DNA of 63,620 nt from Treponema sp. (lineage in GTDB: Bacteria > Spirochaetota > Spirochaetia > Treponematales > Breznakiellaceae): positions 1 through 63,620 of the forward strand of contig JAITHL010000191.1 of assembly GCA_031279975.1 (NCBI GenBank), read 5' to 3'. Made by a program: the position numbers and the translations under genes. Each line of letters begins with the position of its first letter. Positions within the stretch are counted from its first letter, which is position 1. Of this stretch, positions 1 through 63,620 are shown piece by piece. The notes beneath the pieces were generated by a model. The model searched no databases, was not told the origin of the DNA, and was given only the letters and a program-made list of their open reading frames with translations.

Positions 1-179
1 TCATACGCTGCCTGCACTGTCTTGCCGTTCCCCTGGTACTTCGCCAGTTCCTTCACGATTTTTATCCCGTTGTTCGGTAAACATTTACTGCTTACCGGTT
101 CTTTTCCTCTGCTCCCCAGCACTGCCAGCTGTATCGTGTCCTTGTGGACATCCAGCCCCGCATAGTATACTGCTTTCAT
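1..179 (-). mobile_element. IS110-family transposase, N-terminal 59 residues (cut by window edge)
   Basis: Reading on the minus strand from an ATG at 179, the frame stays open to the window edge and begins MKAVYYAGLDVHKDTIQLAV. The GLDVHKDT motif carries the first Asp of the RuvC-like DEDD domain that opens IS110/IS1111 transposases. A strong Shine-Dalgarno (AGGAGG) lies seven bases upstream and fixes the start. In this family the transposase acts with a structured RNA to recombine a circular intermediate into its target, and elements usually lack terminal inverted repeats. The rest of the gene, including the C-terminal Tnp20 domain, is outside the window, so I cannot tell whether the copy is intact or whether it belongs to the IS110 or IS1111 subgroup. 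Confidence 0.88.
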
Positions 180-369
180 CTTCTGCCTCCTGTGTTATAT
201 GTGGTAAATCCTGCTTCGTAGGTAAACCCACGGTCTATATCACGGGAGGCACTTCATATTGTCTAGGATTATAGGGCCGGGGGCTTGTCTTACGGTTCTC
301 CTTACCTTGTTGCCCTTGCCCTCTGGTTTGACCCCCTGTCTTCAAGCGTAGCGCGGAGGGGCTTGGCCG
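180..369 (-). other. non-coding leader upstream of IS110 transposase; possible bridge-RNA region
   Basis: This stretch lies between the transposase start and the next gene on the other strand, and no convincing protein is encoded in it. In IS110-subgroup elements the non-coding end upstream of the transposase encodes the bridge RNA that pairs with donor and target DNA. Length and position fit, but I have not folded the RNA or found the element boundary, so this is a positional inference only. Confidence 0.3.
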
Positions 370-396
370 CCGGCCTTGTCTCCCGCCGGTTTTTTT
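370..396 (+). terminator. putative rho-independent terminator
   Basis: CCGGC (370-374) pairs with GCCGG (385-389) across a ten-base loop and is followed directly by seven T. It points rightwards and would stop transcription from the IS side before the YkgJ-type gene at 414. The stem is short. Confidence 0.45.
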
Positions 397-413
397 AGTA
401 CCCTGGAACAATA

Positions 414-857
414 ATGAAGGAACGGCCTTTTTACGCGGAAGGTCTCGCTTTTTCTTGTGAGCGCTGTTCAGCCTGCTGCCGGCATGAGCCCGGCTATGTA
501 TTTCTTTCAAAAAATGACGTGGACTCATTGCTAATAGCTTTAGCCATGCGTTATACTGAATTTGTGGAAACCTACTGTCGCTGGATACCGGTGGACGGCG
601 GACGGGCGCGTCTTGCGCTGAAAGAAAAGTCGAATTTTGATTGCGTTTTTTGGCAAGGGGGGTGTTCCGTGTATGGGGCCCGCCCCTTGCAGTGCCGGAC
701 TTTTCCATTTTGGCCCGCTGTTATCCAGTCCCAGGAAACTTGGAACCAGGCGGCCCGCACCTGCCCCGGCATCGGGAAGGGCGAGCGCCGCGGGCTTGAT
801 TTTATCGCCTCCTGCGCTGATCAGATGAACAAGGCGCGTATCATTGCCAAAAGCTGA
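414..857 (+). CDS. YkgJ-family Cys-cluster protein
   Basis: A 147-residue protein of the YkgJ-type zinc- or iron-chelating family. The N-terminal cluster SCERCSACCRHEPG gives the typical CxxCxxCC arrangement, followed by the downstream cysteines GGCSVYGARPLQCRTFPFWP and an AARTCPG motif. These are the conserved metal-ligand positions of the family, whose biochemical function is unknown. The ATG at 414 has only a weak ribosome-binding site. A terminator-like hairpin and an IS110 end lie just upstream, so the native promoter may have been displaced or may lie in the IS border. It is followed after 21 bases by mltG in the same direction, so co-transcription is likely. Confidence 0.85.
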   Translation: MKERPFYAEGLAFSCERCSACCRHEPGYVFLSKNDVDSLLIALAMRYTEFVETYCRWIPVDGGRARLALKEKSNFDCVFWQGGCSVYGARPLQCRTFPFWPAVIQSQETWNQAARTCPGIGKGERRGLDFIASCADQMNKARIIAKS

Positions 858-878
858 TCCGGCGGCGGGGGAGCATCC

Positions 879-2027
879 ATGCAAATCCAATGGCGGGGTA
901 TCCGCGCATTTATTTCCATCCCCTCCAGGGCAAATGAACAATCCGCCCCGGATCGGCTCAAAGGGCGCTTGGGGAAGGCGTTGAAGCTGCTCGGCCTGGC
1001 TGGCGCCGGGTTGTCCGTCCTGATTGGCGGTCTTGCGGGGATAGGTCTCTATCTGAATTCCCCGCCCGCCGCGCACCGGGCCGCGGCGGGGGAGTCCCTC
1101 CGGGTTGAAGCGGACGGAACCGTATATATAGAAGTAACCGGCGGGGAGAGCGCCATTGCGGTGGGCCGGCGTTTAAAAAGCGCCGGCCTTATACGGAGCC
1201 CCTTGTTTTGGAATATCCTCTTCAAGCTCCATAAGGAATATATAAAAACCGGGATGTACCGGTTCAAATTTCCCCTTGCCCAAACGCGGATACGGTCTGT
1301 TTTGGTATCCGGCAAACAGATACTTCACCGGGTAACCCTTCCCGGCGGGGTAACCCTCAAAAAAGCAGCCAAAATCCTCGCCGCCGCCGGTATCTGTACG
1401 GAAGAAGCCTTTCTCCAGGCCGCGGCGGACCGGGAATTGCTGGATTATTACCATATTCCGGGGGATACGATGGAGGGGTATATCTATCCTGACACCTACT
1501 TTTTTCCCGCCCCCTATCCCCCCCGGCAGGCGGTTAAAACCATGGGGGATACTTTTTTCCGCCGCCTGGAGGAATTCCAGGGCGCCGCCGCCGGACTTGA
1601 TGCCGGGGAACTCAATAAGCGGATTATCCTGGCCTCCATTGTGGAGCGGGAATACCGCGTGGACGCCGAAGCGCCCCTCATGGCCGGGGTCTTCTATAAC
1701 CGGCTGAAGATCGGCATGGCCCTACAGTCCTGCGCCACGGTGGAGTATGTGATCACCGAAATCCAGGGGCGGCCCCATCCCCAGGTCCTCTATGACCGGG
1801 ACACGGCAATTCAAAACCCCTACAACACCTATATTCAGCCCGGCCTTCCCCCGGGGCCCATAGCTTCCCCTGGCCCCGCGGCCTTGAACGCGGCGTTCAA
1901 TCCAGCTTCCAGCGAATACCTCTATTTCCGCTTGGTCAACCCCGAAGAAGGGAGGCATTATTTTTCCAAGACCTTGGATGAGCATATCCAGGCGGGGGCA
2001 CTCTATGTCAAAGGCAGCCTCCCCTGA
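879..2027 (+). CDS. mltG: endolytic murein transglycosylase MltG (YceG-like)
   Basis: A 382-residue inner-membrane lytic transglycosylase that cuts nascent glycan strands and is thought to set their length during elongation. A basic cytoplasmic tail of about 35 residues is followed by one membrane segment (roughly residues 38-58) and a periplasmic YceG domain filling the rest. The signature ASIVEREYRVDAE carries the catalytic Glu. Conserved family stretches include GYIYPDTYFF, PLMAGVFYNRL and YNTYIQPGLPPGPI. A purine-rich ribosome-binding site (GGCGGGGGAG) precedes the ATG. Its TGA overlaps the dnaG ATG by one base, so it is translationally coupled to dnaG and rpoD. Length is normal for the family. 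Confidence 0.95.
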   Translation: MQIQWRGIRAFISIPSRANEQSAPDRLKGRLGKALKLLGLAGAGLSVLIGGLAGIGLYLNSPPAAHRAAAGESLRVEADGTVYIEVTGGESAIAVGRRLKSAGLIRSPLFWNILFKLHKEYIKTGMYRFKFPLAQTRIRSVLVSGKQILHRVTLPGGVTLKKAAKILAAAGICTEEAFLQAAADRELLDYYHIPGDTMEGYIYPDTYFFPAPYPPRQAVKTMGDTFFRRLEEFQGAAAGLDAGELNKRIILASIVEREYRVDAEAPLMAGVFYNRLKIGMALQSCATVEYVITEIQGRPHPQVLYDRDTAIQNPYNTYIQPGLPPGPIASPGPAALNAAFNPASSEYLYFRLVNPEEGRHYFSKTLDEHIQAGALYVKGSLP

Positions 2028-3856
2028 TGCGGATCGCCGATTCTACCATCCAGGAAGTAAGCGATAAGCTGGACGCGGCGGCCCTGGTGGGCGATCATGT
2101 GCGGCTGGATAAACGAAATGGAAGCTATTGGGGGTGCTGCCCCTTTCACCATGAAAAAACCCCTTCCTTTAAGGTGGACCCGGACCGGAAGCTCTATTAC
2201 TGTTTCGGCTGCCATAAGGGGGGAACAATAATCAGCTTCATCATGGAGATGGAAACCCTATCCTTCGCGGAGGCTATTGAATTCCTGGCCAAGCGCTATG
2301 GGATACCGGTGATCTATGAGGGAAGGGCGGGCGGGGAGGAGGCGGCCCAGAGCCGCCGGGAGGATCTCTATGAGCTTTACCAACGGGTATCCGGGAGTTT
2401 TCATTATCTTTTGATGGAAACCGCCGAAGGCGCCCAGGCAAAAAACTATATTCTTGAACGGGGCCTTGACGAGGAGGCCCTGCGGCGCTTTCAGTTGGGC
2501 TATACCCCCCGGGACCGCTCCTGGCTTTTTCTCTTTCTTACCCGCAAGGGGTATTCGCCGGAACTGCTCGCCGGGTCGGGGCTTTTCTCTCCCAAATACC
2601 CCCAGGCCGCCTTTTTTTCCAACCGGCTTATGTTTCCCATCCGGGACCAGCATGCCCGTCCGCTGGCCTTTGGCGCCAGGCTTTTGGCCGGAGAAGGGCC
2701 CAAATACCTCAACTCTGGCGAATCAGAACTATACAAGAAGGGGAAAACCCTTTTTGCCCTTGATTTGGCGCTTCCGGAGATACGAAAAACCAAGGCGGCC
2801 TATATTGTCGAGGGCTATATGGACGTTATCGCCCTGCGCCAGGCCGGGATTGCCAACGCGGTGGCCCCCTTGGGAACGGCTCTTACGGACGAGCAGGCCC
2901 AATTGCTTCACCGCTGGGCGGATAAGCTCTACCTAATGTTTGACGCTGACGAGGCGGGGCAAAAAGCGGCGCTTGCAGCCGTCCTTACAGCCCGGCGGAA
3001 TTCCCTTGCCTGTTCGGTCATTATTCCCGGGACAGGGGAAGCGGGCGGCGATTCCGGGAATTACAAGGATCCGGCGGATATTTTACAAAAAGCCGGCCCA
3101 AAAGTATTGCATAAGAGCGCGCAATGTTTTATAAATGATTTTGAGTACCTGGTGAATCGAGCGCGGACCCTGTATGATCCATCCACCTTAGAAGGGAAGG
3201 CCAAAGCGGCGGCCTCATTATTCCCTTATATTGAAACGCTGGATTCGGAAGTATTACGGGATTCCTGTATGCGAGAGCTGGCCAGCGCCTTCGCGGTGGA
3301 ATGGCAGGCGGCGCAAAGGGACTTTACGGTATACAGCCGTAACGCGGAACCCAAGCGGTTTGCCGCCTCCAAGGAAGTCCCGCCGCCCCAAACCCCGCGG
3401 ATTCGTTTCGGCGATGAACTCCGGTTGCTCGCCGCGGTTTTGGTTAATAACAGCCTGTTTCCAAAACTCCGGTCAACCCTGTCAATTGAGGAGCTGGAAG
3501 ATCCTTGGGCGAAAGCACTCTTTATCGCGCTGGAGGAATGGTTTCGGGATGACGCGCCGGGAATGGGAGAGGCGGCGCTGCCCCATACACTCGTAGCCCG
3601 TATACCCCATGACGTCCTGCGAAATTATGTCGTTGAACAGGACGCCGCCCGGGCCTTTTCTTCAAATCCGGAGCTTTATATAGAAGAAGGGATCAGGCGG
3701 GTAAAACAAAAGCGGCTTGAACGCAGACAAGCCGAAATCGTTGTGGAGCTGCGCGCCCAACAACGCCGGGAGACAGGCCGGGGCCTGGAAGATCTCCTGG
3801 TGGAAAAAATGCATATCGACGCCGAACTGCGCCGGCTTAAGGAAGCTAACGAATGA
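2027..3856 (+). CDS. dnaG: DNA primase DnaG
   Basis: A 609-residue primase that synthesises RNA primers at the replication fork. The N-terminal CHC2 zinc ribbon is visible as [12 protein letters not shown] ... [10 protein letters not shown] (about residues 38-70). The central TOPRIM catalytic core has [13 protein letters not shown] and the acidic [11 protein letters not shown] motif. The C-terminal portion would be the helicase-binding domain. The start overlaps the mltG stop, and the end overlaps the rpoD start as ATGA, a variant of the macromolecular-synthesis operon in which mltG occupies the place of rpsU. Length matches bacterial primases and I see no disruption. Confidence 0.97.
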
Positions 3857-5592
3857 CGGATTTGCAATGCGATCCCGCGGTATTGAAGCTTATTGAATAC
3901 GCGAAGGAAAAGAAAATCCTTTCCTATGAAGAGCTTTCCGATTTTTTGCCCGAGCATATCGCCAATTCGGACAAGATAGAACAGGTCTTGGTCTTGCTTG
4001 AGGTAAATAACGTCCAGCTTATTGAAGAAGAGCTTGCCGGCGAAGAGGAAGGCGCGGCGGACAGCCGGAAGCCTTCGGAGGCCGAAAAGAAACGGCTGGT
4101 CTACAGCGAAAAGGAATCCTCGGTGGATGATCCGATCCGCCTCTATTTGCGGGAAATAGGCCGGGAAAACCTGTTGACCGCGGAGCAGGAGATTGCGTTA
4201 TCCAAGCAGATGGAGGATGGGGAAAATATTATAAAAACAGTCATTAAAAAATCAGGGATGATTATTCCCGAATTTTACCATATTGCCCAGCGGGTTTTTT
4301 CCAAAAAGGACCCCAGGGAATTTGTTTTTTCCAAAAAAGAGATAACCGAGTATATGACCGAGCGGCGGCGGCTCAACCAGTTCTATAAGGAAACCCTCAG
4401 GCTCATCGGGGGGGAGCTGAAAAATTATATCGAACTCAAGCGGAATATCCATAGCCGGGGGGGGGATATTTTTGAGCATACGGAACTCAATGAAATCCGC
4501 CGGCGCATCATGGAGTCCATCGGCGGCGCGGAGATTCATCCCGATGAAATCGCCGGATTTTCCGAAAAATTTGTCCGGGCGGCGGTAAAAATCCAGGACT
4601 ATAAAAAGGAACAGGAACGCATTGAGAAGCGCCTGCGGGTGGGTTCCTTTAAGGAACTGCGGGCCTTGGGCAGGGGGCTTACCATCCGTGAAGAACGGGA
4701 ACGGCTGGAACAGGATTTAGCGCTCAGCTCGGAAGAGATCAAGGAGCTGATTCGCCATATCCAGGTAACGGAGAAAAAGCTCCGGCACATGGAATTGGAA
4801 TTTGAGGAATCCATCGAAAGCATCAATCAAATGGCCTGTGAAATCAGCCGGGGCCGGGGCATGATGAAAGACGCCAAGGACCGGCTGATCAAGGCGAACC
4901 TGCGGCTCGTGGTTTCCATTGCCAAAAAGTATACCAACCGGGGCCTGCATTTTTTTGACCTCGTACAGGAGGGGAACATCGGACTCATCAAGGCGGTGGA
5001 AAAATTTGAATACCAAAAGGGATTTAAATTCTCTACCTACGCGACCTGGTGGATACGCCAGGCGATTACCCGGTCCATCTCGGACCAGGCCAGGACCATC
5101 CGGGTTCCAGTACACATGATTGAACAGATCAACAAGGTGTCCCGGGAAGGCCGGCAGCTGGTGCAGGCCTTGGGCCGGGAACCCACGGACGATGAGATCG
5201 CCGAGCGGCTTGGCTGGACCCCCCAGCGGGTCAAGGTGGTCAAAAACGTCGCCCGGGAACCCATCAGCCTGGAAACGCCCATCGGCGAAGAAGAGGATTC
5301 CCTCTTGGGTGATTTTATCGAGGACAAGGACGTGGAGAATCCGGCCAGCCAAACCGCCTTTACCCTCCTACAGGAACAGCTTTCCGGGGTGCTTGCCACC
5401 CTGCCGTCCCGGGAACAGGAGGTGCTGAAAATGCGCTTCGGCCTGGACGACGGGTATTCCCTTACCCTGGAAGAGGTCGGGCTCTACTTTAACGTAACCC
5501 GGGAACGGATACGGCAAATCGAAGCGAAGGCCCTGCGCCGCCTGCGGCATCCCAAACGGAGCCGCAGATTGAAAGATTACTTGGACCACTGA
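3853..5592 (+). CDS. rpoD: primary sigma factor RpoD (sigma-70)
   Basis: A 579-residue housekeeping sigma factor. An acidic N-terminal region 1.1-like segment is followed by region 1.2 ([20 protein letters not shown]), a long non-conserved insert (roughly residues 130-330), region 2 with the -10-recognition and melting segment ([17 protein letters not shown]), region 3 ([13 protein letters not shown]), and region 4 ending in the helix-turn-helix [18 protein letters not shown] that binds the -35 element. The large insert between regions 1.2 and 2 is typical of primary, not alternative, sigma factors. It overlaps dnaG by four bases (ATGA). The presence of canonical TTGxxx/TATAAT-type promoters elsewhere in the window agrees with this specificity. 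Confidence 0.97.
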
Positions 5593-5677
5593 GCCGGCCC
5601 GGCATGGGCTATGCGCTCAAAGAGGGCTGGGGGTTGCGGCGGGGGCGTCCAGTTTCCGCTTAAAACGCGGTTTTGCC

Positions 5678-5715
5678 GGACCGGAAGCCCGCGGGCGGCT
5701 GCGGGCCTTTGGTCC
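5678..5715. repeat. inverted repeat in rpoD downstream spacer
   Basis: GGACC...AAGCCCGC pairs with GCGGGC...GGTCC across the short spacer between rpoD and the next gene. No T-run follows, so it may be a stabilising hairpin, not a classic terminator. A TTAATCAGCG motif shared with other spacers follows at 5724. Confidence 0.4.
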
Positions 5716-5796
5716 GGCGTTGTTTAATCAGCGGGGCCCTGCGGGGGCTTTCCCCGCCGTGAGCGCCGGCGTACTTACATACTAAAGGGGATGTTT

Positions 5797-6639
5797 ATGG
5801 CCATGGAAGATGTTTTTGAGAAGCTGCGGGGATTGCAGAATATACTTTCTCAAAAGATAACCCTTGAACAGGATATTCAGGAGATTCCCAAGCTGCTTAC
5901 CACCCAGGAGGAAATGCTGCTCCGGTTAAAGAAGACGTTTATAGAAAAAAATCAAGAATACGAAAGGGTCCGGCTTGTGGAAGGCGAATACCGGGGGCTC
6001 TTGCTGGAAGCGGAAACGGCCCGGGAACAGGCGGAAATGAAGATGGACGCCATCACGACCCAGCGGGAATACGAAGCCCTGGACAAGGAAATCCGGGACG
6101 CGGCGGAAAAGGAACAGCAGTACCGCAAGGAACTCCAGAAAGAAGAGCGGCTCCTGGCGGATATAGACGAACAGATGAAGCAGCAGGCAAGCCTTATTGA
6201 GCGGCAGGAACAGGAACTGGCGGAACGGAGGACGGGCATAGAGGCGGAGGCGGCGGAAAAGGCGGAGCGGATACGGATGCTGGAGGAACAGGAGCGGAAA
6301 CTCAATGAGGATATGGATCCGGAGGTTCTCTTTAAGTTCGAGCGGATTATCCGCAATAAGATGGGCAAGGGCATTGTTACCATCCGGGGAGGGGTCTGCA
6401 CGGGCTGTCACATGATACTCCCGGCCCAATTCGCCAATGAGGTCCGCCTGGGGGAGGAGATTGTCTTCTGCCCCTATTGCTCGCGCATACTCTTTTATGA
6501 AGAGGCAACCCAAGGGGAAGAGGATTTCTTTGCTCACGACGATTCGGGCAGCCTTTCGGATTTGGATGACCTGGAAGACGACGAATACGACGACGAGGAA
6601 GAGGAAGAAGAGAAAGTCGCTATTGATTATGACGAATAG
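5797..6639 (+). CDS. coiled-coil protein with C4-type zinc ribbon (COG1579-like)
   Basis: About 280 residues. The first two thirds are a long Glu/Lys/Gln-rich coiled coil (about residues 10-175). Then comes a zinc ribbon with CTGC ... CPYC (about residues 202-230) and a very acidic tail (DDLEDDEYDDEEEEEE). This matches the zf-RING_7 / COG1579 family, which in chlamydiae and spirochaetes is described as a chaperone-like or nucleic-acid-associated protein; its role here is not known. In-frame ATGs occur at 5791, 5797 and 5803. The AAAGGGG ribosome-binding site ends directly at 5790, so the second ATG at 5797 has the better spacing and is chosen. RNase P RNA follows immediately. Confidence 0.8.
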   Translation: MAMEDVFEKLRGLQNILSQKITLEQDIQEIPKLLTTQEEMLLRLKKTFIEKNQEYERVRLVEGEYRGLLLEAETAREQAEMKMDAITTQREYEALDKEIRDAAEKEQQYRKELQKEERLLADIDEQMKQQASLIERQEQELAERRTGIEAEAAEKAERIRMLEEQERKLNEDMDPEVLFKFERIIRNKMGKGIVTIRGGVCTGCHMILPAQFANEVRLGEEIVFCPYCSRILFYEEATQGEEDFFAHDDSGSLSDLDDLEDDEYDDEEEEEEKVAIDYDE

Positions 6640-6664
6640 GGCCGCGCCTGCCGATAATTAACTT

Positions 6665-7210
6665 AAGCGATGAACCAGATTGCCGCGGAAGGGGGGAGGC
6701 GTTTCGGCGCGGCCCCTTTTCTGAGGAAAGTCCGGGCTCCGCAGGGCATGATGCCGGGTAACGCCCGGGCGGGGAAAGACAAAGGGTTCCCCGACAGCAA
6801 GCGCAACAGAAAGCAAACCGCTGGGCGTCCCGGCCTTCCGGCGCGGACCGGAGGGCCGGGACGGTATAAGGGGAAGCGATTCGCCTTAACCAGCAAGGGT
6901 GAAAGGGCGGGGTAAGAGCCCACCGCGGCGCCGGCAACGGCGCTGGAACCTTCCGGTTAGCCGTGAGTACGGCTGAAGCGGATCATTGCAAGCCTCATCA
7001 GGAGCAAAGTCAAACAGCGGTCCCGGCGGGCGTTGGGGAGAACCGGATGTCCGTCTTGGGTTGGGGGTAAAACCCCACGGGCGGCCCGATCCGAACCGCG
7101 GGTGGACTGCAAGGATGCCGTCCGAGAGGGCGGCGCAAGACAGATGGCAATCCCGCGGCCTTCCGCAAGGGGGGCCGCGCTACAGAACCCGGCTTATGGT
7201 TCATCGTTTT
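6665..7210 (+). ncRNA. rnpB: RNase P RNA (bacterial type A)
   Basis: Catalytic RNA of RNase P, which matures tRNA 5' ends. The universally conserved P4 5' strand GAGGAAAGTCCGGGCTCC is at 6723-6740. AAGGGTGAAA and GGGGTAAGAGCCCACCGC follow near 6895-6926. The 3' P4 partner region ACAGAACCCGGCTTAT is at 7182-7197. Helix P1 is formed by CGATGAACC (6668-6676) with GGTTCATCG (7198-7206), which sets both ends; the exact termini are estimated. At about 545 nt it is longer than the usual 350-400 nt, so some peripheral helices must be expanded. Open reading frames crossing it are not genes. Confidence 0.94.
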
Positions 7211-7215
7211 TCACG

Positions 7216-7245
7216 TTGACTTTTTGTTGATTTTTATATTAGATA
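7216..7245 (+). promoter_or_regulatory. possible sigma-70 promoter after rnpB
   Basis: TTGACT at 7216-7221 and TAGATA at 7240-7245 with an 18-base spacer, in a short AT-rich stretch that stands out from the GC-rich surroundings. It could drive the TPR-mreBCD-mrdA-rodA genes from a leader of about 225 bases. The -10 match is imperfect. Confidence 0.35.
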
Positions 7246-7259
7246 TTTTCATTAGAGTT

Positions 7260-7369
7260 GTTTCATCCCTTCAGTTATGAAACAGCTTCCGCTAAGAGCG
7301 TGGTTTTACAAGGCTTTAGCCGGAAAAACTGCGGGACTTGGCTGCCCGCCAGCCGGGTTGGCAGCCAAG
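7260..7369. repeat. two inverted repeats in the leader of the TPR/mre operon
   Basis: GTTTCAT/ATGAAAC (7260-7266 with 7277-7283) and a perfect ten-base stem CTTGGCTGCC/GGCAGCCAAG (7337-7346 with 7360-7369) lie in the untranslated stretch between rnpB and the gene at 7475. Neither is followed by a T-run. They could be processing or attenuation structures; no known riboswitch is recognised. Confidence 0.45.
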
Positions 7370-7474
7370 CCTATTGAACCGGGGCCGTTCTCCAAGGTTA
7401 GCGGTTGGAAGGGGTCTCAAATTTATTGCGGTATGCGCGGCGGAATATGTGTAACGGAATACCGGTAACGGAAT

Positions 7475-8473
7475 ATGTTTAGAAAAAGACCCCGATCCGG
7501 CTGCGACCCCCGTACGCGCCGGAAACAAACCATACAGACCGCGACGGCGGCGCTGTTAATTATGGCCTTATTCTCTTCCTTAACGATGTTTTTTATCGGG
7601 TGGAGAAAACGCTTGGGAACCGAGCGGAAAGAGCTCTTGCGGATATGGGAGGACGGGGCCTTTGAAAAGGCTTTTACCCTCAGCCGGGAAGAGCTGCAAA
7701 CCAAACCAATGGATTATTTTCTCTTAATCTTCTATGGGTTTGCCGCCTATCAGCTGGCGGTGGCCCAGATTGCGAGCGCCGACACCCAATTCTATATTGA
7801 TGAATGTATTTGGTCCCTCCGGAAGGCCCTGCTGTGCAAGGAAGGGGGCGGGGACCTGCGGATTCAGTATGTTTTAGGCAAAGCCTACTATTATAAAGGG
7901 GCCGGCTACGCGGATTTGGCGGTGCGTTTTTTGGAAGCCGCCCAGAACGGCGCGTACCAGGCCCGGGATTTACCGGAATACCTCGGCTTGTCCTACGCGG
8001 CCAAACGCGATTACCGGAACAGCGTCGCCGCCTTTTCCCTTGCCCTGGCGTCGGAACGCGACGGCGGCCCGGCCCAGGACCCGGCGGGGTTTGCGCCGGA
8101 GTTTATCCAGCAGGACGAGTATCCTTCCGATCTGCTGCTCCTCTCGATTGCCCGGTCCTATATGGCGCTGGATGAACAGGACTCCGCAAAGGCCTATCTT
8201 ATGCGCTGCGTTGAGACCTCAAAAGACGCCGAGACCGTCGTCGCGGCCCGGCTCCTGCTGGGGAACATATTTGAAAAAACCGGCTATATTTCCCTGGCGG
8301 AAGCGCAATACCTTGCCCTGCTGGAAGAGGACGGGGAAAACGCCGAAGCTCATTATCATTTAGGCGAATTATATGCCGCAGGCGGGGACTCAACCAGGGC
8401 GCGGGCGGAATGGCGCAAGGCGGTGCGAATTGACCCGGCCCACCGATCCGCCCGTTCGCGGCTTAATATGTAA
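7475..8473 (+). CDS. TPR-repeat membrane-anchored protein
   Basis: A 332-residue protein with a basic N-terminus, one membrane segment ([18 protein letters not shown], about residues 26-45) and a domain of tetratricopeptide-type helix pairs. The C-terminal unit [20 protein letters not shown] is a recognisable TPR. It probably faces the periplasm. It ends 25 bases before mreB and shares its direction, so it is likely the first gene of the rod-shape operon and may scaffold the elongation machinery; that role is inferred from position only. A direct repeat GTAACGGAATA at 7451-7461 and 7465-7475 runs into the ATG, and no clear Shine-Dalgarno is present. Confidence 0.7.
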
Positions 8474-8498
8474 CGGCTGTACAGCCCAGGGAGGTAGT

Positions 8499-9527
8499 AT
8501 GTTAGGATTAAAGGCTTTAGATATCGGCATTGATTTGGGGACCTGCAACACCCTGATCTATATACATGGGAAGGGGATTGTCATCAATGAGCCTTCGGTC
8601 GTGGCGGTAGAAAAGGCGACGAAAAAGGTCATGGCCGTGGGCGCCGACGCAAAGCACATGCTTTGGAAAACCCCGGGCAATATCATAGCCATACGGCCCA
8701 TGCGGGACGGGGTTATCGCGGACCTGGAATCCACCGAAAAGATGATCCGGTATTTCATATCCCGGGTGCTGCCCCGCTACCGGTTTATCAAGCCCCGGAT
8801 GGTCATCGGCATCCCCTCCTGCATTACCGAGGTGGAACGCCGGGCGGTGGAAGAGAGCGCCTATAAGGCGGGGGCCCGGCAAGTAATGGTTATCGAAGAA
8901 AGCCTTGCGGCGGCCATCGGCGCGGATATTCCTATCTTTGAGCCCGCGGGGCACATGATCTGCGACATCGGCGGGGGAACCACCGAAACCTCGGTTATAT
9001 CCCTTGGGGGCATGGTGGTAACCAACGCCATCCGTTTGGGGGGGGATGAATTTGATGAATCCATCATCAAACATGTTCGCAGCGTACATAACCTGATCAT
9101 CGGCGAGCAAACCGCGGAACGTTTGAAGATCGAAATCGGCAACGCCTCCCCGGATAAGACCATAGAAAAGGCGGAAATAAAGGGAACCGACGCCATTACC
9201 GGCCTTCCCCGGAAGCTGGAGATCGATTCGGTGGAGGTTCGGGAGGCCCTCAAGGACCCGATTGCCCAAATTATCGATGAAATTAAAACCACCCTGGGCA
9301 AGACGCCGCCTGAATTGGCGGCAGATATTGTCGAGCGGGGCATTGTAATGACCGGGGGGGGAGCCCTGCTCAAGGGGCTGCCCAAACTGATCTCCAAGGA
9401 AACCGGGGTGCCGGTCATCCTGGCCGAACATCCGCTGGACTGCGTCGCCCTGGGGGCGGGGAAGTATTTTGAGAATGCCAGAGGCTTTGATAATACCCGG
9501 AGCATTTACGATAAACTGAACGGATAA
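8499..9527 (+). CDS. mreB: rod-shape actin homologue MreB
   Basis: A 342-residue cytoskeletal ATPase that forms membrane-associated filaments and directs lateral-wall synthesis. Actin-fold motifs are clear: phosphate-1 DLGTCNT (usually DLGTANT), phosphate-2 [17 protein letters not shown], and the adenosine motif [12 protein letters not shown]. The frame is open further upstream, but a GGAGGT ribosome-binding site and the family-typical start [14 protein letters not shown] place the start at the ATG at 8499. It heads mreB-mreC-mreD-mrdA-rodA, all with tiny gaps or overlaps, the conserved elongasome operon. Confidence 0.97.
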
Positions 9528-9531
9528 GGGC

Positions 9532-10467
9532 ATGAGGATAGGCAGGCGGCGGAAGCCAAAAAAGCGTATCAGCATGGATACCTTTGTTTTCGCGGTTCTC
9601 GCGCTGAGTTCATTCATCCTATTGTTTTTTTCCGCCCAGAGCTTTGTGGTCAATATCAAGGATGTGGGGTTGAGCGTGTTTTCGGGGGTCCGGGGCGGCC
9701 TCTATGGGGTTTCGTCCTTCATTGGCCGGACGGTTCTCTCCATACGAGAATTGGCGGCGCTGCGCCGGGAATATGCGGAGCTGACCGGCCAGATCGCCAA
9801 GTATGAACAGCTTGGCCGGAACGCTGCGGAGATACTCCAGGAAAACAACCGCCTGCGGGAACAGCTTGGGTTTGCCGAAACCCTGCAATACCGGTATATA
9901 CCGGCGGAAATTATCGGGCGGGACCCGGACAATCTATTTTCCGCCCTGGTGATCAACAAGGGCAAACGCCATGGGGTGCGGTATAACATGCCCCTTATCG
10001 CCTATCAAAACGGCTTGCAAGCCCTGGCCGGCAAGGTGGTGCTGGCCGGCCAGTTTGAAAGCCTGATCATCCCCCTCTACGACATGAGTTCCATTGTCCC
10101 CGCCCGGCTGGCGGCGGCCCGTTTTGACGGCCTGGTGGAAGGGCAGGGGAAACGGGAGGCCCCCCTGCGGATGCGGCTTATCAGCAAGCGGGCCCGGAAC
10201 GCCATCCACTACGGGGACATGATCATCACCAGCGGCATCAAGGGGGTGGTGGACGCGGTGTATCCCGGGGGCATCAATATCGGCAGGGTAAGCGCCGTCT
10301 TCTATCAGGAAAACGAGACCTCCATGGAGGTTGAGCTGGAATCGGCGATAGATTTTTCCCGTTTGGAGTATCTGTTTGTCATTGACGCGAGTTCGGCGCC
10401 GCCGGCGGAATGGTTAGACGCCGCCGATACGGGGATGGAACAGGAGGAAGCGGCGGGCAATGAATAA
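9532..10467 (+). CDS. mreC: rod-shape-determining protein MreC
   Basis: A 311-residue bitopic protein that links MreB to the periplasmic synthases. A basic N-terminus is followed by one membrane helix (FVFAVLALSSFILLFF, about residues 18-35), a coiled coil (about 75-110: LRREYAELTGQIAKYEQL ... ENNRLREQLGF) and the double beta-barrel MreC domain (VINKGKRHGVRYNMPLI ... ITSGIKGVVDAVYPGGINIGRV). It begins four bases after the mreB stop and overlaps mreD by eight bases. A glutamate-rich tail closes the protein. Confidence 0.95.
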   Translation: MRIGRRRKPKKRISMDTFVFAVLALSSFILLFFSAQSFVVNIKDVGLSVFSGVRGGLYGVSSFIGRTVLSIRELAALRREYAELTGQIAKYEQLGRNAAEILQENNRLREQLGFAETLQYRYIPAEIIGRDPDNLFSALVINKGKRHGVRYNMPLIAYQNGLQALAGKVVLAGQFESLIIPLYDMSSIVPARLAAARFDGLVEGQGKREAPLRMRLISKRARNAIHYGDMIITSGIKGVVDAVYPGGINIGRVSAVFYQENETSMEVELESAIDFSRLEYLFVIDASSAPPAEWLDAADTGMEQEEAAGNE

Positions 10468-10963
10468 ACACACGCTTTGGGCGGCCGTCTTTGCCGTCAT
10501 AGCGGGCATACTCCAATCAACCCTGCTCCGCAGGCTCGCGGTGTACCACGCGGTTCCAGACCTGGCCTTGGGCATACTGGTGTTCGCCGCCTATACTAAC
10601 GGCGTCATGACCGGCCAATTGACCGGGTTCTTTTCCGGCCTTCTCCTGGATTTTCTTTCCTACGCGCCCTTGGGATTCAACGCCTTTATCCGGACCCTGG
10701 TGGGCGCCGCCGCGGGGCTGATAAACGGCTCCTTTTTTCTGGACGCCATGCTTCTTCCCATGGGCCTGTGCGCCTGCGCTACGGCGGCAAAGGCCGCCTT
10801 ACAATATATACTCCACCTGCTTTTCGCGGAAGCGATACCCTGTTATGCTTTTTTTGAGCCAACGCTGTGGGTGGAGCTGGCATTAAACACGCTGTCGGCG
10901 CCCTTGCTCTTCGGCCTGCTGAAATCATTCGGCGGCCTCTTGGCGGGCGGAAGGGAAAAATAA
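10460..10963 (+). CDS. mreD: rod-shape-determining protein MreD
   Basis: A 167-residue polytopic inner-membrane protein with about five hydrophobic segments. It matches MreD in size, in the motif DLALGILVFAAY ... GFFSGLLLDFLSYAPLG, and in position between mreC and mrdA. It overlaps mreC at its start and shares TAATG with mrdA at its end, indicating translational coupling. Sequence conservation in MreD is low, so synteny carries much of the call. Confidence 0.92.
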   Translation: MNKHTLWAAVFAVIAGILQSTLLRRLAVYHAVPDLALGILVFAAYTNGVMTGQLTGFFSGLLLDFLSYAPLGFNAFIRTLVGAAAGLINGSFFLDAMLLPMGLCACATAAKAALQYILHLLFAEAIPCYAFFEPTLWVELALNTLSAPLLFGLLKSFGGLLAGGREK

Positions 10964-12846
10964 TGGAATCCTTATCCTCCTTGGAAGGCCAGCAGGAAGA
11001 ACGTCCGGCATGGCGGATCAGAACGCTCCAAATTGTTTTTATCGCGATCTTCGCGGTTTATGCGGCCCGCCTCTTCGGTATGCAGGTTATGAGCGGCGAA
11101 TTATACCGGTCCCAAGCCCGGAATATCTCCCGCAGGACCACCATAATCCCCGCCCAGCGGGGGGAGCTCTACGATCGCGGTTTCAGCCGGCCCTTGGTGT
11201 ACAATAGGGAATCCTTCGCGGTCAGGATTACCCCCGCGGAGATACCCCGGGAAGACATGGCCAGCCTCATCGATAGGGCCGCCCGGATCATCAACGTTTC
11301 CCGGGAGCAGATTGAGCGAAAAATCCCCCCCGAAGCCTACAACCAGTACCAGCCGGTGGAGGTGGCGGCCAATGTTCCCTTCAATATTATCGCCTCCCTG
11401 GCGGAGAACATCGATTCCCTGCCGGGAGTTTCCTGGCAATCCAAGCCGGTGCGGAACTACGGCGATATCGGGAGCCTTTCCCATCCCATCGGGTATGTGG
11501 GGGATATAACGAGGGAAGAATTGACCGTGCTGTTAAACAAGGGGTATCAGCCGGGGGATATGATCGGCAAGCTGGGGATTGAAAAGCAGTATGACGAGCT
11601 GCTCCGGGGCAAGGAAGGCTGGGAAATCCGCACCGTGGATGTCCGGGGCAGGCGTATCTCCGGGGACGCCAACTATGTCCGGGAAGCTCCGGTGATGGGA
11701 AAAAACCTGGTGCTTACCATAGACCGGACCATTCAGACCTTGGCGGAAAAGGCCCTGGGGAACCGGATGGGCGCGGTGGTGGTGATGCGCCCCGCCAATG
11801 GGGAAATCCTCGCCATGGTATCCTATCCCTGGTATGATCCCAATATTTTTAGCCGTTCCTCCAGCGCCGAATATCAAACGTTGATCAACGATCCCAATAA
11901 ACCCTTTTTAAACCGGGCCATCCAATCCAGCTATCCCCCGGCCTCAACCTTCAAAATCGTTATGACCACGGGGATTTTAGCGGAAAACGCCTTTTCGCCT
12001 GAACAAACCGTGCAATGCCAGGGGGAGCTGTCCTATGGCGAACGGGTATGGCGCTGCCATATCCGTAAACCCGGGCACGGGCGGCTCAATCTCCAGCAAG
12101 GCATGGCCCAGTCCTGCGATATTTATTATTGGCAGGTCGGGCGGGACTACCTTGGGGTGGAGCGGATCGCTTCCTATGCCAAGGAATACGGCTATGGGGA
12201 AGCCACGGGGATCGATCTCCCTGGGGAGATCGCGGGCTTCATCCCCACTCCCCTGTGGAAGGACCGCCAGTTCCATGAGCGGTGGAGCGGGGGGGATACG
12301 ATGAATATGTCCATCGGCCAGGGATATACCCTGGTTACCCCCATCCAAATGGCCAATATGGTTTGCATGGCGGTGAACAGCGGGATTATCTACCGGCCCC
12401 ATCTGCTCAAGGAAGTGCGGGACCCCCTTACCGGCGCTGTGGAGCAGAGTATCGCCCCGGAGATTATCCACCAAAGCACCATTAAGCCGGAGATATTCGC
12501 CCGGGTCAGACGGGATATGCGGTCGGTTATCAGTGAAGGAACCGCCCGGTACCCCGTGAATATCCGCTCGGTGGAGATTGCCGGGAAAACCGGCACCGGG
12601 GAAGTGGGCCGCACGGACAACCATTGGCATTCCTGGTTTACCGCCTATGCGCCCTATGAAACATCCCGGCCAGAGGAGCGCGTAGTGGTATCTATTATCG
12701 TTGAAGCGGTAAACAATTGGGAATGGTGGGCGCCCTATGCTTCGGCGATACTATTCCAGGGAATTTTTGCCAATCAAACCTTTGAGGAAGCCATCAGAAC
12801 CCTGGGATTGCAGCATATCATGCCCGCCGCGGGGCGCCGGGAATAA
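10963..12846 (+). CDS. mrdA: penicillin-binding protein 2 (elongation transpeptidase)
   Basis: A 627-residue class B PBP that crosslinks peptidoglycan during elongation together with RodA. A short cytoplasmic tail is followed by a membrane helix (LQIVFIAIFAVYAARLFGMQVM, split here around residues 20-40), the PBP dimerisation domain (PAQRGELYDRGFSRPL), and the transpeptidase domain with SxxK as PASTFK, SxD as AQSCD and KTGT as IAGKTGTGEVG. The frame extends upstream into mreD, but the ATG at 10963, overlapping the mreD TAA, gives the usual PBP2 N-terminus. It overlaps the rodA start by one base. Confidence 0.96.
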   Translation: MESLSSLEGQQEERPAWRIRTLQIVFIAIFAVYAARLFGMQVMSGELYRSQARNISRRTTIIPAQRGELYDRGFSRPLVYNRESFAVRITPAEIPREDMASLIDRAARIINVSREQIERKIPPEAYNQYQPVEVAANVPFNIIASLAENIDSLPGVSWQSKPVRNYGDIGSLSHPIGYVGDITREELTVLLNKGYQPGDMIGKLGIEKQYDELLRGKEGWEIRTVDVRGRRISGDANYVREAPVMGKNLVLTIDRTIQTLAEKALGNRMGAVVVMRPANGEILAMVSYPWYDPNIFSRSSSAEYQTLINDPNKPFLNRAIQSSYPPASTFKIVMTTGILAENAFSPEQTVQCQGELSYGERVWRCHIRKPGHGRLNLQQGMAQSCDIYYWQVGRDYLGVERIASYAKEYGYGEATGIDLPGEIAGFIPTPLWKDRQFHERWSGGDTMNMSIGQGYTLVTPIQMANMVCMAVNSGIIYRPHLLKEVRDPLTGAVEQSIAPEIIHQSTIKPEIFARVRRDMRSVISEGTARYPVNIRSVEIAGKTGTGEVGRTDNHWHSWFTAYAPYETSRPEERVVVSIIVEAVNNWEWWAPYASAILFQGIFANQTFEEAIRTLGLQHIMPAAGRRE

Positions 12847-14156
12847 TGAAGCCGCAAGATTTTTTAGAGATCGATTATACCCTGCTGCTTGCCGCCATGG
12901 CCCTTTCCGTCTTCGGCATACTCTTTATCTATTCATCGGGGATTACCGCCGCGGGGGTATCGGTTTCCACCGAGTATGTCAAGCAGATCATCTGGGCCGC
13001 CGCGGGCCTGCTCGCCGCCATCCTCTTGGCCATGCTGGATTACCGCAAACTCTATGATCTGTCGATCTATTGTTACGCGGGCATCCTGATCCTCTTGGCC
13101 TATACCTGTCTGTTCGGCAAGTGGGTAAGCGGAGCCCGGGCCTGGATAGGGATCGGCGCCTTTGGCATACAGCCTTCGGAATTCGCTAAGATCATTACCA
13201 TCCTGGTTTTGGCCCGGTATCTGGACGCTTCCAAACGGAACAAAAAATCCTTTACGGTCTTTTTCGTTTCATCCGCCATCGTATTCATTCCCATGTTGCT
13301 GGTCCTCCTCCAGCCTGATTTTGGGACCTCCCTGGTCTTTATCCCCATACTCCTGGTTATGACCTTTATCGCCGGGCTTTCCCTGCGGTATGTTCTTTTT
13401 TTAACCGCCTGGATCGGCCTCGCCTCGGCGCTTATGGTACTGCCCCTTTGGCAAAAACATATTATGCGCCATCCCCTGCCGTCCTTGAATATCCTGTTCG
13501 ATTTTCGTTTTGTGGGCATCGTTACCCTTGCCGCGGGGTTCATTTTTGCCATCGCCCTTTTTGGGTTTCTCAAGTATAAAAAAGGGTATTTTTACTGGAT
13601 AAGCTACTGTTGCGCGATCTTTATTCTTTCCCTGGGATCGTCCTTCCTGGCCCGCCGGGTGTTGAAGGAATATCAGATTATGCGGCTCATCGTGTTCATG
13701 GACCCGAATGTGGACCCCCGTGGGGCCGGATGGAATATCATCCAATCCATTACCGCCATCGGGTCCGGGGGGCTTTGGGGAAAGGGGTATTTACAGGGAA
13801 CCCACAGCCATTACCGTTTTCTGCCCGAACAAAGCACGGATTTTATTTTCTCCATCTTTTCCGAAGAGTGGGGGCTCATCGGCGGCCTCGCGGTGTTTGC
13901 CCTCTTCCTGCTCATCTGCCTCAGACTGGTGCGGATCATGAAGACCACTATTGACTTTTTCGGCGCCTCCATTGCTTCAGGGCTGGCGGCTATGTACAGC
14001 TTTCATTTTCTTATAAACGTGGGAATGGCCATGGGGATTATGCCTGTCACGGGAATTCCCCTGTTCTTTATGTCCTACGGCGGCTCCTCATTAATTTCCG
14101 CCATGATTGGGATAGGGCTCTCCTTAAGCATCTATATACGAAGGTACCGGTACTAA
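12846..14156 (+). CDS. rodA: rod-shape peptidoglycan glycosyltransferase RodA
   Basis: A 436-residue SEDS-family membrane protein with about ten hydrophobic segments; it polymerises glycan strands in partnership with PBP2. SEDS signatures are present: WIGIGAFGIQPSEFAKI, LQPDFGTSLVF, the extracellular stretch FMDPNVDPRGAGWNIIQS and the C-terminal MPVTGIPLFFMSYGGSS. The ATG lies in the TAATG overlap with mrdA, and the stop is three bases before the next ATG, so the radical SAM gene downstream is probably in the same transcript. Confidence 0.96.
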   Translation: MKPQDFLEIDYTLLLAAMALSVFGILFIYSSGITAAGVSVSTEYVKQIIWAAAGLLAAILLAMLDYRKLYDLSIYCYAGILILLAYTCLFGKWVSGARAWIGIGAFGIQPSEFAKIITILVLARYLDASKRNKKSFTVFFVSSAIVFIPMLLVLLQPDFGTSLVFIPILLVMTFIAGLSLRYVLFLTAWIGLASALMVLPLWQKHIMRHPLPSLNILFDFRFVGIVTLAAGFIFAIALFGFLKYKKGYFYWISYCCAIFILSLGSSFLARRVLKEYQIMRLIVFMDPNVDPRGAGWNIIQSITAIGSGGLWGKGYLQGTHSHYRFLPEQSTDFIFSIFSEEWGLIGGLAVFALFLLICLRLVRIMKTTIDFFGASIASGLAAMYSFHFLINVGMAMGIMPVTGIPLFFMSYGGSSLISAMIGIGLSLSIYIRRYRY

Positions 14157-14159
14157 TCC

Positions 14160-16604
14160 ATGGCCGGGTATATCGATCCCCAAAAAACCCTGGGGCCCTT
14201 TCTGGAGCGTATCGAAAAACCCGCCCGGTACGCGGGGGGGGAATACGGGCTGCTTGCCAAGCGGGACGCCCCGCTGAAAATGTTGATCGCCTTTCCAGAC
14301 CTGTATGAAATCGGGATGTCCAACCAGGCCCTGCGGATCATCTATAACCGGCTTAACCGTATACCCGGCGTTTCCTGCGACCGGGCCTTTGCCCCGGCGC
14401 CGGATTTTGAAGCCCTGCTGCGGGAGCGGCGGGCGCCGCTCTACGGGCTGGATACGGGAATTCCCCTGGGAGCGGTGGATATCCTCTGTTTTACCCTGGG
14501 GTATGAGTTGGGGATCACCGGGGTCCTCAGTATGCTCAAGGCCGGGTCCATCCCCGTACTCGCCCGGGAGCGCGCCGGCGGGCATCCGGTTGTGTTGATG
14601 GGGGGGCCCTGCGTTTCAAACCCCTTGCCCTACAGCCGGTTTATCGACGCCTTTTGGATAGGCGAGGCCGAGGCGGGTTTCTTTGCCCTGGTTGAAACCC
14701 TTCGGGATATGAAGATAGCAGGGGAGGGGAGGGGAGGGCTGCTTGCCCCTATCGGCGCCCATCCGTCGGTTTGGATGCCTGGGAAAAAAAGCGCCGCCCG
14801 GGCTGTCGATACCCAATTCGCCGCGCGGGACGGCCCGGCGGCGGTATTTCCGGTTCCCAGCCTCAGAACGGTTCAGCATCATGGGATGGTAGAAATCATG
14901 CGGGGCTGTCCCAACGGCTGCCGTTTTTGCCACGCGGGAATCTGGTACCGCCCGATGCGGCAAAAGGACGCGGCCCGCGTTATGGCGGAAGCGGACGAAT
15001 GGGTGCGTAAGGGCGGCTATCGGGAGATCAGCCTTTCATCCCTTTCCACCGGGGATTACCGGCATATCGGCGGGCTTCTGGATAATCTGAACCGCCGCTA
15101 TGCCTCACGGCGCGTTTCTTTTCAACTGCCCTCCCTGCGGGTTTCCTCCTTTTCGCTGCCCATCCTGGAAAAGGTTTCCGCTGTTCGGAAAAGCGGCCTT
15201 ACCTTCGCGGTAGAAAGCGGGATAGACGCCCGGCAGCCGGGGATCAACAAAACCGTAAGCCGGGAGCAGGTCGTATCCATTCTTCAGGAGGCAAAAAAGA
15301 ACGGCTGGCGGGGGGCGAAATTCTATTTCATGATCGGTCTGCCCCCGGGGAAGGGCCTTTCCCATTCCCTGCTCGATGAAGGGGCGGCCATTACGGAATT
15401 TATTCTGGACGCGGGCCGCCGGACGGCCATGCATTTTCATATCAATGTGGGAATCTTTATCCCGAAACCCCATACCCCCTATCAATGGGCGGCGCAGATT
15501 GACGGGGCCGCGGTCCGGGAAACCCAGGAGTATATCCGCAATACCCTCAAACCCCGGGGGCATAGGATAAGCCTCCAGGACCCCTGTACCGCGGCCATTG
15601 AGGGGCTTATCAGCCGGGGGGATGACCGGGTAGGGGAGCTGCTGGAAGCGGCATTTAACCGGGGCTGCCGTTTAGATGCCTGGGATGAATACCTGCGGCG
15701 GGATATCTGGGAGGCCCTGTTGGCGGAGTACCGGCCTTTGGTCGCGGAGGTATTAGGCGGAAAACCCCCAGGGGAAGCCCTGCCGTGGAGCGGCATTGGG
15801 TCCGGCATTGATCAGGATTTTTTGCGCGAGGAATGCCGGAAATCCTGGGAGGAAGAAGCAAGCGAACCCTGCGGCGAACCCTGCGCCCATCCCTGCGGTA
15901 TATGCTCCGGACAAGGGGGGATCGTAACAAACCAAACCATAGATACCGGGGAACCGGTTGGGCAATCCGGCGCCGCGCAAACCTTCCCGGCCAATGAGTC
16001 AGCCGCGGCGGTTAAAGCGCCCGGCGGGGCCGGGCATCCTTCCTACCGGATACTCTTTTCCTTTGCCAAGGAAGGCCGGGCTGTTTGGCTTTCCCATTTA
16101 TCCCTGATCGAGGTGTTCTCCATGGCCTTGCTCAGGGCGGATATTCCCGTCCTATTTACCGGCGGTTTTAATCCGCTGCCGAAATTGGACTTTGCGTCCC
16201 CCCTGGCTATCGGCATATCCGCGGAAGGGGAAATCGCCACGGTGGATACGGAATCCCGCTTCAGCGCCCGGGCCTTTCAAGAACGCCTCAATGAACAGAT
16301 GCCCGCGGGGTTTTCAATCCGGGAAGCCGTCAATGTAAGCATACCCTTCGGGCATAAAAAATACGCCGTTCCATCCTTGCTCTGGGGCTACGGCTATGAG
16401 AAAAAACAGGGGGCAGACGGCGCTCCGGGCTTGGACTATGTACCGGCCTTAGCGGAAAAAGCATACCGGCAAAAAAGAATCGACGCCGGAGCGTCCCTTT
16501 TCGGGATGAAACGAATAATGGTTTTAGCCCGCCGGCCTGCCGCAGATGGAGGCCCCGGAGAATCCTATTTTACCGTTTACCAAGCCCTGTATCCCGATCC
16601 CTGA
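14160..16604 (+). CDS. radical SAM protein fused to DUF2344 domain (TIGR03960-TIGR03936 type)
   Basis: An 814-residue fusion. Residues about 30-200 resemble the B12-binding-like N-terminus of this family (LIAFPDLYEIGMSN). The radical SAM core starts at CPNGCRFCHAG (about residue 250; CxxxCxxC ligands for the 4Fe-4S cluster). A second Cys cluster, CGEPCAHPCGICSG, lies near residues 570-583. Residues about 628-800 are the DUF2344 domain (RILFSFAKEGRAVWLSHLSL ... FNPLPKLDFASPLAIG). In many Firmicutes the two parts are separate neighbouring genes; here they are one chain. Substrate and product are unknown; an RNA- or ribosome-linked modification has been suspected from gene neighbourhoods elsewhere. 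It is the last gene of the mre transcript. Confidence 0.88.
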   Translation: MAGYIDPQKTLGPFLERIEKPARYAGGEYGLLAKRDAPLKMLIAFPDLYEIGMSNQALRIIYNRLNRIPGVSCDRAFAPAPDFEALLRERRAPLYGLDTGIPLGAVDILCFTLGYELGITGVLSMLKAGSIPVLARERAGGHPVVLMGGPCVSNPLPYSRFIDAFWIGEAEAGFFALVETLRDMKIAGEGRGGLLAPIGAHPSVWMPGKKSAARAVDTQFAARDGPAAVFPVPSLRTVQHHGMVEIMRGCPNGCRFCHAGIWYRPMRQKDAARVMAEADEWVRKGGYREISLSSLSTGDYRHIGGLLDNLNRRYASRRVSFQLPSLRVSSFSLPILEKVSAVRKSGLTFAVESGIDARQPGINKTVSREQVVSILQEAKKNGWRGAKFYFMIGLPPGKGLSHSLLDEGAAITEFILDAGRRTAMHFHINVGIFIPKPHTPYQWAAQIDGAAVRETQEYIRNTLKPRGHRISLQDPCTAAIEGLISRGDDRVGELLEAAFNRGCRLDAWDEYLRRDIWEALLAEYRPLVAEVLGGKPPGEALPWSGIGSGIDQDFLREECRKSWEEEASEPCGEPCAHPCGICSGQGGIVTNQTIDTGEPVGQSGAAQTFPANESAAAVKAPGGAGHPSYRILFSFAKEGRAVWLSHLSLIEVFSMALLRADIPVLFTGGFNPLPKLDFASPLAIGISAEGEIATVDTESRFSARAFQERLNEQMPAGFSIREAVNVSIPFGHKKYAVPSLLWGYGYEKKQGADGAPGLDYVPALAEKAYRQKRIDAGASLFGMKRIMVLARRPAADGGPGESYFTVYQALYPDP

Positions 16605-16726
16605 ATTTACGGGTTTAAGGCAGCGCTCTGTGCGCTAAAGGTTGATCGGCTTTTGAATACCCCGTTTATTTAGTAGACAGAACGTACATTATGCTTAGTA
16701 AAATGGATGGGGGTTTTTTCTTAGAG

Positions 16727-16790
16727 AGCGGAGGCTCTGCCCCCGCAACGCCCCCGCCGGGGGACCCCGGCCCCCCTTAAGTTGTTGACA
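16727..16790 (+). repeat. partial copy (A) of a GC-rich intergenic element
   Basis: This segment shares the core CCCCGCAACGCCCCCGCC and the right terminus TTAAGTTGTTGACA with full copies at 24548-24663 (same orientation) and 46151-46287 (opposite orientation). The left terminus TGTCAACAAC is missing, so this is a truncated copy. Confidence 0.75.
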
Positions 16791-16884
16791 GTGGCCGGCT
16801 ACCGGGATTGGCCGCAGACAGCGGCCCCTTTAGAAGCGTTAATTAGTGTCTGTCCATAGCCGGTTACTTTATTGGACAGACCTT

Positions 16885-16922
16885 GCATTTTCTCGCCTAA
16901 CGGCTGCGAAAATGCGGTTTTT
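16885..16922 (+). terminator. rho-independent terminator for the mre/radical SAM operon
   Basis: GCATTTTC (16885-16892) pairs with GAAAATGC (16908-16915), with an inner GCC/GGC pairing across a TAAC loop, followed by GG and five T. On the other strand the stem is A/T-rich too, so it may act in both directions between the convergent genes. Confidence 0.75.
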
Positions 16923-16930
16923 AACAGACT

Positions 16931-17692
16931 CTAATTAGTATCTGGGAGCCGGAAGATACCGATATGGGTGGGCCTTGAATATAAGGCGACATAGTTATCA
17001 TCCGAACCGGCGGCCAGGATGTACATGTTCACGTAGGTATACCGGGGAAGGGACGCGGAGATGGTTTTATTCGCCACATCGTTGTTTATGAGGGAATTGA
17101 CGGTATCACCGCCGGCGTTTTCGCTGCTGTTCAGTTCCGTATCATTCAAAAAAAAGCGGTTGGGCCGGGGGTTGAAATTCCCATCCCCGGTTGATCGGTA
17201 CAGCGGATATTCTTGGCCGTTCATGTTGAGGGTTGGCTGCCTTCCGGGGGTTTGGGCGAAATCAAGCGTCAGACGCGCCCCCAAAGCGCCCGCTCCCAGG
17301 ATGTCGTCAATGTCCGCGTTTTCCAGATGCAGGGTATAGTATTTCAGCGTATTGAACTGGGAGGCAATCGCGGCGGACACATTGGTCGTGTCATTATTGG
17401 TATACGGCGATAGGGCGGCGTAATGGGAGGCTAAGGAGCTGTTGATCCTGCCGAGGTTGGTTTGGGAAAGCTGTATATCCCCCGATTCGGCGCTGTCGCT
17501 GATATAAATCCGGTAATAAATGGTAAAATGGGAGAAATAATAGTACTCGCTCATATCGAAATCCGGCAAAGCGATTTCCGCCCGGGAGTTCAGTTCCAGA
17601 TGAATATCCCCCGCCGGTACCGGCGGAAGGAAGAGGTAATTCTCAATGCCGCAGGAACTGAAGAGTAGACATAGGGCGATCAGGATCGGCAT
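16931..17692 (-). CDS. putative lipoprotein of unknown function
   Basis: A 253-residue protein with a short signal peptide and lipobox (LCLLFSSC, Cys about residue 14), hence probably lipidated and envelope-located. The mature part is rich in Asn, Ser, Tyr and Asp without a family I recognise; it looks like a beta-rich extracytoplasmic domain. It starts one base after the stop of the TPR gene and is the last gene of the scpA-to-lipoprotein run. An FlhB- or pilotin-like role cannot be judged from sequence. Lipid attachment is inferred from the lipobox only. Confidence 0.7.
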   Translation of the reverse strand: MPILIALCLLFSSCGIENYLFLPPVPAGDIHLELNSRAEIALPDFDMSEYYYFSHFTIYYRIYISDSAESGDIQLSQTNLGRINSSLASHYAALSPYTNNDTTNVSAAIASQFNTLKYYTLHLENADIDDILGAGALGARLTLDFAQTPGRQPTLNMNGQEYPLYRSTGDGNFNPRPNRFFLNDTELNSSENAGGDTVNSLINNDVANKTISASLPRYTYVNMYILAAGSDDNYVALYSRPTHIGIFRLPDTN

Positions 17693-17693
17693 G

Positions 17694-18458
17694 TTATGAA
17701 TCCCCGCCGGTCAGGGCGATAATCCGGCTGTGCGCCAGATTTGTCCATGACCCGGCAAGCGCCCAGGACCCCTGAAACTCCTGTCCCTGCCGGTAGGCTT
17801 CCAAGGCTTCCTCAAACCCCTGTACTTTCCGGTAGGCTTCCAAGGCCGCTTCCCTATTGCCCTGGGCTTCCAGGATGCGTCCTATGGAAAATTGGGTTCT
17901 GGCCGCCGCGGGAAACCGATCCGCGTACCCAAGGGCCTTTTGATAATGGGCCAGGGCGTTTTCAAGATTGCCGGTTTCTTCCGCGGCGGCGGCGGCGTTA
18001 AACAGGGCGACGGGGGCAAGATAGGTTTTAGGCGCTTTGGCCGCCGCCGCGATCCAGGCGTTCTCGGCTTCCGCCCAATTCTTTTGATCCCTGTGCAGGG
18101 ATGCGATAATACTATAGGCCCTGGCGCCGGAATAAGCGCCGGCTTTTGGCGCAAAGTCCTGGAGTTCTTGCAACAGGTCCCGCGCCTCCGTTTCATTGGA
18201 AGCGGAGGCATCCGCTTTAAGGGCCTCGTACCGCTCATACCAGGCTTCCGCCGCGCCGGTTGCCTTAGACCGCAGGGAGTCCCGGACGCCGAATCCGGCT
18301 ATTATACCGGCCAGGGCAAGGATGCCGCTTATAAGAACAGCGCCGAGCAGTTTCCGGTAGGTTTGGAGGAAATAGACAATCCCCTCGCTTATCCCTGTTT
18401 TTTCTTTTTTCGCTTCTGTTTTTGTTTCCCCATGGTACATGGCGATGATTTTTCCCAT
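17694..18458 (-). CDS. membrane-anchored TPR protein
   Basis: A 254-residue protein: cytoplasmic charged tail (about residues 1-35), one membrane helix (LLGAVLISGILALAGIIAGFGV, shown in parts, about 37-58) and a periplasmic domain of TPR-like helix pairs (NLENALAHYQKALGYADRFP; GNREAALEAYRKVQG). The layout resembles YfgM-type TPR_21 proteins that assist secreted-protein folding, but similarity is too general to assign that role. An AAGGAG site nine bases before the ATG supports the start. It lies 19 bases downstream of the sigma-54-type activator gene and one base before the lipoprotein gene. Confidence 0.72.
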   Translation of the reverse strand: MGKIIAMYHGETKTEAKKEKTGISEGIVYFLQTYRKLLGAVLISGILALAGIIAGFGVRDSLRSKATGAAEAWYERYEALKADASASNETEARDLLQELQDFAPKAGAYSGARAYSIIASLHRDQKNWAEAENAWIAAAAKAPKTYLAPVALFNAAAAAEETGNLENALAHYQKALGYADRFPAAARTQFSIGRILEAQGNREAALEAYRKVQGFEEALEAYRQGQEFQGSWALAGSWTNLAHSRIIALTGGDS

Positions 18459-18477
18459 GTTAAACGCTCCTTATAGC

Positions 18478-19995
18478 CTACACATTGGTAATGCGTAATT
18501 CCCTAATCAGTCTGGATAAATAGGTCCGTTGTATAGCCAAAGCCCGGGCCGTTTCGGTTTGATTTCCCTTGTTTTCTTCCAGTACCTTTTTAATATAATA
18601 GGCCTTAAATGCCGTTAGGGCGGCTTTGAGGTCCCGGCCCCCCGCCCCGCTTTCGGACGCATAGGCATGGCCGTCTAAAAAAAGGTCCCGCCTCTGGATG
18701 CGGCGGTCCTGCCCTATAACGCAAGCCCGTTCGATACAATTTTCCAACTCCCGGATGTTCCCCGGCCAGGAATAGGAGAGCATAAACTCCATGGCGTCAT
18801 GGGAAAAACCCTCGATATCCTTTTTGGTCTTTTTCAAGGCTTTTTTTAAAAAAAATTCGGCCAAGGCGGGAATATCCTCAAGCCGTTGGCGGAGGGGGGG
18901 GATATAGAGGGGCAGCACATTTAAACGGTAATAGAGATCCCCCCGGAATTCCCCCTTTTCCACCAGGGATTCAATATCCTTATTGGTTGCCGCGAGTATC
19001 CGCACGTCCACCTGGATGGTTTCATCGGACCCAAGTTTTTCAAAGGTCTTCTGTTGGATTACCCTGAGAAGTTTTGCCTGGAGCATAAGGGGAATATCCC
19101 CGATTTCATCCAAAAAGATGGTTCCCCCGTCGGCCATTTCAAAACGGCCCCGCCGGCTTTGATGGGCGCTGGTAAAGGCGCCCTTGATGTGGCCGAAGAG
19201 CTCGCTTTCCAAAAGCCCTTCGGGAATGGCGGCGCAGTTAACCCGGATAAAGGGCTGTTGGCGCCGGGGGCTGCGCAGATGGATTTGCTCCGCGAAGAGC
19301 TCCTTCCCTACCCCGCTCTCTCCTAAAATAAGGACCGATGAATCGGTGTTCGCAATCCGGTCAATAAGGGCAAGTTTTTCAGCAACCGCCGGGCTTTTAT
19401 AGATAAAGGGGTGATACCCCTGATCGTTTTTTATCTGATCCTGCAATAATTCAATCTTATTTTGGGCTTTTTCAAAACTCTGGGCGTTTTGGATGGCAAG
19501 GGCCGCCTGGTTTGCAAATATCTCAAGCCATTCCAGATCGTCCTGGGTAAAATCCCTGCCGTTTTTTTTATTTAAAAGCTCAATAACCCCGATACAGGCG
19601 TCCTTAACCCGCATGGGAACCGCCAGCATGGTCTTTACCGGATAGCCGATCTTTTTTGATATTGAACTGAGGTGCCGCTTATCCTGTTCCAAATCATTGA
19701 CGATGATCGATTTATTATGCTGTACCACCCAGCCGGCTATTCCTTCGCCAAATTTAACGGTATATTTCTTCACCTCCGCGCCCTTGGCGCCGAGGGCGAC
19801 CTCAAAATAGAGCTCATTGCCCTCCTGGTTTACCAGAAGCAGGCTTGAAGCCTCTCCCTCGCATAAGCGGGTGGCGGATTCCACTATTTTGGTCAATAAG
19901 GCGTGGCCGTCGGAATAATTAGAATTGATTAACGTGCTAATCTCTATGAGGGTATTAAATTTTTTAACGTCAATAACCGGCAGCATAGCAAGCAC
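18478..19995 (-). CDS. GAF-AAA+-Fis enhancer-binding-type transcription regulator
   Basis: A 505-residue regulator with an N-terminal GAF sensor domain (about residues 12-170), an AAA+ core (about 200-425) and a Fis-type helix-turn-helix at the C-terminus (NQTETARALAIQRTYLSRLI). Walker A is GESGVGKE and Walker B is GGTIFLDEIGD. The sigma-54-contacting loop reads GAFTSA instead of the canonical GAFTGA, an unusual change at the fifth position. A GTG at 19995 opens the frame; an ATG at 19986 is the alternative. A small hairpin (19996-20016) spans the rpsA stop and this start. It sits in the same run as cmk-rpsA, so it may be constitutively made and controlled by ligand binding to GAF. Confidence 0.9.
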   Translation of the reverse strand: MLAMLPVIDVKKFNTLIEISTLINSNYSDGHALLTKIVESATRLCEGEASSLLLVNQEGNELYFEVALGAKGAEVKKYTVKFGEGIAGWVVQHNKSIIVNDLEQDKRHLSSISKKIGYPVKTMLAVPMRVKDACIGVIELLNKKNGRDFTQDDLEWLEIFANQAALAIQNAQSFEKAQNKIELLQDQIKNDQGYHPFIYKSPAVAEKLALIDRIANTDSSVLILGESGVGKELFAEQIHLRSPRRQQPFIRVNCAAIPEGLLESELFGHIKGAFTSAHQSRRGRFEMADGGTIFLDEIGDIPLMLQAKLLRVIQQKTFEKLGSDETIQVDVRILAATNKDIESLVEKGEFRGDLYYRLNVLPLYIPPLRQRLEDIPALAEFFLKKALKKTKKDIEGFSHDAMEFMLSYSWPGNIRELENCIERACVIGQDRRIQRRDLFLDGHAYASESGAGGRDLKAALTAFKAYYIKKVLEENKGNQTETARALAIQRTYLSRLIRELRITNV

Positions 19996-20013
19996 TAGGA
20001 CGTTTTCCGGGTC

Positions 20014-22404
20014 CTAACTGGAAGGCGAATTATCCTTATGCTTGGACTTTAAAAAATCCCCCAAGGTAACGGTCGCGTCATCCGATTCTTCCTTGGCGAT
20101 GTACCGGGAAATCTCGTCCCGCTGTACCTTCTTTTGATAATCCCGGATGGAAAAGGCCACCTTCTGTTTATCGCTCTGCAACTCCAGGACCACCGCTTTA
20201 ATCTTATCCCCCACATGGTATTTTTTTAGGGCCTCGTCGGGATTTTCATCCCGGGTTTCCGGCAGATTTGATTTATGGATAAGCCCTTCAATGCCGCCGG
20301 GGACCCGCAGAAACAGACCGAAATCGGTAATTGAAGACACCTCCCCTTCCACCAGAGAGCCGGGCCGGTAGGTTTCCGCGAAACTCCGCCACGGGTCTTC
20401 GCCCAACTGTTTAACCCCCAGGCGTATATTCCGGCCCTCCCCGTCAACCTCCAGCACGATGACCTCAAGCTCCTGGCCCGCTGAGAGTTCGCTCCTGGGG
20501 TGTTTTACCTTTTTGGTCCAGGAAATATCCTCCCCGTGGAGGAAGCCGTCTATCCCCTCTTCCAGTTCTATGAAGGCCCCCACATTGGTGATCTTCGTTA
20601 CCTTCCGGGTCAGCCGGCTTCCAACCGGATACTTCTCTTCGATACGGTCCCAGGGATTGGCGGTTACCTGTTTAAGCCCCAGGGACACCCTCCCCGCCTG
20701 AAGATCGTAACCCAGGATCATACATTCGGTTTCATCCCCAATGGCAAGGATTTCTTCTGGCTTTTGTATCTTCTTTATCCAAGAAAATTCCGAAATGTGC
20801 ACCAGCCCCTCAATGCCCTCTTCCAGCTCGATAAACGCGCCGAAATCGGTCAGTTTGGTTACCCGGCCCTTAACGATCTCATTAACCCGGTACTTTTCCT
20901 CAAACCGTATCCAGGGATCATCGGTAAAATGCTTAAGCGACAGGTTGATCCGTTTTTCCACCGGATCAATGCGGATAACCTTGAGCTGTATCTCCTGGCC
21001 TTTTTTCACAAAGTCCTTAGGACGGTTTACATGCCCCCAGCTCATATCGTTAATATGCAACAGGCCGTCAAACCCCCCCAGGTCGATAAACGCGCCAAAG
21101 GAGGTAAAACTTTTCACCGTGCCGGTTATCTCGGAACCGATGATAGTATGTTCAAAAAATTGATTCCGTTTTTGCTCTATTTCTTCCTCGATCCGCTTGC
21201 GGCGGTTTACGACAATATTTACCTTACTGTCAGAATAGAGCCGCTCCACATAGAATTGGGTCTTTACCTGCAACAATTTTTCCGGCTTGTCCACTTTTTG
21301 GGCGTCCGCCTGGCTGATGGGTAAAAAGGCGTGAACGCCCTGCCCCAGTTCCACGTCATAGCCGCCTTTTACCAGCTTTTCAATGGTCCCCTCGATTACC
21401 GTATGATCCTGAAAAGCCTGCCGGAGGTTCTTCCAAAAGAGCTTGATATCCGCTTTTTGTTTTGAAACGATAACTTCCCCGTTTTTATTCTCCTTGGCAA
21501 CGAGAATAACATATACGGAGTCTCCGATATTGGGAGGGCTGGCAAATTCCCCCATGGGGATTTTGCCCTCAGACTTATACCCCACATCAACAAATACCTG
21601 ATCCGGCGTAACCTGGACAACGACGCCGTTAATCAGCTGGCCTTCCTCCAATTGTTCTAGGGATTTAAGGTATTGTTCTTGTAATTGCGTTTGAATGTTT
21701 TCCGGAGCGCTGTTCGCTCCCTCCATCGGAACGGTGTCCGATTCCACTTCCCTCTGACCCATGATTGATCCTTCTATCTGTATTCTATGTAACAATCTCT
21801 CATAAACTTGCGTTATGGTCAAGCCCGAGGTGTCAAAATAATCCACCCCCGGCGCGATTTTTAGGCTCCCCTCTTCCTTGTTTTGATCGATAGCGTCCCG
21901 TTCTTGGATGGATCGGCGGATATCCTCCAGGCTCAATTGGGAAACCCCCTGGGCGCGCCGCCGTTCGGCGCGGGTTTCCACCGAAGCGTCCAGGTAAAAC
22001 CGGTATTGGGCATCCGGGAAGACCACGGTGGTCATGTCCCGCCCCTCAACAATAATATGCCGGTCCCGGGCAAGCGCGCGGATGAGATCGTTCACCACAT
22101 GCCGCAGGGGGACTATTTTTGAAAGGGAGGCGGTAAGGCGGTCTAGCTCATCCGTGCGCAGGAGGGGTTCCACGTTTTCCCCTTCCAGAAACACCGCCCC
22201 CTCCCGGTACTCAAGAGCCGCCCCCTTCGCGTAGGCCAAAACGGCGGCAGGGTCCTGGAGGCCGACACGGTTCCGCAGGCATCCAAGGGTTATGGCCCGG
22301 TAGATATTCCCCGAATTAACATAGGTACTATTGAGCCCCTCGGCCAAACGTTTGGCGATGGTGCTTTTCCCGGACCCCGCGGGGCCGTCGATGGCGATTA
22401 CCAT
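20014..22404 (-). CDS. cmk-rpsA: cytidylate kinase fused to 30S ribosomal protein S1
   Basis: A 796-residue fusion. Residues 1 to about 214 are cytidylate kinase (P-loop GPAGSGKST; EGRDMTTVVFPDA; RAERRRAQG), which phosphorylates CMP/dCMP. The rest carries six S1 RNA-binding domains (for example GVVVQVTPDQVFVDVGYKSE, TGTVKSFTSFGAFIDLGG, KGRVTKLTDFGAFIELEEG), matching ribosomal protein S1, which recruits mRNAs. The genes are adjacent in many bacteria and fused in treponemes. The start at 22404 has GGAGGG eight bases upstream and overlaps the rluB stop (ATGGTAA). An internal ATG at 21762 with its own AAGGA site could produce free S1 of about 582 residues. Confidence 0.95.
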   Translation of the reverse strand: MVIAIDGPAGSGKSTIAKRLAEGLNSTYVNSGNIYRAITLGCLRNRVGLQDPAAVLAYAKGAALEYREGAVFLEGENVEPLLRTDELDRLTASLSKIVPLRHVVNDLIRALARDRHIIVEGRDMTTVVFPDAQYRFYLDASVETRAERRRAQGVSQLSLEDIRRSIQERDAIDQNKEEGSLKIAPGVDYFDTSGLTITQVYERLLHRIQIEGSIMGQREVESDTVPMEGANSAPENIQTQLQEQYLKSLEQLEEGQLINGVVVQVTPDQVFVDVGYKSEGKIPMGEFASPPNIGDSVYVILVAKENKNGEVIVSKQKADIKLFWKNLRQAFQDHTVIEGTIEKLVKGGYDVELGQGVHAFLPISQADAQKVDKPEKLLQVKTQFYVERLYSDSKVNIVVNRRKRIEEEIEQKRNQFFEHTIIGSEITGTVKSFTSFGAFIDLGGFDGLLHINDMSWGHVNRPKDFVKKGQEIQLKVIRIDPVEKRINLSLKHFTDDPWIRFEEKYRVNEIVKGRVTKLTDFGAFIELEEGIEGLVHISEFSWIKKIQKPEEILAIGDETECMILGYDLQAGRVSLGLKQVTANPWDRIEEKYPVGSRLTRKVTKITNVGAFIELEEGIDGFLHGEDISWTKKVKHPRSELSAGQELEVIVLEVDGEGRNIRLGVKQLGEDPWRSFAETYRPGSLVEGEVSSITDFGLFLRVPGGIEGLIHKSNLPETRDENPDEALKKYHVGDKIKAVVLELQSDKQKVAFSIRDYQKKVQRDEISRYIAKEESDDATVTLGDFLKSKHKDNSPSS
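21760..21773 (-). promoter_or_regulatory. internal ribosome-binding site and start for S1
   Basis: AAGGA (21773-21769) lies six bases before an in-frame ATG (21762-21760) exactly at the kinase/S1 junction. Starting here yields a protein close to the length of ordinary S1 (557 residues in E. coli). Dual translation is an inference. Confidence 0.5.
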
Positions 22405-23177
22405 GGATGTTTCCCTCCGGCGCGGCATTCCCGCAACTGCCCCAATTCCCTTGGGGTAAGGGGCCGCGCCGCCCCCTCCTCCAGGCCGTCCATCCGTACC
22501 GGCCCGACGCGGATACGCCGCAGTTTGGCGGGATGGAGATGAAAATGGGAAAACACCCGGCGTATTTCCCGGTTTTTCCCTTCAATTAAAAGAATCCGCA
22601 GCCGGCGCGTCCCCAGGCGCTCTATCCGGCGGGCCTTATAAACAATCCCTTCAATAGTAACGCCCCGGCAAAAGGCTGTAATAAAGTCCTCCGGCACGGA
22701 CCCAGAGGCTTCAACCAGATATTCCTTTTCGATTTCCGCGCTAGGATGGCCTATCATCGCGGCAAAGGAGCCGTCATTGGTAAGGAGAATCAGCCCCGAT
22801 GAACGGTAATCCAAACGTCCTATGGTGTAAAGCCGTTCATGAATATCCTGGGGAAGGAGTTCCAGGGCCAGTTTCCTTCCCTGGGGATCCGAAGCGCTGC
22901 AAAGATAATAGGGGGGTTTATGGAGGGCCCAATACTGCCGCCGCTTTTCCCGGACAACCGGAACCCCGTCAAGCAACACCGCGTCGCCGGCATAGACTTT
23001 TTCTCCCAGCCGGGTAACAATCCGGTTGTTTATTTGCGCCCTCCCCGCCAGAATAAGTTTTTCCGAAGCCCGGCGGGACGCCACGCCGCTATGGGCTAAA
23101 AAAACCTGAAGCCGCGTCCCGCGCTCCGCCGTCCGGCACTCTGGACCTTCCCGGTCATTCCCGTTCTGAAAGCTCAA
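22398..23177 (-). CDS. rluB: 23S rRNA pseudouridine synthase, RluB/RsuA family
   Basis: About 259 residues. An N-terminal S4 RNA-binding domain (LQVFLAHSGVASRRASEKLI) is followed by the pseudouridine synthase core with the catalytic-Asp motif IGRLDYRSSGLILLTNDG and the family motif LIEGKNREIRRVF. It isomerises a uridine in rRNA. No ATG or GTG start lies close before the S4 domain; the most likely start is the TTG at 23177, inside the end of scpB. An ATG further upstream (23264) would add residues unlike the family. The stop overlaps the cmk start. RluB versus RsuA or RluE cannot be separated by eye. Confidence 0.9.
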   Translation of the reverse strand: MSFQNGNDREGPECRTAERGTRLQVFLAHSGVASRRASEKLILAGRAQINNRIVTRLGEKVYAGDAVLLDGVPVVREKRRQYWALHKPPYYLCSASDPQGRKLALELLPQDIHERLYTIGRLDYRSSGLILLTNDGSFAAMIGHPSAEIEKEYLVEASGSVPEDFITAFCRGVTIEGIVYKARRIERLGTRRLRILLIEGKNREIRRVFSHFHLHPAKLRRIRVGPVRMDGLEEGAARPLTPRELGQLRECRAGGKHPW

Positions 23178-23706
23178 ACCGCTCACGCTCGCGCTCGTGT
23201 AATTTAGGAAGGTCCGCAATGCTCTCCAAACGGAAAAATTGCAGAAATTCCCGGGTGGTTCCATAGAGGACGGGCCTTCCGGGCGCCTCTTTTTTGCCGG
23301 TTTCCCGGATCAGATGCTTGTCCAGCAGCAGGCGGATCATCGTGTCCGCCTGAACCCCCCGGATTGCCTCAATTTCGCTCCGGGTTATCGGCTGGGAATA
23401 GGCGATGATGGACAGGGTTTCCAGCGCGGCCTTGGACAGCCGGGACTCATTTTTTTTGCCATACCGCTCTTTTAGGGTTTCCCAATACTCTTTTTTGGGC
23501 GCAATCATTACCCCCCCGCCGATACGGGATAACTCCACCCCCGAATCCGCTTGGCTGTACCGTTCTTCCAGCTTCCGCAGGGCCTCCGCGGCCGCGTCCT
23601 TAGATAAGCCGGCTATCCGGGCCAGTACGGCTTCGTCCAGGGGGTCCGCCTCAAGCCATAACACGGCTTCGATGAGCGCGGCTTCCCGTTCCCATGAAAA
23701 TTCCAT
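23155..23706 (-). CDS. scpB: segregation and condensation protein ScpB
   Basis: A 183-residue protein made of two winged-helix domains, the regulatory subunit of the SMC condensin complex. Typical stretches are EAVLWLEADPLDEAVLARIA, RLSKAALETLSIIAYSQPIT and the motif EIEAIRGVQADTMIRLLLDK followed by GRPVLYGTTREFL. It follows scpA after 15 bases and overlaps the 3' neighbour rluB, the common scpA-scpB-rluB-cmk order. Confidence 0.95.
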   Translation of the reverse strand: MEFSWEREAALIEAVLWLEADPLDEAVLARIAGLSKDAAAEALRKLEERYSQADSGVELSRIGGGVMIAPKKEYWETLKERYGKKNESRLSKAALETLSIIAYSQPITRSEIEAIRGVQADTMIRLLLDKHLIRETGKKEAPGRPVLYGTTREFLQFFRLESIADLPKLHERERERFELSERE

Positions 23707-23721
23707 TGAAATTTCCCGCTC

Positions 23722-24468
23722 CTATCCGTCCGGCGCGGTACTGGTATGGGTTCGGATCAGTATATCCCCAAACATGCGGTTCTGAAAAATCGAAATCATC
23801 CGGTTTTTAACCGCCTCGAGAATCGCGAGAAAGGCGCAGATAATATCTAAGACCGAACCGCGCCGCACCACCAGATCAGTAAAATTACATTCCCCCCGGG
23901 TCTCCAAAAGTTCCGCCAGGAGGGTTATCTTTTCATTGATCGATACCTCCTCATAGAGATCGATGATCCGTTCCCCCGAAAGATTCGCCATGAGGCTGGA
24001 AAAAGTTTTGAGGAGGTCCCACACATCAACCCGGGTCCACAGCGCTTCCTCCGCAAAGGGCAGGGACCGCTGGAGTTTCTTCCGCTCAAAGACCCATTCG
24101 GCTTCCCGTTCCTTTTCTTCCATAAGTTCGGAGAGCTTCTTGTACTTCTGGTATTCTATCAATTTTTCCACCAAATCCTGCCGGGGGTCCTCCGCCGGGT
24201 CATCGATGTCCGCTTCCACTGGCAAAAGCATCCGGGACTTGATGTACAGCAGCGCGGCGGCCATGGAGTGGAAGTCGATCAGCGCCTCCAGTTCCAAGGC
24301 CGTTTCATAGGCAAGACACCCCAGGTACTGCTCCGTAATTTGGGCTATCGGAATATCGTAAATATTGACCTCGTTTTTCTTTATTAAAAAAAGCAACAAA
24401 TCCAGGGGGCCCTCAAATTCTTTAATCCTTACCTGATGGGCGGCCGTATTGGGTATGGCGGTATCCAT
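23722..24468 (-). CDS. scpA: segregation and condensation protein ScpA
   Basis: A 248-residue kleisin that bridges the heads of SMC dimers. The N-terminal signature FEGPLDLLLFLIKKNEVNIYDIPIA and the segment YIKSRMLLP are diagnostic; the C-terminal winged helix would bind the SMC cap. It is the first gene of the scpAB-rluB-cmk/rpsA run; a repeat element fills the space between it and recA. No clear promoter is seen. The SMC gene itself is not in the window. Confidence 0.95.
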   Translation of the reverse strand: MDTAIPNTAAHQVRIKEFEGPLDLLLFLIKKNEVNIYDIPIAQITEQYLGCLAYETALELEALIDFHSMAAALLYIKSRMLLPVEADIDDPAEDPRQDLVEKLIEYQKYKKLSELMEEKEREAEWVFERKKLQRSLPFAEEALWTRVDVWDLLKTFSSLMANLSGERIIDLYEEVSINEKITLLAELLETRGECNFTDLVVRRGSVLDIICAFLAILEAVKNRMISIFQNRMFGDILIRTHTSTAPDG

Positions 24469-24547
24469 TTTGTTCTATATAATATAAGCCTCTTCAAGGG
24501 GGGAAGTAAATACCCTCCCCAGGTTTTTGCCGGGGGATGCCCCCCAC

Positions 24548-24663
24548 TGTCAACAACTTAAAAGATTAGCAGGGGAAGTCTCCCCCTCTGCGGGGGCGCT
24601 ACCCCCGCAACGCCCCCGCCGGGGGGCCGAAAGCCCCCCCGGTCCCCCCTTACATTGTTGACA
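24548..24663 (+). repeat. full copy (B) of the TGTCAACAAC-bounded intergenic element
   Basis: A 116-base element starting TGTCAACAACTTAA and ending TTGTTGACA, with GC-rich internal hairpins (for example GCGGGGGCG/CCCCCGC). The reverse complement of copy C at 46151-46287 aligns along its whole length apart from an extra segment of roughly 20 bases in C. It lies between recA and scpA. It encodes nothing and is too small to move on its own. Confidence 0.85.
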
Positions 24664-24686
24664 GCGGGATCCCCTCCCCCGCTCCC

Positions 24687-25934
24687 TTAAAACAATCCTT
24701 CCGCTTTTTTCCCCGATCCCCGGGGCCTGCCGGCGCCCCGGGCTTCCGCTACGGGCTGCGGGCTGTCTTCAGGGGGCGCGCCGTCCTGGGCCGGCGTTTC
24801 CGGTTCAACGGCAATGGACGTGTCCGGCTCCGGCGCGGCGGCCGGGGCGGATTTACCCGCCCCGGCGCCCTCCCCTTTTTTGTCCTCCTCCCTGCTGGGA
24901 AACATGAGCTTCCGCAGTTTTTGCTCCAATTCTTTGACCAGTTCCGTCCGCTCTTCCAGGTATATCCGCACGTTATCCCGGCCCTGGCCAATCTTATCTT
25001 CCCCATAGGAATACCAGGCGCCTTTTTTATCGATAAGATTGTATTTGATTGCCGCGTCCAGGATGCTGGTCATGGCGGATACGCCTTTCCCAAAGATGAT
25101 TTCCAATTCCGCTTTCCGAAACGGGGGGGCGACCTTATTCTTAACCACCTTGACTCGCACCCGGTTGCCCACCGCGGCTTCCCCCTTCTCCTCAATGGTT
25201 TCGATTTTCCGGACCTCCAGCCTGAGGGAGGCGTAAAATTTCAGGGCGTTTCCCCCGGTCGTGGTTTCGGGATTCCCATAGACGACGCCTATCTTCATGC
25301 GGGTTTGATTGATGAATATGAGGAGGGTCCGGGATTTGCCGATAATAGCGGTCAGTTTCCGCATTGCCTGGCTCATGAGCCGGGCCTGCAGCCCCATCTG
25401 GGCGTCCCCCATGTCTCCGTCGATTTCCGCCTGGGGGGTTAAGGCCGCCACCGAATCCACCACAATCACATCCACCGCGCCGGACCGGACCAAGCCTTCG
25501 GTGATTTCCAGGGCCTGTTCCCCCGTGTCGGGCTGGGAAATCCAAAGGTCGTCGATGTTCACCCCCAGGTTCTTGGCGTACACCGGGTCTAGGGCGTGTT
25601 CCGCGTCCACAAACGCGGCGATCCCCTTGAGTTTCTGCGCCTCCGCGATGGCGTGCAGGGCCAGTGTGGTCTTGCCGGAGGACTCGGGGCCGTAAATTTC
25701 AATAATGCGCCCCCGGGGATACCCCCCTATGCCCAGGGCCTCATCCAGCAGTACGGAACCCGAGGGAATCGTTTCGATCCCCGCCGCGTTGGCGTGGGTC
25801 CCCAGTTTCATAAGGGAACCGGCGCCGAACTGTTTCTCGATTTGAAGCCGGACCGCTTCCAGGACTTTTTCTTTTTCTTCCCCCGTGGCTGACGGATTCC
25901 CCCGGGACTTATCGCTGTCGCTTGCTTTTGCCAC
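24687..25934 (-). CDS. recA: recombinase RecA
   Basis: About 415 residues. RecA catalyses homologous strand exchange. Walker A is GPESSGKTT, Walker B is [11 protein letters not shown], and the DNA-binding L2 region reads [18 protein letters not shown]. The C-terminus carries a long Ala/Pro/Glu-rich extension (about residues 345-415) beyond the usual end, finishing with a basic GRPRGSGKK stretch. The frame begins at 25961, but the GTG at 25934 ([12 protein letters not shown]) follows an AGGAGAGGG site and gives a normal N-terminus. No LexA-box-like site was recognised upstream. Confidence 0.96.
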
Positions 25935-26237
25935 CCTACTACCCTCTCCTTGTTCGAGCAATGATTCCCCGGCAGGTCCGGATAAACAGCCCCATGCGGC
26001 CCGCCTGGGTTTGCCCCTAGTATGGCGCCCACCCCGCGTTTTGCTTCAATAGCGGCGGTCTAAAACCGCGATTTTACCGCCTTCCCTAGGGAAGGACCGA
26101 TGAGCGTCAAGGCCGCCGGCAACGCCCTGGCATCCTCCGGCGGCGCGAAGGGCCCTGGGAACCGCTTGCAGTATATCCGATAAATTCAAACTTGTCAGGG
26201 GAGCCAATCCAGGATACACTTGGCCGGGGGCAGCGGC
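25935..26237. other. divergent intergenic region between recA and prs
   Basis: About 300 bases that must hold promoters for recA (minus) and prs (plus). It contains a perfect 16-base palindrome CCTTCCCTAGGGAAGG (26080-26095) and a GGCGGT/ACCGCC inverted repeat just before it. These may be operator-like, but I cannot name a binding protein, and no convincing -35/-10 pair stands out. Confidence 0.5.
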
Positions 26238-27380
26238 ATGAACCATGATTTTATTATTACGGCGACCCGTTCAATGCGGACCTACGCGGCCCGGGTGGTG
26301 GACCGGTTTTATCAATTCCCCGGTTCCGCGGCAGACCCGGAACGGCTGAACGGCATCGGATGCCTTACGGTGGAACGCTTTGCCGACGGAGAGATGGAAG
26401 TGGTGGTCAAGGATTCCATCCGGGGCAGGGACGCGGTCTTATTTGCCGGCTGTTCCAGGAATGAGGCGGGGATAGGCGTTGAGGAAGCAAAAATTGAGCT
26501 ATACCATACAATTGACGCCATGAAGCGGGCCAAGGCGAATGCCGTCATCCTCTTTGAGCCCTATGTTTCCTGTTCCCGGTCGGACCGGGCCGCCCGGCGC
26601 AGTTCCGTGGGCCTTTGGGTGCACCTGAAAACAGCGGCAAGCCTCGGGGCAAGCCATTATATCACCTATCAGCTCCACTCGGACAAATCAAAGTCCCTGC
26701 TGGACCCGGCTCAATGCGCCATAGATGATGTTCCCGCCCTAACCCTCCTGAAGAAACACCTCTGCGACGCCTATGTCCAGGACCTGGAAACCCTCGAACA
26801 GGCGGTGCGCCCCCATTGGGCGTTCTGTTCCGTTGACGCGGGAGGGGAAAAACTCGCCCGGGATTTCGCCAACTCCTTCAGCGCCCCCCTGGTAGTGGCC
26901 CATAAACAGCGGAATTACGCCGCGGCCAATAGGGTTGAATCGGTTAACATCCTTACCGCTGAACCGCTGGAAGGGAAGGTCCTGTGGATAGTGGATGATA
27001 TGGTAGATACCGGCGCTTCCATCGTAACCCTTATCAATTCCCTGCAAGAGCGCCGCCCGGCGGAGATAAATATACTGGCGGTTCACGCGGTCCTGTCTTC
27101 CCCGGCGGCGGAACGGCTGGCGCGGCTGGTTCAGGAAAACCTGCTCAACCGGTTTATTGTTACCGACTCCATCTGCTGCCCCCAATCCCTGCTCCGGGAG
27201 GTTCCCAACCTGGAAGTGGTTTCTTCCACCGGATTATCCGCCGCTATTATCAACGCCCTGGCAGCCAACGCCTCGATGAGCGGCCTGTTCCAGCCCTTCA
27301 ACGCCGCCGAGTACCTGCGGGGCCGGCGGAGCCCAGGCCCCCCGGTTGCCAGCCCCCTGGTCCCGGCGATTCTAGGATGA
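26238..27380 (+). CDS. prs: ribose-phosphate pyrophosphokinase (PRPP synthase family), divergent type
   Basis: About 380 residues with the tandem phosphoribosyltransferase fold of PRPP synthases, which make PRPP from ribose-5-phosphate and ATP. The PRPP-binding loop is [11 protein letters not shown], and the ATP-side segment reads [14 protein letters not shown], keeping the Arg-Asp pair of the classical PYxxYARQDR motif. The classical HAxQIQGFF segment is replaced by [12 protein letters not shown], so it is far from the E. coli-type enzyme. A TTG at 26220 would extend it, but the ATG at 26238 has GGGGG at good spacing. The last 83 bases overlap the converging dtd gene. Confidence 0.85.
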
Positions 27381-27801
27381 TAGTTACCGGCCCGTCGTTG
27401 GTATACCGCACCTCCATGGCGGCTTGAAAGACCCCGGTTTCACAGACCAAGCCCCGGGAGCGGACCTGTTCGATGAAACATTCGTACAGGGCCTTGGCGC
27501 GATCCGGCGGCGCGGCCTTGGCATAGGAGGGCCTCCGCCCCTTCCGGGCGTCCGCCAATAGGGTAAATTGAGAAACCGCCAGAACAGCGCCCCCGGCTTC
27601 CCGGACCGACCGGTTCATCTTTCCCTGGGAATCGTTAAATATCCGCAGGGCGGCGATTTTTTCCGCCAGATACTCCGCGTCCTTTTCAGTATCCCCCAGG
27701 GCCACCCCAAGGTATACCAAAAGCCCCCAGCTAATACTCCCGGCAAGCGCCCCTTCCACGGAAACCCGGGCGTCCCGGACCCGCTGCGCCACCGCTTTCA
27801 T
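27298..27801 (-). CDS. dtd: D-aminoacyl-tRNA deacylase
   Basis: A 167-residue enzyme that removes D-amino acids (and glycine from tRNA-Ala) from mischarged tRNA. The Ser-Gln-x-Thr motif [17 protein letters not shown] and the C-terminal NDGPVTIIL Gly-cisPro motif are both present. The family is usually about 145-150 residues; about 18 extra Gly/Pro-rich residues follow the normal end and coincide with the 83-base overlap with prs on the other strand. Its ATG overlaps the stop of the TPR gene upstream (ATGA), so the two are coupled. Confidence 0.95.
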
Positions 27802-28952
27802 GGGCCGCTCCGGGCGGGGGCCGCCATATCAGGAGGCGCTTCCAAGAGCCCAGACTGGTGCACGGCGGCCCCCTCAAGGCGCACATCCAGGCCGTTGGGC
27901 GTTATAACCGGGACCACCCGGCCTAAGACTTCCAGGGGCCGTTCCTCGTTAATACGGACCGCCATGGCAAAGCGCACTGGAACCATGCCGGTTATGGCGC
28001 TGAGGGTGTCGTAGCCCGCCAGGAGGGTAAATTCAGTCCCCTCCTGGAGCAGCCGCAGGCCGGCGGCCATCCCCCGCCAGATAACATAGCAGTCCCGGTA
28101 GAGGGGCGGGTCCTGTATCACGGTTTCATAGCTAAAGAAGTCCTTGAGGGTATGGAAGGCCGGAACCGGCATATAGGAAATCAGGAGCCGGGCCTTGTTC
28201 TTAACCGGCTCCGCGGCGTTGGATTCGATAATACGGTTCAGGGCGACCTTGGCGGCCTCGTCCCGGTATTCGGCGAAGAGGTTCCGGGCCGAGGCGTAGA
28301 GATTTAAAATCTCCTCCCGGCTCAGGGAATACCGGTACTTGCCGTCCATTTGAACCGGCGCGGCGCGTTCTTCCCGTTCCAACACGGTTCCCGCATACCC
28401 TTCCCGTCCGCTCCACTTTTCCGGGAGGCGTATGAGGGAAAATTTATAGAGAACCCCCAGGGCGGCTATACTAGTGAGCAGCAGGCAGGCAAGGGCAAGG
28501 GCCGCGCGTTTCCGGCTCCGGGGCAGTTTGGGAACCGGGGGATAGAGGGCGGCGTATTTTCCCTTATTGATCGAGGCGGCCATGGCCTCCGACCCGCCGT
28601 GTTTTCGAATAAGCCTGAGGGCCTTGAGGGATTTCTTGTTTTTCGGCTCCAGGTCCTGCACTTCCAGGTAGTAGTCGATTGCCCGATCCGTATCGCCCCG
28701 GTGTAAAAAATAGACCCCCAAGCCCAGCAATACCCAGGGGTCCCGCATTTTTAACTCCCGGGCCTGCTTAAAATAGCCGTAGGCCCCCCAAAACTGCTTT
28801 GCCCGCAGGCAGGCTACCGCCAAAGTATAGTAGTAGGGAAAGGAGTTATGATACCGGCTGATGTCTATCTTTTCCAGGAACTCTATGGTTTTCTCGTACT
28901 TCCTCCGCCTCAACAGGCGGATCGCGTCGGACAAAATAGGATCAACGAACAT
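27798..28952 (-). CDS. membrane-spanning TPR protein
   Basis: About 384 residues. N-terminal helix-pair repeats (about residues 1-140; [20 protein letters not shown] is a clear TPR) lie in the cytoplasm, followed by one membrane helix ([19 protein letters not shown], about 165-183) and a C-terminal domain with a second helical stretch and a beta-rich end ([19 protein letters not shown]). The start [10 protein letters not shown] at 28952 looks more natural than the upstream ATG at 28991. I do not recognise a named family; similar TPR-TM proteins are common in treponemes. It is coupled to dtd downstream. Confidence 0.72.
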
Positions 28953-29003
28953 CGCGCTACCGCCCGGGGGTATCCGTGCCATCCGTCCCAACGCCCGCGG
29001 GCA

Positions 29004-29804
29004 TTACCTGCCGCCTTCGCCGCCGGTTCCGGCGCCCGATTGATTTAAAAGTTCCGCGATGCGTTTCTGATAGGCGATGATTGCCTGCTCGTAGCCCCGT
29101 TCCCGCCGCTGGTACTCTTCCACCGTTCTCAGGGACTCCTCATGGCTCCATTTCAGCAGGGCAAGCAATTCTTTTTCCACCTTTTTTTGATTGATCAGGG
29201 CGACCCGGTAGAAAGCCGCCTCGTATTTTACGCTTTGGGGATACTGCTCCAGGATCAGGGAAAACATATCCCGCGCCAGGTCCCACTGCCCCAGGGAGTA
29301 TAGGCATTCCCCGGCCCAATAGAGGGCGGCGTATTTCCGGGCCACCAGATAGAGGGTTTCAGGATAGATGCAATCCGCATAGCTTTTGAGCATGATCAAG
29401 CCCTCTTCATAGCGGCCAAGATAATAATACGCCCGGCCTCGGTGGTAGGGGGTCTCATAACTCCAGGAACTATGGGGATACAACCGGACCAGTTCATCCA
29501 TAGATTGGAGCGCCCCCTCGTACTCCCCGGCGCCCATTTCCGCCAGGGCCGTCCAGTACAGGGCTTCGGCCCGCATAGCGCCCTCGGCGGCCTCCTGGAA
29601 ACATAGGCGGAATTCCGCCGCCGCCTCCCGCCACGCGCCGCGCCCAAACCGGTCTAAGCCCCGCTCAAGCCGCGCCGCCGCGCCGCCGGGGTTCTGGGGA
29701 TGGAGCGATCCTGGAAGCAACATACCGGCCCCAAGAAAAACACCGAGGACAAGCGCCCTCAACGGGGGCGGGCCGCCCCCACGGGCGTGGAGAACAATAC
29801 GCAT
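29004..29804 (-). CDS. exported TPR protein (YbgF/CpoB-like architecture)
   Basis: About 266 residues: a signal peptide or N-terminal anchor (LRALVLGVFLGAGMLLPG) and then tandem TPR units (GEYEGALQSMDELVRLYPHSS; GRYEEGLIMLKSYADCI; GQWDLARDMFSLILEQYPQS), ending in a coiled-coil stretch (EEYQRRERGYEQAIIAYQKR). The outer-membrane-lipoprotein/CpoB class shares this architecture, but no specific assignment is safe. ATGs at 29810 and 29804 are possible; GAGG is nine bases from the second, which I prefer. It precedes the membrane TPR gene by 51 bases on the same strand. Confidence 0.7.
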   Translation of the reverse strand: MRIVLHARGGGPPPLRALVLGVFLGAGMLLPGSLHPQNPGGAAARLERGLDRFGRGAWREAAAEFRLCFQEAAEGAMRAEALYWTALAEMGAGEYEGALQSMDELVRLYPHSSWSYETPYHRGRAYYYLGRYEEGLIMLKSYADCIYPETLYLVARKYAALYWAGECLYSLGQWDLARDMFSLILEQYPQSVKYEAAFYRVALINQKKVEKELLALLKWSHEESLRTVEEYQRRERGYEQAIIAYQKRIAELLNQSGAGTGGEGGR

Positions 29805-29856
29805 TACCATAGGCCTCTATAGTACCCCCTTCGGCAAAAACAGGCATTCTCTTAAG

Positions 29857-29902
29857 GAAGCGCTGATTGCGGGCCGGAGGTCCGGCGTCCAGTTAATCAG
29901 TG
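29857..29902. repeat. REP-like hairpin with GCGCTGATT motif
   Basis: GAAGCGCTGATT (29857-29868) and TTAATCAGTG (29893-29902) flank an inner GCCGGA/TCCGGC stem. The motif recurs in other spacers at 5724, 39951, 40071, 46296 and 56012. Confidence 0.55.
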
Positions 29903-29958
29903 TTGCCCCAGGGAACCGGTGAAATCCCGGGGGCGTCCCCGCCGCAGCGCCGGCCCGG

Positions 29959-30612
29959 TTAATCCCCCCTGAGCGAGCGGATCAGGGCCTCCGTATCCGG
30001 CGCGGAGAAAAAAGCGGCCCCCGTAACCAGTATGTCCGCCCCGGCTTCCCGGGCCGCCGCGGCGGTGTCTTGATTTATACCCCCGTCAACGGAGATAAGG
30101 AAGGGAAGCCGCCGGGCGTTTCTATAGGCGGCAAGGGTTTTTACCTTTTCAAAACACTCCGTGATGAGCCGCTGCCCCCCGTATCCGGGGTTGACGGTCA
30201 TAACCAGGACCAGGTCCGCAAAGGGAAGCAACGGTTCCAGGGCGGACGCGGGGGTGGCGGGGACAATGGCGACCCCGGCCTTTTTTCCCAAATCATGGAC
30301 GGCAGTGATAATCCGGTGGGAATGGACCGCCGCTTCGGCGTGGAAGGTAATATAATCGGCCCCGGACTGGGAAAAATCCGCGATATGCCGTTCCGGCTCG
30401 CATACCATAAGGTGGACATCGAAGAGCGCGGACGAGCGGGGCCGCAAATCCGCGACCATTTTAGCGCCGAAGGTCAGGGGGGGGACAAACCGCCCGTCCA
30501 TAACGTCTAAATGCACCCACCCGGCGCCGGACCGGTCGACGGCTTGAACCGCGCCGGCCATATTGGAAAAATCCGCCCCCAGCACCGAAGGGGCGATAAT
30601 GGTTTTTCGCAT
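29959..30612 (-). CDS. rpe: ribulose-phosphate 3-epimerase
   Basis: A 217-residue TIM-barrel enzyme interconverting ribulose-5-phosphate and xylulose-5-phosphate in the pentose phosphate pathway. Motifs: LGADFSNMAGAV, HLDVMDGRFVPPLTFG (metal-binding Asp/His), LVMTVNPGYGGQ and ISVDGGINQDTA. Length is typical. It stands alone on the minus strand, divergent from the TPR-greA operon, with the promoter for that operon starting 29 bases from its ATG. Confidence 0.96.
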   Translation of the reverse strand: MRKTIIAPSVLGADFSNMAGAVQAVDRSGAGWVHLDVMDGRFVPPLTFGAKMVADLRPRSSALFDVHLMVCEPERHIADFSQSGADYITFHAEAAVHSHRIITAVHDLGKKAGVAIVPATPASALEPLLPFADLVLVMTVNPGYGGQRLITECFEKVKTLAAYRNARRLPFLISVDGGINQDTAAAAREAGADILVTGAAFFSAPDTEALIRSLRGD

Positions 30613-30640
30613 GGGCCGATCATACCGTCCACCGGCCCCC

Positions 30641-30668
30641 TTGTAAAGAACTCAAAACATGCTATAAT
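30641..30668 (+). promoter_or_regulatory. sigma-70 promoter for the TPR-greA-VWA operon
   Basis: TTGTAA (30641-30646), a 16-base spacer and a perfect TATAAT (30663-30668), the best promoter match in the window. The predicted start, near 30675, leaves a leader of about 60 bases before the ATG at 30734. Confidence 0.68.
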
Positions 30669-30733
30669 GGGCTTGTTGAGCGGCTTCAGGTTCCCCGGCG
30701 GCGGCCCGGGAAAACAAACGTTGGCGAAGCAGT

Positions 30734-31684
30734 ATGCAGGTTATGGTTGAACAGATAGACGAAGTGCCCGGGCTTATTCAGAAAGCCTATGATACCCTTA
30801 AAGCCTCTGACGCGCATACCGCTCAAGCAATCCTTGACGAGGCGCTTAAAAAGGACTATGAGAACGAGGAGGTCCTGTACGCCTCAAAATGCGTCGCCTG
30901 GTGGCTCCACCGGCTCCAACGGCTCGAAGACCTCCCGCATCCCTATGAAAAGGGCGGGTATATGCTCTCCCAATGGAAGGCTTTTTACCATTTTCTCGAT
31001 AGGATTGGGGAACCCAATGAGCGGTGCCTCTACGCGGTCCGGCGCTATGTATACTCCGCCACCCTGCGGTTCTTTGAGGATGTTTTGGGAGACGGGGTAA
31101 ACGCCCATGATCCGGGCCTCCTGCTCCAGGTGGGCCGTTGTTACAAAGGGGTGGGCAACTACGACCTTGCCCTCAACTACCTCCAGCAGGCGGTGCAGTT
31201 CAGGCGGGAGGACGGGGAAACCCTGTCGGAACTGGCGGACGTTAACGCCCTGCTGGGGGACACCACCGCCGCGAAGGCCCTGTTCCGGGAGGCCTTCTTT
31301 ATGGACCCCCAGGGAATAGACCTGCGGGCCATGGAATCGGAAATGATCATCCGCCTCCGGGACCGGGTTATGGGGATGGGGAAAACCGGCGGCGAGCTGT
31401 TAGAATGGATGCCGATTTATGGCTGCCTTTTCGGGGTCTTTTCCATTAAACGGGAACTCCGCCCGGTGGAATTGGGCAGGTTAAAGCAATCTATCTTCTC
31501 CCTGGAAAATGAAATCCGCAGCCGCCCGAATAATATGCCCCTGCTTATCCCCCGGCTCATAAACCGTTATTTCTGGCTGATCGATCATTACGAGAACATG
31601 CGGGAGGACCCGGGGTTAATTGAAGAAACCATGCTCAAAATCAAAATAATTGACGCGGAAATATACAAGCAGTATATACAGTGA
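30734..31684 (+). CDS. cytoplasmic TPR protein
   Basis: A 316-residue protein without signal peptide or membrane helix, built from helix-pair repeats; VGNYDLALNYLQQAVQFRREDG and NALLGDTTAAKALFREAFFMDPQ are clear TPR units. No catalytic motif is seen. It is the first gene after a strong promoter and lies about 110 bases upstream of the long greA, so it may be a partner of the transcription factor or of the N-terminal repeat domain of that protein; this is inference from position. An in-frame ATG at 30743 is an alternative start. Confidence 0.72.
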   Translation: MQVMVEQIDEVPGLIQKAYDTLKASDAHTAQAILDEALKKDYENEEVLYASKCVAWWLHRLQRLEDLPHPYEKGGYMLSQWKAFYHFLDRIGEPNERCLYAVRRYVYSATLRFFEDVLGDGVNAHDPGLLLQVGRCYKGVGNYDLALNYLQQAVQFRREDGETLSELADVNALLGDTTAAKALFREAFFMDPQGIDLRAMESEMIIRLRDRVMGMGKTGGELLEWMPIYGCLFGVFSIKRELRPVELGRLKQSIFSLENEIRSRPNNMPLLIPRLINRYFWLIDHYENMREDPGLIEETMLKIKIIDAEIYKQYIQ

Positions 31685-31795
31685 GTTTGTCCGGGGCGCA
31701 AGCTTTCGCGGCGGACCCAGTATACCATGATTTTGAAGGCCCCGGGCCGGACGCGCCGTTTATCGGCCCGCCTTCCCGGCGCAAGGAGTTACAAG

Positions 31796-34489
31796 ATGGC
31801 TGAAGCCCTCCTTAAGAACATACAGGACATGCTGAATGAGGAAAAGTGGACCAGAGCCGCCCTCAGCAATTATTCCACCAGCCAGTTTAAGGATTTGGAC
31901 CTTATCTTAAAAGAAGCCTGGGAAAAACGGGCCTATGACGATCTGAAAAAAACCTGCGACGAACACCTGGGGCATACCAAGAACAGCATCATCGCCCTCT
32001 ACCTGTCCGGCATGATTGCCCTGTCCCGGCAGATCATCGACGACGCCGCGCTTATCAGCCTGGTAAGCATCTTTATGGATAACCATAAGTGGATGATTGT
32101 TAAATACCTCTGCGAGCGGATTCTTGATTACGGGGAATCCAAATTCGCCCTGCGGACCCTGGCGGAGTGCTATAAGAACGATAATGAGGAAGAAGCGGTT
32201 TTCGGCCTGTGGGAACGGCTGGTTAAGGTTGATTATGAGGAAGCGGACCTGGCAAAAGCCCTGGCCGAGCGCTTTGAAAAGGCGCAAAAAAACGAAGAGG
32301 CGGTTGATTACTATAAAAAAGCCCTCCACCGGTATATCAATAAGCAGCTTTTTACCAATGTCCGGGAAATCTGGGCGAAGATACTGCATTTCTGCCCCGA
32401 GGATATCGATTTCTTCCTCCATGTACAGAAGAAAATCGCCAAGAATATCAGCGAAGACAAGGCGTCGGCCCTGTTGGAAGACGTATACGCCTCTTGCAGG
32501 GCCCGCTCGGATATTGATACCGCCATCGCCATCCTCAAACTGATGCTCCAGTATAAAGAAAATAACGAGAATGCCCGGAAGGAGATTACCGAGTGTTTCC
32601 AGTTGAAATACGCCGGCCACAGCCAATTGCAAGAGTACATCCGCATATCCAACCTTTCCCAGAAATGGCGGAATATCCATGAGGCTGTGCAGGATTTTGA
32701 AAAACACATCGCCTTTGACAAGGGGAATTTTGTGTTCCACCGGACCTGGGGGGTCGGGCGGATCGCGAATATCCAGGGGGATGAGATACTTATCGATTTT
32801 TCAAAAAAACGGGATCACGCCATGTCCCTGAAAATGGCGGTGAACGCCCTGCAAACCCTGTCAAAAACCCATATCTGGGTCCTCAAGGCGACCTTGAAAA
32901 AAGAAAAGCTCCACGAGCGGGTTAAGAATGAACCCGGCTGGGCGCTCAAAACGGTGATCCGGAGTTTCGGCAATTCCTGCGATATTAAACGGATCAAGAC
33001 GGAGCTGGTTCCGTCGGTGCTCTCCGCCGGGGAATGGACCGCCTGGAGCGCCAAGGCCCGGGAGGTTTTAAAGTCCGATCCTTCCCTGGGGGTGAGCCCT
33101 GATAATATTGATCTCTATACGGTCCGGGAACGGCCCATCAGCATTGATGAAAAACTCTACAATGAATTCAAAGCTCAAAAGAATTTTTTTGACCGGGCCC
33201 AGACCATACGGAACTATGTATCCCAAAGGGAGGCGGAACCGGATTCGGAATACTTTACCGAAATGTTTAACTATTTTTCCGCCTATCTCCGGTCCCGGAA
33301 CCAAATTACCGAGCAGGTGGCGGCCTCCTATCTTTTGGTCAAGCAGCTGGCGGCCCAGTACCCCCATCTGAGCGCGGGCTTAAGCCTGAATTTTATCGAG
33401 CTATTTGAAGCCATTGAGGATGTGCCGGCGCTTTTTGTAAACCTGAAGGACGCCAAATTAAAAGAAGAGTTTTTACATCATATCAAACTCTTTGTCCCCT
33501 CCTGGCCGGATATGTATGTAAAACTCTTCCCCCACGCCTTGAACCGTTCCATCATTGAGAGCCTGGAAAAAGAGGGCCATGAAGACAAGCTGATCGGCAT
33601 GATCCAGCACTGTTTTGAGAATTTCCGGGAAAACCGGGAAGCGGTGGTGTGGATATACAAAAACCTGAACAGGGCCGCTTGGTTTGAAAAGGCCGGCATA
33701 TCCTTTGAAAAGCAGCTTATCACCCTGATCCACCTCCTGGATATTACCTACCGGGAGATTGAAAACCACCGGGATACCACGGAAAACCGGAAGATCAATA
33801 AGCAGGTATATACCATTCTCTTTAAAGACAAGGCCCTGAACTCCTATATCGATACCGCCGATACGGATACCATTTTACGGATATTTACCTTTATCGAGGA
33901 TGTCAAGGACCTGGACCCGGCGGATAAAATGAAATTGAGAAACCATATCCTGGACCGGCATCCCTCCTTCAAATTCTTTGGGGACCCGAAGAAAACCGTG
34001 ATTACCCGGCGGCTTATGGTTACGCAGGCGAAATACGAAGAAAAGAAGCGGCAGCTTGCCCGTCTTACCGATGAGGAACTCCGGGCGAATACCAAAGAAA
34101 TCTCCTTTGCCAGGGACCTGGGGGACCTGCGGGAAAACGCCGAATATAAGGCGGCCAAGGAAAAACAGGGCCTGCTGGATAAGCAGATCAAAACCCTCCA
34201 GGAAGAGATAGAGCGGGCGCAGGTGTTTAATCCGGCGGAACTTGCCGCTGACCAGGTATCCTTTGGGACCCGGGTAACCCTTATCAATGAATCCACCGGC
34301 AAGGCGGAGGAATACACCATCCTGGGTCCCTGGGAATCGGATCCGGATCAGGGTGTTATTTCCTACCAGTCGCCCTTCGGCAGCGCGATGCTCCATAAAA
34401 AGGCGGGGGAAACCTTTTGTTTTATCAGAAACAAAGAGGAAAATATCTCCTACCTGGTACAAACGATCAGGGCGGCGGCTTTTGCGTAA
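31796..34489 (+). CDS. greA: transcription elongation factor GreA with giant N-terminal helical domain
   Basis: About 897 residues. The last 155 or so (from about residue 741) form a GreA/GreB protein: coiled coil with the acidic tip GDLRENAEYKAAKEKQG, which enters the RNA polymerase secondary channel to stimulate transcript cleavage, then the FKBP-like C-terminal domain (VSFGTRVTLINESTG ... ISYQSPFGSAMLHKKAG). The first 740 residues are largely helical repeats unlike normal GreA (158 residues). This long form is typical of spirochaetes such as T. pallidum. An AAGGAG site before the ATG at 31796 overrides an open extension to 31727. Confidence 0.92.
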   Translation: MAEALLKNIQDMLNEEKWTRAALSNYSTSQFKDLDLILKEAWEKRAYDDLKKTCDEHLGHTKNSIIALYLSGMIALSRQIIDDAALISLVSIFMDNHKWMIVKYLCERILDYGESKFALRTLAECYKNDNEEEAVFGLWERLVKVDYEEADLAKALAERFEKAQKNEEAVDYYKKALHRYINKQLFTNVREIWAKILHFCPEDIDFFLHVQKKIAKNISEDKASALLEDVYASCRARSDIDTAIAILKLMLQYKENNENARKEITECFQLKYAGHSQLQEYIRISNLSQKWRNIHEAVQDFEKHIAFDKGNFVFHRTWGVGRIANIQGDEILIDFSKKRDHAMSLKMAVNALQTLSKTHIWVLKATLKKEKLHERVKNEPGWALKTVIRSFGNSCDIKRIKTELVPSVLSAGEWTAWSAKAREVLKSDPSLGVSPDNIDLYTVRERPISIDEKLYNEFKAQKNFFDRAQTIRNYVSQREAEPDSEYFTEMFNYFSAYLRSRNQITEQVAASYLLVKQLAAQYPHLSAGLSLNFIELFEAIEDVPALFVNLKDAKLKEEFLHHIKLFVPSWPDMYVKLFPHALNRSIIESLEKEGHEDKLIGMIQHCFENFRENREAVVWIYKNLNRAAWFEKAGISFEKQLITLIHLLDITYREIENHRDTTENRKINKQVYTILFKDKALNSYIDTADTDTILRIFTFIEDVKDLDPADKMKLRNHILDRHPSFKFFGDPKKTVITRRLMVTQAKYEEKKRQLARLTDEELRANTKEISFARDLGDLRENAEYKAAKEKQGLLDKQIKTLQEEIERAQVFNPAELAADQVSFGTRVTLINESTGKAEEYTILGPWESDPDQGVISYQSPFGSAMLHKKAGETFCFIRNKEENISYLVQTIRAAAFA

Positions 34490-34539
34490 GGGCCGGCTAA
34501 CGGCGGGGAACGCCAGCGCTCCCATAGGGTAAGAACCGG

Positions 34540-37164
34540 ATGAAAAAAAACCAGGCGCCAAAGGCCATTGCCAAAAATTCGCTGATACGAGCAATGAGCG
34601 TTCTCTTATTCAGCTTGTACATTGTTTTTTTTACCTTTGGGCAGCCGGGGCCTTCCGACCTCATCCTGCTGCTTGATACTTCCGCCGGCATGAGCCCCTA
34701 TTACCGGGAGGTAAAGGAGTATGTTACCGGTTCTTTCCTGCGGGATTTTTTGCGGGTGGGGGATACGTTTCATCTTATATCCTTTTCCAACGCGCCCCGG
34801 GTTGAAATATCCCGCCGGGTTGAAGGGGTTGGGGACCTGGAGACCATTATCGGACGGCTCTTCCTCATGTATCCCCTGGAACCGCGCCCGGATATTCCCG
34901 GAGTACTGCGGTACGCGGAGCGGTATATCGGCGATCTTCCCAAGGGGAGGCCGAAAAAAATAGTGCTTATCACTAAGGGAGCCGTCCCCTTAACGATTCC
35001 AGAAAGCGTTCTACAGGAAACCGCTGACCGTTTAGAGCAAGGGGGGCATGCTTTTCGCTTGGTAACCCTCCCCTTTAACCAAGCTCCGGCGCGGACCGCC
35101 CCGCCGGCGGGTCAAATCGCGCAGCCGGAAATCCAGGGCGGGACGCCGCCGGCGCGGGATGCCGATGCAATGCCGGTTCAGAATAATGTGTCCCTGCAAA
35201 GCCGTATACCGCAACAGCCAGCCCAGACCGTTCAGCCCCAGGCCCAGAATAGAACGCCGCAGCCGCAGACACCCGCGCAAACCAGGACACCGCAACAGCC
35301 CGCCCAGCCCCAGGCACAGAATAGAACGCCGCAACAGCAGACGACGCCGCAAACCAGGACGCCGCAACAGTCCGCCCAGCCCGTCCAGCCCCAGGCCCAG
35401 AATAGAACGCCGCAGCAGCAGACGACACCGCAAACCAGAACGCCGCAACAGTCCGCCCAAACCGTCCAGCAGCAGGCCCAGAATAGAACGCCGCCGCAAC
35501 AGACGCCGCCGCAGACCAGAACGCCGCAACAGCCAGCCCAGACCGCCCAACCACAGGCACAGAATAGAGCGCCGCAGCCGCAGACTCAGACCCAGGGCGG
35601 AACGCCGCCACAGACCACCCAAACCGCTCAACCGCAGGCCCAGAATAGAACGCCGCAACAACAGCAGACACCGCCGCAGACCAGGACGCCGCAACAGCCA
35701 GCCCAGACCGCCCAGCCCCAGGCCCAGAATAGAACGCCGCAGCAGCAGACGACACCGCAAACCAGGACGCCGCAACAGCCAGCCCAGACCGCCCAGCCGC
35801 AGGCCCAGAATAGAACGCCGCAACAGCAGACGCCGCCGCAGACCAGGACGCCGCAACAGCAGACTCAGACCGCCCAGCCCCAGGCCCAAAATAGAACGCC
35901 GCAACAGTCCGCCCAAACCGTCCAGCAGCAGGCCCAGAATAGAACGCCGCCGCAGACCCAGGGCGGAACACCGCAACAGCCAGCCCAGACCGCCCAGCCC
36001 CAGGCACAGAATAGAACGCCGCCGCAGACCAGGACGCCGCAACAGCCAGCCCAGGCCCAGCCGCAGGCCCAGAATAGAGCGCCGCCGCAACAGACGCCAC
36101 CGCAAACCAGGACATCACAGCCGTTAGCCCAGAAGACCGCCCAGCCCCAGGCCCAGAATAGAGCGCTGCCGCAGCAGATGCCGCCGCAAACCAGGACACC
36201 GCCACAGCAGACTCAGACCGCCCAGCCCCAGGCCCAGAATAGAACGCCGCCGCAACCACCGCCGCAGACCAGGACGCCGCAACAGCCAGCCCAGCCACAG
36301 GCCCAACCCCAAAGCAGCCAAACAGAGCGTTCACACCAAACGGGTATTGACAGGGAATTCCAGGACGAATTGCAATTTCCCCTCCCCCTCCCCTTCCCCT
36401 TCCTAGCCGGGCTCGGCCTGGGGATTTTAGGCATCCTGTCATTTTTCAGCGTTTTGCTCCTGCGGAATATGCACCGTTCGCCCAATCAGACAATGGCCTA
36501 TGTGGCGGGAAGAACCGTTCCTTCCCGGCCAAAAGACGCGGGGCGGATCGAAGAGCCGGCCAAACCTGGCCGTATCCGGCAGGACCGTTTAAACGAGTCC
36601 GCGGCCCGGCGGCAAACGGAGACCTTGACCGCCTGGACGCGGACCGCGGATGCCCCCGTTCCCGCGGCTCCAGCCCCGCTTCAGGCGAAAAGCGCCGCTC
36701 TGGTTTTTGACGGGCCTCCCATGCTTTCAATATTTGTGGAAGATCAGAATACCAATATCGGCAGGCGAAATGTGCATATCCTGAAACAAGGGTATACCTA
36801 TACCCTGGGGGGCGGCAAATCGGATTTCCTCATTTTCCTGGTTCCCCTGCCGGCCCATATCGGCGAAATCTATTTTGACGGCCAGGGATGCTCCTTTATT
36901 CCCCGAAGACCGGAATTTTTCCCTGACCTTGGCGCAGCGCCGGTACGGGATTGTATCGGTAAAACAATCAGGGTCGTTTCTGAAAAAAAATACGAGCTGC
37001 GTTTTCGGATAGAACAATATGAAGACCCTCTCAAATCCTTAAACCGCCTGTTAACTTCTATTGACGTTTCCCCCAAACAGACGGCTTGGGTAAAACAAAA
37101 CAGCCCGGGAGCGCAAAATCCCCGGAGGCCGGGCGCGGGATTCACCCTGCCGCGGCCCCGTTAG
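34540..37164 (+). CDS. VWA-domain membrane protein with PQ-rich repeats and FHA-like C-terminus
   Basis: An 874-residue protein. An N-terminal hydrophobic segment (about residues 19-35) is followed by a von Willebrand A domain (about 38-180) with MIDAS-like DTSAG; the last Ser of DxSxS is Gly. Residues about 195-600 are low-complexity Pro/Gln/Thr, with about 14 copies of a unit containing QAQNRTPQQ. A second membrane helix (FLAGLGLGILGILSFFSVLLL cut here, about 613-640) leads to a C-terminal domain (about 715-850) reminiscent of FHA (TYTLGGGKSDFLIF). Expected topology: VWA and repeats in the periplasm, FHA-like part in the cytoplasm. It lies 50 bases after greA. Function unknown. Confidence 0.75.
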   Translation: MKKNQAPKAIAKNSLIRAMSVLLFSLYIVFFTFGQPGPSDLILLLDTSAGMSPYYREVKEYVTGSFLRDFLRVGDTFHLISFSNAPRVEISRRVEGVGDLETIIGRLFLMYPLEPRPDIPGVLRYAERYIGDLPKGRPKKIVLITKGAVPLTIPESVLQETADRLEQGGHAFRLVTLPFNQAPARTAPPAGQIAQPEIQGGTPPARDADAMPVQNNVSLQSRIPQQPAQTVQPQAQNRTPQPQTPAQTRTPQQPAQPQAQNRTPQQQTTPQTRTPQQSAQPVQPQAQNRTPQQQTTPQTRTPQQSAQTVQQQAQNRTPPQQTPPQTRTPQQPAQTAQPQAQNRAPQPQTQTQGGTPPQTTQTAQPQAQNRTPQQQQTPPQTRTPQQPAQTAQPQAQNRTPQQQTTPQTRTPQQPAQTAQPQAQNRTPQQQTPPQTRTPQQQTQTAQPQAQNRTPQQSAQTVQQQAQNRTPPQTQGGTPQQPAQTAQPQAQNRTPPQTRTPQQPAQAQPQAQNRAPPQQTPPQTRTSQPLAQKTAQPQAQNRALPQQMPPQTRTPPQQTQTAQPQAQNRTPPQPPPQTRTPQQPAQPQAQPQSSQTERSHQTGIDREFQDELQFPLPLPFPFLAGLGLGILGILSFFSVLLLRNMHRSPNQTMAYVAGRTVPSRPKDAGRIEEPAKPGRIRQDRLNESAARRQTETLTAWTRTADAPVPAAPAPLQAKSAALVFDGPPMLSIFVEDQNTNIGRRNVHILKQGYTYTLGGGKSDFLIFLVPLPAHIGEIYFDGQGCSFIPRRPEFFPDLGAAPVRDCIGKTIRVVSEKKYELRFRIEQYEDPLKSLNRLLTSIDVSPKQTAWVKQNSPGAQNPRRPGAGFTLPRPR
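35217..36320 (+). repeat. in-frame tandem repeat array encoding PQ-rich units
   Basis: About 14 imperfect units of roughly 48-84 bases, each carrying the sequence for QAQNR followed by TPQQ/APPQ and QTRTPQQ. The array is multiple of three in length, keeps the frame, and creates long open frames on both strands that are not genes. Such arrays change copy number by slippage or recombination. Confidence 0.9.
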
Positions 37165-37182
37165 GGTTTCATCGTATACCAA

Positions 37183-37941
37183 ATGACTGCGGAACAAAAA
37201 AGGGCGGTTGCCCGGCTGCTTGACCGGTGTACTGATTATCTCCGGGACGGGTATGCCCTGGACCGGACCTATGTTTTTACCGATGCCGCCGCCAGCCCCG
37301 CACTTACGGAAATTCCCGGCCAGGCCGGGGAGTTTTCCCCCAAACCGGCTTCCAGCGCCCATACCGCCGACTCTTTGGAAGAGATTGCCGCGGATGTCCG
37401 GCGCTGCGCCGCCTGCGCGCGCCGGAATCAGGGGCCGCCGCCGTCGCCGGGGGACGGGCGGCAGCGGCCCCTGATTCTGATTCTGGGAGATTGCCCGGAG
37501 ACCCATGACGGGGAAACGGGCGCGCCCCTGTCGGGCGCCGGGGGAGAACTCTTGGATCGTATGCTCTCTTCCATAGGTCTTTCCCGGGACAAGCATTGTT
37601 ATACCACCACGCTGGTAAAGTGCCCCGGATCAGGCAGTACGCCGCCCCTGCTGGAGGAGCAAAACGCCTGCCTGCCCCTGTTTTTCCGGGAACTCGCGGT
37701 TTGCAAACCCCGGCTTATTCTAAGACTGAGCCGTCCGGTACAAACAGCGCTTGGCGCCCCGGAGCCGCCCGCGGAATTTCCCTTGACGCATCCTGATTTT
37801 CCCGATGTTCCGGTATTCACCACCTTGCATCCCGGCGCGATTCTTATGGACGCATCCTTAAAACGTCCCGCCTGGGAGGACTTAAAGCGCCTGCGGGCGC
37901 GGCTTGCGGAGCTGGACGGGGAGCGGGAACCCTTTGTATGA
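37183..37941 (+). CDS. family 4-like uracil-DNA glycosylase, diverged
   Basis: A 252-residue protein with the layout of Fe-S family 4 uracil-DNA glycosylases, which excise uracil from DNA. The first two Fe-S cysteines are in CAACARR (about residues 73-79); further cysteines follow in VKCPG and in the ACLPLF segment. The GxPFVGxAGxLLD motif appears as GAPLSGAGGELLD, and the HPA motif as TLHPGAI. However, the catalytic GEAPG motif reads GDCPE and the usual TNVVKCRPP reads TTTLVKCPG, so activity is uncertain. Its stop overlaps the priA start (ATGA), linking it to replication restart and repair. Confidence 0.75.
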   Translation: MTAEQKRAVARLLDRCTDYLRDGYALDRTYVFTDAAASPALTEIPGQAGEFSPKPASSAHTADSLEEIAADVRRCAACARRNQGPPPSPGDGRQRPLILILGDCPETHDGETGAPLSGAGGELLDRMLSSIGLSRDKHCYTTTLVKCPGSGSTPPLLEEQNACLPLFFRELAVCKPRLILRLSRPVQTALGAPEPPAEFPLTHPDFPDVPVFTTLHPGAILMDASLKRPAWEDLKRLRARLAELDGEREPFV

Positions 37942-39944
37942 CGCCCTACCTGGAACTGGTCTTTAATGTCCCGCTGGATCAGCGTTTTACCTATCTCCGG
38001 GGAACGCAAACCGAAGCGGTCCTGGGGAAACGCGCATGGGCGCCCCTGGGAAAGCGGGAAGCCCTGGGGTACATTGTCGGGGAAACCCTTGCCCTTCCCC
38101 AGGGCATCGAGCCGGAGCGGCTCAAACCAGTACGCCGGGTAGTGGATAAGGAGCCCCTTTTTGACGCGGGGGATATTGAGCTTGCCCAATGGATGGCGGG
38201 CTATTACTTCTGCGGGATAGGCGAAGCCTTGGGCGCCATGATCCCCGCGGGAAAACGGGCCGCCTCCATCCTCTCCTTTCCCGGCGAGGTGGATGGGGAG
38301 CCGGTTCCGGCTCTTTCAGAGGAACAACGCTCTGCCCTGGAGGTTTTGACCAGCCCCTGGGACGGCGCTTCGGCCCCGGAGGGCCGTCTTGGTACGCCGC
38401 CGGGGGCTTCCCTCTTCTATTTGTACGGTATTACCGGATCAGGGAAAACCGAAGTCTTCCTCCAAGCGGCGGAACGGATGTTGCGATTGGGAAAATCCGT
38501 GATATACCTGGTACCGGAAATATCCTTAACCCATCAGACCGCGGAGATCATAGGCCGGCGTTTTGGGGCCGTAGCGGCAACCATCCATTCCGGCATGAGC
38601 CCCAGCGCCCGGCTGGCCCAATGGGTCAGGATACGCCGGGGGGAGGCGCGGATCGTGGCGGGACCCCGGAGCGCGGTGTTCGCGCCGGTACGGGATTTGG
38701 GGCTGATCATCATCGATGAAGAACAGGACGGCTCCTATAAATCCGGGAATACCCCCCGGTATCACGCCCGGCAGGTGGCCATGCATCGCTGCGCGGCGGG
38801 GAAGGCCCGGCTAGTCATGGGTTCCGCCACCCCTTCGGCGGAGGCGTGGCATTTAATCCAGGCGGGCCGTATCCGGCGCTTAGACCTAACCCGGCGGCTT
38901 GCCGGAGGCGGCATACCGGACATTCGGCCTATCAGCCTTGAACATGCCAACGGCTGCCTCAGCCGGGAACTCAAAGAGGAGATACGCCGGACCGCCAGCA
39001 TGGGGCGGCAGACCATACTCTTCCTAAACCGCCGGGGCTTCGGGTACTTTTACCACTGCCGAAGCTGCGGCTATGAGCTGACCTGCCGTAATTGCTCCGT
39101 ATCCCTCACCTATCACAAGAGCCGCCAGCGGGCCCTCTGCCATTATTGCGGCTATTCGACGCCCCCGCCCGCCGCGTGCCCCCAATGCGGTTCCCTGGAA
39201 GCGGGCTTTATCGGCCTCGGCACCGAGTTAATTGAAGAGGAGGCGCGGCGGACCTTCCCGGAACTGCGGATACGCCGTTTGGATACGGATTCCCTGGATC
39301 GGAAAGGGAGCCTTGAGGAAGCGCTGGACCAGTTTAGAAGGGGGGATATTGATATTCTGCTGGGAACCCAAATGGTGGCCAAGGGGCTTAACTTCCCCGG
39401 GGTGCGCCTGGTTGGGGTAGTGTTGGCCGATATGGGGCTCCAACTGCCGGATTTCCGGGCCGCGGAACGGGCCTTCAGCCTGATCGTGCAGGTGGCGGGC
39501 CGGGCGGGCCGGTTTTTCCCCGACGGCCTGGTGCTGGTGCAAACCCTGCGCCCCCATGATCCGGCCATACAGCGGGCCTGCGCCTTGGATGTGGCGGGCT
39601 TTTATACGGATGAACTCATCCACCGTAAGGTCCTGGGCTTCCCCCCCTATTCCCGGCTGATCCGGTTTACCATCCGGGGGCGGAACGTTCAGCGGGCGGA
39701 CCGGGCTATCCAGCGCTTGGCCGCCATCGCCGGCCCCCTGCTCCCGCCCGATGCCGGCGCCCTGGGTCCCGCGGAATGTCCCATCGGCCTTATCGCGGGG
39801 AACTACCGGCGGCATCTGATACTCCGGGGCCCTGCCATGGGGCCCCTGCACGGCGCGGCCGGGGCCATCATTTCCCAGTACGAAACAGGCAAGGACGCCC
39901 AGGTGTACCTGGAAACCGATGTGGACCCTGTGAGCCTCCTTTAG
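37938..39944 (+). CDS. priA: primosomal helicase PriA
   Basis: A 668-residue superfamily 2 helicase that reloads the replisome at stalled forks. The N-terminal 3'-DNA-binding domain is short (LELVFNVPLDQRFTY). Walker A is GITGSGKTEVF; the DEAH box reads DEEQDGSYK where most PriA have DEEH. Zinc ligands follow as CRSCGYELTCRNCS and CHYCG ... CPQCG. Motifs V and VI are VAKGLNFPGVRLVGV and QVAGRAGR. Length is slightly below E. coli PriA (732). It is the last gene of the operon starting at 30734. Confidence 0.95.
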   Translation: MTPYLELVFNVPLDQRFTYLRGTQTEAVLGKRAWAPLGKREALGYIVGETLALPQGIEPERLKPVRRVVDKEPLFDAGDIELAQWMAGYYFCGIGEALGAMIPAGKRAASILSFPGEVDGEPVPALSEEQRSALEVLTSPWDGASAPEGRLGTPPGASLFYLYGITGSGKTEVFLQAAERMLRLGKSVIYLVPEISLTHQTAEIIGRRFGAVAATIHSGMSPSARLAQWVRIRRGEARIVAGPRSAVFAPVRDLGLIIIDEEQDGSYKSGNTPRYHARQVAMHRCAAGKARLVMGSATPSAEAWHLIQAGRIRRLDLTRRLAGGGIPDIRPISLEHANGCLSRELKEEIRRTASMGRQTILFLNRRGFGYFYHCRSCGYELTCRNCSVSLTYHKSRQRALCHYCGYSTPPPAACPQCGSLEAGFIGLGTELIEEEARRTFPELRIRRLDTDSLDRKGSLEEALDQFRRGDIDILLGTQMVAKGLNFPGVRLVGVVLADMGLQLPDFRAAERAFSLIVQVAGRAGRFFPDGLVLVQTLRPHDPAIQRACALDVAGFYTDELIHRKVLGFPPYSRLIRFTIRGRNVQRADRAIQRLAAIAGPLLPPDAGALGPAECPIGLIAGNYRRHLILRGPAMGPLHGAAGAIISQYETGKDAQVYLETDVDPVSLL

Positions 39945-39950
39945 GGAACC

Positions 39951-40012
39951 GCTGATTGCGGACCTCCGGTCTGAATCCAATCAGAGGATGCGGACTATAG
40001 TCCGCAATCAGC
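39951..40012. repeat. REP-like inverted repeat after priA
   Basis: GCTGATTGCGGAC (39951-39963) is perfectly complementary to GTCCGCAATCAGC (40000-40012), with a second palindrome GCGGACTATAGTCCGC at 39990-40005 inside. A further GGAAGCGCTGATTAA lies at 40071. It probably forms a strong hairpin at the 3' end of the priA transcript. Confidence 0.65.
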
Positions 40013-40115
40013 GCCTCTTACCGTTTTTTGCGTAATGAAATGAGCAAAAACATCGAACCATAGGTTCGCGGGAAGCGCTGATTAAACCGGGATTTTTAAC
40101 AAAGTCCACGGATTA

Positions 40116-40161
40116 ACGCGGATTTTCTTGCCCGCCGCCGGTAATCCGTGAAAATCCGCGT
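40116..40161. repeat. inverted repeat ACGCGGATTTTC/GAAAATCCGCGT
   Basis: A perfect 12-base inverted repeat (40116-40127 with 40150-40161) in the convergent spacer between priA and aroH. It may serve as a bidirectional terminator-like hairpin, since short T/A tracts lie inside the stem; no U-tail follows. Confidence 0.5.
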
Positions 40162-40185
40162 ACTTGGTTAAAAGCCCCGCATACT

Positions 40186-40551
40186 TCAAGTTTCGCCCCA
40201 ATTCGGGCGGAGGAACTCGGCGCCGTTTTTATAGATATGCCGGGGCGCGCGCCCCTCCGCTAAATAGCAATGCGCCAAGGCCCGGATAATCCGTTCAGGG
40301 CCTCCAGGAAAAAAGGCTTCCTGGAGCACAAAAAGGGCCAGTTCCGTTCCCCGCCCGGTGCGCCGGAGCGCGGCGGCGGGGTTTAGGGCGTCGATGTCCG
40401 GGGTCGCCGAGAACAGCAGCGAGACTATGTCCCCCTCTTCCAGATCATTGTGTTCCAAGAGGGCGTCGTATAATTCCCCCACCCGGCGCGTAATATCCCC
40501 TTCCTCATTACGGCACTGTATCGCTCCCCGCAGGGCGCACAGCCGTTTCAT
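40186..40551 (-). CDS. aroH: chorismate mutase, AroH type
   Basis: About 121 residues of the monofunctional AroH (B. subtilis-type) fold, converting chorismate to prephenate for Phe/Tyr synthesis. Recognised stretches: LRGAIQCRNEEGDI, the LEEGDIVSLLFSATPDIDALNPA segment (cut), ELALFVLQEAFFPGG, and the closing RHIYKNGAEFLRPNW. The frame extends upstream to 40821, but that part overlaps the next gene and is unlike AroH; the ATG at 40551, overlapping the TGA of the upstream membrane gene as ATGA, is chosen. Confidence 0.85.
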   Translation of the reverse strand: MKRLCALRGAIQCRNEEGDITRRVGELYDALLEHNDLEEGDIVSLLFSATPDIDALNPAAALRRTGRGTELALFVLQEAFFPGGPERIIRALAHCYLAEGRAPRHIYKNGAEFLRPNWGET

Positions 40552-40898
40552 CCCCTGCCTCCGGCAAGCACGTTGATAAAAAGCGCCAGCGCGGCCGCCA
40601 GGCTTCCGAATAGGCCCAAAAAAACATAGAGGCAAATATCCGAAAAGACGCGGTACCTGCCTTTGCGGAAAAAAAACCAAAAATCCATAAGAATCCCATA
40701 GAGTGAATTTAAGCTCAGAAAAAGACCGAAAAAACCCGCCAGCCTGAGGAGCCGCCGCTGGGTTAGATCGGTAAATTGTTGAAAGGTTCCCAGGATATAG
40801 AGAAAAACCGCGGCGGAACACATTAAAAAGAAAAAAAACGCCCCCCGCTTGACGACGCTGAAAATTGTGGGCTTTCGTTTGTATTCGGCAATCCCCAT
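40548..40898 (-). CDS. small membrane protein of unknown function
   Basis: About 116 residues with three hydrophobic segments (GAFFFFLMCSAAVFLYILGT; LAGFFGLFLSLNSLYGIL; ICLYVFLGLFGSLAAALALF). No family recognised. The ATG at 40898 has GGAAGGGAAG upstream and is preferred to the one at 40931. It is coupled to aroH by an ATGA overlap and divergent from the SPFH-like gene. Confidence 0.7.
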   Translation of the reverse strand: MGIAEYKRKPTIFSVVKRGAFFFFLMCSAAVFLYILGTFQQFTDLTQRRLLRLAGFFGLFLSLNSLYGILMDFWFFFRKGRYRVFSDICLYVFLGLFGSLAAALALFINVLAGGRG

Positions 40899-40913
40899 CT
40901 TCCCTTCCTTCTC

Positions 40914-40942
40914 TTGTAGATTTAAAGCCATAATACTATACT
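40914..40942 (+). promoter_or_regulatory. sigma-70 promoter for the SPFH-like gene
   Basis: TTGTAG (40914-40919), a 17-base spacer and TATACT (40937-40942) place the transcript start about ten bases before the ATG at 40959, leaving just enough room for the GGAAGG ribosome-binding site. Confidence 0.6.
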
Positions 40943-40958
40943 ATACCGGGAAGGCGCT

Positions 40959-41801
40959 ATGAGGAAATGTATCAATATACTAATAGTCGTGGGTATCATG
41001 GGATTGGGGGGAGCCGTTTTCTTGCTTGGATGGGCCCATCTGAAGGTCCCTCCCGGTTCCTATGGGGTGGTCCGGTCAAAGCTATTCGGCGTTGAAAAGG
41101 CCGTTATCCGGGAAGGGAAATTCCGGTGGCTCTGGTATAAACTCATCCCGACCAATGTGGCCATTACTGTTTTTACCCCCTCCCTGGTTGTCCGGCCAAT
41201 ACGGGTAACGGGGGTCCTGCCGTCCGGGGAGGCATACCAGCTATTCGCGGGGCTTGCCGGTGATTTCTCTTATACCCTTACCGGTTCCTGTTCCTGGAGC
41301 ATCAGGGCCGACGCCCTCCCCTCCCTTATGGAGCGCCGGGGCGTTACTACCCAGGAGGCGCTCCATGCCTATGAAGACCGGCTTGCCGGGGAGATTGACG
41401 CTTTTATCGCCCGGCAGTTCAGCCTTGACGCGGCGGACCGGCTGGCGGCGGCGCCGCAAGACGGATTGGCGGAGGCCCTGCAAAGGGAAATCCAAAACGC
41501 GTTTGGGGATATTGAACAGGTACAGTTGGAGCTTGCCGTAGATCGATACCCGGATATAAGCCGGTACCACGCGGTCCAAAAACTCTACGATGAGTATATT
41601 GCCCAGCAGCGGAGGCTCCTGGAAACCGAAATAACGGCGGCCGCTAAAACGCGCCTGGGAACCCAATTGAGGCTCGATGAATTGGCCCGCTATGGGGAAT
41701 TGCTCACCAAATATCCCATACTGCTCCAATATTTATCCCTTGAGAAGGGAAGCGCCGGTTTAATGCCGGATGCCCCGGAGCCTGCCGAAGGCCCGCGGTA
41801 G
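40959..41801 (+). CDS. SPFH/band-7-like membrane protein
   Basis: A 280-residue protein with one N-terminal membrane helix (ILIVVGIMGLGGAVFLLGW, about residues 7-25) followed by a domain resembling SPFH proteins: VPPGSYGVVRSKLFGVEKAVIREGKF is like the opening of prohibitin/flotillin domains, and the later part (EIQNAFGDIEQVQLELAVDRYP, then a coiled-coil stretch) fits as well. Such proteins form membrane scaffolds. GGAAGG precedes the ATG. The family call rests on pattern and not on a conserved catalytic motif. Confidence 0.6.
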   Translation: MRKCINILIVVGIMGLGGAVFLLGWAHLKVPPGSYGVVRSKLFGVEKAVIREGKFRWLWYKLIPTNVAITVFTPSLVVRPIRVTGVLPSGEAYQLFAGLAGDFSYTLTGSCSWSIRADALPSLMERRGVTTQEALHAYEDRLAGEIDAFIARQFSLDAADRLAAAPQDGLAEALQREIQNAFGDIEQVQLELAVDRYPDISRYHAVQKLYDEYIAQQRRLLETEITAAAKTRLGTQLRLDELARYGELLTKYPILLQYLSLEKGSAGLMPDAPEPAEGPR

Positions 41802-41843
41802 GCTTGGCCGCCGGCGGCGGGGCCGGGCCGAAAACCACCGGGA

Positions 41844-41877
41844 GCCTGGGACAAAAGCATCCGGTATTGTCCCAGGC
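41844..41877. repeat. inverted repeat in the leader of the OMP gene
   Basis: A perfect ten-base stem GCCTGGGACA/TGTCCCAGGC (41844-41853 with 41868-41877) lies in the 251-base spacer between the SPFH-like and OMP genes. No T-run follows. I see nothing else in this spacer apart from a GC-rich start. Confidence 0.5.
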
Positions 41878-42052
41878 CCGCCTGATTTATGAGACAACTC
41901 AAGTAACCAGAAGCCGATGGGGGTTGTTGTATCTCCATAGGGCCGCGTTACCAAGCGCGTTTTTGCGCCGCCCTCACGCGGAAGGCGGCGGGCCGCGTCC
42001 GGGACGTTCAACAAACGGCTTGGCGGCCAACCCCCAGGAAAGGAGTTACCGC

Positions 42053-42700
42053 ATGATTGAGAAAAGGGCCGTATCCCTTTTTTTTACGTTCTTCCTTGTG
42101 TTCCCGGCCTTTTTTGCCTTTGCCCAGGAAGAGAGTCCGAACCCGGATGAAATTCCTATAGAATCCAACTGGCCGGAGTTAATGCCGAACCTCTACAGCC
42201 AGGGAGACAAACTCTTTACCATTGCCGGGGGGGCGCTGTTTCCTATGCTCTTCTTGTATGAAAACGCGGAACCCTATACGGGGAATATTAATATCGGCGG
42301 GACCGGTTATTTGGGCTTCTCCTATTTCTTGGGACCCAATCTCTTTGTGGGCGCTGAAATCGGGGGGATGTTCGCCCAGACCTTGATGATGAATCTGATC
42401 TATATCATCCCCATCGGCGTGAAGATAGGCTATCAGTTTCTTGCCGGCCCCTTTGGGCTTCCCCTTGAATTTCCCCTTTCAGTCCTGGTGGGGGCGGCTC
42501 CAACCAAGTATTTGGACCGGGATTATCTCGGCATGATACTGAAGCCCCAGGCCGGGGCTTTTTGGCGTTTCCACGCCGATTGGTCTGCGGGCATTAACCT
42601 TGGCTGGTGGTGGGTCCCCCAATGGCCGAAAAACCACCCTGAATTTAACCGGTACGGTAATTTTCTGGAGCTGACCCTTGCCGTCCGCTACCATTTATAG
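42053..42700 (+). CDS. putative outer-membrane beta-barrel protein
   Basis: About 215 residues with a signal peptide (VSLFFTFFLVFPAFFAFAQ, cleavage after AFA-Q). The mature part alternates hydrophobic and aromatic residues (GGTGYLGFSYFLGPNLFVGAEIGG; AGINLGWWWVPQ) and ends in an amphipathic strand with a hydrophobic/aromatic pattern (FLELTLAVRYHL), typical of small barrels such as the OmpW-like proteins of treponemes. The frame is open upstream to 41804, but AAAGGAG before the ATG at 42053 sets the start. Followed after ten bases by the lipoprotein gene. Confidence 0.72.
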   Translation: MIEKRAVSLFFTFFLVFPAFFAFAQEESPNPDEIPIESNWPELMPNLYSQGDKLFTIAGGALFPMLFLYENAEPYTGNINIGGTGYLGFSYFLGPNLFVGAEIGGMFAQTLMMNLIYIIPIGVKIGYQFLAGPFGLPLEFPLSVLVGAAPTKYLDRDYLGMILKPQAGAFWRFHADWSAGINLGWWWVPQWPKNHPEFNRYGNFLELTLAVRYHL

Positions 42701-42710
42701 GATACCGCTG

Positions 42711-43853
42711 ATGAAGAAAACCACCGCCCTATCCCTTACGCTCCGCAACTTAGGACTCCTGCTCCTCCTTGGCGGGGGCGCGCTTGTTGTTTCCTGTAGT
42801 CAGGACCCTATCTTTTATACGATTGAAAATGAAACCCAGTTGAAGGACCCCGTCATTAGCGGCGGGCCTACTAAAATCGTCGCCTTGAACAACGCCCTGT
42901 ATGTGGCCAGCGGGGGGATATATCAATACGATCAAGGCGGGCAGTGGCATAAAATGGGAAGCCAACCGCCGGGGGATAAGGTTATCGACCTGGCGGCTAC
43001 GGCTGCCAATGGTTATCTCTATGCCCTGACCATAGAAGGGGCCAAATTTACCGGCGGAACCCTCTACCGGAAAAAGGACGGCGAAGACGGCTGGGAATTG
43101 ATCCCGAATGGCAGCGCCTATAATAGGATAGCGGTGATTTTCGGCGCCCACGATACCCTTTTCGCGGGCGCTTACCGGGACGCTTCTATTGATTCCGCAG
43201 TCCTCCTCTATGCCCAAGGCGCCGCCGCCGAACTAAGCGCCGGGCGGACATCCAACGGCCTGCTCAAAACCGCGGCTTTTTTCGAAGGCGACTACTATGT
43301 TTCTATTGAAAAACAGGGGCTCTTTGCGGCGGCAAGCCCCGCGGAACTAAGCGGCGCGGATTCCCTCTGCGAGAGCCCTATGGGTTTGCTCACAATTGAG
43401 CGGGACGGCAAAAAGTATCTGGCGGCGGCGGGGAGCGGCGGAACAGTCCGGCTTATAAAGCCGGGGAGAACAATCGTTGCCGAAGGGGATTTTGGGTTTT
43501 ATTTTACCGGAGCCATTGCCTATTGGGAGGAAGACGCGACCTCCCTCCTGCTTTTAGGCCGGGGAATTATCGGGGGAAACAGCACCACCTATTATACCTA
43601 CGGGTATTATGAGCTTTCCCTGGATATGGAGCGGGGAACGCTGGGCGCTTTTATGAGCCCCGGGGATTCCCGGGCCGAAGGGATGAGCACCAGCGTATCC
43701 AGCAACGCCAAGTATACCGCCTCGCTGGGAACCCATGTGGTGAACAGCCTCTACTGGACGCCCGCCGCTATCGATCCCGCTATGCCTCTATTTGCCGCAA
43801 CCCAGCGGGACGGACTGTGGTCATGCCGCGGCAAAGAATGGAATGTCGAATAG
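42711..43853 (+). CDS. putative lipoprotein, beta-propeller-like
   Basis: About 380 residues. The signal peptide ends in a lipobox (GALVVSC, Cys about residue 29), indicating lipid attachment. The mature chain contains repeated blocks of the kind seen in beta-propellers (KIVALNNALYVASGGIYQY; DLAATAANGYLYALT; KTAAFFEGDYYVSIEKQGLF; PLFAATQRDGLWS). No enzyme motif. The ATG at 42711 is preferred to one at 42678, which overlaps the preceding gene. The last 11 bases overlap rarA. Together with the upstream OMP it may form a surface module. Confidence 0.68.
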   Translation: MKKTTALSLTLRNLGLLLLLGGGALVVSCSQDPIFYTIENETQLKDPVISGGPTKIVALNNALYVASGGIYQYDQGGQWHKMGSQPPGDKVIDLAATAANGYLYALTIEGAKFTGGTLYRKKDGEDGWELIPNGSAYNRIAVIFGAHDTLFAGAYRDASIDSAVLLYAQGAAAELSAGRTSNGLLKTAAFFEGDYYVSIEKQGLFAAASPAELSGADSLCESPMGLLTIERDGKKYLAAAGSGGTVRLIKPGRTIVAEGDFGFYFTGAIAYWEEDATSLLLLGRGIIGGNSTTYYTYGYYELSLDMERGTLGAFMSPGDSRAEGMSTSVSSNAKYTASLGTHVVNSLYWTPAAIDPAMPLFAATQRDGLWSCRGKEWNVE

Positions 43854-46131
43854 GGACCTCTTTTCCCTGGCGGGAACGGGCAATCCCGACGGCCCCCTGG
43901 CGGATCGGATGCGCCCCCAGACCCTGGACGATATTATCGGGCAGGATCATATTGTGGGTCCGGGGCGGCTGTTGCGGCGGGCCATTCAAGCCGACCGGCT
44001 CTCCTCGCTTATCCTGTACGGCCCTCCCGGCGTCGGCAAGACAAGCCTTGCCCGGGTCATCGCCAATACCACCAGAGCCCACTTTGAAAGCCTGAACGCG
44101 GTGCTGTCGGGGATTAAGGATATCCGGGAGGCCATAGACCGGTCCGATGAGCGGAGGCGCCTCTATGGGAAAAGGACCATACTGTTTGTGGACGAGGCGC
44201 ACCGGTGGAATAAGGCCCAACAGGACGCCCTCCTTCCCTGGGTGGAAAACGGCGCGGTTATCCTCATTGGGGCGACGACGGAAAATCCCTTTTTCGAGGT
44301 GAACCGGGCCTTGGTAAGCCGGAGCCGGATTTTTCAGCTCAAGCCCCTCAAACCGGAAGACCTGCGAAAAACCGCGGAACGGGCCCTTGCGGATACGGCG
44401 CGGGGCTACGGCAAATGGCGGGTGCGCTTTGCCGAAGGCGCTTTGGAACACCTTGTGGCGGTTGCGGGGGGCGACGCCCGGAGCCTCCTTAACGCCATGG
44501 AGCTGGCCATTGAAACGAGCCCGGCCTCTGGAGCGGAGGGATCATCCTGGCCGCCCCCGGAGGGCGCGGCAATTCAAGTTTCCTTTGAGGCCGCGGAAGA
44601 GAGCATACAACGCCGGGCAGTGCTCTATGACCGGGACGGGGATTATCATTTTGATACGATCAGCGCCTTTATCAAGAGCGTCCGGGGCAGCGATCCCGAC
44701 GCGGCGCTCTACTGGCTGGCGAAAATGGTCCGGGCCGGGGAAGACCCGGCCTTTATATTCCGGCGCATGATCATCCTGGCCGGCGAGGATGTGGGCCTTG
44801 CGGACCCCCAGGCCGTCCCGGTGGTTATCGCCTGCGCCCAAGCCTTTGACCGCCTTGGATTTCCCGAGGGGAATTTTCCCCTCGCCCAGGCGTGCCTCTA
44901 TCTGGCCACCGCGCCGAAATCCAATACCGCCATGGCCTTTTTCGACGCCCTGCGGACGGTGGAACAGGAAGACCATGCCGTGCCTAAGCATCTGCGGGAC
45001 GCAAACCGGGATGGCGAAAGTTTCGGCCATGGGGAGGGGTATATCTATCCCCACGCATACCGGGATCACTGGGCCGCCCAGCAATACCTTCCGTCCGCCC
45101 TGCGGGGAAAGACCTTTTATACCCCCTCCCTGAGCGGCTATGAAGGAAAAATTCGGGAAGATATACTCCGGAAACGGGAGATCCAGGGAGCGGCGATTCT
45201 GGGGGATGATCCGGGAACTTCAGACGGGGGGGAATACCTCACCTGGTCGGCGGCCGCTAAGGGCCGGGAGGGCTGGTTTAAACGGCTTGAATCAGGGCGA
45301 AGCGCCCTGTTGCTTCAGGATAGGGACAGGATATTCAACCAAATACCCCTTGCCCGGCATGACCGCGTCCTTATCCCCGCGTCCCAAGACGGGCTGCTCC
45401 TCTGGGAATGCCTCCGGCGGGTTCCCGAAGGGCTCTGCGCCGCCTTGGTGGAAAGCGCTGAAGCCCGGGACGCCCTCCTCCGCTTTGCCGGCGCGGCGCT
45501 GTCTTCCCTGGAGGAAGCGGAAAAACCCCTTGTCGCGGCGCTTCCCGGAGGGCGGCTCCCGAAAAGCGCCGAAGCGGAAGCATGGTTCCATACTTCCCGG
45601 TTTGATTACATTATTACCCGGGAACCCTGGCGGCGCGGATTCGGCGAAACGCCGGCGGAAACGGCCTTTCAGCGGTTTGCCGAAGACGCTTCAGCCCTCC
45701 TTGAACCGGGAGGCGGCCTGGCGGTCCTCCAATCCCCTCCCCGCTTGGGGGAACGGCTTTCCCGGGTTATCCGGGAAGAGTGCGGCGCTCCCCCAAGCCT
45801 TTGGGAAAAACTTCAGGAAGCGGAAGAGCGCTTCTTTACCGGAAACCCTTCCCTCTGGTGGAATTGGACCGGCGAATCCTTGGAAGCCGCCTTTGTCCAG
45901 GAGGGCTTCACAACCCGCCTTGTGTTGGTAGATCAGCAGGAAGAACGCCTGCTCTCAGAACGGGATATTGGCGGTTGGTTCAATCCGAACCAATCAAGCT
46001 GGGCCGGACAAATACAAGACGCCCTGGGGGAAGACTCCTTCCATTCCCTGCGTAAACTCCTCTCCGAGCGGATTGCCCAAGGTCCCCTGCGCTGGCGCTG
46101 GAAAAGTCTGCTCCTCACCGGTAAAAAATAA
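43843..46131 (+). CDS. rarA: replication-associated recombination protein RarA fused to an unknown C-terminal domain
   Basis: About 762 residues. The first 440 or so are RarA/MgsA, an AAA+ clamp-loader-like ATPase acting at stalled forks: Walker [10 protein letters not shown], Walker [12 protein letters not shown], sensor [12 protein letters not shown], and the C-terminal tetramer domain ([33 protein letters not shown]). Residues about 460-762 are extra; stretches such as [20 protein letters not shown] and [12 protein letters not shown] recall a methyltransferase-type Rossmann fold, without a firm SAM motif. This fusion is known in spirochaetes. The ATG at 43843 overlaps the lipoprotein end by 11 bases. 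Confidence 0.92.
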
Positions 46132-46133
46132 GC

Positions 46134-46152
46134 GGGGGGCAAGCCCCCGCTG
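46134..46152. terminator. GC hairpin directly after rarA
   Basis: GCGGGGG and CCCCCGC pair across a short loop just after the rarA TAA, abutting the element at 46151. There is no T-run, so termination is uncertain. A similar GGGGG-ATG-CCCCC hairpin flanks the copy at 24548. Confidence 0.4.
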
Positions 46153-46287
46153 TCAACAACTAAAGGGGGGACCGGGGGGCCTGCGGCCCCCCGGCGGGGG
46201 CGTTGCGGGGGTAGAACCCCCGCAGAGGGGGTCATGTCCACAAAGCGGACACGCGACTTCCCCAGCTAATCTCTTAAGTTGTTGACA
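46151..46287 (-). repeat. full copy (C) of the TGTCAACAAC-bounded intergenic element
   Basis: A 137-base element with inverted termini TGTCAACAACTAAAG and CTCTTAAGTTGTTGACA. Its reverse complement aligns with copy B (24548-24663) end to end, apart from an additional hairpin segment GTCCGCTTTGTGGAC. It sits between the converging rarA and SPOR-domain genes, followed at 46296 by the unrelated GCGCTGATTAA motif. Confidence 0.88.
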
Positions 46288-46329
46288 AGTCCTTAGGGGA
46301 AGCGCTGATTAACTTGACGCTGGCCCTCT

Positions 46330-48330
46330 CTAACGGATATAGGCGTCGTGATACCCGCTCTGTTTGAACTGCTGGAGCAAGGGGCCGGTTTCGCCGGAAT
46401 TAAGCGGGCCGATCAGAATACGGTAGAGGGGTTTCTCCGGATTCTTGCCCCCAGGTTGAACCACTAAGGGGTAGGATTGGCCAATCTGGGTAAGTTGATT
46501 CTCCACGTCTTCCGGTTTATTGTAGGCCACAATCTGTATATACTTTTTCCCGCTCTCCAAACTGGTAATCAGGGGGACCGAAAACCGCCGGTCCGCCGGG
46601 GGCTCTAGCGCGGCGTTTTGCCGGGCCGGCGGCCTCTCTTGAAGCAATTCAGGCGGGAGTTCGGTAAACAGGTCCGGCGGCAAGGGCCGGGAAGCGGGCG
46701 CCTTGGGCTGGGCCGCCGGGGGATCCGGATTCCGCGCTGAGGGGGCGGCGTTTTGCCGGGCCGGCGGCCTCTCTTGGAGCAACTCAGGCGGGAGTTCGGT
46801 AAACAGGTCTGGCGGCAAGGGCCGGGAAGCGGGCGCCCTGGGTTGGGCCGCTCCGGCGGATGGAGCCACCGCAAGTCCGGCGCTTTGCGGCGGCTTTGCG
46901 GGGGCCGGCGTATGTTCTGTCAAGGGGGAAATCCGGTTCGGCGAAGGGCTTGGGCGTTTTGGAATCGGCGGTATTTCCGACTCCGGGGGCAGGTTCCAAT
47001 TCCGGGTATTCTGGGGCGGCCGTTTATCCGCCGGATCAAGATAGATAGAGAATTCACCCGGAGGAACAGGCTGTACCGGCGGTTCAGGCGGTTTTGCCAA
47101 AAACGGGGCCGCCGGCTGTTTTGCCGGATCCTGCGCCGGGAGTCCGGGCCGTTTTGCCGCCGGCAGGTCCGCCGGTTCCGCGGGCTTTGCCAAGGGCTGT
47201 ATGCTTTCCGCTTCCGGCTGCGCTAGGGGCTGGGCAACCTCTGGTTCCGCTTCCTTTGCCTTTGCCAAAGGAAGCGCCGGTTCCGCGGGCTTTGCCAAGG
47301 GCCGTATGCCTTCCGCTTCCGGCTGCGTTAGGGGCTGGGTAACCTCTGGTTCCGCTTCCTTTGTCCCGGGCCGCGCGATTTCCGGCTCGGAGGGGCCCTT
47401 TACCGGCGGCTGCGCCGGTTCCGTTTTTGGGGGCGCGGGCCGGGCCGCCGGTTTCTGGGATGGTTTGTCCGCCGCGACCCACGGCGATACACCGGGAGGG
47501 GTGAGGGGTTCCCAAACATCAGGAGCGGCCGCTTGGGGCTCCCCCCGGAGGGTTTCCGGAGCGCCCGCCGCGCTTTGCATGGGGGCCGGTCTTTCCGTCC
47601 CCGTGGGAACGGGCTGGGGGAATTCCGTTATTTCAGGCGTTTCTTCCGGGGACGGCGAAAGGGCCGCGGAAGGCGCCGGATCGGCGCGGCTTACCAGGGG
47701 CGGATCGGATTTCCGGGTAAAATCCCAGGATACCTCGGGAAGATCGGAAATTATCATATCCTCCTGGGGGGGCGCGCCGGAACCATAGGCCTCTTCATAG
47801 GAAACACTGTATTCCGGGGAACGGGGGGATTCCGCCGGGGGTTTTTGAGGCGCTTCGGCGGGATATGCCCCGGAGGAAGCCGCTTCGGGGATCCCCTCTT
47901 CCGGGGCGGCGGAAACCGGCCTGGTCCGGACGGAATTTATGGCCGCCTGGGGATCAAAGTCCGGATCGCTGCGGGAATGGATTCCTTCGGGAAACTGGGA
48001 AAAGGCGATTGGGTCCGCCGGCATGGACATCCGAACCCGCCCGATAGACCGGTTGGCAATGCCGATGGCGTCGGCGGCCTCTTGGGAGAGCATCGCCAGA
48101 AGCCCCGGGGACTCCAATCCCGCGCTTACGATTACCCGGATAGATTTTCCGGTTTCCAAATTCACCACATCCACCACCGTATTGCGCGGGAAGGATTTGG
48201 TTGCCGCGTAATAACCCCTATCGGGAAGCTCCCCATTGCTGCTTACCCCCGCGGCGCCCTCCCAAATGGAAGCGCCCGCGCCTGCCAGCATAACGCCGAT
48301 TATTCCCAGTACCAGCCAAAATCGTTTCAT
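46330..48330 (-). CDS. SPOR-domain envelope protein with RlpA-like N-terminus
   Basis: A 666-residue protein: N-terminal signal or anchor (FWLVLGIIGVMLAGAGA), then about 80 residues resembling the double-psi barrel of RlpA (YYAATKSFPRNTVVDVVNLE; VSAGLESPGLLAMLSQEAAD), a Pro/Ala/Glu-rich linker of some 450 residues, and a C-terminal SPOR domain (about 585-666; KYIQIVAYNKPEDVENQL ... YRILIGPLNSGE) that binds denuded glycan. The linker contains two internal duplications (DLFTELPPELLQERPPARQN; AEPEVAQPLAQPEAES). Probably a wall-remodelling or septal factor, but RlpA catalytic residues are not evident. The ATG follows GGGTGAAGGC. Confidence 0.78.
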   Translation of the reverse strand: MKRFWLVLGIIGVMLAGAGASIWEGAAGVSSNGELPDRGYYAATKSFPRNTVVDVVNLETGKSIRVIVSAGLESPGLLAMLSQEAADAIGIANRSIGRVRMSMPADPIAFSQFPEGIHSRSDPDFDPQAAINSVRTRPVSAAPEEGIPEAASSGAYPAEAPQKPPAESPRSPEYSVSYEEAYGSGAPPQEDMIISDLPEVSWDFTRKSDPPLVSRADPAPSAALSPSPEETPEITEFPQPVPTGTERPAPMQSAAGAPETLRGEPQAAAPDVWEPLTPPGVSPWVAADKPSQKPAARPAPPKTEPAQPPVKGPSEPEIARPGTKEAEPEVTQPLTQPEAEGIRPLAKPAEPALPLAKAKEAEPEVAQPLAQPEAESIQPLAKPAEPADLPAAKRPGLPAQDPAKQPAAPFLAKPPEPPVQPVPPGEFSIYLDPADKRPPQNTRNWNLPPESEIPPIPKRPSPSPNRISPLTEHTPAPAKPPQSAGLAVAPSAGAAQPRAPASRPLPPDLFTELPPELLQERPPARQNAAPSARNPDPPAAQPKAPASRPLPPDLFTELPPELLQERPPARQNAALEPPADRRFSVPLITSLESGKKYIQIVAYNKPEDVENQLTQIGQSYPLVVQPGGKNPEKPLYRILIGPLNSGETGPLLQQFKQSGYHDAYIR

Positions 48331-48345
48331 GCCTTCACCCGTTCC

Positions 48346-48834
48346 TTATTTGATAGAGGAGATGATCCCCTGTGCCGCGTTTTTAGCGGCCCCCAATTCT
48401 TCGGCGACCGCCCCCGGGACGCCGGAATAGCGCCGCTCCGCTACCAGACGGCAGGGCTTAGTCTTAAAAAGCCGCAGAACCACCTGTTGGGGTTTCGGCG
48501 CCGACGGATTGGCGTTCCCCTGATAATCCAAGAGGGCAAGCAGGAAGAACTCCGCCCCCCCCGCCGCCGCCGCGTCGAAATCCCCTTGCACCTCCCGGGG
48601 CAAAACATCCGCATCCTCAAGGGCGATACGTTTTATCGCCCCGTTGCTCACGATATGGCCGGCCTCAAAAAAAATATCCATCAAGCCGTTCTCCCAATGG
48701 GAGGACGCTTCGGCCGCGCCGCCCCGGGGTATCCCCGTTTCCACCACTAGAAAGGAAACCATACGCGCTTCCAGGGATAAACCCGGTATGACGAGTAATC
48801 CCAACGCCAGCGCGCCTGCTTTCAAATAATGCAT
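48346..48834 (-). CDS. small exported protein of unknown function
   Basis: A 162-residue protein with a signal peptide (LKAGALALGLLVIPGLSLEA) and no lipobox. The mature part (MVSFLVVETGIPRGG ... FFLLALLDYQGN ... QQVVLRLFKTKPCRLVAERRY) looks alpha/beta, without a recognised family. AAGGAGG precedes the ATG with good spacing. It ends 15 bases before the SPOR-domain gene, so the pair is probably one transcript and one envelope function. Confidence 0.68.
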   Translation of the reverse strand: MHYLKAGALALGLLVIPGLSLEARMVSFLVVETGIPRGGAAEASSHWENGLMDIFFEAGHIVSNGAIKRIALEDADVLPREVQGDFDAAAAGGAEFFLLALLDYQGNANPSAPKPQQVVLRLFKTKPCRLVAERRYSGVPGAVAEELGAAKNAAQGIISSIK

Positions 48835-48953
48835 GGTCCGCCTCCTTTTACCCTATCGGCCATATCCAAGCGGATATTTACCATAACGGGGATTTCCGGC
48901 TGAGGCGCTTCCCCGCTGGAAATAAAAGCCCTTCCTATAGTAACCTGGGGCCT

Positions 48954-49496
48954 ATGCACTATTACGCCATACAGGTTAAGACCCGTGGAGAAGAAAAATA
49001 TATCAACCTGTACCGGGCCCTGTATCCGGGCAGGCCGGTGGAACTATACTTTCCCAAACGGGAACTGGTTATCCGCCGGCAGGGGGCCCTGATACCGGGG
49101 ACCCCGGCGATTTTTCCGGGGTATATTTTTCTTGAAGTTGAAAACACCGGCGATATCCGCCAGTACCAATGGGAATTCCGCCGGACCGAGGGGTTCTTCC
49201 GGTTTCTCAAATCCAACCAGAATATATGCGCCCTTCAGGATAAGGACCTGGAGGTGGCGCTCCATTTTATCAAAAAAGTCGGTCCGGTGGCCGGGAAATC
49301 CCGGGTCTATTTCAACGAAAATTCCCGGATCGTCGTGGTGGACGGGCCGCTTATGGGGCTTGAGGGAAAGATAATAAAAGTCGATAAGAGAAAAGGGAGG
49401 GCAAAGATCAAATTGGATTTATACGACGATTCCTTTTCTCTTGATTTGGCTTTTGAGGTGATAGAACCCGCTTCAACATCCCAACAGCGGCGGTGA
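48954..49496 (+). CDS. NusG-family specialised antiterminator (LoaP/RfaH-like)
   Basis: A 180-residue NusG paralogue with an NGN domain (YYAIQVKTRGEEKYI ... IFPGYIFLEVEN; about residues 1-110) and a C-terminal KOW motif (VVVDGPLMGLEGKIIKVDKRKG, split, about 125-165). General NusG is normally next to secE/rplK; this copy instead heads a run of sugar-biosynthesis genes, the setting of LoaP/RfaH/UpxY-type factors that let RNA polymerase read through long polysaccharide operons. It may act on its own operon. A TATAGT lies 20 bases before the ATG, but no good -35. Confidence 0.85.
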   Translation: MHYYAIQVKTRGEEKYINLYRALYPGRPVELYFPKRELVIRRQGALIPGTPAIFPGYIFLEVENTGDIRQYQWEFRRTEGFFRFLKSNQNICALQDKDLEVALHFIKKVGPVAGKSRVYFNENSRIVVVDGPLMGLEGKIIKVDKRKGRAKIKLDLYDDSFSLDLAFEVIEPASTSQQRR

Positions 49497-49537
49497 ATAC
49501 CGCGGGACGCGCAATATCCGCCAATCGGAACAATGCT

Positions 49538-51022
49538 ATGACAACAAAAAAATCGGGAAGGCTGTATATTATCGGCGCGGGGTTTGCGGGGCAGACCCTG
49601 GCTAATGAGATCAGAAAAAAAGCGATATTCGGCGAGGTGGTCGCCTTTTTGGACGACGATCCGGATAAGATAGGCCGGAAAATCTACGGGGTGCCCGTCC
49701 TGGGACCCATCCGGGATGTGGCCCGGCTCTTGCGGATGACCCCCGCGGACGAGGCGATCATCGCCATCCCGAACGCGAGCCGGGAATACCTCACGGAACT
49801 CTACGGCATTCTCAAGCGGGCGGGTTTTGAGCGGATACGCATACTGCCAGGCATATCCCAGATCATTGAAGGCGCCCCCCATCTCATCCAAACCCGTTCT
49901 ATCGATCCCCAGGACCTTTTAGGCCGCAACCCGGTAACGATCAACTTAAAGCAAAGCCTGGCCTACCTGCGGGGCAAGCGGGTCATGGTTACTGGCGCGG
50001 GGGGGTCCATCGGCAGCGAATTATGCCGGCAGCTGCTTTCCGGGGGCGCTTCCCGGCTCTACCTCTTCGGCCACGGGGAAAATTCTATTTACCAGATTGA
50101 TAGGGAACTGCGGCTGTTGCAGGATGAGGGGATAGGGGAAAAGGCGTCCCTGGTTCCAGTTATAGGGGACCTCAAAGACCGGGACTATATGGACTATATC
50201 ATCCGCAACCTCAAGGCGGATGTGATCTTCCATACCGCCGCGTATAAACACGTCCCTATGATGGAAGAAAATCCTATAGCGGCGGTTGAAAACAACTTTT
50301 TCGGTACCCTTAATCTGGTCAAGGCCGCCCGGAAGTACGGGGTGGACCGTTTTGTATTTATCACCACCGACAAGGCGGTGGAAGCTGTTTCGGTGTACGG
50401 CATCTCAAAATACCTCTGCGAACGGCTGATTCTGGAAGAAGCCCCCCGTGGCGGGGAAGAGCATTTTATGGTGGTCCGCTTTGGGAACGTCCTGGGGTCC
50501 CGGGGTTCCATCATGCCCCTCTTTCAAAAGCAGATAGAAACCGGCGGGCCGGTAACGGTTACCTCCCCCATGATGCGGCGCTGGTTTATGACCATCCCCG
50601 AAGCCTGCTCGCTGGTGCTTAAAGCCGGAGGGGTTGGGGAGCACGGCGGGCTCTACCTGTTGGATATGGGGGAGCCGGTTTACATTAAGGACCTGGCGGA
50701 ACAGATGATACGGTTCTATGGATTTGAGCCGGAAAAGGATGTGGCCATTGAGTACATCGGCCTTAGGCCGGGGGAACGGCTGGATGAATGCCTCTGGGGG
50801 CCTGATGAGGCGCCGGTACGGACCGGATACGACCGGATATTACGGGTGGAACGGAAAAAAACGCCGCTTTTGGACCTGGAGGCCCTCATAGAACTCCTGC
50901 GGCCCATCTGTTACCTTGACCCCCTCCGTCCTGAAAAATACCGGAACAGCCAGCTGTTGCGGGACCTGCTCCAAGGGGCTGTTCCGTCATTCACCATGCC
51001 CGCCTATGCCTATGGATGCTGA
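49538..51022 (+). CDS. CapD/FlaA1-like nucleotide-sugar dehydratase/epimerase
   Basis: About 494 residues. An N-terminal Rossmann domain (LYIIGAGFAGQTLANEI; about residues 5-120) precedes the extended SDR catalytic domain with GAGGSIGSELCRQL and the TTDKAVEAVSVYGISKYL active site. The family (CapD, PglF, WbpM) makes 4-keto-6-deoxy sugars from UDP-GlcNAc. Two oddities: the usual N-terminal membrane helices are absent, so it is probably soluble, and the active site has Tyr-xxx-Lys where long CapD enzymes usually have Met. A GTG at 49493 overlapping the NusG-like stop is an alternative start; I prefer the ATG at 49538. It overlaps the aminotransferase gene. Confidence 0.87.
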   Translation: MTTKKSGRLYIIGAGFAGQTLANEIRKKAIFGEVVAFLDDDPDKIGRKIYGVPVLGPIRDVARLLRMTPADEAIIAIPNASREYLTELYGILKRAGFERIRILPGISQIIEGAPHLIQTRSIDPQDLLGRNPVTINLKQSLAYLRGKRVMVTGAGGSIGSELCRQLLSGGASRLYLFGHGENSIYQIDRELRLLQDEGIGEKASLVPVIGDLKDRDYMDYIIRNLKADVIFHTAAYKHVPMMEENPIAAVENNFFGTLNLVKAARKYGVDRFVFITTDKAVEAVSVYGISKYLCERLILEEAPRGGEEHFMVVRFGNVLGSRGSIMPLFQKQIETGGPVTVTSPMMRRWFMTIPEACSLVLKAGGVGEHGGLYLLDMGEPVYIKDLAEQMIRFYGFEPEKDVAIEYIGLRPGERLDECLWGPDEAPVRTGYDRILRVERKKTPLLDLEALIELLRPICYLDPLRPEKYRNSQLLRDLLQGAVPSFTMPAYAYGC

Positions 51023-52304
51023 TATACCCTTTGCCCGCCCCTTTATCGGGCTGGAGGAAGAAACGGCGGTCCTCCGGACGCTTCGCTCAGGCTGGCTTAC
51101 CACCGCCGCTGAAGCGCTGGCCTTTGAACGGGAATTCGCCGGGTTCCTCAGCCGGCCCCCGGATTGCCTTGACACGGAGGGCCCGGGCCGGGAAACGCCG
51201 GCTTGCCGGGAACCTCCCCTCTGTTTGGCGGTCAATTCCGCCACCAGCGGCCTCCATCTGCTGGCAAAGGCCCTCTGCCCCGATATGGGACCCGGCGACG
51301 TGGCGCTGGTTCCTTCCTATACCTTTGCCGCCACCGCCGGGGTGGTCCGCTACAGCGGGGCGGAGGTGGTCTTTGTGGACAACAAAGCCGGTTCCTTCCA
51401 TATTGATCCGGAACAGGCCGGGCAAACCCTGGACCGGCTTTCCCAGGGGCTCCCGGCCTATCCGCGGCGCGGCGCGGCGCAAACCCGGGGCTTCGGCCCC
51501 CAGGGAAAGGCCCGGCTGCTTATTCCCGTACACTTCGGCGGGCTTCCCTGCGATATGGACGCCCTAAAAACCATAGGGGGCCGCTATGCCGTTAAAATCA
51601 TGGAGGACGCCGCCCACGCCTTTCCCGCCGCCCTTCCGGGGAACGCCTGGGCCGGGGACGCCTCGGACGGGGGGGTGTTTTCCTTTTACGCCACCAAGAC
51701 CATAACCACCGGTGAAGGCGGCATGGTGGTTGTCCGGGACCCGGCCCTGGCCCGGCGGATCGCCCTGCTCCGTTCCCACGGCATTGATAGAACCATTTGG
51801 AACCGCTATGCCGATCCCCGGGCGTCCTGGTATTACGAGGTCCTGGAGCCGGGGTTCAAATACAATCTGCCGGACCTGCTCGCCGCCCTAGGCCGGGCGC
51901 AGCTTTCCCGGGCCGCGGACCTTCTGGGGATGCGGAAACGCATAGCCCGGATGTACGACGCGGCCTTTGGGGATTGCGATCAATTCCTCCTGCCCCCCAC
52001 CGGTCCCGGAGACGCCCGGCATCTCTATCCCCTGCGGATCAAGCCGGAAACCCTTACTGTTAACCGGGATGAACTGATAAGCGTCCTGCAAGCCCGGGGA
52101 ATCGGCGTTTCGGTGCATTTTATTCCCCTGCACTGTATGCCCTATTATAAAAAACGCTATGCCCTGGAAGCGGAGGATTTCCCCGAAGCCCTCCGGTGTT
52201 TTCAGCGGGAGCTATCCCTTCCCCTATGGCCTGGCATGAGCGACGCCCAGGTAAACCGGGTAATCGATACGGTAACAGCCGCGGTCCGGGAAAACCGGCG
52301 CTAG
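51006..52304 (+). CDS. DegT/DnrJ/EryC1-family sugar aminotransferase
   Basis: A 432-residue PLP enzyme that would transfer an amino group to the 4-keto sugar made by the neighbouring CapD-like dehydratase. The PLP-binding Lys is in FYATKTITTGEGG (about residue 231); other family motifs are NSATSGLHLLAKAL, PSYTFAATAGVV, IMEDAAHAF and RSHGIDR. It contains a low-homology insert after the first helix (about residues 45-75). ATGs at 51006 and 51012 are both inside the end of capD; neither has a clear ribosome-binding site, suggesting coupling. Confidence 0.9.
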   Translation: MPMDADIPFARPFIGLEEETAVLRTLRSGWLTTAAEALAFEREFAGFLSRPPDCLDTEGPGRETPACREPPLCLAVNSATSGLHLLAKALCPDMGPGDVALVPSYTFAATAGVVRYSGAEVVFVDNKAGSFHIDPEQAGQTLDRLSQGLPAYPRRGAAQTRGFGPQGKARLLIPVHFGGLPCDMDALKTIGGRYAVKIMEDAAHAFPAALPGNAWAGDASDGGVFSFYATKTITTGEGGMVVVRDPALARRIALLRSHGIDRTIWNRYADPRASWYYEVLEPGFKYNLPDLLAALGRAQLSRAADLLGMRKRIARMYDAAFGDCDQFLLPPTGPGDARHLYPLRIKPETLTVNRDELISVLQARGIGVSVHFIPLHCMPYYKKRYALEAEDFPEALRCFQRELSLPLWPGMSDAQVNRVIDTVTAAVRENRR

Positions 52305-52319
52305 GGAACCGGCGGCAGT

Positions 52320-54416
52320 ATGGCGGATCGCGAGTTCTTTACCTCGGACCTGGAAGCGCCCCTGTATGCCCTGACCCTCCGTTCTCCCATCGCAAGGGGC
52401 CGGCTTGTCAGCGTCGAGTGCCCTAAATTATCCGTGAATTACGCCTTATTGCTTGCCCGGGATATTCCGGGGAAAAACCGCTTGGCTGGCCTGCCGGCGC
52501 CGGTCTTGGCCGAAGAGTCCCTTTCCTACTATGGGGAACCCCTGGGGCTGCTCATTGGCCCGGAGGCCGCCCGGCTGGAGGAAATCGCCGCCCGGTGTTA
52601 TATCAAAACCGAATCCGAAGCGCCCCCGCAAGACCGGGGCGCCCTTGCTGATTTGATCATAGCGGACCGGCGGCGGGCGCAAACCGGGGACCCTGAACAG
52701 GCGTTTCGGGAAGCAAAAAAGATCATGGAATTCGTGTATACAACGGGCATCCAGGATTATTGGTATTCCGAACCCCTCGGCGCGGTCGCCGATTGGGAAG
52801 ACGGGCGCATCCGTATCCATACCGCCACCCAATGGCCCTTTCATGTTAAACGTTCCGCGGCGGCGGTCCTGGCCCTCGATGCGGACGCGGTTTCCGTGGA
52901 GCCCGCCCGGATAGGGATACACCTGGAAGGCAAACTGTGGTATCCCTCCCTTGTGGCCTGTCAAGCGGCCCTGGGGGCCCTTTACATGAAACGGCGGGTC
53001 AAACTGATGTTTTCCCGGATCGAGGATTTCCGTTACGGCCCCAAACGGAACGCGGCTGAAATCCGCGTCCGCAGCGCCCTGGGGGAAGGGGGGGAACTCC
53101 TCGCCGTTGCTATCCGCGCCCTGGCGGACCTGGGTTCCTACGGGGTCTTTTCCAACGAAGTCCTGGACCGGACCTGTCTGGGCGCCCTGGGGCCGTATAA
53201 ACCGGCGGCCCTGGACCTTGAGGGGATTGCCTGCCTTACCAATATCCCCCCCGCCGGCCCCATAGCGGGCTTTGGCATGGCCCAGGGATTTTTCGCCGCG
53301 GAACGGCAGGCGTCCATCATCGCGGACGCCCTGCGGCTCGATCCCCTGGAATGGCGGAAACACCATTTTTTTAACCGGAAAAAACCCTCGGCCCTGGGAA
53401 TAAGCCTGGGGGACGCGGCCCCCTTGGACGGCATACTGGATACCGCCGCCTCTATGGGGGACTACCGCCGGAAATGGGCCTCCTACGAGCTCCAGCGAAG
53501 GTCCCGCGGAACAGGGAATGCCGAAGCCTTTGCGTCCCTCCGGGGAATCGGTATCGCCCTGGCCTATCAGGGCAGCGGGTTCCTCTATACTAGGCAGGAT
53601 GAAGGCCCCTACTCGGTCAGCCTAACCCTGGACAAGGAAGGGCGTCTGGACATCAGGACCAGCGTCATCGCCTCCCATGAGGAGTATACCGCGATTTGGA
53701 GGGAAATCGCCGCGGAAACCCTATCCATAGAGGCGCGGTCGGTACGGGTTATTCACGGAACGACCGATCAGGCGCCGGATTCGGGGCCCTCCGGCCTTTC
53801 CTGGAATTGCGCGGCCCTTACCGCGCTGGTGGAACAGGCATGCGCGGACATACGGAACCAGCGGTTCCGGGGCCCCCTGCCCATTACCGTAAGCCGGTAC
53901 TATGAACCCGCGGTAAAGCGGCCTGGGGAAGAGGGCGCGGAACGCCGTATAGACGCCAACTGTTTTGCCCGTCCGGGCTGGGCCGCCGCGGTGGTGGAAG
54001 CCGCCATTGACCCCGTCGAGTATAGACCCAAGGTCCGGGGGATATGGCTGGCGGTTGACGGCGGAAAAATTCTTTCCGAAGCCCGGGCCCGGCGTTCCCT
54101 GCAAGCCGCGGCGGTTCAAGCCCTGGGCTGGGCTTCCCAGGAATGTCCGGTCTATGAATCGGGGAGGCTTTCAGAGCGGCGGTCCTTCCATTACGCGCTC
54201 TGCGATCTTCGGGACATACCGCCCATTAGCATTGATTTTCTCTGGAATGAGACGCCGGTTCCCCGGGGCATTGGGGAACTGCCCTTCGGCTGCGTTCCCG
54301 CCGCCTATGTTCAAGCCGTATCTCAGGCTGTCGATCACCCCTTTACGCATATCCCCCTTACGGCCCGGGATATTTGGGAGGCCCGGCGCGTAAAAGACGG
54401 GAAGGAGGAGCAATGA
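52320..54416 (+). CDS. xanthine-dehydrogenase-family large subunit homologue, diverged at the cofactor site
   Basis: A 698-residue homologue of the molybdopterin subunit of xanthine/quinoline/CO dehydrogenases. Order and spacing of family blocks are kept: SPIARGRL, EPLGAVADWEDGRI, TATQWPFHVKRS, VKLMFSRIEDF, ALRLDPLEWRKHHFF. But the GGGFGxK cofactor motif is IHLEGK (about residue 200), the RGFG motif reads AGFGMAQ (about 318) and the final GVGEPP reads GIGELPFG (Glu kept, about 653). It may have lost the cofactor or bind something else. The stop overlaps the Fe-S subunit gene (ATGA). Family members are about 750 residues. Confidence 0.82.
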   Translation: MADREFFTSDLEAPLYALTLRSPIARGRLVSVECPKLSVNYALLLARDIPGKNRLAGLPAPVLAEESLSYYGEPLGLLIGPEAARLEEIAARCYIKTESEAPPQDRGALADLIIADRRRAQTGDPEQAFREAKKIMEFVYTTGIQDYWYSEPLGAVADWEDGRIRIHTATQWPFHVKRSAAAVLALDADAVSVEPARIGIHLEGKLWYPSLVACQAALGALYMKRRVKLMFSRIEDFRYGPKRNAAEIRVRSALGEGGELLAVAIRALADLGSYGVFSNEVLDRTCLGALGPYKPAALDLEGIACLTNIPPAGPIAGFGMAQGFFAAERQASIIADALRLDPLEWRKHHFFNRKKPSALGISLGDAAPLDGILDTAASMGDYRRKWASYELQRRSRGTGNAEAFASLRGIGIALAYQGSGFLYTRQDEGPYSVSLTLDKEGRLDIRTSVIASHEEYTAIWREIAAETLSIEARSVRVIHGTTDQAPDSGPSGLSWNCAALTALVEQACADIRNQRFRGPLPITVSRYYEPAVKRPGEEGAERRIDANCFARPGWAAAVVEAAIDPVEYRPKVRGIWLAVDGGKILSEARARRSLQAAAVQALGWASQECPVYESGRLSERRSFHYALCDLRDIPPISIDFLWNETPVPRGIGELPFGCVPAAYVQAVSQAVDHPFTHIPLTARDIWEARRVKDGKEEQ

Positions 54417-54898
54417 CCGTTAATTTTATCCTGAACGGGGAAGACGTATCCCTGCAAACCGAAGCGGACGCCCGGTTGATCGATTTGCTGCGCAAGAATT
54501 TCACCCTGCCCGGGGCCAAGGCCGGCTGCTTATCGGGGAATTGCGGGCTCTGTTTTGTCATCCTCAACGGGAAGGTGGTTCCCTCCTGTTTAATCCCCGC
54601 GTTCCGCGTCCGGGGCAGCGAAATCATCACCATCGAAGGTTTTTCCCAGACCGATGAATATCAGGATATTATCGCGGGGTTTCAGGAGGCGGGGGTAGCA
54701 TGCTGCGGATACTGCGATTCGGCGAAAATTTTAGCCGCCCAGGCGCTGCTGGAACGCCGCAGCCGGCCCGGACGGGAGGAGATACTGGACGCTTTTTCGG
54801 GCATTATCTGCCGGTGTACCGAGCCGGAAAGCCTCGCGGCGGGGATAAGCGCCACAGCGGATATTAGGCAGCAAAGACGCTATGGACGGGGGGTATAA
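54413..54898 (+). CDS. [2Fe-2S] subunit of xanthine-dehydrogenase-like complex
   Basis: A 161-residue protein with an N-terminal ferredoxin domain (GCLSGNCGLCFVILNG ... PSC; four Cys) and a C-terminal helical domain with a second set, CGYCDSA and CRCTEP. Canonical proteins read CGFCTPG and CRCTGY, so the cysteines are intact although the residues around them differ. It would pass electrons from the active subunit to FAD. The start is set by the ATGA overlap with the large-subunit gene; the frame is open further upstream. Confidence 0.9.
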   Translation: MTVNFILNGEDVSLQTEADARLIDLLRKNFTLPGAKAGCLSGNCGLCFVILNGKVVPSCLIPAFRVRGSEIITIEGFSQTDEYQDIIAGFQEAGVACCGYCDSAKILAAQALLERRSRPGREEILDAFSGIICRCTEPESLAAGISATADIRQQRRYGRGV

Positions 54899-55748
54899 CG
54901 GGGACGCGGCCCAGGGCGGGCCGCATAAACAGGTATTCTTCCCTCGAACCCTGCCGGAGCTTTTCACTGTTTGGAAACGCTTTCCCGATGCGGTTCCCTA
55001 TGCGGGGGGCACGGACCTGGGCAAGGGGCAGGAACGGAAGTATTCCTTGGAACTGCCCGCGGCCATACTATCCCTGAATTTTCTGGAAGAACTCCATCAT
55101 TTTACCCGGACCGAACGGTATATCGAACTCGGTTCTATGGTAAAACTCAATGACATTCTTACCATGGGCAAGATCGTGCCCCATGCCTTTACCCAGGCGG
55201 TCGCCCGCATCGCCTCGGTGGAGTTGCGGAATCTGGCCACCCTGGGGGGCAACATCTGCCATCCCGTCAAAGGGCCGGACGCCTCCGCGGCGCTTATCGC
55301 CCTGGACGCCCGGTATGAATTACGGAGCGCCCAGGCGTCCCGGTGGATTTCCGCGTCCCGCTTTGCCTCCGGCCCCTCAGCCGCGAATCCCCAGGAATTG
55401 CTTGTCCGCATCCGCATCCCCCTGGAGCAATGGGACTATACGCGGTATACACGCTTTGAGGACCGGTCTTTGGCATACGCCTCCGGCGGGTCTATGGTCG
55501 TGCTGGCCCGGAGCCAGAAGAATATTCTGACCGATTTGCGGGCGGTCTTTGCGGGGGAAAGCGTCCTGCGGGATAAAAACAGCGAAACCGCGCTGGCCGG
55601 CAAACGCCTGCCCCTGGACCGGCGGGACGCCGCCCATTTTATCGATCTGTGGAAGACCTACCTGTCGGCGGCGGAAGGGCCGGACCCCTTTTTAAAGGCG
55701 CGGATAGTACATGGTATTGAGGCCAGTATCCGGGAACTAACGGATTAA
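54882..55748 (+). CDS. FAD-binding subunit of xanthine-dehydrogenase-like complex
   Basis: A 288-residue protein of the CoxM/XdhB family. FAD motifs are PYAGGTDLGKG (about residues 40-50) and the second RNLATLGGNICHPVKG (about 115-130), close to the canonical IRNxATxGGN. It overlaps the Fe-S subunit gene by 17 bases. The three genes form a complete set of subunits, but no molybdopterin biosynthesis, XdhC-like maturation or transporter gene is nearby. Confidence 0.88.
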   Translation: MDGGYNGDAAQGGPHKQVFFPRTLPELFTVWKRFPDAVPYAGGTDLGKGQERKYSLELPAAILSLNFLEELHHFTRTERYIELGSMVKLNDILTMGKIVPHAFTQAVARIASVELRNLATLGGNICHPVKGPDASAALIALDARYELRSAQASRWISASRFASGPSAANPQELLVRIRIPLEQWDYTRYTRFEDRSLAYASGGSMVVLARSQKNILTDLRAVFAGESVLRDKNSETALAGKRLPLDRRDAAHFIDLWKTYLSAAEGPDPFLKARIVHGIEASIRELTD

Positions 55749-55786
55749 CCATTCCCCGGGGCGGCGGGGAGCCTCCGGGCGGTTTA

Positions 55787-55815
55787 TTGCTTTTTTTTTC
55801 TTTTTATGGTATGCT
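55787..55815 (+). promoter_or_regulatory. sigma-70 promoter for the aroB operon
   Basis: TTGCTT (55787-55792), a 17-base T-rich spacer and TATGCT (55810-55815). The low-GC island stands out. The predicted transcript has a long leader of about 230 bases before the TTG start of aroB. Confidence 0.55.
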
Positions 55816-55984
55816 ATTCAAAGGATGGGAAGAAGCCGCTCAAATCCATAGGGCGCGGCGGCCATCGACAGATCATACGGCGTCTTAAAGCGTGTTTCGT
55901 CCGCGTTTGTATTCCGTATGTGCCAGTTTTGCCCCGGGGCGCGTCGCGCCCGCAAGTTCCGCCCGGTCCGCGGCGGACCTCCAA

Positions 55985-56026
55985 GGCGGCGCTGAATAAT
56001 TCAATCGGGCATTAATCAGCGCCGCC
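55985..56026. repeat. inverted repeat with TTAATCAGCGC motif before aroB
   Basis: GGCGGCGCTGA (55985-55995) pairs perfectly with TCAGCGCCGCC (56016-56026). The right arm contains TTAATCAGCGC (56012-56022), the same motif as in the other REP-like spacers. As part of the aroB leader it could fold as an attenuator-like hairpin. Confidence 0.6.
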
Positions 56027-56053
56027 CTAACCATACGCCGAAAGAGGCGCCTC

Positions 56054-57151
56054 TTGAGCAAGCCAATCCGTGAATACCGTTTTCAGTTCGGCCTTTTTGC
56101 GTCCCAGGTACTGATTCAAGAGGCGCTTCCTGAATTTGAGGAACTGCGGAGGCTTCTGTTTCCTGATCCCCCCCATCCCCCGCTCTGTTTTGTTTGCGAC
56201 GCCCATACGGAAGCCCTTGCCCGCCGTATCAGGGGAAACCAAGCATCGCCCTGTTGCGTCCTTCCCCCAGGGGAAGAGGCAAAAACCTGGGCTTCCGTGG
56301 AACGGATTCTCAAAACGGCCTTAGACGCCGGGCTTGGCCGGGACGCTTTTTTTGTCGCGGTCGGCGGCGGCGTGGTAAGCGATCTGACCGCCTTTGCCGC
56401 GTCGGTGTATATGCGGGGGGGCCGGCTTTGCCTGATCCCCACTACCCTCTTGGGCATGGCTGACGCGGCCCTGGGGGGCAAAACGGGGATAGACCTTTTC
56501 GGGATAAAAAACCTCGCGGGGACCTTTTATCCCGCCTCCCTGATCTGCCTGTCCTTGGAAAGCCTGGCCTCCCTTCCCAAGGGGGAATGGAAATCCGGCA
56601 TGGCGGAACTCATTAAAGCCGCGATCCTTGAGGAGGATGGAACCCTGTTTGCCCGGATGCGGGCGCTCAAGGATGGCATGGCGCGGGGAAGCGTTTTTGA
56701 CGGCGGCGGGGGCCTCTTGGAGGCGCTGGCCCGGGCGGTGGAAATCAAGGGCCGCATCGTGGAAGCGGACCCCCGGGAAACCGGCTCCCAGCGGGCCCTC
56801 CTCAATTTAGGCCATACCTTCGGCCACGCCTTGGAAGCCAGCGCCGGGCTTGGCCGCGTTTCCCATGGGGAGGCCGTTGCCTGGGGCATGGTCCGGGCCG
56901 GGGCCCTGGGCCGGGCACTGGGCATTACGCCGGCGGACCGGGAGCGGGCCGTCCGGGAGCTTATCCTTGCCTACGGCTATGAGACACGCTCCCCCCATCC
57001 CTTAATGGGGGATAAGAAAGGGTTTATGCGGGCATTAGGGGGGGATAAAAAGAAAAAAGACGGTAAAGCTGTTTTTGTGGTTCCCGCGGAACGGGGCGCC
57101 CGGTTGATAGCCCTGGACTTGCGCGATCCCCGCGCGCAATCCCTCTGGTAA
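56054..57151 (+). CDS. aroB: 3-dehydroquinate synthase
   Basis: A 365-residue NAD-dependent enzyme that closes the ring of DAHP to 3-dehydroquinate in the shikimate pathway. NAD-binding GGGVVSDLTAFAASVYMRG, the substrate stretch PTTLLGMADAALGGKTGID and the zinc-ligand motifs LNLGHTFGHALE and SHGEAVAWGM are present. It starts with TTG at 56054, seven bases after GAGG; no ATG lies nearby. It links to aroH elsewhere in the window, both being aromatic amino acid synthesis genes. The next gene follows after 26 bases. Confidence 0.95.
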   Translation: MSKPIREYRFQFGLFASQVLIQEALPEFEELRRLLFPDPPHPPLCFVCDAHTEALARRIRGNQASPCCVLPPGEEAKTWASVERILKTALDAGLGRDAFFVAVGGGVVSDLTAFAASVYMRGGRLCLIPTTLLGMADAALGGKTGIDLFGIKNLAGTFYPASLICLSLESLASLPKGEWKSGMAELIKAAILEEDGTLFARMRALKDGMARGSVFDGGGGLLEALARAVEIKGRIVEADPRETGSQRALLNLGHTFGHALEASAGLGRVSHGEAVAWGMVRAGALGRALGITPADRERAVRELILAYGYETRSPHPLMGDKKGFMRALGGDKKKKDGKAVFVVPAERGARLIALDLRDPRAQSLW

Positions 57152-57177
57152 CAATAAGGATGCTATAAAGAACCATT

Positions 57178-58962
57178 TTGAAACCATTGTTCAACAGCAT
57201 ACTTACCCGTTTGCGCGCCGGTATAACCCTGATTAAACTAGGCGCGTCCCGTTGTTTGATGTTCCTGCTGGTATGCTTTTTTTCCCTGGGCGCTTCCGCC
57301 CTGTTGCACGGCCAGGATACGGGAATTGGAGGCCAGAACTCCCCAAACAACGCCGGCTCCGATACTCCCTTGGGTAAAGACCGGAATGGGGAACCTAAAG
57401 ACGGCGATCCGGGGCTTTCCGGGAACGGGCCGGCCCAGGACCTGGACGGCGGGGACGCTCCCCAAGACAAGCCGGCCCCCGCTGGCAACGCCCGGACGGT
57501 TTACTATATCCGGCAGATCAACTTTAACCGTACCGGGTTGACCCGGCAGTTCGCCCTCTTGGAAAAGGGGGAATTGAAAACCGGAGAGCGTATAACCGGC
57601 GCCGCTAATCTGGAAAAATACCGGGAACAGAAGGCCCAGCTCCTCACGAATCAGCGGGTTTTAGACCGCGCGGATATTCAATATACCCTCGGCCCGCCGG
57701 AAGCCGACGGCTCCGTGCCGGTGGACCTCCTGGTTACCACGGTGGACAGTTGGAATATCATCGCCCTGCCCTATCCCAAGTATGATGATAATAACGGCTT
57801 TGAATTAATCATTAAGGCCCGGGACTATAATTTTCTGGGCACCATGAACCCCCTGCGGATCGATTTGGGCTACCAGCTTGACGCTGAATATATGGATAAT
57901 TTTTTCAAGAATTTATCCAAGGGCAATTTTGTTTTTTCCATTGATTCGGATACGCCCTTTACCTTTTTAGGCTATACCTGGACCTTAAATTTTGATCATA
58001 ATTTTGCCTATACCTACGATCAGCCCCTGTATTACAAAAATACCACCGGGATCGCTATTGAATATCCCGTTGATCTGATGACCGCGACCTTCGGGTTTGA
58101 GGAAGCCACCGTTGCCAACGAAGATAATGAAAAGGAATATGAACACGATTATATTCCCGAACGGGACGGCTCCCGGTTCAAAGACCTCTACATGGCCAGC
58201 ACCCTGTTTGTATCCTATAAGATACCCACCGGATTTTTTGTTGAGGATTACGGGGAGATCACCTATAATCCCAAATTATCTGGAACTATCAATATAACCC
58301 CTGGAGAGGATGTGGGGTATCTCCGGCAGGGGCCCAAGGTTGCCTTCGATCATACCTTGGGCTTCGGGCAAATCGATTGGATAGAAAATTTCCGCCGGGG
58401 TATCGCGGCTTCCCTGGGGAATGATAATTCTTATAATTTTTTCCGCCAGGAATGGAGTTCCTCGGCGAAGTTCAGCCTTACCGGCCATTTTATCCTGCCC
58501 AAATTGTTCGGCGTCTCCGCCGGCATATCCGGCAGGGCCCAATACCGCCATTGGTTTCATGGCCATTCAAACGACGCCGCGGATGCCCTGCGGGGCATCT
58601 TGGATAAGGCAATGGCCGCCAACTCTATGCTCTCGTTGAATTTGGATTTTCCCTTCCAGGTACTCCGGTTTACCCCGTCCAAATGGCTGAACGCCCCAAA
58701 ACTGAAACTTTTTGACGTGGACGCGCATATTTCTCCCATCCTGGATTTAGCCCTGGTAAACGACCCGGTACATAACCTGTCCCTCTCTCCTAGGGATATA
58801 CAGGCGACCGGAGGCGTGGAACTTATCATCTTTTCCCATTTTATGCGCAGCCTCTACCTGCGGATCAGCGCCGGCGTAAACCTGCGGGAAATGCTGGCCG
58901 TCCGCGGCATCCCCGATGGGAATAACCGGGAAATTTTTATCGGGCTGGGGCATCATTATTAA
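57178..58962 (+). CDS. Omp85-like outer-membrane protein (single POTRA + barrel)
   Basis: A 594-residue exported protein. Signal peptide: FLLVCFFSLGASALLHGQ (about residues 29-46). A Gly/Asp-rich linker is followed by a POTRA-like segment (YYIRQINFNRTGLTRQFALL ... QRVLDRADIQYTL ... VDLLVTTVDSW; about residues 100-195), and then a long beta-barrel region ending with the aromatic signature IFIGLGHHY. Resembles BamA/TamA relatives in having POTRA plus barrel, but with one POTRA at most, so BamA proper is unlikely. The TTG at 57178 is the likely start; the only ATG nearby (57259) would remove the charged part of the signal peptide. Confidence 0.72.
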   Translation: MKPLFNSILTRLRAGITLIKLGASRCLMFLLVCFFSLGASALLHGQDTGIGGQNSPNNAGSDTPLGKDRNGEPKDGDPGLSGNGPAQDLDGGDAPQDKPAPAGNARTVYYIRQINFNRTGLTRQFALLEKGELKTGERITGAANLEKYREQKAQLLTNQRVLDRADIQYTLGPPEADGSVPVDLLVTTVDSWNIIALPYPKYDDNNGFELIIKARDYNFLGTMNPLRIDLGYQLDAEYMDNFFKNLSKGNFVFSIDSDTPFTFLGYTWTLNFDHNFAYTYDQPLYYKNTTGIAIEYPVDLMTATFGFEEATVANEDNEKEYEHDYIPERDGSRFKDLYMASTLFVSYKIPTGFFVEDYGEITYNPKLSGTINITPGEDVGYLRQGPKVAFDHTLGFGQIDWIENFRRGIAASLGNDNSYNFFRQEWSSSAKFSLTGHFILPKLFGVSAGISGRAQYRHWFHGHSNDAADALRGILDKAMAANSMLSLNLDFPFQVLRFTPSKWLNAPKLKLFDVDAHISPILDLALVNDPVHNLSLSPRDIQATGGVELIIFSHFMRSLYLRISAGVNLREMLAVRGIPDGNNREIFIGLGHHY

Positions 58963-58978
58963 GGGCAAGGGAAGTACA

Positions 58979-59851
58979 GTGGCGGAAACAAGGCCAGCGG
59001 CGGGCGAAGAGGCCGTTCAATGGGATTCGATTATCGTATCCCGCAGGAAGCTGCTGGATATTCGTATCCGCGAGCTGATACGCTACCGCGATCTGGTCTG
59101 GCTTTTTATCAAGCGGGATTTCATCACCGTGTATAAACAGACGATACTAGGCCCCCTCTGGTATATTATCAACCCGCTTTTTTCGGCCGTAACGTATATG
59201 TTTATATTCGGCAATCTTGCCCGCATCGGCACCGATGAAATACCGCCGCTTTTATTCTATTATAGCGGAACAATGCTCTGGACCTATTTTTCCAAATGCC
59301 TCACCGATGTGAGCAATGTTTTTATCGATAACGCCGGGCTGTTTGGAAAAGTGTATTTTCCCCGGCTGACGGTTCCCATAAGCCGGGTTTTCAGCAACCT
59401 CATAACCCTTCTTATTCAGTTTGCCGCCCTGCTGTGCTTTTATCTATGGTTTATCATACGGGGGGCCCCGGCCCGGCCACTCCTGGGGGTATTGGCCCTC
59501 CCGCTTATATTCGCGTGGATTGCCCTGCTTTCCTCCGGTATAGGCATGGTAATCTCGGCCCTTACCACAAAGTACCGGGACCTCAAACAACTGGCCGGTT
59601 TCGGCCTGAGCCTGGCGATGTACGCGACGCCGGTTGTATACCCCCTTTCCCAGGCGCCGGAAAAATACCGCCCGCTGTTTTATCTCAATCCCATGAGCGC
59701 GCCGGTTGAGCTGTTCCGCCTATGGTTCTACGGCGCGGGCCATGCGCCCGCGGCAATGATTCTGGCAAGCGCCTCGGTTACGCTGGCTTTCTTTCTCTTT
59801 GGGCTCATTCTCTTTAACCGCAATGAGCGCGCCTTTGTTGACGTGATATAG
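58979..59851 (+). CDS. wzm: ABC-2 type polysaccharide exporter permease (Wzm-like)
   Basis: A 290-residue inner-membrane permease with six hydrophobic segments, of the family that exports O-antigen, teichoic acid or capsule. The N-terminal cytoplasmic IRELIRYRDLVWLFIKRDF helix and the segment QTILGPLWYIINPLF are classic for this family. The GTG at 58979 has AAGGGAAG upstream and is preferred over the ATG at 58916 inside the preceding gene. Its ATPase partner (wzt) is not adjacent: an AAA-ATPase gene intervenes. Confidence 0.9.
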   Translation: MAETRPAAGEEAVQWDSIIVSRRKLLDIRIRELIRYRDLVWLFIKRDFITVYKQTILGPLWYIINPLFSAVTYMFIFGNLARIGTDEIPPLLFYYSGTMLWTYFSKCLTDVSNVFIDNAGLFGKVYFPRLTVPISRVFSNLITLLIQFAALLCFYLWFIIRGAPARPLLGVLALPLIFAWIALLSSGIGMVISALTTKYRDLKQLAGFGLSLAMYATPVVYPLSQAPEKYRPLFYLNPMSAPVELFRLWFYGAGHAPAAMILASASVTLAFFLFGLILFNRNERAFVDVI

Positions 59852-59861
59852 CGGCGTTGTT

Positions 59862-61469
59862 GTGAAACCGCGATTGAGGAAAGGGCAGCCAAGGCATACC
59901 GCGCCGGTAAAACGCCCGGTACGTTTTTTTAATACCACCGGCCCCTGCAATCCCTGGGAACACTATATGCTTCCGCCTGAAGACCGGCTTGCGGGAGCGC
60001 GGCTCCGCCGGTACATAAAAGACAAACTGTACTGGGTACTGCACGCGCCCCGCCAGACTGGAAAGACCACTTTTTTACTGGATTGGACGCGCCGTATTAA
60101 CGCGGAGAACGAAGCCGCGGCCTGCTATGTAACAATAGAAACCGCGCGGGGGCTTAAGGAGCCTGAACGGGCAATGCCGTCGATATGCGAGTCAATTATG
60201 CTGCATGCCGAATGGCAGGGCATTAAGAAACCCGCGCCTACCACTGACATACCCTCGGATATGGCGCGGGATATATTGAAGAACTGGGCAAAACTGACCG
60301 GGCCAAAACCGCTTGTCGTGCTGTTTGATGAAGTTGACGCCCTGGAAGGGGAGGCTATGATAAGTTTCCTGCGCCAACTGCGAAGCGGCTTTATGAGCCG
60401 GGGCGTTGGAACCTTCCCGGTATCTATCGCGCTTGTTGGATTTCACGATCTAAAGGACTATATAACCGCGGCGAAAGACGGCGTTCCGCCAAGCCCGCTT
60501 TCGCCTTTTAACATCAAGGCGGATTCAATCCTTCTTGAGAACTTTTCTCAAGAAGCGGTGCGAAACCTATTTAAGCAGCGAACCGAGGAGACGGGGCAGC
60601 GCATAACCGATGAGGCGGCCGCGTATGTATGGGAACAATCCCAAGGGCAGCCGTGGATTGTTAATTCGCTCTTCCAACGGGCGACCATGCGTATACTGCC
60701 GGAAGATGATTACCGTACCGTAACGCTGGAACACCTGGAAAACGCGCGGGAACAGATGCTCCTTGCCCGGGAAACCCATCTTGATTCCCTTGCCGTCAGG
60801 CTGCGGGATCCCGCTGTCCGCGGCATGATCGAAGCCCTGATAACCGGCACTCCTGACCCCCGGCTTACCTCAGGCGAAGGGTTTCGTATATGTCTTGATC
60901 TAGGGCTGGTACGGAAGGAACGGGGGACGCCGGTAATAGCGAATCCGCTTTATAAAGAGGTTCTTGCGAGGCAGTTGACCTATTCCGCGCAAGACGCCAT
61001 CCCCGAACCCGAATGGCAATGGGAATTGGCTGACGGATCGCTTGACATGGACTCGCTGCTGCGGGAGTTTCAAAATTTCTGGCGCGAACATTCGGAAATA
61101 TGGGAAGATAAGATGGAGTATACCGAAGCGTTTCCCCATTTGCTGTTAATGGCGTTTCTCCAGCGGGTGTTGAACGGCGGCGGCGGAATAGAACGGGAAT
61201 ACGCGGCGGGCAGGGGCAGAATGGATTTACTGGTTGAATATAAGGCAAAAAAATACGTGATAGAAATCAAGCTGATCCATGAAAAACAGGGGGCGGAGGC
61301 CGTTAAAATGAAGGGCCTGCGGCAAGCCGCCGCGTACCGGGACGCCAAAGCCCCGGGCGCCCCCGCGTATCTGGCGGTCTTCGACCGGCGGGCGGCGGCG
61401 AAAGAAAAAAGCTGGAATGAACGGCTTACCTGGAATAGGGAGGGCGGCGTTACCGTGATAGGATGCTGA
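59862..61469 (+). CDS. AAA-ATPase with C-terminal PD-(D/E)XK nuclease-like domain
   Basis: A 535-residue protein of a group common in spirochaetes and Bacteroidetes. N-terminal signature RFFNTTGPCNPWEHYMLPP leads into a P-loop (HAPRQTGKTTFLLDW), Walker B (LVVLFDEVDAL) and a winged-helix-like region. The C-terminus has GRGRMDLLVEY ... KKYVIEIKL, matching the D-(E)xK signature of PD-(D/E)XK nucleases. Role unknown; related genes are often mobile or defence-associated. It separates wzm from wzt in the same direction: 10 bases after wzm, and it ends directly at the wzt ATG. GTG start at 59862 without a clear ribosome-binding site. Its base pattern has fewer G and C runs than the rest of the window. 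Confidence 0.85.
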   Translation: MKPRLRKGQPRHTAPVKRPVRFFNTTGPCNPWEHYMLPPEDRLAGARLRRYIKDKLYWVLHAPRQTGKTTFLLDWTRRINAENEAAACYVTIETARGLKEPERAMPSICESIMLHAEWQGIKKPAPTTDIPSDMARDILKNWAKLTGPKPLVVLFDEVDALEGEAMISFLRQLRSGFMSRGVGTFPVSIALVGFHDLKDYITAAKDGVPPSPLSPFNIKADSILLENFSQEAVRNLFKQRTEETGQRITDEAAAYVWEQSQGQPWIVNSLFQRATMRILPEDDYRTVTLEHLENAREQMLLARETHLDSLAVRLRDPAVRGMIEALITGTPDPRLTSGEGFRICLDLGLVRKERGTPVIANPLYKEVLARQLTYSAQDAIPEPEWQWELADGSLDMDSLLREFQNFWREHSEIWEDKMEYTEAFPHLLLMAFLQRVLNGGGGIEREYAAGRGRMDLLVEYKAKKYVIEIKLIHEKQGAEAVKMKGLRQAAAYRDAKAPGAPAYLAVFDRRAAAKEKSWNERLTWNREGGVTVIGC

Positions 61470-62792
61470 ATGGGTACTATTGCTATTCGCGTAGAACATC
61501 TGTCAAAATTATACCGGCTTGGGGAGATCAATAACGGCGCCCTGTTTAGGGATATACAAACATGGATAGCCCTGAAAAGAGGGAAGGAAGACCCCCACGG
61601 GAAAATCAAGGATCACGCCTATGCCGGCGGCGCGGATCGCTTCTGGGCTTTAAAGGATGTTAGTTTTGATATAAAACAAGGAGACCGGGCCGGCATTATC
61701 GGCAGGAACGGCGCTGGAAAGAGCACCCTTTTAAAAATACTTTCCCAGATAACGGCCCCAACGGAAGGCGCTATTAAGATCAAGGGAAAAGTCGCGAGCC
61801 TTCTTGAGGTGGGCACGGGATTTCACGGCGAATTAACCGGCAGGGAGAATATCTACCTGAACGGCGTTATCCTGGGCATGAAAAAGCGCCGGATTGATCA
61901 GAAACTCGATGAGATTATTGCTTTCAGCGGCATAGAACAGCATATAGACACCCCGGTAAAGCGGTATTCCAGCGGCATGTACGTCCGCCTTGCCTTTGCC
62001 GTGGCCGCCCATCTGGACAGCGATATATTAATCGCCGATGAGGTTTTGGCCGTTGGGGACGCGGCGTTTCAAGAAAAAGCCCTGGGCAAAATGCGTGATT
62101 TGAGCGCCGGGCAGGGCAGGACGGTCCTCTTCGTGAGCCATAATATGGGGGCGGTTGAGCGGTTATGCAACCGGGGAATACTGCTGGAAAACGGGAGCGT
62201 TACCGCGGATTCGGACTACATTACTTCGGTAATAAAACAGTATATTGCCGCGCCGGGGGAAGGAAGCGGAAAATACCGGTGGCGCAACAGCGGGGAGGCA
62301 TATAATAATCCCTATTTTAAACCATTGGAATTTTACGCCGCCGGCAGGAATGGCGGGGTAATTCAGGAAAGTATTACAAACAACAGCGAATGCTGGATAA
62401 CGATTGTAGGGGAAATACAGGAACAGGATATCGCGCTTTGTATTGGGTATGCTATCTATACTAGCAACGGTTTACTTCTCTATCAGTCTTGTCAGATAGA
62501 TGAGCCGCGGGAAAAGTGGCCTGATTTAACGCCGGGAATCTATACATTACGAAGTAAAATACCGGAACGTCTTCTTAATGAGGATGAATACCGCATAGAG
62601 TTACTAAGCACCATGATTAATAGATTTTGGATCGCGGAACCAATGGTTAACGCCCCGGCGATACAACTGACCATTAACGGCGGCCTTAGCGACTCTCCTT
62701 ATTACTATGGGAAAAGGCCCTGTATATTAGCGCCTATTATTCCCTGGGAGGCAGAAAAAGTTGACTATGCCAAAGACACGGGAAACCGTTAA
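61470..62792 (+). CDS. wzt: ABC polysaccharide exporter ATPase (Wzt-like) with C-terminal substrate domain
   Basis: A 440-residue protein. The ABC domain (about residues 1-265) has Walker A GRNGAGKST, signature motif YSSGMYVRLAFA and Walker B ILIADEVLAVGD, with the family-typical N-terminal insert before the Walker A. Residues about 280-435 form the beta-rich Wzt C-terminal domain (ITNNSECWITIVGEIQ ... GIYTLRSKIPERLLNEDEYRI) that binds the glycan end group. The C-terminal part is notably more AT-rich than the ABC domain. It follows the AAA gene without a gap and overlaps the Wzi-like gene by 26 bases. Confidence 0.93.
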   Translation: MGTIAIRVEHLSKLYRLGEINNGALFRDIQTWIALKRGKEDPHGKIKDHAYAGGADRFWALKDVSFDIKQGDRAGIIGRNGAGKSTLLKILSQITAPTEGAIKIKGKVASLLEVGTGFHGELTGRENIYLNGVILGMKKRRIDQKLDEIIAFSGIEQHIDTPVKRYSSGMYVRLAFAVAAHLDSDILIADEVLAVGDAAFQEKALGKMRDLSAGQGRTVLFVSHNMGAVERLCNRGILLENGSVTADSDYITSVIKQYIAAPGEGSGKYRWRNSGEAYNNPYFKPLEFYAAGRNGGVIQESITNNSECWITIVGEIQEQDIALCIGYAIYTSNGLLLYQSCQIDEPREKWPDLTPGIYTLRSKIPERLLNEDEYRIELLSTMINRFWIAEPMVNAPAIQLTINGGLSDSPYYYGKRPCILAPIIPWEAEKVDYAKDTGNR

Positions 62793-63620
62793 AAAACGCT
62801 TTTTTTTAACGGCGCTCTTAATCGTATGCTTTTTTTTATACCCCGCCGCGCTTTTCGCGCAGGAGGCCCTTGAATCTTTTGAAGAAGAATACTATGACTT
62901 CCTTTCCCTGCAAGGACTGACAAAGCGTCCTGCCCTCAACTACCGCACCCTCTCAGATTCGGCGTGGAACATTGCCGCAGACAATGAAAACGGCGAAACG
63001 CCGCCCCATCCCTGGCAAAACCTTAATCTTGGAACAAAGCGGCGGCTTTTCGGCGAGGCGGCGTTCCGCGTATACGGCCCGGAACTGTTTATGTCCGGCA
63101 ATACCGCCGCGCCATACGGCCAGAACGACGGCGCGCTCTGGCAAGGCCGGGGCTTTAACGCGAGTTTTACCGGCGGCGTCCGCTTTGAGGGATATGGGGT
63201 TGAGCTGGCCTTTAAGCCGCGGCTTTCATTTTCCCAGAACGCGGCTTTTGAGTATATAACCCCCAATTATTCCGGCGCGATTTTTGCCGGTAAAGCAGAA
63301 ACATACGGGTATTACGGCATTCAAGGTATTGACGCGCCCCAGCGTTTCGGCGATGAGCCGTTTTTCGCCTGGGATTGGGGGGACAGCGAAGCCCGCTATA
63401 CCTGGAAAACGCTCACCGTTGGATTTGGAACGCAGGCCATTTGGCTGGGACCGGCTCAGATTAACCCAATTATCCACTCAAATAACGCGCCCTCCTATCC
63501 AAAACTCGATTTCGGTTTACGGCGACAGCGCATAACGCTTCCGTGGCTTGGCTGGCATATCGGCGATATTGAGGCACGCACCTGGTGGGGCTATCTTTCA
63601 GAGTCCGCATGGTTTGATAA
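62767..63620 (+). CDS. Wzi/capsule-assembly-like outer-membrane protein (3' end outside window)
   Basis: At least 284 residues. The ATG at 62767 lies inside wzt and is followed by a signal peptide (FFLTALLIVCFFLYPAALFA-Q). The mature part has aromatic, alternating beta-strand patterns and the stretch LGPAQINPIIHSNNAPSYPK, then LDFGLRRQRITLPW, resembling the Wzi capsule-attachment barrel family (WLGP and N-x-P-F-H-like motif). It would anchor or export surface polysaccharide at the outer membrane, fitting wzm and wzt upstream. No stop is reached before the window edge. Confidence 0.72.
   Translation, partial: MPKTRETVKKRFFLTALLIVCFFLYPAALFAQEALESFEEEYYDFLSLQGLTKRPALNYRTLSDSAWNIAADNENGETPPHPWQNLNLGTKRRLFGEAAFRVYGPELFMSGNTAAPYGQNDGALWQGRGFNASFTGGVRFEGYGVELAFKPRLSFSQNAAFEYITPNYSGAIFAGKAETYGYYGIQGIDAPQRFGDEPFFAWDWGDSEARYTWKTLTVGFGTQAIWLGPAQINPIIHSNNAPSYPKLDFGLRRQRITLPWLGWHIGDIEARTWWGYLSESAWFD

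What the first reader, a model, noticed from the sequence alone, without database searches (positions are those of the whole stretch)
52320..55748. Molybdenum-hydroxylase-like complex that appears to have lost its molybdopterin site
The three subunits of a xanthine-dehydrogenase-type enzyme are all present and in frame, and the Fe-S and FAD motifs are kept. Yet the large subunit reads IHLEGK where family members have GGGFGxK, and AGFGMAQ where they have RGFG. Only the final catalytic Glu remains (GIGELPFG). No maturation gene is nearby. To my memory, related genes also sit beside CapD/DegT genes in treponemes that cannot make molybdopterin. This may be a redox complex with a different cofactor or role, maintained as a conserved operon.
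Basis: partly seen in the sequence, partly recalled or inferred. Interest (0 to 1): 0.62.

Follow-up and report, generated by a model that had tools for sequence, protein, structure and literature searches.

The report
Spirochaete xanthine-oxidase relative without molybdenum site
Across the spirochaetes, including the syphilis bacterium, a three-protein complex that descends from molybdenum enzymes has lost the pocket for the molybdenum cofactor but is still kept by natural selection beside sugar-making genes, so databases that call it xanthine dehydrogenase are probably wrong about what it does.

Summary
The 698-aa subunit has the xanthine-oxidase (XO) fold and lies in frame with intact [2Fe-2S] and FAD subunits, but its cofactor loops are replaced. 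Alignment to solved XO enzymes recovers no cofactor motif elsewhere.

The change is not local. The cassette LoaP-CapD-DegT-large-FeS-FAD recurs through the class Spirochaetia (matches in 192/197 genomes of the order), including T. pallidum. In 106 such large subunits the RGFG Arg is present in 0 and the second Gly of GGGFG in 1; in 17 canonical paralogues, in 16 and 17. Cassette genes form one clade with motif columns removed. dN/dS is 0.05-0.28. MoaA and MoaC are both absent from 55 of 62 genomes tested.

Best reading: an ancient molybdenum-free derivative of the XO family, under selection in a nucleotide-sugar operon. Loss of the cofactor site is close to established. A flavin/Fe-S redox role is inferred; a scaffold role is the main rival. 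Earlier work (PMC6147048) flagged 'orphan' molybdoproteins but found no sequence feature; this clade has one.

The parts
52320..54416 (+). large subunit, 698 aa, XO fold (MoCoBD_1 + MoCoBD_2) without the molybdopterin motifs
52914..52937 (+). residues 199-206 GIHLEGKL in place of GGGFGGKE; the clade has [D/E]-G-[K/R]-[L/I]-W here
53265..53276 (+). residues 316-319 AGFG in place of RGFG (Arg lost in 106 of 106 cassette genes)
53676..53684 (+). residues 453-455 HEE in place of GQG
53769..53807 (+). residues 484-496 QAPDSGPSGLSWN, partly kept counterpart of the canonical PDSGPTVASR loop
54267..54278 (+). residues 650-653 GIGE, counterpart of the catalytic-Glu loop; Glu kept here, not clade-wide
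54413..54898 (+). [2Fe-2S] subunit, 161 aa, all eight ligand cysteines present
54882..55748 (+). FAD subunit, 288 aa (FAD_binding_5), AGGTDL and ATLGGNI kept
48954..49496 (+). LoaP-type transcription antiterminator at the head of the cassette
   Evidence: NF033641 131.4 bits, cut-off 125
49493..51022 (+). CapD/PseB-like nucleotide-sugar 4,6-dehydratase
   Evidence: Polysacc_synt_2 1.8e-104; catalytic Tyr in 75 of 75 readable copies
51003..52304 (+). DegT/PseC-like PLP aminotransferase (start codon not settled)
   Evidence: PLP Lys in 94 of 95 readable copies
56054..57151 (+). AroB-like gene that follows the cassette within the family; belonging to the system uncertain

Best explanation
An ancient, Spirochaetia-wide derivative of the molybdenum-hydroxylase (XO) family that no longer binds molybdopterin. 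The large subunit keeps the XO fold, but its cofactor loops have been rebuilt around a new [D/E]-G-[K/R]-[L/I]-W signature. It works with an Fe-S and an FAD subunit and is most often encoded with a LoaP antiterminator, a CapD-type dehydratase and a PseC-like aminotransferase. Shown here: loss of the cofactor motifs, one clade, conserved linkage, purifying selection, and absence of cofactor biosynthesis genes in most hosts tested. Inferred: in the window's organism and most relatives the complex is a flavin/[2Fe-2S] electron-transfer module that acts in or serves nucleotide-sugar or surface-glycan synthesis, with the former cofactor cavity filled or binding a substrate or partner. In some lineages (T. 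pallidum, an S. africana-like genome) Fe-S sites are lost too, so part of the role must not need electron transfer there. I put about 0.9 on 'no molybdenum cofactor' alone; the confidence given is for the whole statement including the redox role.
For: Arg of RGFG 0/106 in cassette genes against 16/17 in canonical paralogues; second Gly of GGGFG 1/106 against 17/17; new Trp 94/106 against 0/17. Same columns in HMMER alignments to solved XO enzymes. XO fold end to end, Z 38. One clade, SH-aLRT 100, motif columns removed. Conserved gene order across the class. dN/dS 0.05-0.28, and 0.05-0.08 in the T. denticola-like group. MoaA and MoaC both absent in 55 of 62 genomes. All eight Fe-S cysteines in 108 of 119 aligned subunits and FAD signature kept. 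PLP Lys of DegT and catalytic Tyr of CapD kept.
Against: No biochemistry. The window's own genome can probably make the cofactor. Loss of Fe-S ligands in T. pallidum and others argues against a universal electron-transfer role. Some loci lack CapD and DegT nearby, so the link to sugar synthesis is not strict. The model's cofactor loops are low-confidence and the alignment behind it is shallow.
Confidence: 0.55

Rival explanations
1. Pseudoenzyme or scaffold: the three subunits persist as a structural, binding or regulatory body (for example a platform for the sugar enzymes or a ligand sensor), and the flavin and clusters are structural.
For: T. pallidum copy has lost the plant-type cluster ligands, the related G247 copy most of them, and the S. 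africana-like L230 seven of eight cysteines, yet genes and order are intact. Catalytic Glu kept in only 74 of 106.
Against: Most lineages keep all eight cysteines and the FAD signature with Fe-S subunit dN/dS of 0.06-0.35, which a pure scaffold would not need.
Confidence: 0.27
2. The large subunit binds another organic or metal cofactor in the rebuilt cavity.
For: New conserved residues sit where the cofactor loops were: Asp/Glu203 and Trp207.
Against: The conserved set is short and mostly not metal-ligating; in part of the family Treponemataceae-like group even it erodes. No known cofactor motif was found.
Confidence: 0.1
3. It still binds molybdopterin through a divergent site.
For: The window's genome has MoaA, MoaC and MoeA; Q145 and E653 remain.
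Against: 55 of 62 genomes with the gene lack MoaA and MoaC; the residues that contact the pterin are replaced in every copy, also in hosts with the pathway.
Confidence: 0.04
4. Decaying remnant without function.
For: Loss of motifs; a capD stop codon in T. paraluiscuniculi reported in PMC3105029.
Against: dN/dS 0.05-0.28, class-wide retention including a 1.14 Mb reduced genome, frames intact in nearly all copies.
Confidence: 0.04

Closest known systems
Xanthine oxidase family, three-subunit bacterial type (PucCDE/XdhABC, nicotinate dehydrogenase, 4-hydroxybenzoyl-CoA reductase)
   Same: Fold, three subunits, [2Fe-2S] and FAD signatures, distant sequence homology
   Different: No GGGFG, RGFG or GQG motif; cassette with LoaP, CapD and DegT; present in genomes without the cofactor pathway
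'Orphan' molybdoproteins of the XO family (PMC6147048)
   Same: XO homologues in organisms without a complete cofactor pathway
   Different: That survey found no significant sequence-level feature; this clade has clear site losses, one origin and a fixed gene context. Whether these genes are in its list was not checked
T. pallidum TP0079-TP0081, annotated as xanthine dehydrogenase (PMC4403809)
   Same: Orthologous cassette: CapD-DegT-large-FeS-FAD at 84-91 kb of a 1,139,633-bp genome; 0079 and 0081 named so in the paper
   Different: The annotation assumes molybdopterin binding; the T. pallidum copy lacks the motifs and the plant-type cluster ligands
E1/E3 system of CDP-ascarylose synthesis (own knowledge)
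   Same: A DegT-family protein together with FAD and [2Fe-2S] proteins in a deoxysugar pathway
   Different: This DegT keeps the PLP lysine and has only one widely conserved cysteine column; the redox subunits are of the XO type

Membership tests
Xanthine oxidase family (homology and fold) | MoCoBD_1 and MoCoBD_2 over the Pfam cut-off; XO fold | tested here: met
   166.9 and 78.8 bits, cut-offs 27; Z 38 over 649 residues
Xanthine oxidase family (molybdoenzyme) | Molybdopterin-contact motifs GGGFG, RGFG and GQG | tested here: not met
   All three replaced
Xanthine oxidase family (molybdoenzyme) | Catalytic Glu | tested here: inconclusive
   Present in the window (E653) but only 74 of 106 in the clade
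Xanthine oxidase family (molybdoenzyme) | Molybdenum cofactor in the protein | not testable with these tools
   Needs metal and pterin analysis of purified complex
Xanthine oxidase family (molybdoenzyme) | Cofactor pathway in the host | tested here: inconclusive
   Present in the window's genome; MoaA and MoaC absent in 55 of 62 genomes tested
Named XO equivalogs (PucD, XdhA, HcrA, CoxL and others) | NCBIfam curated cut-off | tested here: not met
   Best 194.8 bits, cut-off 783.65
XO-type Fe-S subunit | Eight cysteines of two [2Fe-2S] clusters | tested here: met
   All eight in the window; 108 of 119 aligned subunits
XO-type FAD subunit | FAD_binding_5 with AGGTDL and ATLGGNI | tested here: met
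   110.4 bits, cut-off 27; motifs
E1/E3 deoxysugar system | DegT protein with His for the PLP Lys and its own cluster cysteines | tested here: not met
   PLP Lys in 94 of 95 readable copies; one conserved Cys column
PseB/PseC pathway enzymes | NCBIfam cut-offs for PseB and PseC | tested here: not met
   155.5 of 407.75 and 287.9 of 423.5 bits, though these are the best hits
LoaP antiterminator | NF033641 over cut-off | tested here: met
   131.4 of 125 bits

The most novel reading that the evidence does not exclude
The cavity that once held molybdopterin has become a binding site for a nucleotide sugar made by the neighbouring CapD-DegT pair, giving an XO-fold complex with a new, molybdenum-free chemistry that spirochaetes use in surface-glycan synthesis and that T. 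pallidum retains.
Probability: 0.15. Interest if true: 0.88.

Novelty: new variant of a known kind. Interest (0 to 1): 0.7.

Why it matters
The functional members of the XO family that I know of use molybdopterin (own knowledge). A class-wide branch that has dropped it yet is under strong selection bears directly on an open question: whether 'orphan' molybdoproteins in genomes without the cofactor pathway are Mo-independent (PMC6147048). It offers a sequence test and a set of organisms in which to do the experiment. It also means that the three 'xanthine dehydrogenase' genes kept in the reduced genome of T. pallidum, and their copies across the spirochaetes, are probably misannotated and point to an unknown conserved function next to sugar-nucleotide genes.

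Tried and rejected
2) Explaining the case by a host that cannot make the cofactor: rejected for this genome. 3) E1/E3-like dehydrase system: rejected. 4) Gene decay: rejected by dN/dS. 5) Defence role: no PADLOC hit. 6) Papers on TP0079-TP0081, on LoaP in Treponema, or on the CapD/DegT/molybdopterin combination: no functional study found in the open library. 8) Distribution outside Spirochaetota could not be settled: the one genome-contig scan, with a single protein as query, finds close relatives only. 9) MoaE as a marker of the pathway was dropped: it is found in only 2 of 150 genomes although MoaC is in 70.

Full report
What is there. Window 52320-55748 holds three overlapping genes on the + strand: a 698-aa large subunit (52320-54416), a 161-aa [2Fe-2S] subunit (54413-54898) and a 288-aa FAD subunit (54882-55748). 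Pfam and NCBIfam place all three in the molybdenum-hydroxylase (xanthine oxidase, XO) family, but every curated NCBIfam cut-off is missed by a wide margin. Upstream lie LoaP (48954), a CapD-type dehydratase (49493) and a DegT/PseC-like aminotransferase (about 51003); downstream come an AroB-like gene and an ABC exporter.

Cofactor site. Alignment to solved XO enzymes and to canonical paralogues puts IHLEGK opposite GGGFGGK, AGFG opposite RGFG and HEE opposite GQG. In bovine numbering (own knowledge of XO) F798, G799, E802, R912 and Q1040 are replaced, while Q767 and E1261 have counterparts (Q145, E653). No second copy of the motifs was seen. An AlphaFold model (14-row alignment, mean pLDDT 70.9, pTM 0.72) has the XO fold from end to end (Foldseek; VIA-align Z 38.0, rmsd 5.6, 649 residues). 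Its segments under pLDDT 50 include each former cofactor loop: 144-152, 198-206, 309-317, 450-453, 481-495 and 650-654. The alignment is shallow and there was no control fold, so this is suggestive only.

Not a local oddity. A protein search found matches in 137 of 150 genomes of the window's family. A profile of 64 family orthologues (A1) found matches in 192 of 197 genomes of the order and in many other families of the class. A bare match can be a canonical paralogue, so I read loci. In 64 family, 30 order and 13 class sequences (106 distinct genes; T. pallidum is in both of the last two sets) the cassette gene always lacks the Arg of RGFG (0 of 106; canonical paralogues 16 of 17). It lacks the second Gly of GGGFG (1 of 106; 17 of 17) and nearly always the Phe (7 of 106; 17 of 17). 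A Trp two residues after the Lys appears instead (94 of 106; 0 of 17), with Asp or Glu at the old Gly in 91 of 106. The catalytic Glu is kept in 74 of 106. The rows are related, so these counts are not independent events.

One origin. With six motif stretches removed, 35 cassette and 17 canonical sequences separate on one branch (SH-aLRT 100; quick tree, some long branches). The simplest reading is one loss of the site at or before the base of the sampled Spirochaetia. Borrelia-like small genomes of the class (family f7) have no match at all.

Linkage. The order LoaP-CapD-DegT-large-FeS-FAD recurs. Among loci with enough flank, FAD is adjacent in 103 of 105, FeS in nearly all, DegT in about 80 of 100, CapD in 70 of 91 and LoaP in 62 of 82 (cases flagged only because stop-to-stop frames overlap were added back for FeS and DegT). 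Some loci run LoaP-large-FeS-FAD without CapD and DegT (for example L093, L097, L161, L165), so the complex does not need them next door.

Cofactor supply. The window's genome carries MoaA and MoaC (contig C220), MoeA (C224) and a canonical 910-aa fused paralogue with GATFGYK, FRGYG, GQG and GVGE. So this host can probably make the cofactor. But of 62 genomes chosen for completeness or for cassette loci, 55 lack both MoaA and MoaC, and the two searches agree genome by genome (controls found in 11 of 14 reference genomes). In 28 of those 55 I read the cassette gene itself. One genome (G254) lacks MoaA and MoaC yet has canonical-looking paralogues, so absence of the pathway alone is not proof.

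Selection. Nei-Gojobori dN/dS for the large subunit is 0.05-0.28 in 14 close pairs, much like its neighbours; in the T. denticola-like group, where neither MoaA nor MoaC was found, it is 0.05-0.08. The genes are kept for a function.

What the function may be. Most cassettes keep all eight Fe-S cysteines (108 of 119 aligned subunits; two of the exceptions are truncated) and the FAD signature, which fits an electron-transfer module. But the T. pallidum copy has lost the plant-type cluster ligands (HNSY in place of CCCC) and keeps the other four; the related G247 copy is similar, and the S. africana-like L230 has lost seven of eight. A role that does not depend on electron transfer must therefore exist at least there. 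CapD keeps its catalytic Tyr in 75 of 75 readable copies and DegT its PLP Lys in 94 of 95, so the sugar pair looks active; a UDP-4-amino-4,6-dideoxy sugar as product is inference from PseB/PseC-like best hits below cut-off. An E1/E3-type partnership does not fit the DegT sequence. I rank a flavin/Fe-S redox role in or beside sugar-nucleotide synthesis first and a scaffold or binding role second.

What was known. T. pallidum 0079 and 0081 are listed as xanthine dehydrogenase by in-silico annotation (PMC4403809). A survey of molybdenum use reports several hundred organisms with only part of the trait, especially 'orphan' molybdoproteins, mostly of the DMSOR and XO families; [quoted passage not shown] capD has an internal stop codon in T. 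paraluiscuniculi (PMC3105029). I found no paper that describes this cassette or its loss of the site, but only the open library was searched.

Verdict. The claim of another cofactor is untested. Novelty: a new variant of a known kind.

Noticed in passing
window's family; own genome contigs C220 (L236) and C224 (L046): MoaE is found in only 2 of 150 genomes of the family, although MoaC is in 70 and MoeA in 50. The cofactor-making members seem to lack a recognisable molybdopterin-synthase large subunit.
   Followed up: partly
L230:9063-9599 and L233:9240-9734: The Fe-S subunit has lost seven of eight ligand cysteines in an S. africana-like genome and the four plant-type ligands in T. pallidum, in otherwise intact cassettes.
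   Followed up: partly
59862-61469: An AAA-ATPase/PD-(D/E)XK nuclease gene (AAA_22 below its cut-off, PDDEXK_9 above) sits between the permease (58916-59851) and the ATPase (61470-62792) of an ABC-2 exporter.
   Followed up: no
46330-48834 (-): A divergent pair, a 666-aa Pro-rich SPOR-domain protein and a 162-aa protein without Pfam hit, faces the cassette in most family loci and is itself conserved.
   Followed up: no
57178-58962: A 594-aa protein without Pfam hit follows AroB downstream of the cassette in most family loci with enough flank.
   Followed up: no
L178, genome G254: A single-contig 2.7 Mb genome has canonical XDH-type genes with intact motifs but no MoaA or MoaC hit, unlike its close relative G275, which has MoaC.
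   Followed up: no
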